A stretch of 44,876 nt of DNA from a virus. The stretch covers positions 1 through 44,876 of the IMG/VR virus record IMGVR_UViG_3300038660_000409. One strand, 5' to 3'. Under the pieces are notes generated by a model, which saw only the letters and a list, made by a program, of their open reading frames with translations, did no database searches and had not been told where the DNA came from. Position numbers and translations under genes: made by a program. How positions within the stretch are numbered: the first letter of the stretch is position 1; the number at the start of each line of letters is the position of its first letter. Shown here piece by piece: positions 1 through 44,876 of the stretch.

Positions 1-813
1 ATGCGCCGATTCTTGAAGGTGGCTGCCGTCGCGCTCATTGCCGCTGCAGTGCTTGAATTGTTTGCGCGGAGCATCGGTTACCATCAAGGTCAACGGGTGC
101 TCTTTTTTCATCCCTCGGTTGGCACCTTCGCCGGTCCAGTCAGAGCAAATTCCGAACCTACGAACGTCTACGACTGCCATCTGCTCCTTATCGGTGACAG
201 CATTGTAGACGGAATTGACGAATACACTGATGAAATTGCACGTCGTGTCGAAGCTCTTTCGGATGACTCGCGGCAATGCGCGGTCACCAACGTTTCACTC
301 GGTGGTTGGGCTCCAGGTAATGCCCTGGCCTACTTCAGGTACTTTGGCTGGCCGAATGCCACGCACGCGATTCTGGTCATAAACACTGACGACTTGAACC
401 AGCCATCAGCCGTCCGTCGTTCGTGGTCCGTAAGTTATGATGCCGCTCCAAGTTCGGCTTTGATCGCAATGCTTAAAGCCGAAGTTATTCGGCGCATTGA
501 AGGACGCTATTTTCTTCCCGAAAGAGGCGACGGGTTAGGGTTAGATGATACCGAAATACTTCTGTCGGACGCGGCCCGGAACATTCCCTCTGTTCAGGTC
601 CTTTGGCACCCACGGCTCGAAGACGTTCAGGCCAATGCAACGGTTCCAGACGCCCTTGAGCATTTGGCGCAGCTCACTGGCCGGGAAGTCATACAGCTCC
701 CCTATGAGCCCGGCGACTTCTCCGACCGCATTCACCTTAATGTGGCGGGCAAAGAAGCTATGGTGAATGAGCTTGCAGATGTTTTCTTAGGTATGATTTC
801 CGAGCAACGCTGA
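1..813 (+). CDS. Exported SGNH/GDSL-like hydrolase family protein
   Basis: 270 aa. Residues 5-25 form an N-terminal hydrophobic segment after basic residues (MRRFLK), a signal peptide or membrane anchor, so the protein probably acts in the periplasm. The GDS motif (LLIGDSIVDG, about residues 62-71) fits the block I serine nucleophile of SGNH hydrolases. The late DRIHLNVAG (about 243-251) fits the Asp-x-x-His catalytic pair. Members of the family are esterases or acyltransferases acting on polysaccharides or lipids; the substrate here is unknown. It points against the phage late operon, and its 3' end overlaps the last phage gene by 82 bases. Base composition looks less GC-rich than the phage genes. 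It is either host DNA beside the prophage or a lysogenic-conversion gene between the lysis cassette and an attachment site left of the window. Confidence 0.75.
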   Translation: MRRFLKVAAVALIAAAVLELFARSIGYHQGQRVLFFHPSVGTFAGPVRANSEPTNVYDCHLLLIGDSIVDGIDEYTDEIARRVEALSDDSRQCAVTNVSLGGWAPGNALAYFRYFGWPNATHAILVINTDDLNQPSAVRRSWSVSYDAAPSSALIAMLKAEVIRRIEGRYFLPERGDGLGLDDTEILLSDAARNIPSVQVLWHPRLEDVQANATVPDALEHLAQLTGREVIQLPYEPGDFSDRIHLNVAGKEAMVNELADVFLGMISEQR

Positions 814-1010
814 TCAGCGAATTCCTCCAAGGCGCGCACCGTCGGATCGTAGTGCTGCGCATAGGCACCGTTCTTCCTGTCACGCAGCCGCCGATAGAAC
901 TTCAGCTGATCCGGCAGGGCGTCGATCGGGTGGGTCCCCGACCACGCATCCAGCGTGATCGTGAAGCTCTGGCCGTCCTCGGATGCCTCGACCACCGGCA
1001 CCGGCTTCAC
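732..1010 (-). CDS. Hypothetical phage protein, last gene of the late operon
   Basis: 92 aa from a GTG at 1010-1008 that overlaps the holin stop in a GTGA, which fixes the start. The first 65 or so residues (KPVPVVEASEDGQSF and onward, rich in charged residues) look like ordinary protein sequence. The last 27 residues lie antisense to the 3' end of the SGNH gene and may be non-native. The family is not recognised and no membrane segment is visible. It may be a 3'-truncated gene extended by chance into neighbouring DNA, or a genuine tail-to-tail overlap. Location behind the holin suggests a lysis or accessory role, but this is only inference. Confidence 0.5.
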   Translation of the reverse strand: MKPVPVVEASEDGQSFTITLDAWSGTHPIDALPDQLKFYRRLRDRKNGAYAQHYDPTVRALEEFADQRCSEIIPKKTSASSFTIASLPATLR

Positions 1011-1402
1011 CGCGACCAGCGCCGGGCCACGAGCGCGCCAGCATCGCCGAGGATCACAGCGGGGATCAGGACCGTGGCGATATCCCAGAAGCGGGAGGGA
1101 ATGTCGTCGATGGTGAGCGTCCAGCCAAAAAGCGGATTCAGGATCGAGACTGCGAAGACGGCGGTCCACCAGACGCCGAAGGGCACAACGATCAGCAGCC
1201 GGCCGATGCGGGTAGCGCTCCACCGATCGGACTGCTCAGCAAGCGCGATATCCCGCGCTGCCTCGAGGCTGGCGATCTGCTTCTCGGCCGTCAGGCGCTC
1301 GCTGTCGTTCTGGGCGGCCAGTCGCAGGCGGTGCGCCTCGAGGAGGGGTTCGGTGAACTTCTCAACGATGCCTCCGGTGAGAAGGCGTAGGATCCAGCTC
1401 AC
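1007..1402 (-). CDS. Holin of the GTA 3TM type
   Basis: 131 aa from a GTG at 1402-1400. That codon overlaps the upstream stop (GTGA), so it is preferred over the in-frame start at 1435, which would overlap the upstream gene by 37 bases. The N-terminus (SWILRLLTGGIVEKF) is followed by an amphipathic charged helix. Then come hydrophobic stretches around IGRLLIVVPFGVWWTAVFAV and FWDIATVLIPAVILGDAGAL. This resembles the family 'holin of 3TMs for gene-transfer release'. Holins form inner-membrane lesions that let endolysin reach peptidoglycan. The gene sits directly behind the endolysin and a small membrane gene, as in a lysis cassette. Confidence 0.75.
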   Translation of the reverse strand: MSWILRLLTGGIVEKFTEPLLEAHRLRLAAQNDSERLTAEKQIASLEAARDIALAEQSDRWSATRIGRLLIVVPFGVWWTAVFAVSILNPLFGWTLTIDDIPSRFWDIATVLIPAVILGDAGALVARRWSR

Positions 1403-1608
1403 GTCGTCCACCGCATACGCTTGGCGATCCGCCACCAGACCAGTCCGACTAGGGCGACCAATCCTGCCGCCGCCTGGCCGATCAAATCGATCATGCCGGG
1501 ATCATTGCTGATCAAGTGGACAAGTTCGGGGGGCAAGCCTGCCTTTGCCAAATATCCTGCCCCGATATAAAGAGCGATCCGGATTAAAGGTTGCAGTTCA
1601 CTCATCAT
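1399..1608 (-). CDS. Small membrane protein of the lysis cassette
   Basis: 69 aa. It starts at an ATG overlapping the endolysin stop (ATGA) and ends in a GTGA overlap with the holin. Two hydrophobic segments are visible: residues about 8-24 (IRIALYIGAGYLAKAG) and 45-60 (AAAGLVALVGLVWWRI), the second followed by a basic tail. Size and position suggest a second holin, antiholin or release accessory protein. No specific family is recognised. Confidence 0.65.
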   Translation of the reverse strand: MMSELQPLIRIALYIGAGYLAKAGLPPELVHLISNDPGMIDLIGQAAAGLVALVGLVWWRIAKRMRWTT

Positions 1609-2381
1609 GGCTTAGCCTCCAATGCGACCTGCTGCATTGCCGCCGCCCGCGCCAGATCGTGGCGCCTGCGGCCGATCATGTTGATGATTGCGAGGGCCAG
1701 CAGGATCCCGCCTCCGATCAGGGCCCACTCCGGAATGTCGGCGAAGGTGATGCCACCGCCGCCTGCCGCCGCAGTTCCACTGGCGGTTTGGGCTTCGCGC
1801 TTCGCCTGCTGGGTGGCGCGGTCCTTTTCCTCAATCAGGACAGGACGTGCCTGCGCCCCGGTTCTTTCCGCAGTCATTCGCAGCGCCACAGCCTCGACGC
1901 GCGCCACCCGTGCAGACCAGCCGCGCCCGAAGGTGCTCCAGGTGCGCAGGCCGCGCAGGAAGCCCATGCGGACCGCGCACGCGCGCTTGATGGCTTCGAC
2001 CGGCGTGGCGTCGTTCGCGGCAACCAGTGTCGCCGGGCCCATCTTGCCATCAGCGGTGGCGCCCACCGCGCGCTGCAGCCATTGCACGCCGCGCCTGACG
2101 CCGCTGTTCACGGCGGGATCGAGGGCGACAAGATCGACGCCTTGGCGGAGATCGTCGCCGCGCACTGGGTTCCAATAGCGCGCGCGGTAGATCGTCTCCG
2201 CTTCGCGCTTGGTCAGGCTCCGGACGTCGTCCTTGGTCACAGGCCCGCCGCGCCAGTCGCGCAGCGTCCCGATGGTGATGCCCATGTTCGTGGCACCGCC
2301 CGGGTCCTTCGGGTGATCGACGTAGCCGCCCTCGTGGGCGAAGATTTCCGCCATGCAGGCGGTGAAGTTGTCTCGGGCCAT
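1605..2381 (-). CDS. GH108-type endolysin with C-terminal membrane anchor
   Basis: 258 aa. The start at 2381 follows a good Shine-Dalgarno (GGAAGGAG); the open frame extends upstream only through a terminator hairpin. Glycoside hydrolase family 108 features are clear: HEGGYVDHPKDPGGATNMG near the N-terminus with likely catalytic Glu17, followed by a peptidoglycan-binding-type region (GATADGKMGPATL). The C-terminal quarter carries an Ala/Gly-rich linker, then a hydrophobic helix (WALIGGGILLALAIINMIG) and a basic tail. The enzyme would cleave the glycan strands of peptidoglycan to release phage. The C-terminal membrane helix is an unusual position for an anchor and suggests inner-membrane tethering. 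First gene of the lysis cassette, overlapping the next gene by four bases. Confidence 0.85.
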   Translation of the reverse strand: MARDNFTACMAEIFAHEGGYVDHPKDPGGATNMGITIGTLRDWRGGPVTKDDVRSLTKREAETIYRARYWNPVRGDDLRQGVDLVALDPAVNSGVRRGVQWLQRAVGATADGKMGPATLVAANDATPVEAIKRACAVRMGFLRGLRTWSTFGRGWSARVARVEAVALRMTAERTGAQARPVLIEEKDRATQQAKREAQTASGTAAAGGGGITFADIPEWALIGGGILLALAIINMIGRRRHDLARAAAMQQVALEAKP

Positions 2382-2401
2382 CGCGGGCTCCTTCCGGGCA
2401 T

Positions 2402-2427
2402 AAAAAAACCCGCCTGCGAGGGCGGGT
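2402..2427 (-). terminator. Intrinsic terminator immediately before the endolysin gene
   Basis: On the minus strand a stem of six GC pairs (CCCGCC/GGCGGG, plus a G-T pair) closes a short loop and is followed by seven T. It ends about 20 bases before the endolysin ATG and directly precedes its ribosome-binding site. It would end tail transcripts after the 88-aa gene unless antitermination or read-through occurs. Confidence 0.8.
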
Positions 2428-2470
2428 GGTGACTTTCTTGATCGAGTTTTGATCGTGCGCTGATGCACAG

Positions 2471-2737
2471 TCAGCGGTCGGGGAACTTCCGGTCGAGGCG
2501 CTCGAGGGTCCTGCCGATGCCGAGCAGGCTTTCCTCGATGCGACCCAGCTGCACGGCTTGCTGTGCTGCCGAGGCGGCCTGTGCCTCGACCTTCACCTCG
2601 AGCTTGGCGATCTCGCGCTCGTTCTGTTTGCTCTGCGCGGAGGCCTTCGAGAGAGCCACTTCAATTCTCGCCCAGAGACCGGCCAAGCCCAGGAGCAGTG
2701 GCCAGACCGCCTGTATCGTTTCCCAATTCGGCATCAT
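2471..2737 (-). CDS. Small membrane-anchored coiled-coil protein
   Basis: 88 aa from the ATG at 2737, six to nine bases after AAGGAG; the longer frame to 2764 has no comparable site. N-terminal hydrophobic helix (VWPLLLGLAGLWARIEVAL) is followed by a heptad-rich, Glu/Gln/Lys-rich coiled coil (QNEREIAKLEVKVEAQAASA) to the end. The architecture resembles small phage inner-membrane proteins of lysis regions (i-spanin-like) or tail-tip accessory proteins. No family is recognised. It lies between the tail genes and the endolysin. Confidence 0.6.
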   Translation of the reverse strand: MMPNWETIQAVWPLLLGLAGLWARIEVALSKASAQSKQNEREIAKLEVKVEAQAASAAQQAVQLGRIEESLLGIGRTLERLDRKFPDR

Positions 2738-2782
2738 CGCCTGCTCCTTTTTTCTGCTCGTCAATGTGGATTTCCCCGCGCA

Positions 2783-3526
2783 TCAGTTTGGCACTCCCAG
2801 CGTCAGGTAATGGATGGCGATGCGGACCGAGCCGCCCGTGAAATTGCCGCCCTGCGCGGTGAGCACGATGGGCGTGTCGGCATAGAACGCCTGCGGGCCG
2901 ATCACGCCGACGTTCGTGCTTCCCGCAGCGACACCGAGAGAGCCGCCGAACTTGTTGGTCTCGCCTGAAACCCCGCAGTCGTAGGAGGTCGCGCCGGTGA
3001 TCGTGGTCACGGTCCGCGTCGAGACCCCGAGCACGATGGCGCGGTCCGGGATCTCGACGGTTGAGGTACCCGAGGCACCGGAGAGGCCTGACAGGGTCTG
3101 CTCGAGAACCGCCATGCCGGTGGTACCGCCCAGCGCGCCCAGCGCCACGTCGACGCTTCCCCCTTGGGCGAGCAGGCCCATGGCCTCGTCCAGCGGCGTC
3201 CAGGCAGCTCCTATCCGCACGACCACCTTGGCCTCATCCTGCACCCAGACCACCCAGCCGGTGCGGGCTGGCAGGCGCACCCACGCGCCGTCGGACCGGA
3301 GCGCGATGTCCCCGGCCCAGCCTGACCAGGCACCGGTCGCGCCAGTGGCCACGATGTAGCGCGCGCCCTCGGCGGGCGAGCCGGGTGGCGTCGCGAGGTT
3401 GCGGTCGAGGACGGACAGCTGAATGAGCCCGTCGAGCAGCCGCAGGGCCTCGTTGTGGGTGACATGCTTCTGGGCCTGCGCCGCCAGAATGAATGGCAGC
3501 AGCAGGTTCGTGGAGGTGTCGGCCAT
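2783..3526 (-). CDS. DUF2793 tail or receptor-binding accessory protein
   Basis: 247 aa. The N-terminal half matches DUF2793: LLLPFILAAQAQKHVTHNEAL, then a WSGWAGDIA and WVVWVQDEAKV beta-rich domain. The C-terminal half is Gly/Thr/Ser-rich and probably a beta-structured appendage. DUF2793 proteins are common in Rhodobacterales prophages and near GTA genes, where related proteins form surface appendages that contact the host. It follows the host-specificity protein by ten bases and is probably an accessory fibre or spike. Confidence 0.7.
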   Translation of the reverse strand: MADTSTNLLLPFILAAQAQKHVTHNEALRLLDGLIQLSVLDRNLATPPGSPAEGARYIVATGATGAWSGWAGDIALRSDGAWVRLPARTGWVVWVQDEAKVVVRIGAAWTPLDEAMGLLAQGGSVDVALGALGGTTGMAVLEQTLSGLSGASGTSTVEIPDRAIVLGVSTRTVTTITGATSYDCGVSGETNKFGGSLGVAAGSTNVGVIGPQAFYADTPIVLTAQGGNFTGGSVRIAIHYLTLGVPN

Positions 3527-3536
3527 GGGGTGTCCT

Positions 3537-6500
3537 TCAGAAGTTCAGAGTTACCGTTCGGGTGGTGCCGCGCCCGACGAGCGAGGACAGCTGCGCGATG
3601 CGGACATCGAGGGTGTCGCCGGGCCCCAGAGGGGATCCCCAATCCGCCGTCTGCTGGGCAGCGGTGTAGACCGCGCTTGTGTTGGCAACGGTCAAGGTTC
3701 TCTTGACGGTTGTCCCGTCGAGGATATCGACCTCATAAGCCTCGCTCGACTCGGACATGGGCACCTCGACCGCCGCCCAGCTGTCGCCGACCAAGGACCG
3801 GTCGCGGCGGGTCCAGCGGATGGTCAGGTCGCCCGGCGTGCGCCCGCGCAGCCAAGGCTGCTCGACGTGTCCGACCGAGAAGGGGCGCAGACCGACGCCA
3901 GCGGGCGTGAAGGCCGCCGCGACATAGCTGTCGTCCGTGAAGGGCAGCGATGCCGGGCCGATGCGCCAGTTCCATGGCAGGCCGAGGTCCGCTTGTGCCA
4001 CAGGCATCCGCGCCACCGCCTCGTCCAGCACGACGACGCGGGCACCGGCCACGACGTTCGCCGCCACCGCGTGCTCGGTCCCGCGCTGCCCGCGCAGAAG
4101 GCGGGTGAGCCGGTACCGGCCCGTCGCCACCAGCTCGGCGCTGCTGCCCTGCACGATCTCCCAGACGCCCGATGCGCTCTCGATCGCCAGAGCGTTCGCA
4201 CCGCCGAACAGCGCGAGGTCGGTCACGCTCTCGAGCGTTCCGCTGCGCAGATCGACCACCAGCGCGTTCGCCATGTCAAAGCGCGAGGTGGGCCCTGCCG
4301 CGAGGTCGGCGGCGAGTGTGCCGAGACGCGCGCGGGTGCCGAAGGTCTGGAAGACCTCGAAGCCTTCGTCGGAATAGCTGCGCCACACCGCGACGTTCCC
4401 GGGCCATGGCCGGGCGAAGGCCGCGATCAGCGGCTGGTAATCCGTTTCCTGCTCGCTCAACTGCGGCACGTCGAGGAACACCACCTCCGTCCCGCCGAAC
4501 ACCACCGGGCGCGCCAGCGAGGCGGCGCGCGGCTGGCCTGGCGGCAGATCGTAGACGACGCGGTCCTGAAAGAGCGTCTCCATCGCCCGTGAGTCGCTGT
4601 CGGCCACCGAGACGACGCGCAGCTCGATCAGGCGCTGGTCGTGATCCAGCCGCACCACGTCGCCCGGGTCGATGGCCAGCCGCGATGGCGGCAGGCGGAA
4701 GGCTGCGCTCTCGCGGCCCACCCATGCCTCCATCAGCGCGCGGCGACAGCGCCGCTCCGCCTCTTCCGGTGGCAATGCCATCGGGAACGCCTCCGCGCTG
4801 ACGCGCGACGCCTCCACAGTGATCCTGCGCGCCTCGACCAGCGCCGAGTCGTAGTCCTCGTCCGAGCGCGCCATCTGCCATTTCAGGGCTTGCGGCAGCT
4901 CGGTCTCCTGCCCGCGAGTCAACTCGAGCACCTCGCCGTTGTCGCTCTGCGCCGCCACCATGTCGTCAGGGGTGATCGTCAAGACCGGCGCGCGGCCGCG
5001 CATCAGAAAGCGGATCATGCCTTCGCTCTCGATGGCGTCGAAGCCGAAATGCCGGGCGAGCGTCGTGATCGAAGTGCGTGGCGATTCCAACGCGCTTATC
5101 ACGTAGCCCTCGACCGCGCCCCAGAGTCCGCTGACGTCGATGCGTTCCTCGGGCATCCCGGCGCGCAGGCAGAGGGCGCGCACCAAAGCCTGCAGCGAGA
5201 CAGCACCCAGCCGCCCGGTCAGCCAGTGCCCGAGGCGCCAGTTGGCCCCATCGGTCCAGATGTCCTGCAGCTCGGGAAAGAACGGATAGGGGCGGGCGTC
5301 CCACGTCCAGGCCGCGCACTCCGGGATTCGGATCATGCGGTCGCCGTAGACGCTCGAGACCGGGTTGTTCGCGGGCTTGCCCCAATGGTCGAGCGTCGCC
5401 TCGAGATAGGCGCGCTGGATGGAGTCGTCGCGCCAGCCCCGCGAAAAGTAGGGCACGAGGCTTTCGGAGGACTTCGGATCGTAGAACACATTCGGCTGGT
5501 TGGAGCCCCGGTCGACAGCCGGGCACCCGAACTCGGTGAACCAGAAGGGCTTTGACTGCGGCACCCACGCGGTGGGCGTGCCGCTCTCGACGCCGCCCGG
5601 CCGATTGAAGTGCTGGTTGCTCCACCAGCTTCGCAGGTCCTTGTTGCGGAAGACCCAAGGCTTGCCCGCCGCGCCGTCACTGATCGCGGTGCGGTCCTGC
5701 TCGGCCCGGTCGGCGGTGCTGGCGTAGAACCAGTCGAAGCCTTCTCCGCCCTCGATGTTGGACTGCAGGTAGCCGCGGTCGTAGATCACCGGCCACTCTT
5801 GGGCGTCGAGGTGCTCGAAGCCGTCGCGCCAGTCGGACAGCGGCATGTAGTTGTCGATGCCGACGGAGTTGATGTTGGCGTCCGCCCAGAGCGGGTCGAG
5901 GTGGAAGTATACGTCGCCGCTGCCGTCGTCCGGGTGGTGGCCGAAATACTCCGACCAGTCGGCGGCGTAGCTGATTTTCGTGCCCGCGCCGAGGATCGAG
6001 CGGACGTCGGCCGCGAGGTCGCGCAGCTGCTGGACTGACGGATAGGTCCCAGCCGCCGACCGGACCTGCGTCAGGCCGCGCATCTCCGAGCCGATGATGA
6101 AGGCATCCACACCTCCGGCCGCCGCGCAGAGGTGAGCGTAATGCAGGATCATCCGGCGCAGGCTCCACTCGCCTGCGGAGCCGGTGAAGGTGACGGTCGT
6201 TCCTGTGACCGAGAAGTTGGCGGGTGTGGCCGAGCCGAACAGCGCCGCCACCTGTGACGCCGCCGTGGCGGTCTTGTCGACCGTTCCTGTGAAGCCCGCA
6301 GCCGGGCTGCAGGTGATCCTCCCGCGCCAAGGGAAGGCCGGTTGCCCAGCGCTGGCGGCGTTGTTGCTGTAAGGGTTCGGCAGCGTGTTGCCCGAGGGCA
6401 CGTCCATCAGGATGAACGGATAGAAGGTAACGCGCAGGCCGCGGGCCTTCAGCTCCTGAATGGCCTGCGCCACCGATAGGTCGCTTGGGGTGCCGCCATA

Positions 6501-7508
6501 GACGGGGCGGTTCTCGCTGTCGCGGCTCACGAGGTAGGCGCTCTCGCGTGCCACGCCATTGACCGACCAAGCAGGCGTCGTGCTCTTGCTGGCCACCTCC
6601 ACGCCCGGGCGCACCTTGCAGTTCCCGGCGCGCAGGTCGTCCCCGAACCATGCGACGACGAGCGAGGTGCTCTCGACCTCGGGAGCCTGCGCCTGAAGAC
6701 GATCCATCGCGACCACGAAATCCGCCGTGTTGGCCAGAGCGTTCGCGTTCTCCGCAGTCGTGGTCGAGCCCTCGCTCTTCCGGACGATCTGCGTGGCATA
6801 GCTGAACTCGCCAGACGCTGGGATGATCGTCACCGCCTTCGTCAGGCCCTCGGCCGTGTCGGGATCGGCGAGCGGGCGGAACACCTCGAAGGAGAGCTGC
6901 GGCAGGCGGTTGCCAAACTTCTCAAGCGCCAGTTCCTCGAACACGACGTAGGCGGTGCCCCGATAGGCAGGCGTCGCCGCCGCGCCCATCTTCGCCGCGA
7001 TGATGGTGTCGGGCAGCTGGTCCTCGTCGCCTGCGTACCAGCGCCAGACCACGCCCTCCATATCCATGGGCTTGCCGTCGGCCCAGATGCGACCGTTTCC
7101 GCTGATCGGGCCCTCGCAGATCGCGACCGCGAAGCTGGCGTAGTAGAGGTACTCGGTCGTGGTGACAGAACCGCCGCCACCGCCGCCCTTGCCGCCGCCT
7201 TGGGTGGTCGTGCGGGTTTCCTCGCGGAAGTCGGTGGCCCAGATCACGTTGCCGCCCATCCGCATGCGCCCGTAGAGCCGCGGCAGGATTGCGCCCTCAG
7301 TCGAGGACGTGATCCGCAGGCTGTCCAGCCGCGCGCCCTCCATCCGCTGCCCTGGCACCAGCGACGACACGATCCAGCTGTCCACCACCGAGCCGATCGA
7401 GGAACCGATAAAGCCGCCGATGGCTGCACCGGTGAAGCCAAGAACGGTGCCAGAGATCAGGGAGCCGCCGATGGCGGTGCCGACGGCTCCGAGGACAAGA
7501 GTGGCCAT
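3537..7508 (-). CDS. GTA gp15-like giant host-specificity tail-tip protein (TIM-barrel)
   Basis: 1323 aa. Three parts are visible. The N-terminus (1-55) is Gly/Ala-rich and hydrophobic, followed by an unusual Gly-rich loop (GGGKGGGGGG, near residue 108). A central GTA TIM-barrel-like region lies around residues 430-740 (FIIGSEMRGLTQVRSAAGTY, ISYAADWSEYFGHHPDDGSG). A phage-tail_3-like region follows around 900-1000 (EAERRCRRALMEAWVGRESA), then beta-rich domains to the end. In Rhodobacter GTA the equivalent 'megatron' forms the tail tip and penetrates the cell envelope. It follows the peptidase and hub genes in the conserved GTA order. Confidence 0.9.
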   Translation of the reverse strand: MATLVLGAVGTAIGGSLISGTVLGFTGAAIGGFIGSSIGSVVDSWIVSSLVPGQRMEGARLDSLRITSSTEGAILPRLYGRMRMGGNVIWATDFREETRTTTQGGGKGGGGGGSVTTTEYLYYASFAVAICEGPISGNGRIWADGKPMDMEGVVWRWYAGDEDQLPDTIIAAKMGAAATPAYRGTAYVVFEELALEKFGNRLPQLSFEVFRPLADPDTAEGLTKAVTIIPASGEFSYATQIVRKSEGSTTTAENANALANTADFVVAMDRLQAQAPEVESTSLVVAWFGDDLRAGNCKVRPGVEVASKSTTPAWSVNGVARESAYLVSRDSENRPVYGGTPSDLSVAQAIQELKARGLRVTFYPFILMDVPSGNTLPNPYSNNAASAGQPAFPWRGRITCSPAAGFTGTVDKTATAASQVAALFGSATPANFSVTGTTVTFTGSAGEWSLRRMILHYAHLCAAAGGVDAFIIGSEMRGLTQVRSAAGTYPSVQQLRDLAADVRSILGAGTKISYAADWSEYFGHHPDDGSGDVYFHLDPLWADANINSVGIDNYMPLSDWRDGFEHLDAQEWPVIYDRGYLQSNIEGGEGFDWFYASTADRAEQDRTAISDGAAGKPWVFRNKDLRSWWSNQHFNRPGGVESGTPTAWVPQSKPFWFTEFGCPAVDRGSNQPNVFYDPKSSESLVPYFSRGWRDDSIQRAYLEATLDHWGKPANNPVSSVYGDRMIRIPECAAWTWDARPYPFFPELQDIWTDGANWRLGHWLTGRLGAVSLQALVRALCLRAGMPEERIDVSGLWGAVEGYVISALESPRTSITTLARHFGFDAIESEGMIRFLMRGRAPVLTITPDDMVAAQSDNGEVLELTRGQETELPQALKWQMARSDEDYDSALVEARRITVEASRVSAEAFPMALPPEEAERRCRRALMEAWVGRESAAFRLPPSRLAIDPGDVVRLDHDQRLIELRVVSVADSDSRAMETLFQDRVVYDLPPGQPRAASLARPVVFGGTEVVFLDVPQLSEQETDYQPLIAAFARPWPGNVAVWRSYSDEGFEVFQTFGTRARLGTLAADLAAGPTSRFDMANALVVDLRSGTLESVTDLALFGGANALAIESASGVWEIVQGSSAELVATGRYRLTRLLRGQRGTEHAVAANVVAGARVVVLDEAVARMPVAQADLGLPWNWRIGPASLPFTDDSYVAAAFTPAGVGLRPFSVGHVEQPWLRGRTPGDLTIRWTRRDRSLVGDSWAAVEVPMSESSEAYEVDILDGTTVKRTLTVANTSAVYTAAQQTADWGSPLGPGDTLDVRIAQLSSLVGRGTTRTVTLNF

Positions 7509-7511
7509 GGT

Positions 7512-7997
7512 TCAGGGGTTCTTTCTGCGGACGCGCTTGGGGCGCGGGAAACGGAAGGCAAATGCGATACGCCGCCGCCAGGCATCTGTGAGAGGTTCCT
7601 CGACCACGCCAAGGCGGTCGTAGGAGTGCACGAAGCGGTCAGGGGCGGTGAGGATCCCGACGTGCTTGGCGATCGCACCCCGGCGCATCCGGAAAAGGAT
7701 CATGTCGCCGGGCCCGGCGCTCTCGACCGGGATCCCGATCATGGCTTGCGCGGCGCCTTCGAAGAGCACCTCGCGCCGCCCGGTCTCGCCCCAGTCGCGG
7801 CTATAGGGCGGCACCGGCACCGGCTCCGCGCCCACCACGTCGCGCCAGACGCCGCGCGCCAGCCCGAGGCAGTCGCAGCCCACGCCCTTGAGGCTCGCCT
7901 GGTCGTGGTAGGGCGTGCCGAGCCACGCGCGCGCGGCCGCCACCACCGCGTCCGGATTGGCCGGGCGCGGCGCGCTGCGTCGAGTTGCGGTGGTCAT
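7512..7997 (-). CDS. Tail-tip NlpC/P60 peptidase (GTA gp14-like)
   Basis: 161 aa from an ATG overlapping the hub stop (ATGA). The NlpC/P60 signature is clear: AARAWLGTPY, then the nucleophile in GVGCDCLGLARG (Cys43), and the histidine in AKHVGIL (His112) with His124 as a possible third residue. The C-terminus is very basic (PRPKRVRRKNP). These tail-associated peptidases cut peptidoglycan stem peptides so the tail can cross the cell wall. The gene lies between the hub and the giant tip protein, as in GTA clusters. Confidence 0.88.
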   Translation of the reverse strand: MTTATRRSAPRPANPDAVVAAARAWLGTPYHDQASLKGVGCDCLGLARGVWRDVVGAEPVPVPPYSRDWGETGRREVLFEGAAQAMIGIPVESAGPGDMILFRMRRGAIAKHVGILTAPDRFVHSYDRLGVVEEPLTDAWRRRIAFAFRFPRPKRVRRKNP

Positions 7998-8875
7998 AGA
8001 ACGTTGCCCTCGTGCCCACCGTCCTTGGTGGCGTAGCGGATGATGGAGTCTTGGCCAGGAATGTGCGGGAAGCCCCGGAAGTTCACGATGTTGGCGAACT
8101 TCTCCCGGCAGGTCTCCGCGCGCTTGTCGCAGCCCGCGCGGATCACGAAGGCATCGCTCGCCGTGATCGGCCGCACCGGGGCCTCGAGCAGGGTCACCAT
8201 CACGATGCCGCTCGACACCTCGTGCAGCATGATCTCCGCCAGCCGTCCGTCGTTCGCCCCGGACGTCCACTCGACCGTGCCGCTCGAGAACCAGCCGTCG
8301 GCGAAGGTGCCTATGCCAGAAGCGAGAAAGGCGCGGTCGCGCAGAAGGTCAGTGACAGAGCCGGTGCCCTTAAAGGTCGCGGACTCGAGGTTGATCCCGC
8401 AGCGCGCATCGCCGAGTTCGGCGTCGCAGGTCGCCTGGAAGGTGCGCCCGACCGTCTGGCCGAGCACATGGGCCATGCTGCGCACCTCGGCCACAAAGGC
8501 CAGCCGGCCGCGCCTGATCTGGCCGATTGCCCCACGCCGCAGCAGCACCCGCTGCGCCGTGTCCTGCCAGTTCACGCGCCATACCTCGACCGACGCGTTG
8601 TCCCAGCGGCCGTCGAGAATGTCGGTTTCGGTGATCCTGTCAGAGGAAAGCACGCCCTCGGCATCTTGAGCGTCGACCGCCAGGTCAGAACCGGAACGGA
8701 TTTCCGATGCGACAAGTCCGCTCTCCGACTCGAATGACGTACCATCGAATGTCAAAGCGCGGTCGTGATCGGTGAATCCATAGTCCACTCCATCGGCTCG
8801 GGTGATGCGCCAGCACCAAGCTAGCGTCGTCGTCCCATCGGCCAGATGGCTTTCAAGCTCTCCCAGAGTCTTCAT
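7994..8875 (-). CDS. DUF2163 tail hub protein (GTA gp13-like), candidate Fe-S protein
   Basis: 293 aa. The N-terminal region (WCWRITRADGVDYGFTDHDR) is typical of DUF2163. Four cysteines occur as two pairs, C150-x8-C159 and C249-x6-C256; tail-tip proteins related to lambda gpL use four such cysteines to bind an iron-sulfur cluster. It should form the hub at the end of the tail tube. It overlaps the tail spike stop (TGATG) and the peptidase start (ATGA), so translation is probably coupled. Confidence 0.85.
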   Translation of the reverse strand: MKTLGELESHLADGTTTLAWCWRITRADGVDYGFTDHDRALTFDGTSFESESGLVASEIRSGSDLAVDAQDAEGVLSSDRITETDILDGRWDNASVEVWRVNWQDTAQRVLLRRGAIGQIRRGRLAFVAEVRSMAHVLGQTVGRTFQATCDAELGDARCGINLESATFKGTGSVTDLLRDRAFLASGIGTFADGWFSSGTVEWTSGANDGRLAEIMLHEVSSGIVMVTLLEAPVRPITASDAFVIRAGCDKRAETCREKFANIVNFRGFPHIPGQDSIIRYATKDGGHEGNVL

Positions 8876-11800
8876 CAGACCGCCGCCACGCTGGCGAGGG
8901 CCGCGACTTCACCAGCGGTCAGGCCAGAGGTGCGGGTTGTTGGCGCGCCGACGGTACCGCTTTCTGGCACGTTCACCGGGCTGTTGGCGTCGAGCGTGAT
9001 GGTGCCGCCGGTCCTCACAATGCCATTCGTCCCGCGCAAGATTGCCCCATTTGTCACGGTGAGGCTTCCGGCCCTGAGGTCAATTCCGGTTGAGCTCCCT
9101 TTGTAGCTGAAATCGTCCAGCGACACTGTCCCGCCTTCGACCAGAAGTGAAACGCCGCCCCATCCAACCGAGCGATGCGACTTCACTGAAACGTCCGCTT
9201 TGATGCGCAGAGGGCCATTATGGTTGTGGACAAACCCGGTAGTGAGGCTCGGCGTATCGACGCTGATCTCGGCGCTGTCTGCCGTGCAGCGGTCCAGTTC
9301 GACCACAGATGCAACAGACGCGGCCCCGAGCCGGACGAGCATATCCACGTCGGCATTGCCTTTAAACGTGCATCCCTTGAGCTTGAATGTGCCGGTGCCG
9401 ATGGTCACGAACCCCTGCTTGTAATTGTCCACAAGGTCCATGTCGGTCAGGATTATGGTTTGACCGTTTCCGTGAGGCGCGACGCCATCGCCACGACAAT
9501 GGTATGCCCGCGACCCTCCCAGGCTGATGAACGTAACGTTGCCGCCATTCGTGTTCACGCCATCATCGCCAGCGTCGAAGTATTCGCAGGTGCCGAAATC
9601 TGTCCAGTGGACATTGTTTCCGAAGTACACGCCGTCGCTGTTGCCGCTGCGCCCAAATCTGGAGCCCTTCGACGCAACTGTGCAGCGATCAGCCCCGACA
9701 ACATTGCTGCGCCCGAAACAAACCTCAACGCCATCGAAAGCCGCTACGCCTCCGGTGATCGAGATTGACACGTCAGCCGTCGGCACCTCGTAGCTTTTCC
9801 CGGTGATCGAGGAGCCGTAAGGATGAATGTAGATGCCCGCGCCTTCGCTGCCGGTGCCGTGCCACCAAGCTCCGGCATTTGCGCGAACGTCGGCTTCGTC
9901 AGCCGCCGGGTCCATCCGGCCCGGCACCACATCATCGACACCCATGCGTGTGATCGCGCCGTCGCTTGCCACCTCCCACATGCCGCTCGGGTTGGTCGCG
10001 GTCGCCAGGAAATAAACGTTAGCGTCGGCTGCGGTCGCGGACCAGTCCGCAGCCGGTCGGTTCTCGGCCGACCAAATGCGCGCATGTGTCTCTGTGTCGC
10101 CGTCCTCCGCGTATCCGATGAACTGCACGCCTACCGTCGAAATGCCCGACGCCAAGCGGTGCGGGGTATCACTTTTGCGGCAGAAAACCCGAGCTGCGCC
10201 ACCTCCGACGGCAGCGGCAACAGTGGCAAGTGGCGATCCGCTGGACCCGCTGTTGCTGTCGTCGCCGGTTTCAGGATCGACATAGGCTGTCGCCACGCCC
10301 GCCTCGCCCAGCAAGTCGTTGACGGACGCAGGGGCGGTGATGAACGCTGGAACGCCAGAGACATTCACGCCCAGCCATAGGTGGGTCAGCGTCACCGGAT
10401 TAATTGCGGTAATAGGTGCTTGATCTCGGTTATCAACGCGGATCGATGCATAGGCCGGGTCAGCGCCTCCCGCCGCCGCCGCCGAGATGCGCTTCATGTA
10501 GAACCCGCCGCCCAGGTAAACGCTGCCGCCAACATTCGTGGAAGAGCCGCCGGGCAGGCCGGTGTGAGGTGACACGCTGACGCCCCGAAGCGGTGCGCTC
10601 GCCTTGTAGATGAGGGTCAGCTCGTCCGAAGCGTCAGCAACGCCCGTCAGGTCAACCCGGCCCTCTACGATGTTGCCAGCGGGAACCGTGATCGTGCGGC
10701 CAGCCATCACCGATCCGGTGCCGACGATTTGCTGAACTTTGTTGATGTTGTAGATGTTTCGTGCCGCCGCCTTGTCCGTGAGCGCCAGCATGCGCGCTGC
10801 TGCCGCGTTTGCGCTTTCTTCGTTCCCGTAGAGAAGCCGCCCGCTCGTGTTGAGCTGTGGCATCCGAAGCACCGTGTCCACTCCCGAAGTCGTGTTTCTC
10901 ATGCGAAGGCGGAAGGCGTTGAAGCTGCCGTTCAGGGTGATCGAGCGCGTGGCCCAGATACCATTCCACTCGTTCACTGGGGCCGTTTCTGTGGTAAGGA
11001 CGGCATTGGAGGCATCGCGCTGTTCCAGCGTCATGTTGTCGAGGACGCCACTTTCGACTTGGATAATAACGTCAACGACCGTCGCGCCGACTTGATCCAG
11101 CTTGGGCCGAAGGTAGAACCAGCAATCGCCAGCACCCGCCGCCATCGTGTAGGTGGCGTGATCTGTTTGGATCACGTCCGCATCGAAGAAATTTCCCGAA
11201 GGGCCTTCCGTGGCCAGCGCCCCCAGGTCCACCTTGTCCTCGTCAAGAGGCTGTCGGAAATTGGCCTGCAAGTAGGCGAGCGTCGGATAGGTGCGCAGCG
11301 CCGTGGTCACGGTCGAGGCGTCGATCCGGCGGTGCAGGTGGTAGAACTGATCCGCCGTCGCCCCCTCGACAAAGAAGTATTGCCCATTCGCGACCGCTGC
11401 GCGGCCGGTGGCCTCGTTGGGGTAGATCGCGCCAGCTGCATGAGCAGCCGCTGCGCCTGCGGAAACTTCTGCTGCGTCAGCTAGCGCCGCGGCAACGTCC
11501 GCATCGGCGCTTGATTTGGACGCCCAATGTTTCGCCGAATATCGCCCTGCCTCGACCTCGACGTCCTCCAGATTCTCCGCCCACTCTTCGGCCTTAGCGA
11601 GCGAGTTCGCCACGGCGGTGTCGACAGCGCTTTGCGCGCCCAAGCGCTCTTCTAGAGCCTTGGCAGCGTAATGCTTTGCCGAGAACTCGCCGCTTTCTAC
11701 CACCGTGTCTTCCGGTGCATTCGCCCATGCCTTTGCCTTCGCGACGAGTGCCTCGAATTGCGTCAGATCGTCTGGCTCACTCGTGGGCCCGTCGATCAGG

Positions 11801-12084
11801 CTGGAAATATCGAACGGACCAACCTGATCTGGCACGACCACCCGGAAGTACCGGTCCGCGTCGGAAAGAGGCGTCATCACGAGATAGCTTCCGGCCATCA
11901 CAGCGGTGTCGATGTCGCCTTGCGCGTCGGTCGCCACAATGAACGGATCGTCCAGCACCACAGAGGAACCTTGCGCCACTGTCGTGCGGCGCTCCCGAAA
12001 CCACTTCAGCGACTTGTTCGGGAAGGGCGATCCGTTCGGCGTGCGTAGTGTGCCGAAGACTTGGCGAAGCGTGTCGGTCGTCAT
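8875..12084 (-). CDS. Tail spike/fibre with beta-helix domain
   Basis: 1069 aa. The N-terminal 110 residues resemble a tail-attachment beta domain (VFGTLRTPNGSPFPNKSLKW). A helical region with repeats of the type W..P.D..V..G.(F/Y)SAKH(Y/W)A follows (about 130-185), typical of fibre shafts. A jelly-roll-like centre leads to a right-handed parallel beta-helix around 780-1000 (DAGDDGVNTNGGNVTFISLG, HCRGDGVAPHGNGQTIILTD), the fold of capsule-degrading or receptor-binding spikes. DGVYFGN and DDGVNTNG are Asp-rich sites that could be catalytic or structural. The gene sits between DUF2460 and DUF2163, a place where GTA clusters have no gene. An intrinsic terminator stands just before its ribosome-binding site. 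Confidence 0.85.
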   Translation of the reverse strand: MTTDTLRQVFGTLRTPNGSPFPNKSLKWFRERRTTVAQGSSVVLDDPFIVATDAQGDIDTAVMAGSYLVMTPLSDADRYFRVVVPDQVGPFDISSLIDGPTSEPDDLTQFEALVAKAKAWANAPEDTVVESGEFSAKHYAAKALEERLGAQSAVDTAVANSLAKAEEWAENLEDVEVEAGRYSAKHWASKSSADADVAAALADAAEVSAGAAAAHAAGAIYPNEATGRAAVANGQYFFVEGATADQFYHLHRRIDASTVTTALRTYPTLAYLQANFRQPLDEDKVDLGALATEGPSGNFFDADVIQTDHATYTMAAGAGDCWFYLRPKLDQVGATVVDVIIQVESGVLDNMTLEQRDASNAVLTTETAPVNEWNGIWATRSITLNGSFNAFRLRMRNTTSGVDTVLRMPQLNTSGRLLYGNEESANAAAARMLALTDKAAARNIYNINKVQQIVGTGSVMAGRTITVPAGNIVEGRVDLTGVADASDELTLIYKASAPLRGVSVSPHTGLPGGSSTNVGGSVYLGGGFYMKRISAAAAGGADPAYASIRVDNRDQAPITAINPVTLTHLWLGVNVSGVPAFITAPASVNDLLGEAGVATAYVDPETGDDSNSGSSGSPLATVAAAVGGGAARVFCRKSDTPHRLASGISTVGVQFIGYAEDGDTETHARIWSAENRPAADWSATAADANVYFLATATNPSGMWEVASDGAITRMGVDDVVPGRMDPAADEADVRANAGAWWHGTGSEGAGIYIHPYGSSITGKSYEVPTADVSISITGGVAAFDGVEVCFGRSNVVGADRCTVASKGSRFGRSGNSDGVYFGNNVHWTDFGTCEYFDAGDDGVNTNGGNVTFISLGGSRAYHCRGDGVAPHGNGQTIILTDMDLVDNYKQGFVTIGTGTFKLKGCTFKGNADVDMLVRLGAASVASVVELDRCTADSAEISVDTPSLTTGFVHNHNGPLRIKADVSVKSHRSVGWGGVSLLVEGGTVSLDDFSYKGSSTGIDLRAGSLTVTNGAILRGTNGIVRTGGTITLDANSPVNVPESGTVGAPTTRTSGLTAGEVAALASVAAV

Positions 12085-12093
12085 GGAACCTCC

Positions 12094-12131
12094 AAAAGCG
12101 AGAAGCCCACCGCCCAGCGCGGGCGACAGGC
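12094..12131 (-). terminator. Terminator-like hairpin just before the tail spike gene
   Basis: On the minus strand an 11-bp stem (12131-12121 with 12115-12105, three G-T pairs) with a 5-base loop is followed by TTCTCGCTTTT and then directly by GGAGG, the spike ribosome-binding site. It could reduce transcription of the spike and of the tail-tip genes behind it. Confidence 0.6.
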
Positions 12132-12157
12132 GGTCTGATTGCCGAGCGAGTGACCGC

Positions 12158-12781
12158 TCAGCGGATTTCGATAAGGGGGATCGAGGTGATCGATCCGAGT
12201 CGCTCGATGTCCAGCGTGACGTCCATTAGGTCCGAGTCGAAGCGCACCGGCACGTCAAACTCAAAGCCCGCGGTCACAGCCGCGCCCAGCGCGGGCGGCG
12301 ACGAGAAGGTGACGATGCCGGTTGTGGCGTTGACCGACCAGCCCGAGAACTGCTCGACGCCGCCCACCGCGACGCGGACCGAGCCTTCGACCGGCTTCTG
12401 GATCGTCCGCCACCAATAGTGCTCGTCGGTGCCGTAGCGCTTGCGCAGCTGGAAGGTGCTCAGCGCGCCGGTGCCGGTGCCGAGCAGCTGGTCCTCGTCC
12501 GAGACGGCGCGCGAGGGCAGGCTGCTCTTGTAGTCGGCCCAATCCTTGAACCGGAAGCCGTAGAGCCGCCCGAGACGGGCCTCGAAGAACTCGACCACCG
12601 CGTGCAGGTCGTCCGCGCGGCGGATGCCGTAGGAGACGTCGTAGCGGCGTCGGGACGCCGACCAGGAGGCGTTGCGCTCTTCGCGCCCAGACGCGAGCTC
12701 CACGATCTGCGTGCGGCGCTGTGGCCCGCCCCGGGCGCCCCGGCTGATGTTGTCCGGGAACCGAACCTCGTGAAACGCCAT
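12158..12781 (-). CDS. DUF2460 distal tail protein (GTA gp12-like)
   Basis: 207 aa. MAFHEVRFPDNISRGARGGP at the N-terminus and YGIRRADDLHAVVEFFEARL, LYGFRFKDWADY are hallmarks of DUF2460. In Rhodobacter GTA this family forms the distal tail ring that connects tail tube and tip. Its start overlaps the tape-measure stop in TAATG. It stays next to the tape-measure gene, but is separated from its usual partner DUF2163 by the inserted spike gene. Confidence 0.9.
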   Translation of the reverse strand: MAFHEVRFPDNISRGARGGPQRRTQIVELASGREERNASWSASRRRYDVSYGIRRADDLHAVVEFFEARLGRLYGFRFKDWADYKSSLPSRAVSDEDQLLGTGTGALSTFQLRKRYGTDEHYWWRTIQKPVEGSVRVAVGGVEQFSGWSVNATTGIVTFSSPPALGAAVTAGFEFDVPVRFDSDLMDVTLDIERLGSITSIPLIEIR

Positions 12782-15213
12782 TACATGCCCCTCCGGCCCA
12801 TGGAGACCGCGCGGGCGATATCGGCCGCGACTTGCGTGTGGCTCTGCCTGAAGCTCTCGACGTCGCGCGCGTTGATGTTGACCGTGACGCCGCCACCGCC
12901 GCCGTATCCGCGCGCCTCACGCCGGGAGAGCACGCGCTCGCCGCGCTGCAGGATCGCCGGGACCTCGTCCGATTTCAGACCGGCCCAGCCGCCCTCGTGC
13001 ATCCGGGGCGCGTTGGCGAAGGCCATGGCCGGAACCATGCGGGACGAAGCGGCGCCTCCTACCATGCCGCCCGAGTGCAAGACATTCGCGAAGATGCCAC
13101 CGAGGTTGCCCAGCGCGCCGCCGAGCGCATTGGCGATGGGGCCGAGGATGAACTTCCGCGCGCCGAGCTTGGCGAGGTCCGCGATCATCGATGTGACCAG
13201 ACCTTTGAAGTCCAGCTTGCCGGTCTTCACGAAATTGCCAATGGCGTCTTCGGCACTTTGAAACGCGCTCACCAGCACGTTGCCCACGTCTGCACCTATA
13301 TCGCGGGCTTTGTCCGCATATTCGCTGAGCGCATTCGCCACCGCCTGCCACCCGGTGGCTGCTGCATCTGCACCCTCGGCCGCGTCGGCGCCCGCCTGAC
13401 GCGCGGCACCACCTGCGCGGCCTGCCTGTTCCTCGGTTTCCTCGAGCGCGCCGTTGAATCGGTCGGCCGAGTCCGCAGCGCTGTCGAGCGCGGCCGCGCC
13501 TTCCTCGCCGGTGCCTGAGACCGCGTCCTTGAGCGCCTGCCAAGCAGTCATGGGGCGCGAGGCGGCGTCTGACAGCATTCCAGCGGCCTCAGAATAGCCG
13601 GAGGCCCGACCGCGCGCGTCGTCGGCCATTCCTCCGAAGAGGTTCGGCGAGTCGACGTAGGTTTGGCCCATCGCCGCGCGGAAGGCTTCACCAGCCGCAT
13701 TGCCCGCCGCTGTGGCTGCGCCCGCAAACGGATTTTCCGCCCTGCCAAGCTGAACGGGGTCCAAGAGGCCAAGGCTCAGGCCGCCTTCGGGCTGCATCCA
13801 GTCTGGCAGCGAGGCCAGCGCGTTATTTAGCCCGCTCAGGAAGTTGTTGATCCGGTTCACGACGCCGTTCAGCATCGACTCGATCCCACTGATCAGGCTG
13901 TTCGCCGCTTGGAAAGCGAAGTCGCCGATCGCACCTGGCAGACTGCCCCAGATCGCCTTGACCGCGTCGAAGGCTCCTTGAAACGTCCCGGCCGCGCTGT
14001 TGCCCCAGCCCACCACTGCGTCGGTCGCAACCTGCAGGCCGTCGTAAATCACCGCCTGCGCCGAGGCCCATCCGGATTCCACGCGCGCCCAGGCGGCGCT
14101 GGCGCTCAGCGAGACGCGGTTCCAGACCTCGACCGCCACGTCCTTCAGCAGGCTCATGGCGTTGCCGAAGCCGCCAGCGCCCGAGACAAGTCGGGTGAAC
14201 TGGTAAACGAGCTCGCCCGCGCCGACGATCAGCGCCCCGATGCCGGTGCGGATTAGCGCACCGCGCAAGACGACCAAGCCCGTCGCAAGGCCTTTCACCG
14301 ACAGCGCGGCGGCGGCAAGCCCGGCCACCCACCGGCCCGCGAGGAAGGCAGCGAAGGTGGTGGCGTAGGTCGTCAGCCGACCGAGGTTCGCGAAGAGGCC
14401 CTGAATAGCCATGCCCAGCGGCCCGGTGGTGCGCGCCATGGCCGCCATGGCATCCGCAACCGCCTCGAGCGCGGGCGCGGCAGCAACCGCCAGCTGGTTC
14501 GACACACCGCGCCAGATCAGGCCAAGGCGTGAGATCGCGTCGTTGGTGCGCTCGATCTGGTCGGCATCCTGCTCGGAGACGACGATGCCGAAGTCCCGCA
14601 CGTCCTGCGTCGCCTGGCGCAGCGTCTCGGTGTCGATCCGCGACATGGCGATCGAGCCTTCCTCGCCGAAGATTTGCCCTGCCACGGCGGCGCGCTCTGC
14701 TTCTGGAACGAACTCCGTCATGGCCGCTGACACCGCAGCGATCCGCTGATCGAGTGGCATGCCCATGAGCGTCTCGGCCGAGAGGTTCAGCCGGTCCAGC
14801 GCGGCCGCCGCAGGGCCACCAGAGGCTGCGGCTTGGCTCAGGCGTCGGGTCATGTCCTTGGTGGCCTGCTCGATCCCAGACATGGACACGCCAGCAAGCT
14901 CGCCCGCGCGCTCGAGGACCTGCAGGCTTTCGACCGTCGTGCCGAGGGACTGCGCCAGCTTCGCCTGCGCATCGACCGTCTGCAGCCCGGAGCGGATCAT
15001 GACAACACCAGCGGCGGCGACAGCAGCGCCAGCGGCCGCGGCGAAAATGCGAGCGCGCCGGGTGAATGCAGCAAGGCGGGCGTTGGCCGCGTCGATCTCG
15101 GTCGACAGGCGGCGCATGCCACGGCCGCCCGCTTCCCCGATGCCCTGCAGCTCCGCCTTGACCTGTCGTCCGCCTACGGCCGCGAGCCGCACGAACACGC
15201 GCTTTTCACTCAT
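12781..15213 (-). CDS. Tail tape-measure protein
   Basis: 810 aa. Charged helical N-terminus (VKAELQGIGEAGGRGMRRL), an Ala-rich hydrophobic segment (about 53-72), then a helical domain with SLGTTVESLQVLERAGELAG typical of tape measures. Long hydrophobic helices lie around 270-335 and a Gly/Ala-rich C-terminal region ends with an Asn-rich strand. By the usual rule of about 0.15 nm per residue the tail would be near 120 nm (inference). The start overlaps the end of the frameshifted chaperone frame by eight bases and its stop overlaps the DUF2460 start. Confidence 0.92.
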   Translation of the reverse strand: MSEKRVFVRLAAVGGRQVKAELQGIGEAGGRGMRRLSTEIDAANARLAAFTRRARIFAAAAGAAVAAAGVVMIRSGLQTVDAQAKLAQSLGTTVESLQVLERAGELAGVSMSGIEQATKDMTRRLSQAAASGGPAAAALDRLNLSAETLMGMPLDQRIAAVSAAMTEFVPEAERAAVAGQIFGEEGSIAMSRIDTETLRQATQDVRDFGIVVSEQDADQIERTNDAISRLGLIWRGVSNQLAVAAAPALEAVADAMAAMARTTGPLGMAIQGLFANLGRLTTYATTFAAFLAGRWVAGLAAAALSVKGLATGLVVLRGALIRTGIGALIVGAGELVYQFTRLVSGAGGFGNAMSLLKDVAVEVWNRVSLSASAAWARVESGWASAQAVIYDGLQVATDAVVGWGNSAAGTFQGAFDAVKAIWGSLPGAIGDFAFQAANSLISGIESMLNGVVNRINNFLSGLNNALASLPDWMQPEGGLSLGLLDPVQLGRAENPFAGAATAAGNAAGEAFRAAMGQTYVDSPNLFGGMADDARGRASGYSEAAGMLSDAASRPMTAWQALKDAVSGTGEEGAAALDSAADSADRFNGALEETEEQAGRAGGAARQAGADAAEGADAAATGWQAVANALSEYADKARDIGADVGNVLVSAFQSAEDAIGNFVKTGKLDFKGLVTSMIADLAKLGARKFILGPIANALGGALGNLGGIFANVLHSGGMVGGAASSRMVPAMAFANAPRMHEGGWAGLKSDEVPAILQRGERVLSRREARGYGGGGGVTVNINARDVESFRQSHTQVAADIARAVSMGRRGM

Positions 15214-15870
15214 TCTGCCCTCCGATCCGTTCGTTGACTCGTTTCACCATCACCGCCTCGATTTCGGGCAGCATCTCCATCGCCGCGAGGCCGTTCACGC
15301 CCAGCGCCCGCGCCATTGCCAGCGCGGCTCCCATGTCCCAGCCGAGGATTGTCTGCTGCGTTGCCCGCAGCTGGCCGCCGAGGCGTCCGACGAGGTCCCA
15401 GACCTGCACGCCCTCGAACGTCCATGGCCTGTTCAATCGCGCCGGGCACTCCGGGCACGGGCCTTGGCAGGCTTCGCAGTACCGGTCGCCCCCGCTGAAG
15501 TGCCAGTCAGCGAGAGCGCGGAGACGTTTTTTTCCTGTTCCAGAATCAGCGCCTTCGCGACGTAGCCCTCCTGAAACGCCTCGAAGATCGGCCAGATATC
15601 GAGCAGGGCGTCGATGCCTTCTGGAGAGAGATCGAGCGTCTCGCCGTCCGCGTCGCCGACGCCTTCCCATTCCAGCACGGCGCGCCGCGCCAGAGCCTTG
15701 GCAAAGACCAGTGCGCGATCCTCGTTCGTCGCGCCTTCGGGAAGGGCCTCGATGGTCGGATCGTTTCGGGTCGTCACCATCAGGGCGGTGGTGAGCGGGA
15801 GCAGTCGCACCCGCACGCCAGGGGAGAGATCAAGCCAGCGCGGCGCGTTCGAGAGGTCAAGCTTCAGCAT
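15206..15870 (-). CDS. Tail assembly chaperone, -1 frameshift fusion (gpGT-like)
   Basis: A -1 slip at 15526-15532 joins the first 115 codons to a 106-residue extension that ends at 15206, giving about 221 aa. The extension has real-protein character: a four-cysteine cluster (CEACQGPCPEC) that looks like a small zinc ribbon, then helices (FEGVQVWDLVGRLGGQL, MLPEIEAVMVKRVNERIGG). No good independent start exists near the beginning of the extension. Lambda gpG/gpGT works the same way, the longer form bridging tape measure and tail-tube protein. Which fraction of ribosomes shifts cannot be told from sequence. Confidence 0.8.
15433..15870 (-). CDS. Tail assembly chaperone, unshifted product (gpG-like)
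   Basis: 145 aa from the ATG at 15870, three bases after the tail-tube stop. It contains a compact alpha/beta domain (LDLSPGVRVRLLPLTTAL, ALARRAVLEWEGVGDADGE) as in phage proteins lying between tail tube and tape measure. Codons 113-115 read GAA AAA AAC, so a canonical A_AAA_AAC slippery heptamer lies in frame. The last 30 residues after it are Ala/Lys/Arg-rich and low in complexity, as expected for a tail read only when no shift occurs. Family and position indicate a chaperone that coats the tape measure during tail assembly. Confidence 0.8.
   Translation of the reverse strand: MLKLDLSNAPRWLDLSPGVRVRLLPLTTALMVTTRNDPTIEALPEGATNEDRALVFAKALARRAVLEWEGVGDADGETLDLSPEGIDALLDIWPIFEAFQEGYVAKALILEQEKNVSALSLTGTSAGATGTAKPAKARARSARRD
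15526..15532 (-). promoter_or_regulatory. -1 programmed frameshift slippery site A AAA AAC
   Basis: The heptamer fits X XXY YYZ in the zero frame of the chaperone gene (codons 113-115). After the slip the next codon is CGT and the -1 frame stays open for 106 codons to the tape-measure start. The seven-A run is the longest homopolymer in the surrounding GC-rich tail genes. Confidence 0.85.
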
Positions 15871-15872
15871 GA

Positions 15873-16814
15873 TCAGTAATCCTCTACGTCGTTGATGAGC
15901 TCGACGGTGCACATGCGCCCGACGATGCTGTCCTTTGCCGCCTGCCAATCGAAGGTGGCCTGCACGCCCTGCGGCCCGCCGATCTCGACGCGCGGGCGCG
16001 GGAGGTAAACGGAGTGCACGGTGAAGGTAAGGCTTTCGCCGGTAGGCAGACTGTAGGCGAACTCAAGCGCACAATCGGTGCCGTTGATCGCCTGGTCCAT
16101 CAGCGTGGTGTCGGCAAAGCGGACCTCCATGCTGCCGGAGAGCATTGCCATCGACGGATCAGCCCCGTCGATCTTGCCGTCGGCGCGGATCGTCTCGATG
16201 CGGTCGAGGTTGTTGGAGTAGGTGATCTGGGTCGAGACCACGTTGCCCAACGCCACGCCGTCGCGCTTGATCGAGCCATTGAAGTGCCCGAAGCGCAGCA
16301 GGCTGATATCGGTCGGCGTGCCCGCGCCGGTGGTCGTCGCCGGGGTTTCGCCCTGCGCCACGAGGCTGACGGATGCGGTCAGCAGGCCGGATCGCTGCAT
16401 CTGCCAGGACAGCTGGTCCACCACGCAGCCCGCGTACATCGCGAAGCGCGGCACCTCGGGCGTGCCGATCTCGATGGAGAGGCTCGGAAGAGTCCAGCCG
16501 CCCGAGCGGAACTCGTGGGTGTAGGGAGCCTCCGCGCCGGTCGTGATCGGATCGCCGAACGCCGCCTTCAGCCAGTAGCCGAAGCCGTTTGCGTCGATCG
16601 GGACGACCACATCGCCGTCGGCGGTGAGCGCGTCCTTGATCGGCGCGAGCGGATCCCGGCCATAGCCGAGAAGCTCCGACTCGAGCAGTGGTTGCTCCGC
16701 GCCAAGCGTCGAGCTGGCGAAGGGCATCTTGAAATAACCGCTCGCGGGCGGCGTGCCGTAGACGGATTCGTAGGCGAGCGCCATCTGCGCCCGCGCTCCT
16801 TGTGCGCGTGCCAT
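15873..16814 (-). CDS. Phage tail tube protein
   Basis: 313 aa. N-terminus MARAQGARAQMALAYESVYG followed by a beta-rich domain with ADGDVVVPIDANGFGYWLKA. The whole is typical of long siphovirus tail-tube proteins (phage tail tube/gp44 family) in Rhodobacterales phages. Its hexameric rings would form the DNA conduit. It lies between the tail terminator and the frameshifted chaperone, the normal place for the major tail protein. Confidence 0.85.
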   Translation of the reverse strand: MARAQGARAQMALAYESVYGTPPASGYFKMPFASSTLGAEQPLLESELLGYGRDPLAPIKDALTADGDVVVPIDANGFGYWLKAAFGDPITTGAEAPYTHEFRSGGWTLPSLSIEIGTPEVPRFAMYAGCVVDQLSWQMQRSGLLTASVSLVAQGETPATTTGAGTPTDISLLRFGHFNGSIKRDGVALGNVVSTQITYSNNLDRIETIRADGKIDGADPSMAMLSGSMEVRFADTTLMDQAINGTDCALEFAYSLPTGESLTFTVHSVYLPRPRVEIGGPQGVQATFDWQAAKDSIVGRMCTVELINDVEDY

Positions 16815-16835
16815 GTCCTGTGTTCCTTTCGTGGG

Positions 16836-17270
16836 TCAGAGAAGGGGATCGGGGGTCCCGTAAGTGAGAACGACCGGAATGGTCGCGGCCTTGAAGCCTT
16901 CGGCTCCCTCAATGGCCAGATTGATCGGAGCAGGTGATTCCCCGATGGCATAGTCGCAGAGACCGCCGAGCGTGCGGTCCGCCTTGATGGCGGCGTGGAT
17001 AGCCAGCTTCAGAGCGTCGAAAGCGGCCTCGAGCGCGGCCTCCTTGCCCTCGACCACCACGTCGACCTCGGCGCGGTGCTCGTAGACGTAAAGGGGCGGC
17101 GACATCAGAGCCTCCGGCGTGCCCGGGTTTCCGTCGCGCAGGATCATGACGCCCTTGGCAGGCACCCGTTCGGGCAGCACCGAGTTGCGCAGCAGCTTGG
17201 CCCCTATGGGCAGATTCGTCGCCAGCGCGGCGTTCAGCGCTTGCAGGACGGCTTCGCTCTTGCTGGGCAT
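16836..17270 (-). CDS. Tail terminator / minor tail protein
   Basis: 144 aa from the ATG at 17270, overlapping the upstream stop by one base (TGATG). The sequence LNAALATNLPIGAKLLRNS, then VMILRDGNPGTPEAL and YVYEHRAEVDVVVEG, is typical of a phage family often misnamed 'acyl-CoA transferase'. Its size and position just before the tail tube match tail-terminator proteins of the lambda gpU class, which cap the tail tube at the head end. The assignment is by context and pattern. Confidence 0.75.
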   Translation of the reverse strand: MPSKSEAVLQALNAALATNLPIGAKLLRNSVLPERVPAKGVMILRDGNPGTPEALMSPPLYVYEHRAEVDVVVEGKEAALEAAFDALKLAIHAAIKADRTLGGLCDYAIGESPAPINLAIEGAEGFKAATIPVVLTYGTPDPLL

Positions 17271-17899
17271 CAGGTGCCTTCCTTCCAGTTCGAGACGATC
17301 AGACCCGGTACACGGTTCGCCCAGGCTTCGCCGTCGCGGGCGAGGTCGAGCCGCTTGCGCAGATTGACCTGCGGCACGAGGATGAAGATCGGAACCGTCG
17401 CGACGCCGCGCCCGGTCTTGGACCGGGACGCCACCGCGCGGCCCTTGGTGTTGAGGCGCGATTCTGCGACCAAGAGGCTCGGCGCGCCGCGGCGATAGAT
17501 GAAGCGCAGCTGCAGGCCGGTCCGCTGTTCCCAGCCGCCCGGCGTGATCCGCTTGTTTCCGAAGCCCTTGGCACCAGCAGCGGGCGTGGGGATCGCGAGA
17601 TAGAAGCCGCTCTTGGACCGGATCATCGCGCCCCGCTCGAACGCGCCGATAGGCTCCGGCGCGTTTGTCCAGACCATCGTCGCCGCGTTCAGCGAGGCCA
17701 TGCCCTTGGGATAGACCGCCGAGCGGATGGTGCGGGCGAGGCGCGTGCCCAGCCCTGCGCCGAGGATTTGTCCGCGCCAGTCGTTCTTGAGACCTGTTCC
17801 GGCCTCCGCCATGGCGCGGGAAACGGCGCGCTCGCCATCGGCGGTGACCTCGCGCATCTGCTCGGCGATATCGCCGATGATGTTGTGGTCGATCCTCAC
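17270..17899 (-). CDS. DUF6441-type tail completion protein
   Basis: 209 aa from a GTG at 17899 that overlaps the connector stop (GTGA). Helical N-terminus (IAEQMREVTADGERAVSRAM), then a basic alpha/beta region (NLRKRLDLARDGEAWANRVP). It occupies the place of lambda gpZ-type tail completion proteins between head-tail connector and tail terminator. The family name is from recognition of the pattern; biochemical role is inferred. Confidence 0.7.
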   Translation of the reverse strand: MRIDHNIIGDIAEQMREVTADGERAVSRAMAEAGTGLKNDWRGQILGAGLGTRLARTIRSAVYPKGMASLNAATMVWTNAPEPIGAFERGAMIRSKSGFYLAIPTPAAGAKGFGNKRITPGGWEQRTGLQLRFIYRRGAPSLLVAESRLNTKGRAVASRSKTGRGVATVPIFILVPQVNLRKRLDLARDGEAWANRVPGLIVSNWKEGT

Positions 17900-18210
17900 A
17901 GCGGGCGCCCCTCGGCCGACCAGACCAGGCGCTCGCGGTCACGTACAGGCTCGGAGCGCACCTCAAAGACCTCGCTGGCGATCTCGATCGTGTCGCCTTT
18001 GGAGAGGCTCGGCACTTCCGAGACGCGCAGGTCGAGGGTCAGTGTATCCGTCACAAAACGGCTGTCGCCGAAGTTGGCCAGCTCGTCCGGTGCTTTTCGG
18101 ATGGCGCGCACGGGTACGCCGGAGCCTTCGCCGCCCGCCCGGTAGAGAGCGTCGACAGCCATGTTCGGGTCCTCGAACAGGAGATCGATGGAGACGGCGA
18201 AGGCGTTCAT
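17896..18210 (-). CDS. Head-tail connector protein
   Basis: 104 aa. MNAFAVSIDLLFEDPNMAVD, then VPVRAIRKAPDE and VRVS..-like strands (LTLDLRVSEVPSLSKGDTIEI). Size, beta-rich content and place directly after the decoration protein fit the head-tail joining (lambda gpFII-like) class, which forms the interface ring between head and tail. It overlaps the next gene by GTGA. Confidence 0.72.
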   Translation of the reverse strand: MNAFAVSIDLLFEDPNMAVDALYRAGGEGSGVPVRAIRKAPDELANFGDSRFVTDTLTLDLRVSEVPSLSKGDTIEIASEVFEVRSEPVRDRERLVWSAEGRPL

Positions 18211-18212
18211 GA

Positions 18213-18551
18213 TCAGGCCGTCACGCCCGCGCCGTTCAGGCGCACACGACCGGTGGTCTCGCCAGCGCCCGAGCCGACAGCAGCCACTGCCACGCCGATC
18301 AGCTTGTTCGTGCTGGCGGTCGTGGTGCAGGCGGTGCCGGTCCAGTAGACAAGCGCGCCAACGGTCCAGGCTTGTGACCCTGCCTTGGGCAGATCGTAGA
18401 CGCCGGTCAGGTTGATGACGCCCTGCGCGCCGTTGGCGATCGCACCGGCCGCCACGCCGAACAGGCTGCCGACGAGGACACCGGCGCCCGACGCAATGTC
18501 GGCACCGGCAGTGATGGTGAGCGTATCGCCCGCCGCTACAAAGTTCTTCAT
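18213..18551 (-). CDS. DUF2190 capsid decoration/stabilising protein
   Basis: 112 aa. MKNFVAAGDTLTITAGADIA, then GVLVGSLFGVAAG and LTGVYDLPKAGSQAWTVGAL are hallmarks of DUF2190. These proteins sit on or between capsid subunits and stabilise the shell after maturation. It follows the capsid gene across a 66-base gap that contains a very stable GC hairpin. Confidence 0.88.
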   Translation of the reverse strand: MKNFVAAGDTLTITAGADIASGAGVLVGSLFGVAAGAIANGAQGVINLTGVYDLPKAGSQAWTVGALVYWTGTACTTTASTNKLIGVAVAAVGSGAGETTGRVRLNGAGVTA

Positions 18552-18581
18552 GGGGTTTCTCCCGCTGAGTGTGAGGTGGGA

Positions 18582-18605
18582 GCCGGGCCCGGTGGTGGGC
18601 CCGGC
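18582..18605 (-). other. GC-rich hairpin between capsid and decoration genes
   Basis: Perfect 9-bp arms (GCCGGGCCC/GGGCCCGGC) with a 6-base loop, without a T tract. It lies 3' of the capsid stop, so it could protect the capsid mRNA end or reduce read-through; it is not a classical intrinsic terminator. Confidence 0.6.
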
Positions 18606-18617
18606 GTCAGTTCAGGC

Positions 18618-20675
18618 TTATGCCGGAGCAGCGCCCGCGTTCTTGAACAGGCCGCGCCAGTCGATCGCCTTCGCGGCGAAGTCGTGCCGCGCCTTGATCT
18701 CCATGCCGTCGACCTCGAAGCCCATGCGGGTTTCGGTGAAGACGCCTTCCTGGCCGTCGAGGTACGCATATTCGACGGTGTCGATGCGCGACGGATCGGC
18801 GGCGAGGAACCACGGGTCCTGACCGGACGACGGGATGAGGCGCGGTTCCTCGATCACCTGCATGCGGCCCGCGTACGGGTTCACATCGGCGGTGCTCGAG
18901 GGCGTGGTTGCAGTGATCTGCTTGCGAGCCTCGACCGAGCGCTGACCTGGCGGCACGATGATGTACTGCGGCAGGATGCTGATCTTGCGACCCTCGATCC
19001 CAGTCTGCTGCGCGAACTTGCGGTAGGCTTCCGAAAGCGAGGTTTCGCCGATCACGCCAGCGGTACCGAGGTTGCCGTGACCTGCGTTGAAGAGGTTCAC
19101 GCCATCGGCCATGGCCGGGTTCTGCATCAGGATCGCATAGACGATGTCCGATTCCAGATCGGCCGCCGAAGCACCGAACGCAGCCGGGACGCGGGTGAAG
19201 GCGTCCAGGTCGTCGTTGATCAGCGTCTGGCGCGTGATCGAGACGATCCGGCCATAGGTCGCCAGCGCGTAGACCTCTTTGGCCTCGCCGATGGTCCCGT
19301 ACTGGAACTCACCGGATTCGAGCACCTTCTCGAGGTCGGGCGCGCCGCCCAGCTGCGTGCGCTGCACCGGCTTGAAGTCGGTGATCGTCGCGCGCCGCGC
19401 CCAGGCACCGAAGGTGCGCGGGGTGCCGTCGTATGCCGCGCGCAGCGTCTTGTTCGCGACGTTCGCGAGGATCGCCGGGAAGTCGCTGGTCGAGTGATAG
19501 CCGACAGAGGCGCGCGCCTGGAAGGCAAGACCGGCCAGTTCCATCTTCGACATGCCGCGCGTGCTGACACCAGCGCGGTCGAGGGCGTGACGAGCCATTT
19601 CGATCAGCGAAAGGCCCCGGAATTCCCGACCATTCGCGGTCAGCTCGTGCCGACCGGGATTGTGGCGGTGCATCAGCGCTTCCGTCATGGCGTCGCGGTA
19701 CTGCACCTCGCGCTCGCCGGTGCCGCGCGCCTGAGCAGGGGCGGGTTCGGGTGTGCGACCAGCAGGGTCGGTCTCGACCAGCTTGTCGAGGATCCGCGAG
19801 CGAGCCTGATCGAGCGAAATGCCGTCCCGGATCAGCTGGTCGCGAAAAGCCGGTTCAAGACCGTGACGCGAGCAAAGTGTGCCGATCTCTGAGGAGCGAG
19901 TGCGCTCTTCTGCGCGGATCGCTTCTGCGTCGATCACCGGCGCTTGCGGGGCGGTGGACGCCTCGGTGGTTTGGGCGGCGCGGGTCTGTTGGCCCGTGTC
20001 GTTGCGGACGGCCGTCGTTTCATCACCGGCCGCATTGGGTTTGTCGTTGGGCATCTCTGCCTCCTTTCCAGAAGCCGCATTTGCGGCAGTTGTGTCGCGC
20101 CGGGTGATGACGCAGGGGTTGCGGGTCTCTCGTCCGGATTGCTCCGAGCGAATTGTCGCGCCGGGATCGGCGGGCATTGCGACCGCCGAAATCTCATAGG
20201 GTTCCCAATCGACGGCGCGCCAGAGCTCGCGAGCGCCGTCCGTCTTGGTGATCTCGTAGCGGTGCACGCGGTAGCCGACCGAGACCTTGTTGATGGTGCG
20301 CTCGAGGATGCGCTGAATGGCAGGTTCCGCGTCCTCGGCGCTGGTGAGGCGGATTTTCGCGGTGCCCTGGCCGTTCTCGACGCGCACGGAGCCCGGAACG
20401 ACCGATCCGAGGACATTGGACACACCGCCCCAAGTCTGGTGGCTGTCCAGGAAGGGTGCGCCTTCGTTGAGACGATCGAGCCGGATCGAGTTGCCGTCGA
20501 CCAGCAGCTCTTCGTCATATTCGACGCGCTCGTCCCAGCCTTCCCAGCGCGCGCGCTGGACCGTGGCCCCGGTCGTCCAAATGATATCAATGGTGCGCTC
20601 GGCCTCGTTGATCGTGTCGGCGCGCACCATCGCCTCCCGCCCGATAAGGGGCAGGTCCAAGGTATCTCTCGGCAT
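18618..20675 (-). CDS. Prohead protease-major capsid protein fusion
   Basis: 685 aa. Residues 1-170 are a prohead protease of the S78 type with likely catalytic His79 (LDSH) and Ser132 (KVSVGY). A low-complexity Ala/Thr/Gln-rich linker and scaffold-like helical region follow (about 195-300, rich in AQTTEASTAPQAP). The C-terminal 360 residues are an HK97-fold/Mu gpT-like capsid domain (VYALATYGRIVSITRQTLIN, GRKISILPQYIIVPPGQRSV). Cleavage of the fusion would release mature capsid subunits during head assembly. Such protease-capsid fusions are known in alphaproteobacterial phages. Portal lies directly upstream, decoration protein downstream. Confidence 0.9.
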   Translation of the reverse strand: MPRDTLDLPLIGREAMVRADTINEAERTIDIIWTTGATVQRARWEGWDERVEYDEELLVDGNSIRLDRLNEGAPFLDSHQTWGGVSNVLGSVVPGSVRVENGQGTAKIRLTSAEDAEPAIQRILERTINKVSVGYRVHRYEITKTDGARELWRAVDWEPYEISAVAMPADPGATIRSEQSGRETRNPCVITRRDTTAANAASGKEAEMPNDKPNAAGDETTAVRNDTGQQTRAAQTTEASTAPQAPVIDAEAIRAEERTRSSEIGTLCSRHGLEPAFRDQLIRDGISLDQARSRILDKLVETDPAGRTPEPAPAQARGTGEREVQYRDAMTEALMHRHNPGRHELTANGREFRGLSLIEMARHALDRAGVSTRGMSKMELAGLAFQARASVGYHSTSDFPAILANVANKTLRAAYDGTPRTFGAWARRATITDFKPVQRTQLGGAPDLEKVLESGEFQYGTIGEAKEVYALATYGRIVSITRQTLINDDLDAFTRVPAAFGASAADLESDIVYAILMQNPAMADGVNLFNAGHGNLGTAGVIGETSLSEAYRKFAQQTGIEGRKISILPQYIIVPPGQRSVEARKQITATTPSSTADVNPYAGRMQVIEEPRLIPSSGQDPWFLAADPSRIDTVEYAYLDGQEGVFTETRMGFEVDGMEIKARHDFAAKAIDWRGLFKNAGAAPA

Positions 20676-20680
20676 GTGTA

Positions 20681-22210
20681 TTACTCCGTTGCAGGCTCGC
20701 GCGTGGGCGCGGCGTTGGGGTCGGCGGTCTGGACGAGACCAGCCTTGGTGACCTTTCGAGGGTCAGCGTCAAAGACGAGTTCGAGCTCGTCCATCTTCGC
20801 ATTGAAGTCGGCGGCTTCTTTGAGGAGCTCTTCGGGATCGTAGCCGCGCCGCGCGATCTGCTGCGGGATAGTGGCAAAGCCGGAGCGCACCTCGAGCAGG
20901 TCTGCCTGCGCGTCCTGTAGCGGGTTCACGCTTTCAAAGCGGGTCGGGCCCCACTCGGCGAAGATTTCAACGCCGCGCGGCAGCAGGCCCTCGTCCTGGG
21001 CATACTCGATGAACCAGCCCCAGATGCGCTCGCAGAACATCGGAATGACGGTCTGCCACTGGATTTGCTCGATCATTCGGCGGAACTCGTTCAGCCCAGC
21101 GCGCGTGCTCGAGAAGTTCGCTTGGCTCATGTCGCCGGTCATCAGCGCGTAGGGGACACGAAAGCCCGCCGAAATCAGATGCTGCTGGCCGCGCAGCCAC
21201 TCACCGATGCCGCCCGTCGAAGTGGGCTGGTTGAACTTGATGTCCTTTCCGTTGCGGGCATAGGCGATCAGGCCCGGCTCGAACTGCTCGATCCGATGGC
21301 CTTCGGCGTCCTCGACTGAAGGCGCGATGCCCTGGTCCGCTTCCTCGGCCCCGAATACGATGCCGACGAGGCAGGCTTCCGTCTTCTTTCGGACCAGCTC
21401 GGCGGTCTGCCAATCGTCCAGATCACGGATGTGCCGCATGGCGGGCGTGCCCCATGGGACGCCGCGGGACTGGACGCGCTGGCGCTCGAAGAGGTGTGCC
21501 ACGCGCTCAGCCGGGATCCGGATTGACTCGAAGCGCCGACCGAACACGGTGACCGTGCCGCCCGGGTGATCCGGGAACAGCCAATAGCCGGAGCGCCGAC
21601 CGTTGCGGTCAAACTCAATCCCCTGGTCGATGCGCACGCCATCCGGACGGTTGTCCATGCGCGCGGCGTCCAGATGATCGGCCTCCCTCAGTTCGATCTG
21701 AAGCGGCACCAAGCCCGGCCCGCGTCTGTTCGTCGGACGGGCAAGCGCAAACACCTCGCCACCCTCGATCATTTCGCGCACAGCGAGGTTCAGCAAGCCG
21801 TGAAAGTCGGTGTGGCCGTGGCGGTCGCAGTTGCGCGACCAATTCTTCCACAGCGCATCGACGCGCTCGTTCAGCGCCGGGTCACTGGTGGCGGCGCGTG
21901 GCCGGATTCCGGTGCCGACGATGTTGTTGACCAAAACCTGCACAGCCTGGGCGGCCATGGGGTTGTTGCGGACCAGATCGCGCATTCGGTCGCGCAGGAT
22001 AGGCCCAGCGCCCGCGATTTCCTTGTCGGCGGAGTTGCCAGTGGCCCGCCAGCCGTCCGTCCCGCGCCCCTTGGATGCGGATTCGTAGCCGCGTTTCCGC
22101 TCGATCGCGTCACGAGCATAGAGCCGTCGCAGCGCCGCTTCGGGCGAAAACACTGCGACGGCTCTGTCGATCAAGCCATAACGCAAGGGAGGAGGAATGC
22201 GCTTGGCCAT
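20681..22210 (-). CDS. Portal protein, lambda GpB family
   Basis: 509 aa. RDLVRNNPMAAQAVQVLVNN, IVGTGIRP and VAHLFERQRVQSRGVPWGTP are characteristic of the lambda-type portal family. Twelve copies form the DNA gate at one capsid vertex. The ATG overlaps the gpW-like stop by one base, and the stop lies six bases before the protease-capsid start. Confidence 0.92.
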   Translation of the reverse strand: MAKRIPPPLRYGLIDRAVAVFSPEAALRRLYARDAIERKRGYESASKGRGTDGWRATGNSADKEIAGAGPILRDRMRDLVRNNPMAAQAVQVLVNNIVGTGIRPRAATSDPALNERVDALWKNWSRNCDRHGHTDFHGLLNLAVREMIEGGEVFALARPTNRRGPGLVPLQIELREADHLDAARMDNRPDGVRIDQGIEFDRNGRRSGYWLFPDHPGGTVTVFGRRFESIRIPAERVAHLFERQRVQSRGVPWGTPAMRHIRDLDDWQTAELVRKKTEACLVGIVFGAEEADQGIAPSVEDAEGHRIEQFEPGLIAYARNGKDIKFNQPTSTGGIGEWLRGQQHLISAGFRVPYALMTGDMSQANFSSTRAGLNEFRRMIEQIQWQTVIPMFCERIWGWFIEYAQDEGLLPRGVEIFAEWGPTRFESVNPLQDAQADLLEVRSGFATIPQQIARRGYDPEELLKEAADFNAKMDELELVFDADPRKVTKAGLVQTADPNAAPTREPATE

Positions 22211-22416
22211 CAGGACCTCCGGAAGCTGGCAAATCCAGCGATTGGCAGTTTCTTTCCAGTCTGAGACGCGAGATCAGCCTCGATCGTGGCGATGATCTGC
22301 CTCATCTCGTTCAGGGACCGGTACTTCGTGGTTTTCCCGTCGTAGCTGACCTCGGTGACGCCGGAGGCGTAGGCCCGCTTGATCGCGTCGAGTTGTGCCT
22401 GCGTGAATCCAGCCAT
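22210..22416 (-). CDS. gpW-like head-tail joining protein
   Basis: 68 aa. Pattern LDAIKRAYASGVTEVSYDGK followed by TKYRSLNEMRQIIATIE is the compact gpW fold of lambda, which attaches below the portal and prepares the head for tail joining. Placed between TerL and portal exactly as in lambda-like heads. Confidence 0.85.
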   Translation of the reverse strand: MAGFTQAQLDAIKRAYASGVTEVSYDGKTTKYRSLNEMRQIIATIEADLASQTGKKLPIAGFASFRRS

Positions 22417-22417
22417 T

Positions 22418-24403
22418 TCAGAACCATTTCCTGCCCCGCGAGCCCATCCATTCGGACGAGCGGCGCGGCTGCTGCTTCGTTGATGGCCGGTTCGGAACGC
22501 CTGCTGTTGCAGCGATATCCACCCGGCCGGTGTTGATCTGTTCTTCGAGCTGTTCCCAGCGTCGATCGTCCCAGCGGTCGAGCCCCATCAGCCAAGCGGA
22601 GGCGCGCGCGTAGACGCGACAGTCCAGCGCCTCGTTGCGGTCCCGCGTCTTCTGCCACTCAAGCTTCTGAAAGCCCTGCCGGGTCTTGATGGTCATCAGC
22701 TGCTCGGCGGTCAGCTGCTTCATCCATTCGGCGGGCGTTCCCTTCGGGATGTGGATATAACCGGTCGGCCACTCCGATCCCGCGGCAATGTCCTCTTCAG
22801 TCGGCGCGTTCAGGCGCAGGAAGCGATAGGTCTCGCTCTTGAAGACCGCGCCTGCGACCTTCCAAAGTTGAACACCGCGCCGGAGTTTGCGGCCACCTTC
22901 GGTCGTCTCGACATAGGTCGGTCCGTCAACTGGCGTCGATCGGTCAAAGCCCGCCACGCCCTTGACCGCGATCACCTGGCCGCGCCCGACCGAGCGCACC
23001 CAAGAATAGACCGCGTCAGTCGTCACGCCGTCACCGGAGTCGATCGCCATTCGGGCCAGCGCCATGTTCGCGCCGCCCTCGTGCGGCCAGGTTGTGTTCA
23101 AAAACTCCGTCAGCTTTGCCCAGATTTCAGGCCGCGCCGTGTCGCCCTCGATAACGATGTGATCGACCAACCAAGAGCGCAGGTTCCGGCCCCAGCCCCA
23201 AACGTCGATCTCGATGCGGTCGCGCTGCACGTCCGCACCGCCTGTGAGAACCAGCACGCCTTCCGGTGCCATGCCAAGCTGCCAGTCCTCGCGGCGATCA
23301 TAGAGCCGCTGCCAGTCAGGCGCTTCGCCTTTTTCCTGCCAAGTCTCGCCGAGAACTGTGTTCTTCAGCGTCTTCATAGCGGCATCATTGCCCACCGCCT
23401 GCTCCCATCCTCGAGCGATTTCTTCCCACGATAGCCAGCCAAGCGGCGAATAAAGCCCGCTGATATGGTATCCGACCACCCCGGCCGCCTTCGCGTTGGC
23501 GATCGTTTCCGCGTCAGCCGTTGGCATCCAACATGCTCCGCTGGCCTCGTCCATCATCGCGGTCTTGTGCCGCTCCGCGATGGGCTCTTCGCAGTGTTCG
23601 CAGATGTAGCGCGCCGTTTCCGGCTGGCCCTTCTCCCAGCGGAGGCGCTCGAACTGCAGCCATTGCATGCCACCACAATGCGGGCAGGGCACGTGGTAAC
23701 GCTGCTGTTCGCTCATTTCGTACTCCCGCTCGATCCGCGACAGGCCCTTTATCGTGGGCGTCGAGGCGAGGAACACCTTGCTCCTATGTCCAAAACTGAT
23801 GGTGCGCGCTTCCGCGAGTGCGATCGGATCGCCTTCCCCGTCGAGGTCGCCCGGATAGGCGTCCACCTCGTCCAGGAACACCCAGCGCGCGGGCATCGAG
23901 CGCAGACCGACCGCACTGTTAGCGCCAGTCAGGATCAGCTGCCCGCCCGGGAACCGCTTTCCGAGGATCGTGTTCCCGCTGTCCCGTGACCGCGAGGGCA
24001 TCACCAGCGCCCGCAGCTCCGGGCTTTCCTCGATCAGCGGGTCGATCCGCTGCTGCGACAGGCGCTTTGCCAGATCGACCGTTGGCTGCACCGCGAGGAA
24101 TGGGCCCGGTGCCCGATGCATCGCGAAGCCGATCCAGTTGTTTCCCGCCTCGGTCGCCCCGACCTGCGCCGCCTTCATGAACACCACACGCTGCGCCGGG
24201 CTCGATGGCGAAAGCGCGTCCATGATCGCTCGCATGAACGGTGTCCGCGCCGTCCTGTAGGGACCGGCCTCGGATGCCGCCCGCGAGGACAGGATGCGGT
24301 GCCGATCGGCCCACTCCGACACCGTCAGCGTTGGATCCGGAGCAAGTCCGGCCAACCATGAGCGCCGGATTTCTTCCGCGCCGTCGAAATCAGCGAAGCT
24401 CAA
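22418..24403 (-). CDS. Terminase large subunit, lambda GpA family
   Basis: 661 aa from a TTG at 24403, supported by GGAGG six bases upstream and by overlap with the small-subunit gene. N-terminal ATPase: a deviant Walker A (MKAAQVGATE, near residue 76) and RWVFLDEVDAYPGDLDGEGD as Walker B. A zinc-binding-like CPHCGG...CEHC element lies near residues 240-275. The C-terminal nuclease domain begins with GGADVQRDRIEIDVWGWG. It would cut concatemeric DNA and drive packaging through the portal. Confidence 0.93.
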   Translation of the reverse strand: MSFADFDGAEEIRRSWLAGLAPDPTLTVSEWADRHRILSSRAASEAGPYRTARTPFMRAIMDALSPSSPAQRVVFMKAAQVGATEAGNNWIGFAMHRAPGPFLAVQPTVDLAKRLSQQRIDPLIEESPELRALVMPSRSRDSGNTILGKRFPGGQLILTGANSAVGLRSMPARWVFLDEVDAYPGDLDGEGDPIALAEARTISFGHRSKVFLASTPTIKGLSRIEREYEMSEQQRYHVPCPHCGGMQWLQFERLRWEKGQPETARYICEHCEEPIAERHKTAMMDEASGACWMPTADAETIANAKAAGVVGYHISGLYSPLGWLSWEEIARGWEQAVGNDAAMKTLKNTVLGETWQEKGEAPDWQRLYDRREDWQLGMAPEGVLVLTGGADVQRDRIEIDVWGWGRNLRSWLVDHIVIEGDTARPEIWAKLTEFLNTTWPHEGGANMALARMAIDSGDGVTTDAVYSWVRSVGRGQVIAVKGVAGFDRSTPVDGPTYVETTEGGRKLRRGVQLWKVAGAVFKSETYRFLRLNAPTEEDIAAGSEWPTGYIHIPKGTPAEWMKQLTAEQLMTIKTRQGFQKLEWQKTRDRNEALDCRVYARASAWLMGLDRWDDRRWEQLEEQINTGRVDIAATAGVPNRPSTKQQPRRSSEWMGSRGRKWF

Positions 24404-24992
24404 GCTTCACCTCCGCCATATCGGCCAGATGTTTGCGCAGGTATTTATCCAACACCTGCTCCATTTTGTGCGCATCAACGCCGAGCTCGGCCGCCATATT
24501 TGCGGCCACGCGGGGCGGCCAGTTCTGCCAGGCGTCCCGCTCTCGCCGCGCAAGGTCGAAAACCACCGCTGTGGTGCGCGCTCGGTCGACCAGTTCGCCC
24601 TTCATCTTGGCCAGCTTGACCTTGGCGGTCTGGGCCTTGAGCACCTCGTTGGCCATCCGCGCGCGGAGGAACGACACTTCACCGCCGCCCGCTGTCGGCT
24701 CTGGATCAGCGCCAGCTTCGCGTAAAGTGTCGCTGACCGAATCGATCGCAGATCTTGGCACTGCCTTGGTCGTCGCGCGCGCAGTGCCCGCTGCTGTCGT
24801 CGTGCCCAGCGCCTTGGCGTTTGGCCCGCGTTGCTTCGCCGGGTCCGTCTGAGCGTCCCACTGCTTGTCTGCGTTTGCCGGGTTGATGGTGCCGTCAGCT
24901 TCGAGTGAAATGCGTCCGGTCGCGATGGCCTTGCCCACCGCAGTGTGGCTGACACCCCGGTGCGCGGCGTATTGCCGACGCGACATTCCCAT
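24390..24992 (-). CDS. Terminase small subunit / DNA-packaging HTH protein
   Basis: About 200 aa. The ATG at 24992 is preferred (GGGAG nine bases upstream); a GTG at 24998 and an ATG at 24986 are also in frame. The N-terminus is an HTH (SRRQYAAHRGVSHTAVGKAI) resembling Nu1-like DNA binding. An Ala/Thr-rich linker follows, then a helical C-terminus (EVLKAQTAKVKLAKMKGELV, KMEQVLDKYLRKHLADMAEV) for oligomerisation. It would recognise the packaging site and recruit TerL, whose start lies inside this gene's last codons. Confidence 0.82.
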   Translation of the reverse strand: MGMSRRQYAAHRGVSHTAVGKAIATGRISLEADGTINPANADKQWDAQTDPAKQRGPNAKALGTTTAAGTARATTKAVPRSAIDSVSDTLREAGADPEPTAGGGEVSFLRARMANEVLKAQTAKVKLAKMKGELVDRARTTAVVFDLARRERDAWQNWPPRVAANMAAELGVDAHKMEQVLDKYLRKHLADMAEVKLELR

Positions 24993-25035
24993 TCCCACTG
25001 ACTCCCGTTGGACGATCCCCTTTTAGTTGGGGTTT

Positions 25036-25160
25036 CTGCTTATAAAGCAATGTTATTGCTGCGATTTCTCTACACTGTAAGCGCCTGCAGGGCGATGGTG
25101 ATTACACAGAGCGACGCACACCGCGACGCACCACCCACGGAGACAAGACCATGACAATCG
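25036..25160 (+). repeat. 125-bp leader repeat, copy 1
   Basis: Gap-free match to 25405-25529 with six substitutions (about 95 percent identity). It covers a palindromic operator-like site, a candidate -10 (TACACT at 25071), an untranslated leader, the ribosome-binding site GGAG and the first three codons (ATG ACA ATC) of the following gene. Confidence 0.9.
25046..25060. promoter_or_regulatory. Operator-like palindrome, copy 1
   Basis: AGCAAT-GTT-ATTGCT, perfect 6-bp arms around three bases. It lies where a -35 box would be for the candidate -10 TACACT. The arms are fully conserved in copy 2. Confidence 0.6.
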
Positions 25161-25372
25161 AATGCACCATCCGCTTCAAGACCTACAGCCGCGAGACCGT
25201 TGAGCGCGCCCTCGGCAGCATCCTCCTGACCGCCGAAGCCGAGACCGCACAAGGGCTGAGCGGCGGGTTCTTCTTCAAGACCGACCGCAGCCCGACAGCG
25301 ATCCTTGCTGCCTTCGAGGAGGACGGCTTCGAATTCGCCGACTTCGAGAACATCGAATTCCGCCCGCTTTGA
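25151..25372 (+). CDS. Hypothetical small acidic phage protein
   Basis: 73 aa, no recognised family. It reads MTIECTIRFKTYSRETVERA, then a Gly-rich turn and an acidic C-terminus (FEEDGFEFADFENIEF) suggestive of a small alpha/beta fold. Good ribosome-binding site (GGAG, eight bases before ATG) within the duplicated leader. It is transcribed against the flanking phage operons, followed by a hairpin at 25383-25401, and looks like a separately controlled single gene. Confidence 0.65.
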   Translation: MTIECTIRFKTYSRETVERALGSILLTAEAETAQGLSGGFFFKTDRSPTAILAAFEEDGFEFADFENIEFRPL

Positions 25373-25382
25373 CACCAGAACG

Positions 25383-25401
25383 CCCCGACACATCGTCGGG
25401 G
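25383..25401 (+). terminator. Hairpin behind the first leader-repeat gene
   Basis: CCCCGAC-N5-GTCGGGG, perfect 7-bp arms eleven bases after the stop codon. The following bases (TGCCTGCTT) are a weak T tract, so termination may be partial. It separates the two leader-repeat units. Confidence 0.55.
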
Positions 25402-25404
25402 TGC

Positions 25405-25529
25405 CTGCTTATAAAGCAATGATATTGCTGCGATTTCTCTACACTGTAAGCGCCCGCAGAGCGATGGTGATTACACAGAGCGACGCACCCCGCGAAGCAC
25501 CAGCCACGGAGACAAGACCATGACAATCG
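25405..25529 (+). repeat. 125-bp leader repeat, copy 2
   Basis: Second copy of the leader at 25036-25160, offset 369 bases without indels. The substitutions fall in the operator centre and in the leader, not in the palindrome arms, the -10-like TACACT, the GGAG or the start codon. Confidence 0.9.
25415..25429. promoter_or_regulatory. Operator-like palindrome, copy 2
   Basis: AGCAAT-GAT-ATTGCT. The only difference from copy 1 is the middle base of the spacer, as expected for a site read through its two arms. Confidence 0.6.
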
Positions 25530-25702
25530 CCGAACGCTACAACGCCGAAGCCGCCCGGATCATGCCCCACATGATCGACGACCTGCGGGTCGACGCCGCG
25601 ATCAACAACGCGAGCCACATCGACGAGATCGTTTTCCGCCGCAGCGAATTCCTCGGCGGGATGGCCGCCGTGATCCTCGCCCTGATCGCCGACAGCAAGT
25701 GA
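25520..25702 (+). CDS. Hypothetical small phage protein
   Basis: 60 aa, family unknown. Mainly helical: RYNAEAARIMPHMIDDLRVD and an Ala/Leu-rich C-terminal helix (GGMAAVILALIADS), too short and mixed to call a firm membrane segment. It shares its first three codons and whole leader with the gene at 25151, but the rest of the protein is unrelated. First gene of a three-gene rightward operon. Confidence 0.6.
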   Translation: MTIAERYNAEAARIMPHMIDDLRVDAAINNASHIDEIVFRRSEFLGGMAAVILALIADSK

Positions 25703-25712
25703 GGGGCCGATC

Positions 25713-25934
25713 ATGAACCGCCGCAAAGACAAAACCGCCGCCCTCGACGCTTTCCTCACTAAGAAAGCCGAGATCGACACCATGCTCGCCCGCCTTCAGG
25801 CACTGAGCGATGAGCACTTCGAAGCCAGCCCGGACGAGGTACATTGGGGCCACGTCGGCACGCTCGGGTTCTACGCCGAGCAGCTGAAGCGCATCACCGA
25901 CGCCGCCTTCAAGGAAGGGGAGCACGTCGAATGA
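25713..25934 (+). CDS. Hypothetical small helical protein
   Basis: 73 aa, unrecognised. Charged helices (KKAEIDTMLARLQALSDEHF and FYAEQLKRITDAAFKEGEHV) suggest a small helical bundle or coiled coil. It starts ten bases behind the 60-aa gene and its stop overlaps the DUF3489 start (ATGA), so the three genes are probably co-translated. Confidence 0.6.
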   Translation: MNRRKDKTAALDAFLTKKAEIDTMLARLQALSDEHFEASPDEVHWGHVGTLGFYAEQLKRITDAAFKEGEHVE

Positions 25935-26158
25935 CAAGCACCCGCAAGAACACCAAGCAGGCGGCACTGATCGCCATGCTGCAAGCGCCCGAAGGTGCCA
26001 CGCTGGACGAGATCGTCGCTGCCACTGGCTGGCAAAAACACACCGCTCGAGGTGCCCTGTCGGGCGCCCTGAAGAAGCGGCTTGGACTGACCATCCACGC
26101 TGAGCCGGAACCCGGTCGCGGGCGGGTTTACCGGATCGCGGACGACGAAGCCTCCTGA
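25931..26158 (+). CDS. DUF3489 winged-helix-like protein
   Basis: 75 aa. KQAALIAMLQAPEGATLDEI followed by VAATGWQKHTARGALSGALK is diagnostic of DUF3489, a small winged-helix-like family common in phages and mobile DNA of Proteobacteria. It probably binds DNA, but no target is known. It begins in an ATGA overlap and ends 28 bases before an intrinsic terminator. Confidence 0.8.
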   Translation: MTSTRKNTKQAALIAMLQAPEGATLDEIVAATGWQKHTARGALSGALKKRLGLTIHAEPEPGRGRVYRIADDEAS

Positions 26159-26439
26159 TCGCCGCCAGCACGTCCTGACCTGAAGGAGACCGCGCCCAGC
26201 GCGGTCTTTTCGGTTTCCGCCGCACCGCGAACTCGCACAGCCTCGAAGAAGCGCCGCAGAGCGTAAGACCTGACCACCGAGACCACGGTGAAAACACCGC
26301 TGATGGCCAAGTGCTCACCCATCGTGGCGTGGATGCCGAAGAGTGGGAAAACCGTCGCCTGCGTCAGGACCGCGATGCTAAAGCCCACCGCGACGTTTGT
26401 GACCGCCTCGAAGGCTGACATAAGGCGGGACTGCTTCAT
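26128..26439 (-). CDS. Small membrane protein (DUF7220-like)
   Basis: 103 aa from an ATG overlapping the methyltransferase stop (ATGA). N-terminal MKQSRLMSAFEAVTNVAVGF, then a second hydrophobic region around GEHLAISGVFTVVSVVRSYA and RRFFEAV, a pattern seen in a two-helix phage membrane family. The last 30 or so residues are read across the rightward terminator at 26187-26210 and overlap the DUF3489 gene, so this tail may be dispensable. Function unknown. Confidence 0.7.
   Translation of the reverse strand: MKQSRLMSAFEAVTNVAVGFSIAVLTQATVFPLFGIHATMGEHLAISGVFTVVSVVRSYALRRFFEAVRVRGAAETEKTALGAVSFRSGRAGGDQEASSSAIR
26187..26210 (+). terminator. Intrinsic terminator of the rightward small-gene operon
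   Basis: AGACCGCGC-CCA-GCGCGGTCT, perfect 9-bp arms, followed by TTTTC. It sits 28 bases after the DUF3489 stop, inside the oppositely oriented small membrane gene. Confidence 0.85.
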
Positions 26440-27737
26440 GCCGCAGGCTTTCGCTTGCGTTTCGCGGTCTGGGGCTTTTCCTCGATCCTGATCGCGGCGC
26501 CTCCCAATCGTTCGCTCATCACCTCGAGGAACGTGCTCCCGTCGCCATCGAGCGTGGCCTCCTTGCCGGTCAGGTTCTGCCACCGCGCCACGATGACGTC
26601 GATGTAGGCCGGGTTCAGCTCGATCCCGTAGCAGACGCGCCCGGTCGTCTCGGCCGCGATCAGCGTGGTGCCCGACCCCATGAAGGGCTCGTAGACCGCT
26701 TGGCCTTGGCTCGAGTTGTTGAGGATCGGCCTGCGCATGCACTCGACCGGTTTCTGCGTGCCGTGAACCGTCTCGGCGTCCTGGTCCTTGTTGGCGATGT
26801 GCCAGAGCGTCGTCTGCTTCCGGTCGCCCGCCCAGTGTCCCTTGCCCTTCTTGCGCACCGCGTACCAGCAGGGCTCGTGCTGCCAGTGGTAGTCTCCGCG
26901 GCTGAGGATCAAACGGTCTTTCGCCCAGATGATCTGCGACCGGATGTTAAAGCCGGTGTCGATCAGGCTTTCGGCGACCGTGGTGGCGTGCAGCGCGCCG
27001 TGCCAGACGTAGGCTACGTCGCCCGGAAACAGCGCCCAGGCCTCGCGCCAGTCGGCGCGGTCGTCGTTCAGGACCTTGCCGGTCCGCTTGGTGCTGGCCG
27101 CGCCCGCCTGGTTGCGCCATCTCGGGTCGTACTCGACGCCGTAGGGCGGATCGGTCACCATCAGGAGCGGCTTCACACCGCCGAGCACGCGCTCGACGTC
27201 GGTGGCGAGGGTGCTGTCTCCGCAGAGCAGGCGATGGTTGCCGAGGACCCACAAATCGCCGAGGACCGAGACCGGCTCGGCAGGAGGCTCCGGAACATCG
27301 TCTTCGCCCTCGACCGCATCGCCGAGTTGGGGCGCCTCGATGTCCTCGAGCATCCCTTCGAGTTCCTCGTCCGAGAACCCGAGCAGGTCGAGGTCGAAGC
27401 CGTCGGCGCGGCTCAGCTCGATCTGCTCAAGCAGAATTTCGGTGTCCCATCCGGCGTTCAGCGCGATCTTGTTGTCCGCGACGACCAGTGCGCGGCGCTG
27501 CGCCTCGTTCAGATGCGCCAAGACTATGGTCGGAACCTCGGCAAGACCAAGGTGCTGCGCGGCCATCAGCCGCCCGTGGCCAGCGATGATCACGTCGTCG
27601 TCGCCGATCAGGATCGGGTTGGTGAAGCCGAACTCCACGATGGATGCAGCGATCTGCGCGACCTGCTGGTCGGAGTGCGTCCGGGCGTTGCGCGCGTAGG
27701 GCACGAGGCGCTCAGTTGGCATCATCTCGATCTGCAA
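26436..27737 (-). CDS. ParB-domain/DNA N6-adenine methyltransferase fusion
   Basis: 433 aa from a TTG at 27737: GGAG lies seven bases upstream, while a terminator hairpin makes the longer frame unlikely. ATGs at 27725 and 27722 lack spaced ribosome-binding sites. The N-terminal ParB/sulfiredoxin-like domain shows ARNARTHSDQQVAQIAASI and DDDVIIAGHGRLMAAQHLG. The C-terminal methylase has DPPYGVEYD (motif IV) before EPFMGSGTTLIAAE (motif I), the beta-class order, methylating adenine N6 or cytosine N4. In phages such fusions probably protect DNA or regulate. The stop overlaps the small membrane gene. Confidence 0.9.
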   Translation of the reverse strand: MQIEMMPTERLVPYARNARTHSDQQVAQIAASIVEFGFTNPILIGDDDVIIAGHGRLMAAQHLGLAEVPTIVLAHLNEAQRRALVVADNKIALNAGWDTEILLEQIELSRADGFDLDLLGFSDEELEGMLEDIEAPQLGDAVEGEDDVPEPPAEPVSVLGDLWVLGNHRLLCGDSTLATDVERVLGGVKPLLMVTDPPYGVEYDPRWRNQAGAASTKRTGKVLNDDRADWREAWALFPGDVAYVWHGALHATTVAESLIDTGFNIRSQIIWAKDRLILSRGDYHWQHEPCWYAVRKKGKGHWAGDRKQTTLWHIANKDQDAETVHGTQKPVECMRRPILNNSSQGQAVYEPFMGSGTTLIAAETTGRVCYGIELNPAYIDVIVARWQNLTGKEATLDGDGSTFLEVMSERLGGAAIRIEEKPQTAKRKRKPAA

Positions 27738-27756
27738 GGGCGAACTCCAATAAAAG

Positions 27757-27786
27757 AAGCCCGGTGCTTGGCGGAGCACCGGGCTT
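27757..27786 (-). terminator. Intrinsic terminator just before the methyltransferase gene
   Basis: Perfect 11-bp arms (AGCCCGGTGCT/AGCACCGGGCT, extendable by one A-T pair) with a 6-base loop. On the minus strand TTCTTTTATT follows and runs straight into the ribosome-binding GGAG. It separates the methyltransferase from the DUF6362 operon. Confidence 0.85.
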
Positions 27787-27838
27787 TGAGTTGAGGCGAG
27801 CAGTTGCCCAACAGTAAGAATTTCGACGCTGGCAACCC

Positions 27839-27874
27839 GGAAACCCAAAAGTGGAAACCCACCCCGGAAACCCA
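27839..27874 (+). repeat. Three GGAAACCCA direct repeats
   Basis: Exact 9-mers start at 27839, 27853 and 27866, spaced 14 and 13 bases. The spacing is close to iterons or a regulator-binding array. They lie upstream of the methyltransferase terminator. Confidence 0.6.
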
Positions 27875-28065
27875 GAACAAACCTTTGTCACTAGAGACTT
27901 AGCGCGCTTCTGCCCCCCGCATACGTTCCCTTTCAGGGGGGAACCAAAGCCGGGGGGGGGTGGGGCCGGGGGATGGTCCCTCTACGACCACCTGTCGCCA
28001 GTCTATCGTGAATGTGCCCCAAAAGGAGGCGTTCTGTCGCGCCCAAAGTTCGACGCGCTGCGCCA

Positions 28066-28536
28066 TCAAAGCAACGTGCTCGCGCCGCCTTCGCGCGGCT
28101 TCGCAGCCCGTTCATCCGCCGCCTTTTTGGTCGCGGCCGCACGCCGCGCGGATTTCTTGTGTTTGTTCAGATGGTTGGCGATGGTTTGCAGTGACGCCAC
28201 CCAACGCCGCCACGCGGTCTGCCGAACGCATCCCGCCTGAATGCAAACCTGCCGCCAGCGCGATCCCTCGGCGCGCAACCAAACGATCCGCGCATCGTCG
28301 GGACCGATGAATCGCAACCATTCGATGCACTCTTCCATTCGCTGTATTTCACCGGCGTTCGGGATCACACGCATGCGCGTCTCGTTGTAGCCATAGGCGT
28401 GCTTGGCGTCTTGCACGTACTCGGGCCAAGACTGACCGTAGCCTTTTGGCCCAGAGCCGGGTGGGTTTGGCAGGCGGCGCAACGTGATTGCTGCCTCCTC
28501 CATTCGATCCTCGATGGTGCGTGCCGTGAATTCCAT
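28066..28536 (-). CDS. DUF6362 protein
   Basis: 156 aa, preceded by GAGGGAAGAGAC. The pattern TIEDRMEEAAITLRRLPNPP, then WPEYVQDAKHAYGYNETRMR and RIVWLRAEGSRWRQVCIQAG, is that of DUF6362. The segment WRQVCIQAGCVRQTAWRRWV looks like an HTH, and the C-terminus is strongly basic (KHKKSARRAAATKKAADERA). It is probably a DNA-binding protein, often found at the end of early operons next to late genes; a late-gene regulator is a reasonable but untested guess. Confidence 0.75.
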   Translation of the reverse strand: MEFTARTIEDRMEEAAITLRRLPNPPGSGPKGYGQSWPEYVQDAKHAYGYNETRMRVIPNAGEIQRMEECIEWLRFIGPDDARIVWLRAEGSRWRQVCIQAGCVRQTAWRRWVASLQTIANHLNKHKKSARRAAATKKAADERAAKPREGGASTLL

Positions 28537-28550
28537 GTCTCTTCCCTCGT

Positions 28551-29414
28551 TCAGTAGATTTGCAGTTGCTTCAGCCGTTCGCGCGTCACCAGCTCAGCGG
28601 CCAGCAGCGCGTCGCGCTGGGTGTTGGAGATCAGGCTGGTTGGGACGCCCTTGCCGGAGTTTATCCAATCCGCCAGCCACCGGAGATGCGCCTCGTGATC
28701 GAACGCGCCGCCAGCAGAAAGCGCATTGCTGTTCTCAGCAATTTTCGGCTTTGCGGCTTGGCGCCTGCGCTGGGCATGTGCGCGCCGGATCGCATTCGTG
28801 AAGTAATCCCACGTGCGGATCGGGTTGCTGCGTTCGGTAGCGGTGCGCTGTCGGATGATGGGAAGCACGTCGGCCTGAAGGTCCAGCCCTGCCTCGAGCC
28901 AACCGTCGATCACGTGTCCGGTCGTCATGATCTGCCTTCGAGCCGATTCGGACAATCCCGGACCGCAGGCTTCCAGGCACTCGGTCTCGGCCTCGCTCGC
29001 TGCGCCACGGCGCTGCGTAGTATTTACTGGTTCTCTTACAGGGTTAGTCTCCGAATTTCGGAGACGGGAATCGCCGTTTTTCGGAGACGGCTTTGGCCTG
29101 TTTCCGTCTCCGATTTTCGGAGTCGGGTCTTGTGGGAAATCAGGCTCGAACCCCAAGATGTAGCGGGTTGACATTTGCTTTCTGGTATCGGAGTTGATCC
29201 GGCGAACACGCCTGATCAGACCCGTTTCCTCGAGTTTCGCGAGGTGGTCGTTCAGCGAAGACACCGACATTTCGGCATCGATTGCCACCTGCTGCTGCGA
29301 CGGGAAGCAGCCGTTGTCCGGGTTGTGGCGGTCGGCCAGCATGGCAAGAACGCGCCAAGTGGCGGGCTTCAATCCTCGCTGCTGAAATGCCCAGTTGGTG
29401 GCCTTGTGGCTCAT
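28551..29414 (-). CDS. Winged-helix replication-initiator-like protein
   Basis: 287 aa. The N-terminal winged helix (WRVLAMLADRHNPDNGCFPS, QQVAIDAEMSVSSLNDHLAK, LEETGLIRRVRRINSDTRK) matches phage replication and plasmid-type HTH_36 domains. A low-complexity linker (residues about 95-125, rich in Pro, Lys, Asn, Gly) is encoded by three copies of a palindromic repeat. The C-terminal helical part (IRTWDYFTNAIRRAHAQRRR) may contact a helicase loader. Comparison with lambda O, whose origin lies in its own gene, suggests the phage origin is here. The start follows an inverted repeat and a GGGG-type ribosome-binding site. Confidence 0.75.
   Translation of the reverse strand: MSHKATNWAFQQRGLKPATWRVLAMLADRHNPDNGCFPSQQQVAIDAEMSVSSLNDHLAKLEETGLIRRVRRINSDTRKQMSTRYILGFEPDFPQDPTPKIGDGNRPKPSPKNGDSRLRNSETNPVREPVNTTQRRGAASEAETECLEACGPGLSESARRQIMTTGHVIDGWLEAGLDLQADVLPIIRQRTATERSNPIRTWDYFTNAIRRAHAQRRRQAAKPKIAENSNALSAGGAFDHEAHLRWLADWINSGKGVPTSLISNTQRDALLAAELVTRERLKQLQIY
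29047..29127. repeat. Iteron-like palindromes, candidate phage replication origin
   Basis: Unit 1 at 29047-29065 is a perfect palindrome GTCTCCGAA-T-TTCGGAGAC. Unit 2 keeps the half TTCGGAGAC (29080-29088). Unit 3 at 29106-29124 has arms CTCCGA/TCGGAG. All lie inside the linker of the initiator-like gene. Confidence 0.65.
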
Positions 29415-29420
29415 TGGAAT

Positions 29421-29444
29421 GTCCCCTTTCGAATTTCAGGGGAC
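29421..29444. promoter_or_regulatory. Inverted repeat in the initiator leader
   Basis: GTCCCCT-N10-AGGGGAC, perfect 7-bp arms ending seven bases before the initiator ATG. It overlaps the ribosome-binding region, so as an mRNA hairpin it could limit translation, or it may be an operator. Confidence 0.5.
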
Positions 29445-29469
29445 GTTCGCGTGGGATGGGAAGCGGCAC

Positions 29470-29508
29470 GTAGGCGCGGAGCGGCGCGGGAAATCGATCT
29501 GCCGCGCC
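29470..29508 (-). promoter_or_regulatory. 39-bp leader element, copy C
   Basis: Aligns without gaps to 34637-34675 and 37566-37604, with the core AGGCGCGGA (plus-strand reading) fully conserved. It lies 56-94 bases upstream of the initiator ATG. The intergenic stretch 29415-29658 holds no gene I can support. Confidence 0.5.
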
Positions 29509-29658
29509 TCTCGGCTGGTCGAAAAAATCGGCATGGCCCATAAGCCGTCAGAGCGCGCCAGATAGGCCGATCCTCGGCTCCCGGCACCCACCCTCGCGGC
29601 AAGGGCAGCGAAGGCCGTTTCTGCGGGCGCTGGGCGCGAGCTATGCCAGTTGCGGGCA

Positions 29659-30240
29659 TCAATGGCCCGCCTTCCCAATTGCCTGCGCCATGCGCTCCGC
29701 CAGCTTGCTCTGGCGATAGTCGTAGAGAGAGATCGTGCCGATCCAGCCACCATGGGTGTTGCCGCCAATGCCGCGCTTCCGGCGCGGTAGGTCTGCCAGC
29801 AGGACAGCGCGGCTCACGCAGGAGCAGCTGGCGAGACCGAAAAGCTTTGCAATGTCGGTCGTGGAAACGCCTGCCAGCCAGAGCTCACGCAGCTCATCAT
29901 CGCGAACGAGCCGCTTTCTTACCTTTGCGCGGCTGGGAAGGCCCATGCGCCGCGCGCGGTCGCTGACAGCCTGCCGTGTCACGCCCATCCACTGAGCGAT
30001 CTCTTCGGTTGAAATCCGGTGGCAGTTCCAGAGCCGGGTGAAGGTCTCGAGATCGACTTCGCGCCGCAATTTGGGCCAAGTGAGACCTTCGACCTCGAGC
30101 CTGTTGGCCACTGCTGCTTGCGTGACACCGAGACGGCGCGCCGCCTCGCTCTGCGTGATTCCCTCCGCCATCAGTGCTCTCAGCTCGTCCGTGGTGAACT
30201 TGCGTCGCTTCCGGTGCGCCTCGATGAACGCCGCGCTCAT
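29659..30240 (-). CDS. Protein with three tandem HTH units
   Basis: 193 aa. Three similar helix-turn-helix units are visible: residues 16-55 (LMAEGITQSEAARRLGVTQA), 64-104 (ISTEEIAQWMGVTRQAVSDR) and 114-155 (LAGVSTTDIAKLFGLASCSC). The C-terminus reads GIGGNTHGGW and then a helix. The units resemble GcrA/sigma-region-4-type HTHs. A DNA-binding regulator or a protein contacting an extended site is likely. The start overlaps the VRR-NUC stop (ATGA), placing it in the early operon. Confidence 0.75.
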   Translation of the reverse strand: MSAAFIEAHRKRRKFTTDELRALMAEGITQSEAARRLGVTQAAVANRLEVEGLTWPKLRREVDLETFTRLWNCHRISTEEIAQWMGVTRQAVSDRARRMGLPSRAKVRKRLVRDDELRELWLAGVSTTDIAKLFGLASCSCVSRAVLLADLPRRKRGIGGNTHGGWIGTISLYDYRQSKLAERMAQAIGKAGH

Positions 30241-30617
30241 GGCGTCCCAGCGATCCGCGTCGCAAAGCCATGCGCGCGCAGCGCCCCGACAGCCTCGTCC
30301 ACCGAGCGGACGAGCGCCCAGGCGAAGCCTTGCTGGGTCACGGCGTCGCGGAAAGCCTCCTGCGCTGGGCGAAGCCGCCCGGTGCTGCTCTTCACCTCGA
30401 GGAAAATCACCTTGCCTTGGGAGAGCACCACGAGGTCAGCGAAGCCCGGGTGCACGCCCATGCCGACGAGGATGGCTTGGCGCACGTGCCCAGCGCGCCC
30501 ACCGGCCGCTATCTCGTTGGCCGCGTGGTGCACGATCGAGCCCCGCGGCAGAACCGCCCGCAAGAGGCTGACGATGGCTCTCTGAATGTCCGCCTCTGGC
30601 GTGCCGCGCTTCTTCAC
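30237..30617 (-). CDS. VRR-NUC domain nuclease
   Basis: 126 aa from a GTG at 30617 overlapping the upstream stop (GTGA). The VRR-NUC core is clear: TPEADIQRAIVSLLRAVLP, GMGVHPGFADLVVLSQG (catalytic Asp), FLEVKSSTGRLRPAQEAF (Glu-x-Lys) and a following helix. Such stand-alone phage enzymes cut branched or flapped DNA during replication and recombination. It lies between an ASCH-like gene and an HTH protein. Confidence 0.88.
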   Translation of the reverse strand: MKKRGTPEADIQRAIVSLLRAVLPRGSIVHHAANEIAAGGRAGHVRQAILVGMGVHPGFADLVVLSQGKVIFLEVKSSTGRLRPAQEAFRDAVTQQGFAWALVRSVDEAVGALRAHGFATRIAGTP

Positions 30618-31222
30618 CAGACGCCTCCCGATCCGAGACCAGGAACAAGATCGGCGATGTTGCGCGCGACTGCGCGGATCCCAATCTCGATCACCTCGGG
30701 GTTCACGGTCCAGCAGGAATTGGTCAGCGCGGCCGTGTCGAGCGCGCAGTCCCACATTCGCCCAAAGGCCTCCGACGCGTGCTCGAACACCTGGTTCTGG
30801 CGAAGCGGATTCGCGAAGCCGCCAAGCTCCATGTCCACGCCCGCTGAGACGGCCGAAATCTCGCTGATCTGCTGCAGCCGTATTTCTCGCACACTGGTGA
30901 CTATCAGCGTCAGGCGAGACGCATGAACAGGCATGGCGCTGGGCGGCAACTTCCCATCCGAAGGGCGGGCAATGACCTTTGGCCAGCGCAGGTCCTTGCG
31001 GGCGCCGTCGCGGCTGTAGACGAGGCTCAACCAGTCTCCGCCTGATTGCCGATGCGGGATCGTGAGACCCTCTCGTACCCACAAGGCGTCACCAGGCTCG
31101 AGGTGCGCATAAAGTTTGCCCGTCTGATGGAGGAGACGAACCCGACCGGCTATGATGCGCCGCTGGATTTCAGGGTGAAGAATGATCGGAAGCACCCGGT
31201 TCGGCTCGGCTTGAATGATCAT
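30614..31222 (-). CDS. ASCH-like phage protein
   Basis: 202 aa. The signature LEPGDALWVREGLTIPHRQ, followed by SRLTLIVTSVREIRLQQISE and a VSAGVDMELGG segment, matches the ASCH-like proteins found in many phage early regions (binding RNA or modified nucleotides is presumed). The C-terminal part (RMWDCALDTAALTNSCWTVN) is usual for the long version. Overlaps both neighbours by four bases. Confidence 0.75.
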   Translation of the reverse strand: MIIQAEPNRVLPIILHPEIQRRIIAGRVRLLHQTGKLYAHLEPGDALWVREGLTIPHRQSGGDWLSLVYSRDGARKDLRWPKVIARPSDGKLPPSAMPVHASRLTLIVTSVREIRLQQISEISAVSAGVDMELGGFANPLRQNQVFEHASEAFGRMWDCALDTAALTNSCWTVNPEVIEIGIRAVARNIADLVPGLGSGGVW

Positions 31223-31956
31223 GCCAGCGCCTCCGGATAGTCGGTCTTGCGCTCGAGGCGCTTGCGACAGGGCGGGATCCAGATCAGTTGCGGCGGCCTC
31301 CGCGACCAGCCGGTCGGGATCTGCCGTGTGTCCCAGACCAGCCAGCAGTAGGCGGTCGCCGTGGAGCCCGTCGCTGTGAGCCTCCCTTTCACCATCGGCA
31401 CGCGCTCGGCGAACTGTGCGACAAAGGTCGGCGGGTGAGGCAGGAACAGGCTGCAGTGGCGAGCCACGCCCTCGAGAAAGGCGAGGCGCGTGAGCATCGC
31501 CACGCCCCTGCGCGGCTGCAGCGCAATAGCGCGCCGAATGAACTCAGGTGCCATGCGAAAAGGCGGATTCGTGATGATCCAATCGACGCCCTGCTTCTCG
31601 ATGCGCGGCGGGACCGCGTCGAGGCCGAGAAAGTCCGCCACCCGAGTTTGGCCGTGGAATTGAGCCGTCCGCACTTCTTCTTGGCTGTAGTCGGCGACGT
31701 CGGATGCGTGCACGGCGAAGAAATACTCCGCCAGTGTTGCCGCCATGTGCCCGCGCCCGCAGGCTGGCTCCCAGACGTTCTGAGCTTGCTGTTCGCCGGG
31801 AATGCGATCAGCCGACCAGTCTGCTCCTGACATCCTCGGGCCGATCAGTTCCTCGATCAGCGCGCGGGTGGCCCAGGGTGGCGTTGGGAAATCATCAAGG
31901 CTTTGCCGAGATTCGACGCGCCTCTGCATCACAGCGGTGGAACGGTTCTGCGTCAT
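31219..31956 (-). CDS. N6-adenine-type DNA methyltransferase
   Basis: 245 aa from the ATG at 31956 after GGGGAGTGAGC. Motif I is VWEPACGRGHMAATLAEYFF; an acidic turn follows (ASDVADYSQ); motif IV is IITNPPF. This motif order is that of gamma/Dam-like N6-adenine methyltransferases. It is compact with no clear target-recognition domain. It would modify phage DNA, perhaps to escape restriction. It is the second methyltransferase in the early region; the other is the ParB fusion. Confidence 0.85.
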   Translation of the reverse strand: MTQNRSTAVMQRRVESRQSLDDFPTPPWATRALIEELIGPRMSGADWSADRIPGEQQAQNVWEPACGRGHMAATLAEYFFAVHASDVADYSQEEVRTAQFHGQTRVADFLGLDAVPPRIEKQGVDWIITNPPFRMAPEFIRRAIALQPRRGVAMLTRLAFLEGVARHCSLFLPHPPTFVAQFAERVPMVKGRLTATGSTATAYCWLVWDTRQIPTGWSRRPPQLIWIPPCRKRLERKTDYPEALA

Positions 31957-31958
31957 GC

Positions 31959-32177
31959 TCACTCCCCGATGCTTGTCGCCGGGTGGCGGACGCGGGTGTG
32001 GAGGCGCGGGCAATCCGTATCGCCGAAGAACGGACACCACGTCACGTGCCCCGATCCGTCAGGTGCTATGGGCTGGTGGCAGTCAGCGCACCGCTGGTCG
32101 ACCGGGACTTCCTGCTTGCGGGTTAGCCCGACCACCGTGATGAAGCCGTCGTCCTCGACGTTGTCGTACTGGCGCAT
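31959..32177 (-). CDS. Small zinc-ribbon-like protein
   Basis: 72 aa from the ATG at 32177 (GGAG eight bases before); a GTG at 32186 in a GTGA overlap is an alternative. Four cysteines and histidines (CADCH...HVTWCPFFGDTDCPRLH) suggest a zinc-binding module. The remainder is unremarkable. Function unknown; possibly a DNA-binding or adaptor protein of the early operon. Confidence 0.62.
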   Translation of the reverse strand: MRQYDNVEDDGFITVVGLTRKQEVPVDQRCADCHQPIAPDGSGHVTWCPFFGDTDCPRLHTRVRHPATSIGE

Positions 32178-32182
32178 GTCGA

Positions 32183-32392
32183 TCACTCCATGCCATTGGT
32201 GCGCGTCAGCCGGGTGACGATCGCTTCCATAAGGTCGATGCGGCGATCCGCATCCTTTTGAGACATTCGCCCAGCGCGCACTTGGTTGGGATAGACACGA
32301 CGGCGCATGAACGCTTCGCGCTGGGCTTCCTCGATGAGCTCCCGGACGCCGAAGCGTCCGGATGCCACGTTCTGTGCTGCTTGATCAGCCAT
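32183..32392 (-). CDS. Small hypothetical helical protein
   Basis: 69 aa from the ATG at 32392, eight bases after GAGGG. Helical and charged (FGVRELIEEAQREAFMRRRV, MSQKDADRRIDLMEAIVTRL). No family recognised. It overlaps the 136-aa gene upstream and the zinc-ribbon-like gene downstream, so it belongs to the same translationally coupled operon. Confidence 0.6.
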   Translation of the reverse strand: MADQAAQNVASGRFGVRELIEEAQREAFMRRRVYPNQVRAGRMSQKDADRRIDLMEAIVTRLTRTNGME

Positions 32393-32795
32393 CGACAAAG
32401 CCCTCGCAGGTGTTCTCGATCATTCGGTCGATTGTCTTGCGACCGCTTTCGCCCATCGCGTCTGGGCCCCACTCGTGGGTGATCCGTTTGCCGCCCGGCA
32501 TGTCGAGCGAGAGGCGGAACGAAGGCGCGAACCGCTTGGGGATTTCGTCGCTGATCCACGGGATCGGATACCACGGGCGGCCGGCGTAGTTGTCGGCGAA
32601 GTCGGTCAGCTCGCTGCCTGGGCCATCCTGCTCGAGGAACCGAACCATGATGCTCTCGTCCTCGTTGTCCTCGGCCCAGACCTGGACGAGCCACCACTGA
32701 TCGCGGCCGGAGATATTGGCGCGCATGAAGCCGAACGGTTCGCCGGTGTCGTGCGGGTCGAACGCGACCAGATAGCTTTGCTTCAGGTCGAGCAT
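32385..32795 (-). CDS. Hypothetical early protein
   Basis: 136 aa, unrecognised. Trp- and Asp-rich sequence (ISGRDQWWLVQVWAEDNEDE, GRPWYPIPWISDEIPKRFAP) suggests a beta-rich globular protein. The start overlaps the DUF2303 stop by one base. Confidence 0.6.
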   Translation of the reverse strand: MLDLKQSYLVAFDPHDTGEPFGFMRANISGRDQWWLVQVWAEDNEDESIMVRFLEQDGPGSELTDFADNYAGRPWYPIPWISDEIPKRFAPSFRLSLDMPGGKRITHEWGPDAMGESGRKTIDRMIENTCEGFVDG

Positions 32796-33658
32796 TACGA
32801 CGCCCTCCCGAAGAACACCGGCCGCCCGGTCTCTTCCGAAGCAGCAGTTGCGATCTGGGCGAAGTGCGCGCGGCGCTGATACTCCACCCGGCGCCAGATG
32901 AAGCCCATTTGAAGCTGCCCGTCGTTAATCCGCCACCGGAAGGCACAGCGCAGCGGAACCGGCTCTTCGCCCTCGTAGAGTGGGATCGAGAGTACGAACT
33001 CGCGCGGCACCTTGATGTCGCCCTTGGCACGGGTCTCGGTCTCGTAGACGAAGGAGCGGTCTCCGTTCTCGAGGCGCGTCGAGCTCTTGAAGGTCACACC
33101 CTGCGTGCCTTCCAGATCGCGGCTGATCTCGATCAGGACTGCGGGCTCCGGTTCGGTCACGTCGACCGCGTTTTCCTCGAGAAATGCCGCAAATTCAGCC
33201 TGCCCGTGGAAGGAGTTTTCCATCTCGGCCCAGCGCTTGAATTCCTCGGAAGGGCGCAGCTTGTGGGTGCACGTGTGCTGGCGCGGCTGCGCGGCGCAGG
33301 GGAGCTCGTTCTTGCTGTCGTTGTCGACGTGCCAATCCAGAACTGCCTGAATGCTGCCCGCATCATAGTCCGCGATCAGGATCGAGCGGTCGTCCGAAAA
33401 GCGGTTCACGTAGGCAGAGAGGGACGTCCGCTGGTCGACCACCACCGCCGTCTTGATGATGTGCGGAGGGAGCGCGTGCGGGTCGTGGGCGGCCTCGAGG
33501 CGGAAGCCCTCGGGCACGAGGATGTGGCGCGCGCCGTGCGGCCCATCGATCACCGGTGAGGCGAGCCGGGCAGCCTTGATGGCTGCGTCCAGCGCGCTTT
33601 CAGGATGTGCTTCGACCTGCGCGATGTTGCTGGCCTGCGGCGGGAGTTTCGTTGCCAT
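32795..33658 (-). CDS. DUF2303 (YfdQ-like) protein
   Basis: 287 aa. The pattern PEGFRLEAAHDPHALPPHII, then YVNRFSDDRSILIADYDAGS, IQAVLDWH and EFVLSIPLYEGEEPVPL is diagnostic of DUF2303, a family widespread in phage recombination and early regions; biochemical role unknown. No Cys cluster or membrane segment that would suggest a different function. Confidence 0.88.
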   Translation of the reverse strand: MATKLPPQASNIAQVEAHPESALDAAIKAARLASPVIDGPHGARHILVPEGFRLEAAHDPHALPPHIIKTAVVVDQRTSLSAYVNRFSDDRSILIADYDAGSIQAVLDWHVDNDSKNELPCAAQPRQHTCTHKLRPSEEFKRWAEMENSFHGQAEFAAFLEENAVDVTEPEPAVLIEISRDLEGTQGVTFKSSTRLENGDRSFVYETETRAKGDIKVPREFVLSIPLYEGEEPVPLRCAFRWRINDGQLQMGFIWRRVEYQRRAHFAQIATAASEETGRPVFFGRAS

Positions 33659-33682
33659 GTGCGTGTCCTTTCGGGGATGGGG

Positions 33683-34015
33683 TTACTGAAGGTCCGCGCG
33701 CTCGCGGCGGGCCTCGAGCTCGTCAAAAAGGTCTTCTTGGGTGGGATCGCGACGGGTCAGGCGCCCTTCGTCGGTCACGTAGTAGATGCCCGTGCCGAGC
33801 GGCTTCCGAGGCTTCTTGCAGGTGAGCTGCGGGACGCACTCGATCTGCCCGGCCTCGTTGATCTTAAAGGGCAGCTTGATCGTGATGTCGCCCTTTCCGC
33901 CCGTTCGGCGGATCGCCTCCATCAGCTCGCCTAACTGTTCGTCTGCTTCGGCGATCAGCTCGCCGCGCCTGAAGCTCTGCAGGAATTCGAGAAAAGAAAG
34001 TTCGTCGCGTGCCAT
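33683..34015 (-). CDS. Hypothetical early protein
   Basis: 110 aa. The ATG at 34015 has GGAG six bases upstream; an upstream ATG at 34027 overlaps the previous stop (TGATG) and is possible. Residues are mixed alpha/beta (LSFLEFLQSFRRGELIAEAD, GDITIKLPFKINEAGQIECV), ending in an acidic-basic tail. No family recognised. It follows DUF2303's position in the early operon. Confidence 0.62.
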   Translation of the reverse strand: MARDELSFLEFLQSFRRGELIAEADEQLGELMEAIRRTGGKGDITIKLPFKINEAGQIECVPQLTCKKPRKPLGTGIYYVTDEGRLTRRDPTQEDLFDELEARRERADLQ

Positions 34016-34026
34016 GCGCGTCTCCA

Positions 34027-34320
34027 TCAGCTGGGGGTGAAAAGCAGGGAAAGGTAGAGGATGCCGAAGATGCTGACGGCGCCGATCAGGTCGCCGAGCC
34101 AGCGCCGGATGCGCCCCTTGCGGTTGATCTCCGCGACAGCGTCACGAACGATGGCGGCGTGCAGCGCCTTCGCGCGCTCGTGGTCCATCCAGTCGCCAAA
34201 GGTCTGCAGAAACTCACAGGCATCGAGCACCGATGCGTCGCAGTGAATGTCCGGGTTGGCGATGATCTGCCTCGCCTCGGCGATGCTCATGCTCGGAAAG
34301 CGGATAACTTGGGCGCTCAC
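34027..34320 (-). CDS. Small protein with C-terminal membrane tail
   Basis: 97 aa from a GTG at 34320 overlapping the HTH gene stop (GTGA). The body is helical (IAEARQIIANPDIHCDASVL, GDWMDHERAKALHAAIVRDA). The last 26 residues, after the basic RKGRIRRW, are a single hydrophobic helix ending TPS. This tail has 13 identities in 26 positions with the 26-aa protein at 35749-35829. A tail-anchored membrane protein is likely; function unknown. Confidence 0.65.
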   Translation of the reverse strand: MSAQVIRFPSMSIAEARQIIANPDIHCDASVLDACEFLQTFGDWMDHERAKALHAAIVRDAVAEINRKGRIRRWLGDLIGAVSIFGILYLSLLFTPS

Positions 34321-34562
34321 TTGCGGCCACCCGATCCGCCTCGCGGCCGCTCCTGCTCGCGCAGCCATTCATGGACCGCGCCGCGACGGTAGAGCACCTT
34401 CCGCCCGATCCGGACGCAGGTTGGGCCGATGCGGCGCGTTTCCCAACGCGCCAGGGTGTCAACCGACAGTCCAAGCTCTTCCGCGAGCTCTCCCCTGCCC
34501 ATCCAGTCTTCCAAAAGCCCCGGCTTTGCCGCGTCTGGGGAGGGGTTTTCCGTTTCCGCCAT
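34317..34562 (-). CDS. Excisionase-like HTH protein
   Basis: 81 aa. A MerR/AlpA-type helix-turn-helix (ELAEELGLSVDTLARWETRR followed by VRIGRKVLYRRGAVHEWLRE) is typical of phage excisionases and AlpA-like regulators. It is the first gene of the leftward early operon and lies opposite a rightward regulator gene. It may act as Xis for the tyrosine integrase or as an early-operon regulator. Confidence 0.78.
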   Translation of the reverse strand: MAETENPSPDAAKPGLLEDWMGRGELAEELGLSVDTLARWETRRIGPTCVRIGRKVLYRRGAVHEWLREQERPRGGSGGRK

Positions 34563-34636
34563 TCGTCTTCCTCCATTGCGCTGCCCCGTGCGGGCGGCGA
34601 TTGGAGTGCATCCAAAGCGATAAAGGGCGGAGGCAC

Positions 34637-34675
34637 CGAGGCGCGGAAAGGCGTGGAAACCTTAAAGTGCTCGCC
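34637..34675 (-). promoter_or_regulatory. 39-bp leader element, copy B
   Basis: 28 of 39 bases agree with copy A (37566-37604) without gaps. It lies 75-113 bases upstream of the excisionase-like ATG in a 259-base divergent intergenic region. Confidence 0.5.
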
Positions 34676-34704
34676 TCTCACTAAAGAATGGAGTTATGTG
34701 TCTT

Positions 34705-34734
34705 TTGCGCAGTTGCTGAAATTACCCTTACGAT
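34705..34734 (+). promoter_or_regulatory. Candidate rightward promoter
   Basis: TTGCGC, 18-base spacer, TACGAT. It points to the small regulator gene at 34822. The match to consensus is moderate. Confidence 0.4.
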
Positions 34735-34739
34735 CAAAG

Positions 34740-34751
34740 TGTTGTGCAACA
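34740..34751. promoter_or_regulatory. Operator-like palindrome at the rightward start site
   Basis: TGTTG-TG-CAACA, perfect 5-bp arms just downstream of the candidate -10, where a repressor would block initiation. Confidence 0.4.
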
Positions 34752-34821
34752 GCCACGGAATCGTCCGGGCTTGAGCAGGCAGAAGGACCGCGAAGATGAA
34801 TTCACCAGAGAAAGACTGAAA

Positions 34822-35043
34822 ATGGATGACAGGACGCTTCTCGCCGCTATTGGCGAGGCGCTCTACCGGCAGAGCTGGAAAACTGAATTGGCTGGCGATC
34901 TAAATGTTGATGATCGATCGCTGCGCCGCTGGATCCAGACCGGCGAAGTCCCGGAAGGAGTGTGGCGCGACCTGATCGTCCTTCTCGCGGACCGAAGGGG
35001 AGTGATCGACTCCCTTTTGATAGCGGTCCGCGAAAGATCCTGA
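34822..35043 (+). CDS. Small HTH regulator, candidate prophage repressor
   Basis: 73 aa from the ATG at 34822; an upstream in-frame ATG at 34744 would add 26 residues. The stretch LAAIGEALYRQSWKTELAGD followed by LNVDDRSLRRWIQTGEVPEG looks like a compact HTH of a type common in alphaproteobacteria. It is divergent from the excisionase-like gene. No CI-like repressor with a protease domain exists in the window, so this protein is a candidate lysogeny regulator (inference). Confidence 0.55.
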   Translation: MDDRTLLAAIGEALYRQSWKTELAGDLNVDDRSLRRWIQTGEVPEGVWRDLIVLLADRRGVIDSLLIAVRERS

Positions 35044-35091
35044 CGAGCAAAGTCGCCACGTAACTCCAAACTACTGAATTGGTGAACCTTT

Positions 35092-35111
35092 CCGCTGCCT
35101 TTCGGCAGCGG
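35092..35111 (+). other. Hairpin between regulator and 198-aa gene
   Basis: CCGCTGCC-TTTC-GGCAGCGG, perfect 8-bp stem with a tetraloop but no T tract. It lies 49 bases behind the regulator stop and 39 bases before the next ATG, and may partly uncouple the two genes. Confidence 0.55.
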
Positions 35112-35149
35112 CGGGCACCGCTTTGAGAAACTTAAATGGAGGTACGAAT

Positions 35150-35746
35150 ATGGGTGTGCTGCCAAGGGTCTTCTTTACGATGACCGAGGCCGCTGCCCGG
35201 TGGGGATACGCGCCTGCGGACATCGCAGGGTGGGCCCACCAGGGGCAGCTGGAGATTGTTACCGGAATAGCACCGGTGAAATGCGGGGAAGAACCCGCTG
35301 CGGGACTGGTGGCCATCTCGGTCGCCGACATATTGCCGATGTTTCGGAGGTCCGGGACGGGCCCAAGGGAAATGCCGGTGCGCAGGATACGCGCGCTGGG
35401 AAAGGACGAGTGGATGGTGATCACCGAGCCTGCGGAGGGGGTGATCGTCTATATGGACGACCTGTTGATCCTCGCGGACGAGTTCCATCGCTTTGAGACC
35501 GAGAATGAAATCTTCGGCAGGCCGCACGCCGGAAAGGGACCGGAGCCCAAATTCGATTGGGATGGGTTTTGGCGCGCGGTCGCGCTCTACGTCCACGAGC
35601 ACGGCGTGCCACCGACCCTGAAGGAATTCACCGAGGTCATGTCGAACTGGTTCTTGGACCAATCCGACGGAAAGAGCAGCCCAAGCGACAGCGTGATCCG
35701 CAAGAAGCTCTCGCCGCTCTGGAACCGCCTACGGCAGGAGGAATGA
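35150..35746 (+). CDS. Hypothetical protein of the lysogeny region
   Basis: 198 aa from the ATG at 35150 after GGAGG. The N-terminal MTEAAARWGYAPADIAGWAH looks like an HTH-type domain that recognises DNA. The middle is beta-rich (WMVITEPAEGVIVYMDDLLI) and the C-terminus (PTLKEFTEVMSNWFLDQSDG and IRKKLSPLWNRLRQEE) is a second helical region. The family is not recognised. It follows the HTH regulator in the same direction and is translationally coupled to a 26-aa gene. A regulatory role is plausible. Confidence 0.65.
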   Translation: MGVLPRVFFTMTEAAARWGYAPADIAGWAHQGQLEIVTGIAPVKCGEEPAAGLVAISVADILPMFRRSGTGPREMPVRRIRALGKDEWMVITEPAEGVIVYMDDLLILADEFHRFETENEIFGRPHAGKGPEPKFDWDGFWRAVALYVHEHGVPPTLKEFTEVMSNWFLDQSDGKSSPSDSVIRKKLSPLWNRLRQEE

Positions 35747-35748
35747 AG

Positions 35749-35829
35749 ATGCGGAAATTCCTCGAAGACTTGCTGGGCGCAGCGGCGCTGTTCGCCATAC
35801 TCTCGCTTTTGCTGATCATGACGCCGTGA
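35749..35829 (+). CDS. 26-aa membrane miniprotein
   Basis: 26 aa from the ATG at 35749 (AGGAGG seven bases before); an ATG at 35743 overlapping the upstream stop is also possible. Basic start MRKF, then one hydrophobic helix, ending in TP. Thirteen of 26 residues equal the C-terminal tail of the 97-aa protein at 34027-34320, with the shared pattern R-x-[WF]-L-x-D-L-x-G-A. A single-helix membrane peptide; function unknown. Confidence 0.6.
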   Translation: MRKFLEDLLGAAALFAILSLLLIMTP

Positions 35830-35849
35830 GCCAAGCACCGGGGCGGCGA

Positions 35850-37109
35850 TCACTCGCCGCCTCGAACCACACGCGGACGTGCTTTCATGATGTCCGCAAC
35901 CGCGTCCACGCCCGCCCTAAGCGGGCTGTCGAGAAGGTGCGCATAGCGCTGCGTCGTACGCATCTGCGTGTGCCCCAGCAACTTCCCGATCATCTCGAGC
36001 GAAGCTCCGCCGCTGACGAGCAGAGAGGCGAATGTGTGGCGCAGATCGTGGATCCTGACCTCGGGCAACTGCGCGGTCGTCTGGATCGCGGTCCAGAACC
36101 GCCTGATATCTTGCACCGGCTGGTCCTTTGGCATCCCGTCAGCGTTCAGCGCGTCGCCTGGAAACAACCATTCGCATCCCTTCGGCACCGCCACACGGCG
36201 CAGGCGCACCAGCCCGGCTGCCTCGGCGGAGATAGGCACACGGTGCACCCGGCGCTGCTTGGTGTTGGCTGCGGGCTTGGACCAGGTCCCGAGGTCGAGG
36301 TTGAACTGCTCGAACCGCGCCGTCCGGACCTCGCCCAGGCGCGCGCCCGTCAGCATGCACATTCGCACTATTGCGGCGGCGCGCTGGTCATCCGCCGCCT
36401 GCAGCGCGTCGCCAAGCCGTGTGATTTCCTCGATCGACAGGAACCGCTCCCGCTCTGTCTCCAAGCGTCGCCTGAAGCCCTCTGCGGGATTGTCGACGCG
36501 CATCTTCCACGCCACAGCGAGGTTGAACATCTTGCGCAGGACCTCGCCCGCTCGGTTCGCCCTGATCGGTGTCGGCTTTGCGGGTGCCAGCTTCTTGCGT
36601 CGACTCGTGCCCTTGTCCTTCGACGGGCGCGCCCGCCCTTCCGCGATCATGCCGAGAATGCGCTCGACGTCAGACGCCTCGATTTCCGAGACGAGGCGAT
36701 GTTTCCAGTGCGGCTCGACCAGCTTCCGAAGCATCGACGCCTGGTCGGACGCGTTGCGCGGCGCGAGGTGCGCGGCGTGCTCGCGGAGGTATCGGTCGAT
36801 CAGGTCCGGGATCCGTGGCGCTGCGCGGATTTGCTCCCGCTCGGCCAATGGGTCGTGGCCATCATCGATCTCGCGGCGCAGCTGCTTGGCGCGGTCGCGC
36901 GCGGCCACGACGCTCCATTCTGGCCAGCGCCCGATGGCCATGCGGCGCTGCCGCCCCTTAATCGTGTAATCGAGGTAGAAGCCCCGGCTTCCCGTCCGCT
37001 GGATCACCGCCGAGAAGCCCAGCACCTCGTCGTCAAACAGCTGGTAGGGGCGGGCGCGTGGCTCCGCCTCCTTCACCAGTTTCTCTTTCAATCGCTGTCT
37101 GCTGCTCAT
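35850..37109 (-). CDS. Tyrosine integrase of the prophage
   Basis: 419 aa from the ATG at 37109 (MSSRQRLKEK); the open frame reaches 37277 without a better start. N-terminal arm-type DNA-binding domain of the DUF4102 kind (SAVIQRTGSRGFYLDYTIKG, RRMAIGRWPEWSVVAARDRA), a central SAM-like region with a Lys-rich insert (about 160-182), and a C-terminal catalytic domain with Arg257, His354-x-x-Arg357, His380 and Tyr389. It would integrate the phage at a tRNA 3' end. Its gene lies 0.7 kb from the tRNA fragment at 37773-37822, which supports this target. Confidence 0.93.
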   Translation of the reverse strand: MSSRQRLKEKLVKEAEPRARPYQLFDDEVLGFSAVIQRTGSRGFYLDYTIKGRQRRMAIGRWPEWSVVAARDRAKQLRREIDDGHDPLAEREQIRAAPRIPDLIDRYLREHAAHLAPRNASDQASMLRKLVEPHWKHRLVSEIEASDVERILGMIAEGRARPSKDKGTSRRKKLAPAKPTPIRANRAGEVLRKMFNLAVAWKMRVDNPAEGFRRRLETERERFLSIEEITRLGDALQAADDQRAAAIVRMCMLTGARLGEVRTARFEQFNLDLGTWSKPAANTKQRRVHRVPISAEAAGLVRLRRVAVPKGCEWLFPGDALNADGMPKDQPVQDIRRFWTAIQTTAQLPEVRIHDLRHTFASLLVSGGASLEMIGKLLGHTQMRTTQRYAHLLDSPLRAGVDAVADIMKARPRVVRGGE

Positions 37110-37164
37110 TTTCGCACCATTTGAGACACGTCCCGTGACGCCATTGAAACCGCCACGGGTCAAG

Positions 37165-37317
37165 TCAAAGAACCAAGAAGATGCCGATCCAGAACAGGAG
37201 GCCCACGATTGCGCCCGGGACGATCCACCACCCGGGCGGGAAGCGATGGTCTCGGCCCGCGCGAGCGGGGCAGTCACGTCCTTGGCGGCAGTCGTTGTTA
37301 CAAGGAGGGCAGCTCAT
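37165..37317 (-). CDS. 50-aa Cys-rich membrane miniprotein
   Basis: 50 aa from an ATG overlapping the Acb2-like stop (ATGA). The N-terminus has four cysteines in CPPCNNDCRQGRDCPAR, then an aromatic turn (FPPGWW) and a hydrophobic helix to the end. The CxxCxxxCxxxxxC cluster could bind zinc; the membrane helix suggests a peripheral anchor. Similar short Cys-rich proteins occur beside phage early genes. Function unknown. Confidence 0.7.
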   Translation of the reverse strand: MSCPPCNNDCRQGRDCPARAGRDHRFPPGWWIVPGAIVGLLFWIGIFLVL

Positions 37318-37511
37318 GCGCCGTACTCAAGCGCCGCGCGGACCATGCAGTCCTTCGCCTCGAGCAGCTTCCGAAGCCCGGCGCTCTTCTCCGGACCATC
37401 TGGCAGCGCCTCGTTCATCTGCGTGGCCAGATTCCCTAAGGGCCTCGACACCACCTGCAGGCGCTCGGGAAGGTGGGCGTACTCGAAGTACTTCATGATG
37501 GGGTTGGACAT
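37314..37511 (-). CDS. acb2-like: Acb2/Tad1 hairpin-domain protein, candidate anti-CBASS/anti-Thoeris sponge
   Basis: 65 aa behind an AGGAGG. The sequence YFEYAHLPERLQVVSRPLGN and LPDGPEKSAGLRKLLEAKDC match the compact helical-hairpin family of phage Acb2 proteins, which bind cyclic dinucleotides and gcADPR-type signals and so block CBASS and Thoeris defence. The family name is from pattern recognition, not from a search. Location near the integrase and attachment site is typical for anti-defence cargo. It is translationally coupled to a Cys-rich membrane miniprotein. Confidence 0.75.
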   Translation of the reverse strand: MSNPIMKYFEYAHLPERLQVVSRPLGNLATQMNEALPDGPEKSAGLRKLLEAKDCMVRAALEYGA

Positions 37512-37565
37512 GTTGCCTCCTGAAATTTGAACAGGACCAACATGCCGACGGGAAGCGCGCGGCGG

Positions 37566-37604
37566 CGAGGCGCGGAGAGTTCTGGAACCGCCTCAGCGCT
37601 CGCC
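37566..37604 (-). promoter_or_regulatory. 39-bp leader element, copy A
   Basis: Lies 55-93 bases upstream of the Acb2-like ATG and aligns without gaps with copies B and C; the core AGGCGCGGA is identical in all three. Confidence 0.5.
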
Positions 37605-37614
37605 GCTCGCAGTT

Positions 37615-37633
37615 TGACTCAAGCCTGACTCAA
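37615..37633 (+). repeat. Two TGACTCAA direct repeats
   Basis: TGACTCAA at 37615-37622 and 37626-37633, 11 bases apart (one helical turn). Close to the attachment region; candidate integrase or excisionase sites. Confidence 0.45.
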
Positions 37634-37650
37634 CCGACGTTCTCCGTTCG

Positions 37651-37690
37651 TGCACGGTTTGGTGCGGTTCGGTGCGGTCGGGTGCGGTCG
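37651..37690 (+). repeat. Four 10-bp tandem repeats, candidate integrase arm sites
   Basis: Units beginning at 37651, 37661, 37671 and 37681; the last three are GGTGCGGT plus two variable bases, the first is degenerate. The exact 10-base period puts every unit on the same helix face. They lie about 80 bases from the tRNA fragment, where tyrosine integrase arm or excisionase sites occur. No gene lies between 37512 and the recombinase. Confidence 0.55.
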
Positions 37691-37772
37691 AATGAGAACA
37701 AGGAAAGCGCGGGATTCCAAAGGCTTGCGGGCTAAGTCTTTGATTTCTGGCTTCTTTGCAAAAAGCGCAAAT

Positions 37773-37822
37773 TCAGGCTCATAACCTGAAGGTCGTAGGT
37801 TCAAATCCTACTCCCGCAACCA
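37773..37822 (+). tRNA. 3' fragment of a Met (CAT) tRNA, attachment site
   Basis: Partial gene only. Anticodon stem-loop TCAGG-CTCATAA-CCTGA (37773-37789), variable region, T arm GTAGG-TTCAAAT-CCTAC (37795-37811), acceptor 3' strand TCCCGCA, A, and CCA to 37822. The upstream bases do not form a D arm or acceptor 5' strand, so the gene is not functional. The sequence resembles the alphaproteobacterial initiator tRNA. Such 3' halves are the right-hand attachment sites left when elements integrate into tRNA genes. Confidence 0.85.
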
Positions 37823-39407
37823 ATGCCTCGCACTCATCTGGGTTAAACTCAGACAAACCAACAGTGAGTGCAGGCTTGTCGCGACCGGAAGCGACAGACA
37901 GAATACCCGCCAAATCGCCAACAAGATCAATAATAGGCATGCCACGCTCCACCGAGGGCGTTAGAACGATAGCCTCAATCATTGATCGAATGAGCTCAGA
38001 AGCTTCCTCGCGGTGCTCTGAGTTGTTCAGAGACTCGATGAGCCTCTTGACCTCGCGCTTGTAGCGCGCGGCAATACCCGGCTCAAAAAGAGACGGGCGT
38101 TCAATTTTTCCATCCAGCAGCTTTTCGAGCTGCCCCATGCGCTTCTCGATTCGCGCAGCATCATCTTTCAAGAATACAGCCGACATGCCGTCCAAGATGA
38201 ACTGCACAACCTTCTTCTTTTCGCGGTGCAGCTTTTGCAGCTCTGCCTCGTAATGATAAAGCGAAGCGTTGTGACGCTTGGTCAGCTCTCCCATGTGCCG
38301 TGCATACTCCTCGCAAAACACATCACAGAGTTCTTCGTTCATCAGATGATCGCGCAGCGACCCAAGCACGGATTCTTCGAGTTCATCCCGAGGGATTGTT
38401 TGTTTGTTATCACAGGTAGCTTTGTTCCGCGCGTTCGAGCAGCCAATCCGGCCTTTTGAGACCGTAGAGCAGCCGCCTCCGCACACGCCGCACTTGATGA
38501 GATAGGCGAAAATGTTCCTGGGGCGGTTGGTCTGCCAGAGTTTAGGCTTGCTGTTCAGGCCCGCTTGGCGCGCTTTCGCTTTCTCCCAAAGTTCTTCGGA
38601 AACGATCCGCAGATCGGGAACGTCATGGACGATCCAAGCATCTTCGGGGTTCATCTTGGAGACACGTTTTCCGGTTTCAGGGTCTTTAAGATACCTCAAC
38701 CGGTTCCAGACAAGGCGTCCGATATACAGCTCGTTGTTCAGGATGCCTGTGCCGCGTTGACGGTTGCCGTTGATGGTGCTTTGCCCCCATCCTTTGCCGG
38801 ACGGGCTCAAAATACCTTCCTTGTTCAACACAGCCGCAATCGCCTTTGGTGACTTGCCAGCGCCGTAATCCGCAAAAATTCTGCACACGACTGAGGCTTC
38901 AGCATCGTTGATTGTGCGTTGGCCGCGCTCTTCACCCGGAACCACGTCGTAGCCGTAACACTTCCCGCCACCCGACAATCCTTTTTCGACACGGCCCCGC
39001 AAGCCACGGCGAGTCTTGTCGGCCAAATCTTTTAAGAACAAGGCGTTCATCGTGCCTTTCAGGCCAATATGAAGCTGGGAGACTTCGCCTTCTGACAGCG
39101 TGATGATCATGATGCCCGCAAAGCTCAGACGCTTATAGACCGCCGCAATGTCTTCCTGGTCGCGTGAAATTCGGTCGAGTGCCTCTGAGTAGAGCACGTC
39201 AAATTTGCCAGCTGCCGCGTCCTGCATGAGCATCTGAATACCTGGCCGCATCAGGGACGCGCCAGAGACCGCATGGTCAGTGTAGCTTTGGACGATTTCC
39301 CCGCCACTTGCCGTCGCCCGCTCTTCGCACAGCCTGATTTGGTCTTCGATTGAAGACTGGCTTTGTAAGTCTGTGGAGTATCTGGCGTAGATGGCGATGC
39401 GGGTCAT
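37779..39407 (-). CDS. Large serine recombinase
   Basis: 542 aa. The N-terminal resolvase domain begins MTRIAIYARYSTDLQSQSSI with catalytic Ser11. LYSEALDRISRDQEDIA and a recombinase domain follow, then a zinc ribbon (CGVCGGGC...CSNARNKATC) and a coiled coil (HYEAELQKLHREKKKVVQFI). The last codons (AGVGFEPTTFRL) are read antisense from the tRNA fragment and the stop lies in the antisense anticodon loop. This means its attachment site coincides with the tRNA 3' end. It probably integrates the right-hand element next to the prophage. Confidence 0.92.
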   Translation of the reverse strand: MTRIAIYARYSTDLQSQSSIEDQIRLCEERATASGGEIVQSYTDHAVSGASLMRPGIQMLMQDAAAGKFDVLYSEALDRISRDQEDIAAVYKRLSFAGIMIITLSEGEVSQLHIGLKGTMNALFLKDLADKTRRGLRGRVEKGLSGGGKCYGYDVVPGEERGQRTINDAEASVVCRIFADYGAGKSPKAIAAVLNKEGILSPSGKGWGQSTINGNRQRGTGILNNELYIGRLVWNRLRYLKDPETGKRVSKMNPEDAWIVHDVPDLRIVSEELWEKAKARQAGLNSKPKLWQTNRPRNIFAYLIKCGVCGGGCSTVSKGRIGCSNARNKATCDNKQTIPRDELEESVLGSLRDHLMNEELCDVFCEEYARHMGELTKRHNASLYHYEAELQKLHREKKKVVQFILDGMSAVFLKDDAARIEKRMGQLEKLLDGKIERPSLFEPGIAARYKREVKRLIESLNNSEHREEASELIRSMIEAIVLTPSVERGMPIIDLVGDLAGILSVASGRDKPALTVGLSEFNPDECEALVAGVGFEPTTFRL

Positions 39408-39417
39408 GGTTGTCTCT

Positions 39418-39612
39418 TCAATGTGGTTTTGGCGGGTTCTTCGTTTCTTTCAGCTTCTTGGTTCGCTGGCGTTGCAGCCAACTTTCATGATCTTCCTCAG
39501 CAGCGCGCCTGGCAAGAAATTTTACCAGTTCACGTAGTTGCTGATCGGACGAAGTGCTACGCGCGTCGCGCATAGCCGTTCGCCAGCTATTATTTGAGCG
39601 CCGACGGGACAT
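39418..39612 (-). CDS. Small basic protein upstream of the serine recombinase
   Basis: 64 aa, no family recognised. Very basic (MSRRRSNNSWRTAMRDARST, a C-terminal QRQRTKKLKE) with a central helix (LRELVKFLARRAAEEDHESW). It lies ten bases from the recombinase start in the same direction and shares its promoter. A directionality factor or regulator of the recombinase is a reasonable guess, not shown by sequence. Confidence 0.6.
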   Translation of the reverse strand: MSRRRSNNSWRTAMRDARSTSSDQQLRELVKFLARRAAEEDHESWLQRQRTKKLKETKNPPKPH

Positions 39613-39680
39613 CTTATGCCACTTTCTTGAATCTTTGGAGGCGAAAAATCTGTGGATAACTTTTCTCAGCCTCTAATTTC

Positions 39681-39710
39681 ATTGTACCATGGCCAATCGC
39701 GCGACTGCAA
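39681..39710 (-). promoter_or_regulatory. Promoter of the serine recombinase operon
   Basis: On the minus strand TTGCAG, 18-base spacer, TACAAT, with an extended -10 (TGG before TACAAT). It starts transcription near 39674, about 60 bases before the small basic protein. Confidence 0.6.
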
Positions 39711-39747
39711 AAAGCGTGATTTGCTCCTTTCTGGCTGTGAGGCTGTA

Positions 39748-41706
39748 TCACGACGGTGCCTCCCCTATTTTTTTCCAGATGATGAGAGGGCAATTGTCGT
39801 GCCCATAGCTCTCGAACGACTCCGATACGACCGGAAGGCCGACATAGCGGCACCAGCTATGGTTTGCGGTGTACTGGACCCGCAAGTGCGGCAGGCCCAG
39901 TGTCAGAATGACAATAACGAGGACCGCCGGAACAAGAGCTTGCTTCGCAGGCAGGAGCAGCCCGAGCGCTGCGAACAGGGGGCGTAGCAACGGACGCTTT
40001 GCGCGCTTAACGATGCGCGTACCGTTGCGAGTCGCAGCTGCATTGCCGCCCTTGATTTTCAGTTTAACCCGCCCCAAGAATTGTTTGCCGCCGTGCAGCG
40101 GATTGGCAGCGACGACTTCTCTCCAAGGCGAAATCTCATGATACCCTGCCTTGAGAGCGCGGATCGGCGGCAAGTTTTTGAGGAAAATGATCTGTTCGTC
40201 ATCTGGCAGGCGGCGCACTTCATCGGGCGTCATAAGCGGTTTGGTGCGCTTGCCGAGGCTCAAGGTCGGCATGCCAAGGATTTCTGCTCCCATGCCAAAA
40301 CTTTCTGATGAGAGCTCTTCTTCGCCCAACATTTTGCTGACGAGCTGAGCTGTCTCCAAGGACGACACCCCGAAAAATTGTTTCACGTCGGTTTGGCTCA
40401 GGATCGTCGAGAGGGCCTCATGTCCATAAACCCGTGCAATTTCTTTCAGCTCTTGGACAACCATCCAACAGCGCACGCCGTAACCGCCAAGCGCAGTCAA
40501 GGCATTGGGCAAGCCACTCAGTTTGTAGTTTGTGAACTCGTCCAAAATGAAGTGAACGGGCACGTCATTGTCTTCGCGGATGAGCTCTTTCAGCGCAGCC
40601 CACATCAGGAGCCCGAGCCATGGGGCAAAGACATCCATGCGGGAATAATCGCAGACCATGAATAGCGTGCAGGTTCGCGACTTCAGATCGCGGAAGCGGA
40701 AATCACAGTGAGTCATGCTGGGTGCGAGACGACCACTTGGCCCAAAAGCTGTCAGGGACTGAATCGCGCCTTCACGGAAAGACTCGAAGTGCTTGGGGTT
40801 GTCATCCCAAGTCGATGCGATGTTTGACGCCAGCTTAGAAAGCTCACCAGCAAGCACGTCACTTCTCCGTGCTTGCTGGAGAAGTTTCTCAAACTCGTCA
40901 TTGTCACCGAGCAATTCAAATGCCCGTGGAAGATTGGCTTCTGCCTCATCGAAGAGCACGCAGAGCGACACGATTACAAAAACCAGCATCTTGCGCGTAC
41001 CATTCGGCCAGAACGGATCACGGTCACCGCCCGGAGCTTGAGGAACAAGCTGCATTGCCATCGACCATGCATCGGAGATCACGTCTTCTTTCGCGTGTTT
41101 GAAATCATCCAGAATAATCTGCATCGGGTTATATGCTGCGTTGCCCAGGTCGAATTTGTGAGCCGGGTTTAGAATAACGACGTCCTGATTGGGCCTTGCT
41201 GCAATCATCTTGCTTGTCTGAGCTGCAAGATCGCCCTTCATGTCGGCCACAATTTTTGACGCGCCGAAGTCATGAATGATCGCAGGCATGACAAAACTGG
41301 TTGTCTTGCCTTTTCGCGCCGGTGCGCAGACCAAGCCGTGAACGCCGTCTGACAAAAACAGGGGCTGGCTGTCCACGATACCAAGAAACAAGCCTGCTGT
41401 TTTGGCAAGGCCAGCCTTGCGGGCCTGACGTTTTGTCAGCCAGCTTGCAGAGGCGTTGCTCAGTTTTGGGCGCATGGCGCGGAAGGTGCGATGCACGTTT
41501 TGCGTCAGTGCCGCCAAGTCTCGAAGTGCAGATGCTACTCCGAGGCCTGTCACGAGCGCACCGCCGCCCCATGCATACAGTTGCCACTCTTCCGCATAGC
41601 CGCTGTTGACAACTGGCCACGCCACATAGAGGCCATAGCCAATCGCCGATGTAATGAGCAGACGCCCAAGTGCGCTGCCTTCGCTATTTTGGTTCGGGGC
41701 TCCCAT
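39748..41706 (-). CDS. VirD4/TraG-like type IV coupling ATPase
   Basis: 652 aa from the ATG at 41706, overlapping the upstream stop in TGATG (an ATG at 41733 would add nine residues). Two N-terminal hydrophobic segments (about 13-33, 43-60). The ATPase core has Walker A APARKGKT (128-135) and Walker B HFILDEF. VADMKGDLAAQTS, MLVFVIVSLCVLFDE and LSQTDVKQFFGV are typical of TraG/VirD4 family motors that pull DNA or protein substrates into a type IV channel. The C-terminal third ends in a further hydrophobic helix (ALVPAVLVIVILTLGLPHL) and a tail with a few Cys, which is unusual for this family. Coupled to two membrane-protein genes. Confidence 0.88.
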   Translation of the reverse strand: MGAPNQNSEGSALGRLLITSAIGYGLYVAWPVVNSGYAEEWQLYAWGGGALVTGLGVASALRDLAALTQNVHRTFRAMRPKLSNASASWLTKRQARKAGLAKTAGLFLGIVDSQPLFLSDGVHGLVCAPARKGKTTSFVMPAIIHDFGASKIVADMKGDLAAQTSKMIAARPNQDVVILNPAHKFDLGNAAYNPMQIILDDFKHAKEDVISDAWSMAMQLVPQAPGGDRDPFWPNGTRKMLVFVIVSLCVLFDEAEANLPRAFELLGDNDEFEKLLQQARRSDVLAGELSKLASNIASTWDDNPKHFESFREGAIQSLTAFGPSGRLAPSMTHCDFRFRDLKSRTCTLFMVCDYSRMDVFAPWLGLLMWAALKELIREDNDVPVHFILDEFTNYKLSGLPNALTALGGYGVRCWMVVQELKEIARVYGHEALSTILSQTDVKQFFGVSSLETAQLVSKMLGEEELSSESFGMGAEILGMPTLSLGKRTKPLMTPDEVRRLPDDEQIIFLKNLPPIRALKAGYHEISPWREVVAANPLHGGKQFLGRVKLKIKGGNAAATRNGTRIVKRAKRPLLRPLFAALGLLLPAKQALVPAVLVIVILTLGLPHLRVQYTANHSWCRYVGLPVVSESFESYGHDNCPLIIWKKIGEAPS

Positions 41707-42275
41707 CAGTTCACCGCTCCCGGCCATGGACAAGAAACCAACGCAGCTGCAATCGCGTTTTCATCGAGCTCCAGTAGAGTGAGATCCTCGTTTGTTAGAT
41801 CGAGAGCGATGACTTGACCGGTAGAATTTAGCACTGCAAGTCCGACACGCGGATCAAGCCCACCACTATCCACAATGGCCCAGCAGAATGATCTCACAAG
41901 CCCCGTCCGATTGATTGCGTCGCGGTAGATCGTTCCAACGACGATGCTTACGCCATCCTTAAGCAGAGGACCCTGCGTGAATTCGAGATCACCACTTGCC
42001 AGAGCATCCTGAGCCGCTTGCTGCGCAACTTCTGCGATTGTCGTTTGCCGCTTGGCGGCATTTGTCGCCTCGTTGGCGTCCCTGATTAAGTCCTGCGCAC
42101 AGACGCTGCCAGCTACCGGATAACCTGCAATACAACGCAGTTCCGCCCAAGCCTTGTGCAGGGCCGTCCTGTCCGGGACGGCAAGCGATAGAACGATGGT
42201 CGCAATGGTTCCGGTGAAAGCTAAAACCATTAGGAAGCCGATGGCGGTGCCGAGGATTCTTTTGATAGAGGTCAT
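41706..42275 (-). CDS. Membrane-anchored hypothetical protein coupled to the VirD4-like ATPase
   Basis: 189 aa from the ATG at 42275, with GGAAG upstream. An N-terminal hydrophobic helix (about 7-30, ILGTAIGFLMVLAFTGTIAT) is followed by a domain with cysteines (RCIAGYPVAGSVCAQDLIRD). That domain ends in a beta-rich half (GPLLKDGVSIVVGTIYRDAI). One-pass protein, larger part probably periplasmic. No family recognised. It overlaps both neighbours by one or four bases and is probably a subunit of the same membrane complex. Confidence 0.65.
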   Translation of the reverse strand: MTSIKRILGTAIGFLMVLAFTGTIATIVLSLAVPDRTALHKAWAELRCIAGYPVAGSVCAQDLIRDANEATNAAKRQTTIAEVAQQAAQDALASGDLEFTQGPLLKDGVSIVVGTIYRDAINRTGLVRSFCWAIVDSGGLDPRVGLAVLNSTGQVIALDLTNEDLTLLELDENAIAAALVSCPWPGAVN

Positions 42276-43459
42276 TGTTTTCTTCCTTTCTGAGGGTTTT
42301 GATTTGGGCGTCGCGCGCGGATGGCAGCAGCCCAAAAGAGAAGTGTGGAGAGTGGTGCGAAGAGATCGATGCAGGCCGAGATGGCAAGCTGCGGCAAGTG
42401 CAGCTTCCAATGTTCCAGAACCAGTGTTTGACTCGGCTTGATGACCGCGCGTCCCGGTTCGGGGCGAGGCAGAGCTTCCATCCCTTCGATGAGCTCAGCA
42501 ATTGCTTGGCCGGACTCCCGTTCTTCTCTGATGATAGAAGCAACTGCTTGAGCTTGCGCGGCAGCCAGTGTGTTGCCAGTGTCTGCCAACTCGGCGATTG
42601 AATTCGCCATCGCTTGCGAACTAGCGCGGATGCCATTCGTGCGATCTGCGTTTTCCAGCTGCAGCAGCAGCGCATCCATTCGGCGGGCAAGATCGATGAA
42701 ATCAAGCTCGCGCTGTCCGATGCTCTGACTCCGGTCATAAATGATACGATCAAGTTGAGCGCTGAGGGACTGGATTTCACCCATCCGCGCAGCGTTCGCC
42801 GCGATAGTTTCTTCAAGAGCGTTTGCTATGGCCGTCTTGGTCTCACAGAGCTTCAAGAACTGACCGGTGACCGCGCCCTTACCCCGTGCGCCAGTAATTA
42901 CGCCTGACGTAAGCTCCTGCTCATAGCGTGTACACGCTGCATTCGCTTCCGGCGCGATGGCGAACAAAGCGTCTTCCATGGCGCTCGCGCGAGGAGCCAG
43001 GATGCGTGCCTTCTCGGCATAAAGGTCGGACTGACGCTGAAGCTCAAGTCCGCGAGCGCTGTCCTGCGTGAGCCCAATAAATGATGTATAGGTACTAGAT
43101 AGCGCCAACATCACTATGAGGACGAGCAGAACAAGGATGCCAATACCGCGAGCAGCATGAGTCACATAACGTGGGATGAGGCGCATGGCGTAATGCCACA
43201 GCACAAATTGCGCGCCCATGGCGCTTGCTGTGACCAGAAGTGCGATCCGACTCAAATGCTCACTGACCCCACTCATGAACTCGGCCATGGCAAGAACACC
43301 AGTGTAGCTGGTCCACCAGCTGCACAGCAGAAAGCCGATCATCAATAGTGGCTGATAGTAGAATTGATAGATGTTGGAGAAACTGCTCGCTTCGTCCGTT
43401 CTTTCGAGGGGCGTTTGTGCCCGTACATTAATGCCAGTCATTTTGATTTCCATTTCCAT
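42272..43459 (-). CDS. Polytopic membrane protein with long coiled coil
   Basis: 395 aa. Hydrophobic helices at about 37-60, 70-95 and 105-125 (GIGILVLLVLIVMLALSSTY), then a long charged helical region (about 130-330, LDRIIYDRSQSIGQRELDFI, IREERESGQAIAELIEGMEA) and a last hydrophobic helix near 365-383. The stop overlaps the next gene (ATGA). The start may also be an ATG at 43453 or 43441. First gene of the ATPase operon. It may form a scaffold or mating-channel-like partner of the VirD4-like ATPase; the family is not recognised. Confidence 0.65.
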   Translation of the reverse strand: MEMEIKMTGINVRAQTPLERTDEASSFSNIYQFYYQPLLMIGFLLCSWWTSYTGVLAMAEFMSGVSEHLSRIALLVTASAMGAQFVLWHYAMRLIPRYVTHAARGIGILVLLVLIVMLALSSTYTSFIGLTQDSARGLELQRQSDLYAEKARILAPRASAMEDALFAIAPEANAACTRYEQELTSGVITGARGKGAVTGQFLKLCETKTAIANALEETIAANAARMGEIQSLSAQLDRIIYDRSQSIGQRELDFIDLARRMDALLLQLENADRTNGIRASSQAMANSIAELADTGNTLAAAQAQAVASIIREERESGQAIAELIEGMEALPRPEPGRAVIKPSQTLVLEHWKLHLPQLAISACIDLFAPLSTLLFWAAAIRARRPNQNPQKGRKQ

Positions 43460-43601
43460 TCAGGTATTTTCGGCACGGCTCGAGCGGGCACCGAGAACAT
43501 TGTTCACGGCGGCACTTAAGTATGCAGTTGCTGTTGGTAGTGTGCGTCAGCCTGGGTTGACCAAGGGCTCACAGTGCGCGATGGATAGAGTGTCTAGTCT
43601 C

Positions 43602-43622
43602 ACCAAGGTTTTCTTGGTTTTT
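43602..43622 (+). terminator. Terminator-like hairpin in the divergent leader
   Basis: ACCAAG-N5-CTTGGT followed by TTTT. It lies between the two divergent operons, about 90 bases before the rightward gene, so it could be an attenuator for that gene. Confidence 0.4.
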
Positions 43623-43709
43623 CCATCGCGGACGCGTTGTCGCCTATGATCAGAACTCCGTCATTATCTCTTCCTTTCTGCGTTTCCCGTATTGGGCTTC
43701 CTCTCCAAT

Positions 43710-44876
43710 ATGAGTTTGCGAGCGGTCATTGCTATGGCTGAGGGTGACAAAGGTGGGGGGAAGATTGTTCCCCTAGAATCAAGGCGTTCTGGAGTGAGTG
43801 CGCCCTCAGAAGTAAAGGGGAAAGCTGTTCCCCTGCCGCTGAAACCGCGCACGAGCTCGCGGCTTGAATGGGAGCACGGGTACTTTCCGATTTCACTCAA
43901 ACAGTACTACCGGACCATTTTGATCGAGCACAAAAAAGGGACTGGAATCGGAAATCAATCTCTTAGGGATCAGATTCTTTCTTCCGAGGATCGGGCTCTA
44001 GTAGCGCAGTATGTACGCGACAATGGACGTGAGCCTAAAAAACGCTTGAGAGATACAAGGCTGACACTAGATGATTTGAAGAAATGGCTGTCGCCCAATG
44101 CGATCCACCAGCTGGGCGATCCAAAATTCACATTCGTCAATCGCTACGTTCAAGGATTAATTGCAGCGGGCGAATTAGAAGATATTGAAACCCAATACTC
44201 TAAAGAGCGAAAGAATTTTCATCAACAGTCGCTCAGGGATATTTTCGCGCTCGGATACGAAAGCGAAGAGTTTATAAGTCAACTTGATGGGTACGCGGCT
44301 CATGCGCTTTTGTCCGCTGGCCGTTTTGGCGACAGAGCACATCTTCCAACGGCCCTTCTTCTGATCGATGGGTTTAGCGTCGGTGTCAGTCCTGTGACAA
44401 TGCTGTTCTCGGAATTCGACCTCGAAAGGAAGTACCAGGCCTCTTCTCTGCCGGAGGGTTGGCTTGAAGGACTTTGTGCGCAGCGCTTTCCATTTATCTT
44501 ACGCGGCTATCTGATCCTCACAGCAAAGCATCCATCGGGCGATCCCCCTCAAAATCCCTATGTTGAAGGCAAGCTCATTCTGGCGACCGAAGATGTGCAG
44601 GTCGATTTTGAAAGTGACCTCAGAAATGCGAGGTTTTTGTGCACGGCTCTCGTGCAGATCACTAAGAACGACGCCAAGGAAGTTATGAACTATGGCATTA
44701 CAATCGATGCTACGGATTTCCCTGAAGAGACAGCACCGATTTTCCGCAAGACGACGACGCACGGACGGGGTGACAAGGGCGCGGATTCACTGGTGAGGCT
44801 AACATTCGATTTTCTCGATGGCGGCGAGCCCGTGAACACGCTGGTGAAGAAGTTCAGCGGGGTATATCCGGCATGA
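43710..44876 (+). CDS. Unrecognised 389-aa protein of the right-hand element
   Basis: About 389 aa from the ATG at 43710; a TTG at 43692 or ATG at 43734 are alternatives and no clear ribosome-binding site decides. The N-terminus is a low-complexity region holding two GK(I/A)VPL repeats. A helical central part follows (LDDLKKWLSPNAIHQLGDPK) and a beta-rich C-terminal half (FPFILRGYLILTAKHPSGDP, AKEVMNYGITIDATDF). No signal peptide or membrane helix. It is divergent from the VirD4-like operon, so a regulator, replication protein or effector is possible; I do not recognise the family. Confidence 0.6.
   Translation: MSLRAVIAMAEGDKGGGKIVPLESRRSGVSAPSEVKGKAVPLPLKPRTSSRLEWEHGYFPISLKQYYRTILIEHKKGTGIGNQSLRDQILSSEDRALVAQYVRDNGREPKKRLRDTRLTLDDLKKWLSPNAIHQLGDPKFTFVNRYVQGLIAAGELEDIETQYSKERKNFHQQSLRDIFALGYESEEFISQLDGYAAHALLSAGRFGDRAHLPTALLLIDGFSVGVSPVTMLFSEFDLERKYQASSLPEGWLEGLCAQRFPFILRGYLILTAKHPSGDPPQNPYVEGKLILATEDVQVDFESDLRNARFLCTALVQITKNDAKEVMNYGITIDATDFPEETAPIFRKTTTHGRGDKGADSLVRLTFDFLDGGEPVNTLVKKFSGVYPA

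Follow-up and report, generated by a model that had tools for sequence, protein, structure and literature searches.

A virus-encoded protein of 65 amino acids belongs, as judged by significant distant homology between sequence profiles, to a branch of the Acb2/Tad1 hairpin superfamily that is diverged and has gone unrecognised, and is probably a sponge for a nucleotide signal with a predicted altered ligand face. Its gene occupies positions 37314-37511 on the minus strand of IMG/VR record IMGVR_UViG_3300038660_000409, which comprises 44,876 nucleotides (the window). Both the hairpin superfamily and the way in which sponges work have been described before; the 65-aa branch, in contrast, goes unnoticed in the searched libraries and in the papers found, and a literature search returned no paper naming PHROG 1761 or PHROG 5120, the two families to which the protein is assigned.

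The 65-aa gene belongs to a widespread and conserved phage family

The 65-aa ORF begins with an ATG located 4 nt downstream of a Shine-Dalgarno sequence, AGGAGG (37516-37521, minus strand), that is kept in three related prophages designated L001, L004 and L377. The encoded protein is a direct member of PHROG 1761 (E = 9.2e-33) and PHROG 5120 (E = 1.8e-25), both annotated as function unknown. IMG/VR contains 317 relatives with identities of up to 94% and a sister subfamily of 554, giving about 870 relatives if the two sets, which may overlap, are added. The family is also present in 368 phage records, 24 plasmids and 197 loci of bacterial genomes, with hosts including Rhodobacterales, Enterobacterales, Acinetobacter, Pseudomonas and Streptomyces. 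The nearest kin are found in Rhodobacterales-like prophages (L001, 94% and L377, 92% identity). Across 80 loci, 63 distinct DNA versions of the 11-residue core AGLRKL[LI]EAKD translate into only two amino acid sequences. Because of its many relatives and the conservation of amino acids over divergent DNA, the ORF is, on comparative sequence evidence, a real gene that is protein-coding beyond chance.

Two subfamilies can be distinguished by their motifs, PEKSAGLRKLLEAKDC for subfamily I and RNPERTVALRKLLEAKDA for subfamily II. Residues F9, H13, L14, P15, L18, S22, A29 and E41 are nearly invariant across both subfamilies and divergent members, as are L46, R47, K48, L49, E51, K53, D54, V57 and R58. 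The turn between the helices takes insertions in five relatives (L268, L269, L279, L284 and L291), and Acb2 has a similarly insertion-tolerant turn. Ochrobactrum phage OH (L127, 765-1130) and L012 (5001-5303) encode fusions of the hairpin domain with a small zinc-ribbon-like segment, which is N-terminal in one fusion and C-terminal in the other. A further suspected fusion, a long open frame upstream of the gene in L040, lacks any domain match. In Brevibacterium phages 2T, 6C and 9C (H102-H104) the homologous gene extends over a longer stretch that bears the annotation 'repeated sequence in phage genome', which hints that repeats have expanded within the hairpin gene. Some Acinetobacter phage records, for example MZ675741.1 (L131), list family members as 'occludin homology domain protein'. 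This label most likely stems from a chance-level Pfam match (E = 0.18), and the similarity of the 65-aa protein to Occludin_ELL or occludin is likewise at chance level.

The gene lies in a variable slot at the integrase end

A tyrosine integrase is encoded beside the hairpin gene (35850-37109, minus strand; likely ATG start at 37109, with the frame open to 37277) and contains PF00589 and PF13356 domains (E = 1e-21 for PF00589 and 3e-15 for Arm-DNA-bind_3). Its copies in L001, L004 and L377 are 90-98% identical. The end of the prophage is marked by an attachment core (37770-37823, plus strand) made up of the 3' half of tRNA-Met(CAT) including CCA. This core is common to the window and the three related prophages while the flanks outside it diverge in the alignment, and no complete tRNA is present at the core in the window. 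The integrase and attachment site proposed in the initial annotation are thus both borne out. Alignment and a repeat scan revealed TTGAGTCAGGC direct repeats between the attachment core and the hairpin gene (37612-37634, minus strand; two copies, three in L001), and three GGTGCGG repeats with an exact 10-bp spacing, corresponding to one helical turn, are found upstream of the hairpin gene on the attachment side (37655-37688, plus strand). Both sets of repeats represent possible arm-type sites of the integrase. Past the attachment core lies the gene of a large serine recombinase (37779-39407; Resolvase, Recombinase and Zn_ribbon_recom domains), the final codons of which extend into the tRNA fragment. 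Next comes a long ORF resembling a TraG/VirD4 coupling protein (39748-41733). This side looks like host DNA or a conjugative element and not like phage.

On the other side of the hairpin gene, an ORF for a Cys-rich miniprotein of 50 aa that ends in a hydrophobic segment (37165-37317, minus strand) starts with an ATG that overlaps the hairpin-gene TGA (ATGA). These features agree with the initial annotation, which had also described the miniprotein as coupled to the hairpin protein. The coupling does not extend to close relatives. Miniprotein copies in L001, L004 and L377 are 80-84% identical and lie beside the same integrase, and in two of these prophages other ORFs separate the miniprotein gene from the hairpin gene: a CxxC-rich ORF of about 134 aa in L377 (3382-3783) and two ORFs, one of 74 aa, in L001 (1275-2046). 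In L004 the two genes are about 0.5 kb apart. Because of these intervening genes, the miniprotein is assigned by sequence comparison to the integrase end and not considered a partner of the hairpin protein. The integrase end is a slot with variable cargo, the extra ORFs of L377 and L001 being missing from the window, and the ATGA overlap is best explained by loss of an intervening gene.

The location beside integrase and attachment site, previously read as an anti-defence position, is correct for the window and is not the usual place of the family. A related integrase is found near only 5 of 160 loci, and outside the window's phage group neither the miniprotein nor the integrase accompanies the hairpin gene. 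About 200 different PHROGs occur next to the family, among them genes for capsid, head-tail connector and baseplate proteins, for holin/endolysin/spanin, for nucleotide and DNA metabolism and for terminase. The family occurs in lytic jumbo, T4-like and N4-like phages as well as in temperate phages, in unrelated neighbourhoods.

A bridging family links the 65-aa protein to the Acb2/Tad1 superfamily

Direct sequence searches do not identify the 65-aa protein as Acb2 or Tad1. No match was found to PF24729 (Acb2_Tad1_hairpin), NCBIfam or PADLOC, even though PF24729 readily detects T4 Acb2 (Vs.4) used as a positive control (2.2e-20, 70 bits). The best relative, L119, reaches 16.4 bits (E = 0.011), below the curated PF24729 cut-off of 27 bits. 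The single 65-aa sequence has no phmmer match to Acb2 chains in the PDB, and the family profile gives no significant hhalign match to T4 or Pseudomonas Acb2 (probability 0.2-0.4). The motif LPDGPEKSAGLRKLLEAKDC, initially annotated as the core of known phage sponges, is consequently not confirmed as such a core, since the protein carrying it directly matches neither the Pfam hairpin model nor any solved Acb2 structure. None of the 46 viral contigs (possible fragments) and 13 phages carrying the 65-aa family contains a PF24729 match above cut-off, which is compatible with replacement but is not counted as evidence here.

When family profiles were searched against PDB sequences, the only Acb2 entry recovered was 9PTQ ('Acb2 homolog 43'; E = 0.75-1, among chance matches), and this weak match led to a bridging family, phrog_1454, which includes 9PTQ. 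The family consists of mycobacteriophage, Gordonia and Streptomyces phage proteins with the signature P-x-GREK..TKLEEAMFWANAAIAR, and in cluster E mycobacteriophages one of its members is annotated as a CBASS antagonist (PMC11953737). Unlike the window protein, phrog_1454 members match PF24729 (1e-16 to 1e-19, with one shorter member at 2.6e-8). Alignment of the 65-aa family profile (112 sequences) with that of the bridging family (56 sequences) using hhalign gave a probability of 90% and an E-value of 1.7e-6 over 52 columns that take in the aromatic motif near the N-terminus as well as the greater part of the hairpin. In this alignment F9-x-Y11 is paired with FAF/FAY, and P37-x-x-x-E41-K with P-x-GREK. 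The match scored 38.0, whereas 200 profiles with shuffled columns reached 19.6 at most and the profile in reverse order 11.5. HMMER connects the same families: L119 and the window protein match phrog_1454 at 3.9e-6 and 0.0034, respectively, T4 Acb2 matches it at 7e-4, and a bridging protein matches phrog_1761 at 0.009. Shared features are the FxY aromatic motif, the P-x-x-x-E-[KR] turn and K-L-x-E-A on the last helix. In contrast, the linker from the aromatic motif to the first helix is 5 residues longer in phrog_1454, and the proteins end in WANAAIAR instead of KDxxVRA. Because the direct profile comparison with canonical Acb2 is not significant, kinship to Acb2 rests on this bridge and is distant; the assignment as Acb2/Tad1-like made by the initial annotation stands at the level of the superfamily but not as a direct family match.

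The predicted fold is a helical hairpin with a conserved charged face

AlphaFold2 with the family alignment yielded a confident model of the 65-aa protein (pLDDT 94.6) with helices at residues 4-9, 16-35 and 40-63 and without strands or a winged helix, in line with the helical hairpin expected earlier. The Acb2 protomer is described as a short helix followed by a two-helix hairpin (PMC12043709), and the model shows this same arrangement of a short helix and two antiparallel helices. A Foldseek search of the PDB returned nothing significant and no Acb2; short helical hairpins score poorly in such searches. Against BFVD, the model retrieved its own family first and then proteins named Acb2/Tad1 hairpin domain-containing, at ranks 8, 9, 10, 13-17, 19, 21, 25 and on, with E-values from 0.08 for the first such match and probabilities of up to 1.00. 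Beyond the family itself, the closest viral structures are thus mostly Acb2/Tad1 hairpin proteins. A two-helix hairpin is nevertheless a simple fold, which counts against the Acb2 reading. Modelled without an alignment, a bridging-family protein reached a pLDDT of only 64, too poor for a structure search.

Residue-level comparison shows likeness as well as divergence. Acb2 (T4 Vs.4 and Pseudomonas phage p26; PF24729) and the 65-aa family share the short N-terminal helix followed by two antiparallel helices, an aromatic residue in the N-terminal loop and an invariant arginine on the last helix, where R58 lines up by eye with R79 of T4 Acb2. Acb2 proteins, which form hexamers that bind cyclic di- and trinucleotides and counteract CBASS, are larger (88-94 aa compared to 62-65 aa), and their signatures GYR...NxxK and AQP/FQP are absent from the 65-aa family. 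The polar signature of the latter (H13, S22, R47, K48, K53 and D54) is unlike the residues with which Acb2 contacts its ligand, and K26 of Pseudomonas Acb2 has no obvious equivalent. T4 Acb2 binds cyclic dinucleotides through Y8 and F82, and Acb2 also sets off the toxicity of Panoptes (PMC12657218). In the 65-aa family the place of Y8 is taken by Y11, a Y/F position, and that of F82 by a leucine, as judged from alignment. The 65-aa family also possesses a strongly charged conserved face that is absent from Acb2 and varies much less than the Acb2 families do. Given this face and the leucine at the F82 place, the family may bind another ligand, or a protein instead. Tad1, the anti-Thoeris sponge that binds gcADPR, has a C-terminal two-helix hairpin assigned by name to the same Pfam family (PF24729), and differs by an N-terminal beta-sheet domain for which the strand-free model has no counterpart.

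Discussion

Based on homology to Acb2 and Tad1, we consider it somewhat probable that the 65-aa protein is a diverged superfamily member that works like Acb2, as an oligomeric sponge for nucleotide signals. The short N-terminal helix and the aromatic strip F9-x-Y11-x-H13-L14-P15 would lead into the two antiparallel helices, which may self-assemble into an oligomer. Such an oligomer would bind the nucleotide-derived alarm signal of CBASS, Thoeris or a similar system so that the abortive effector of the host is not switched on. The spread over lytic and temperate phages in unrelated neighbourhoods is as expected for a travelling counter-defence gene. A bolder version, which we hold as doubtful, is that the family represents a third branch of the superfamily in which the invariant H-L-P and R-K-x-x-E-x-K-D-x-x-V-R elements form a new pocket for a signal bound by neither Acb2 nor Tad1.

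The near-absolute conservation of R47-K48-E51-K53-D54-R58 could equally reflect a conserved protein partner. The hairpin may have been kept by descent for another job, with this face docking onto a conserved host protein so that the 65-aa protein serves as an adaptor or inhibitor. Hardly any variation is seen in the face between phages of Proteobacteria and those of Actinobacteria, or between the two subfamilies, Acb2 families are far more variable, and the zinc-ribbon-like fusions in two relatives (L127 and L012) also fit an adaptor. We nonetheless regard this role as unlikely, given that nucleotide binding is the only demonstrated function in the superfamily (Acb2, Tad1) and that no partner gene travels with the family among its roughly 200 neighbouring PHROGs.

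A resemblance by convergence seems quite improbable; in that case the protein would be a small helical hairpin of separate origin that perhaps has a part in virion structure or assembly. The missing direct profile match, the negative PDB search and chance-level Occludin_ELL matches would all suit it, but it leaves unexplained the collinear bridge, at an E-value of 1.7e-6 and well over its shuffled and reversed controls, the reciprocal HMMER matches and the dominance of one family among the structural neighbours. Hardly credible is an excisionase-like accessory of integration or excision. That idea draws on the position between integrase and attachment site in the window, L001, L004 and L377, whereas a related integrase lies nearby in so few loci (5 of 160), the predicted hairpin has no winged helix, and T4-like, N4-like and jumbo phages, all of which carry the family, are lytic.

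The authors of the Acb4 study regard Acb2 as comparatively rare and confined to particular groups of phages (PMC11722364). With the 65-aa branch come several hundred, perhaps a thousand or more, additional genes from phages that infect Proteobacteria, Actinobacteria and further hosts; in databases these genes are 'hypothetical' or wrongly named occludin-like. If the third-branch reading holds, the family would rank among the more widespread counter-defence families of phages that have gone unrecognised. If the proteins are sponges, their nucleotide signal would be important enough to keep the binding face nearly invariant across hosts, and the family would supply small proteins of 65 amino acids that can be easily assayed.
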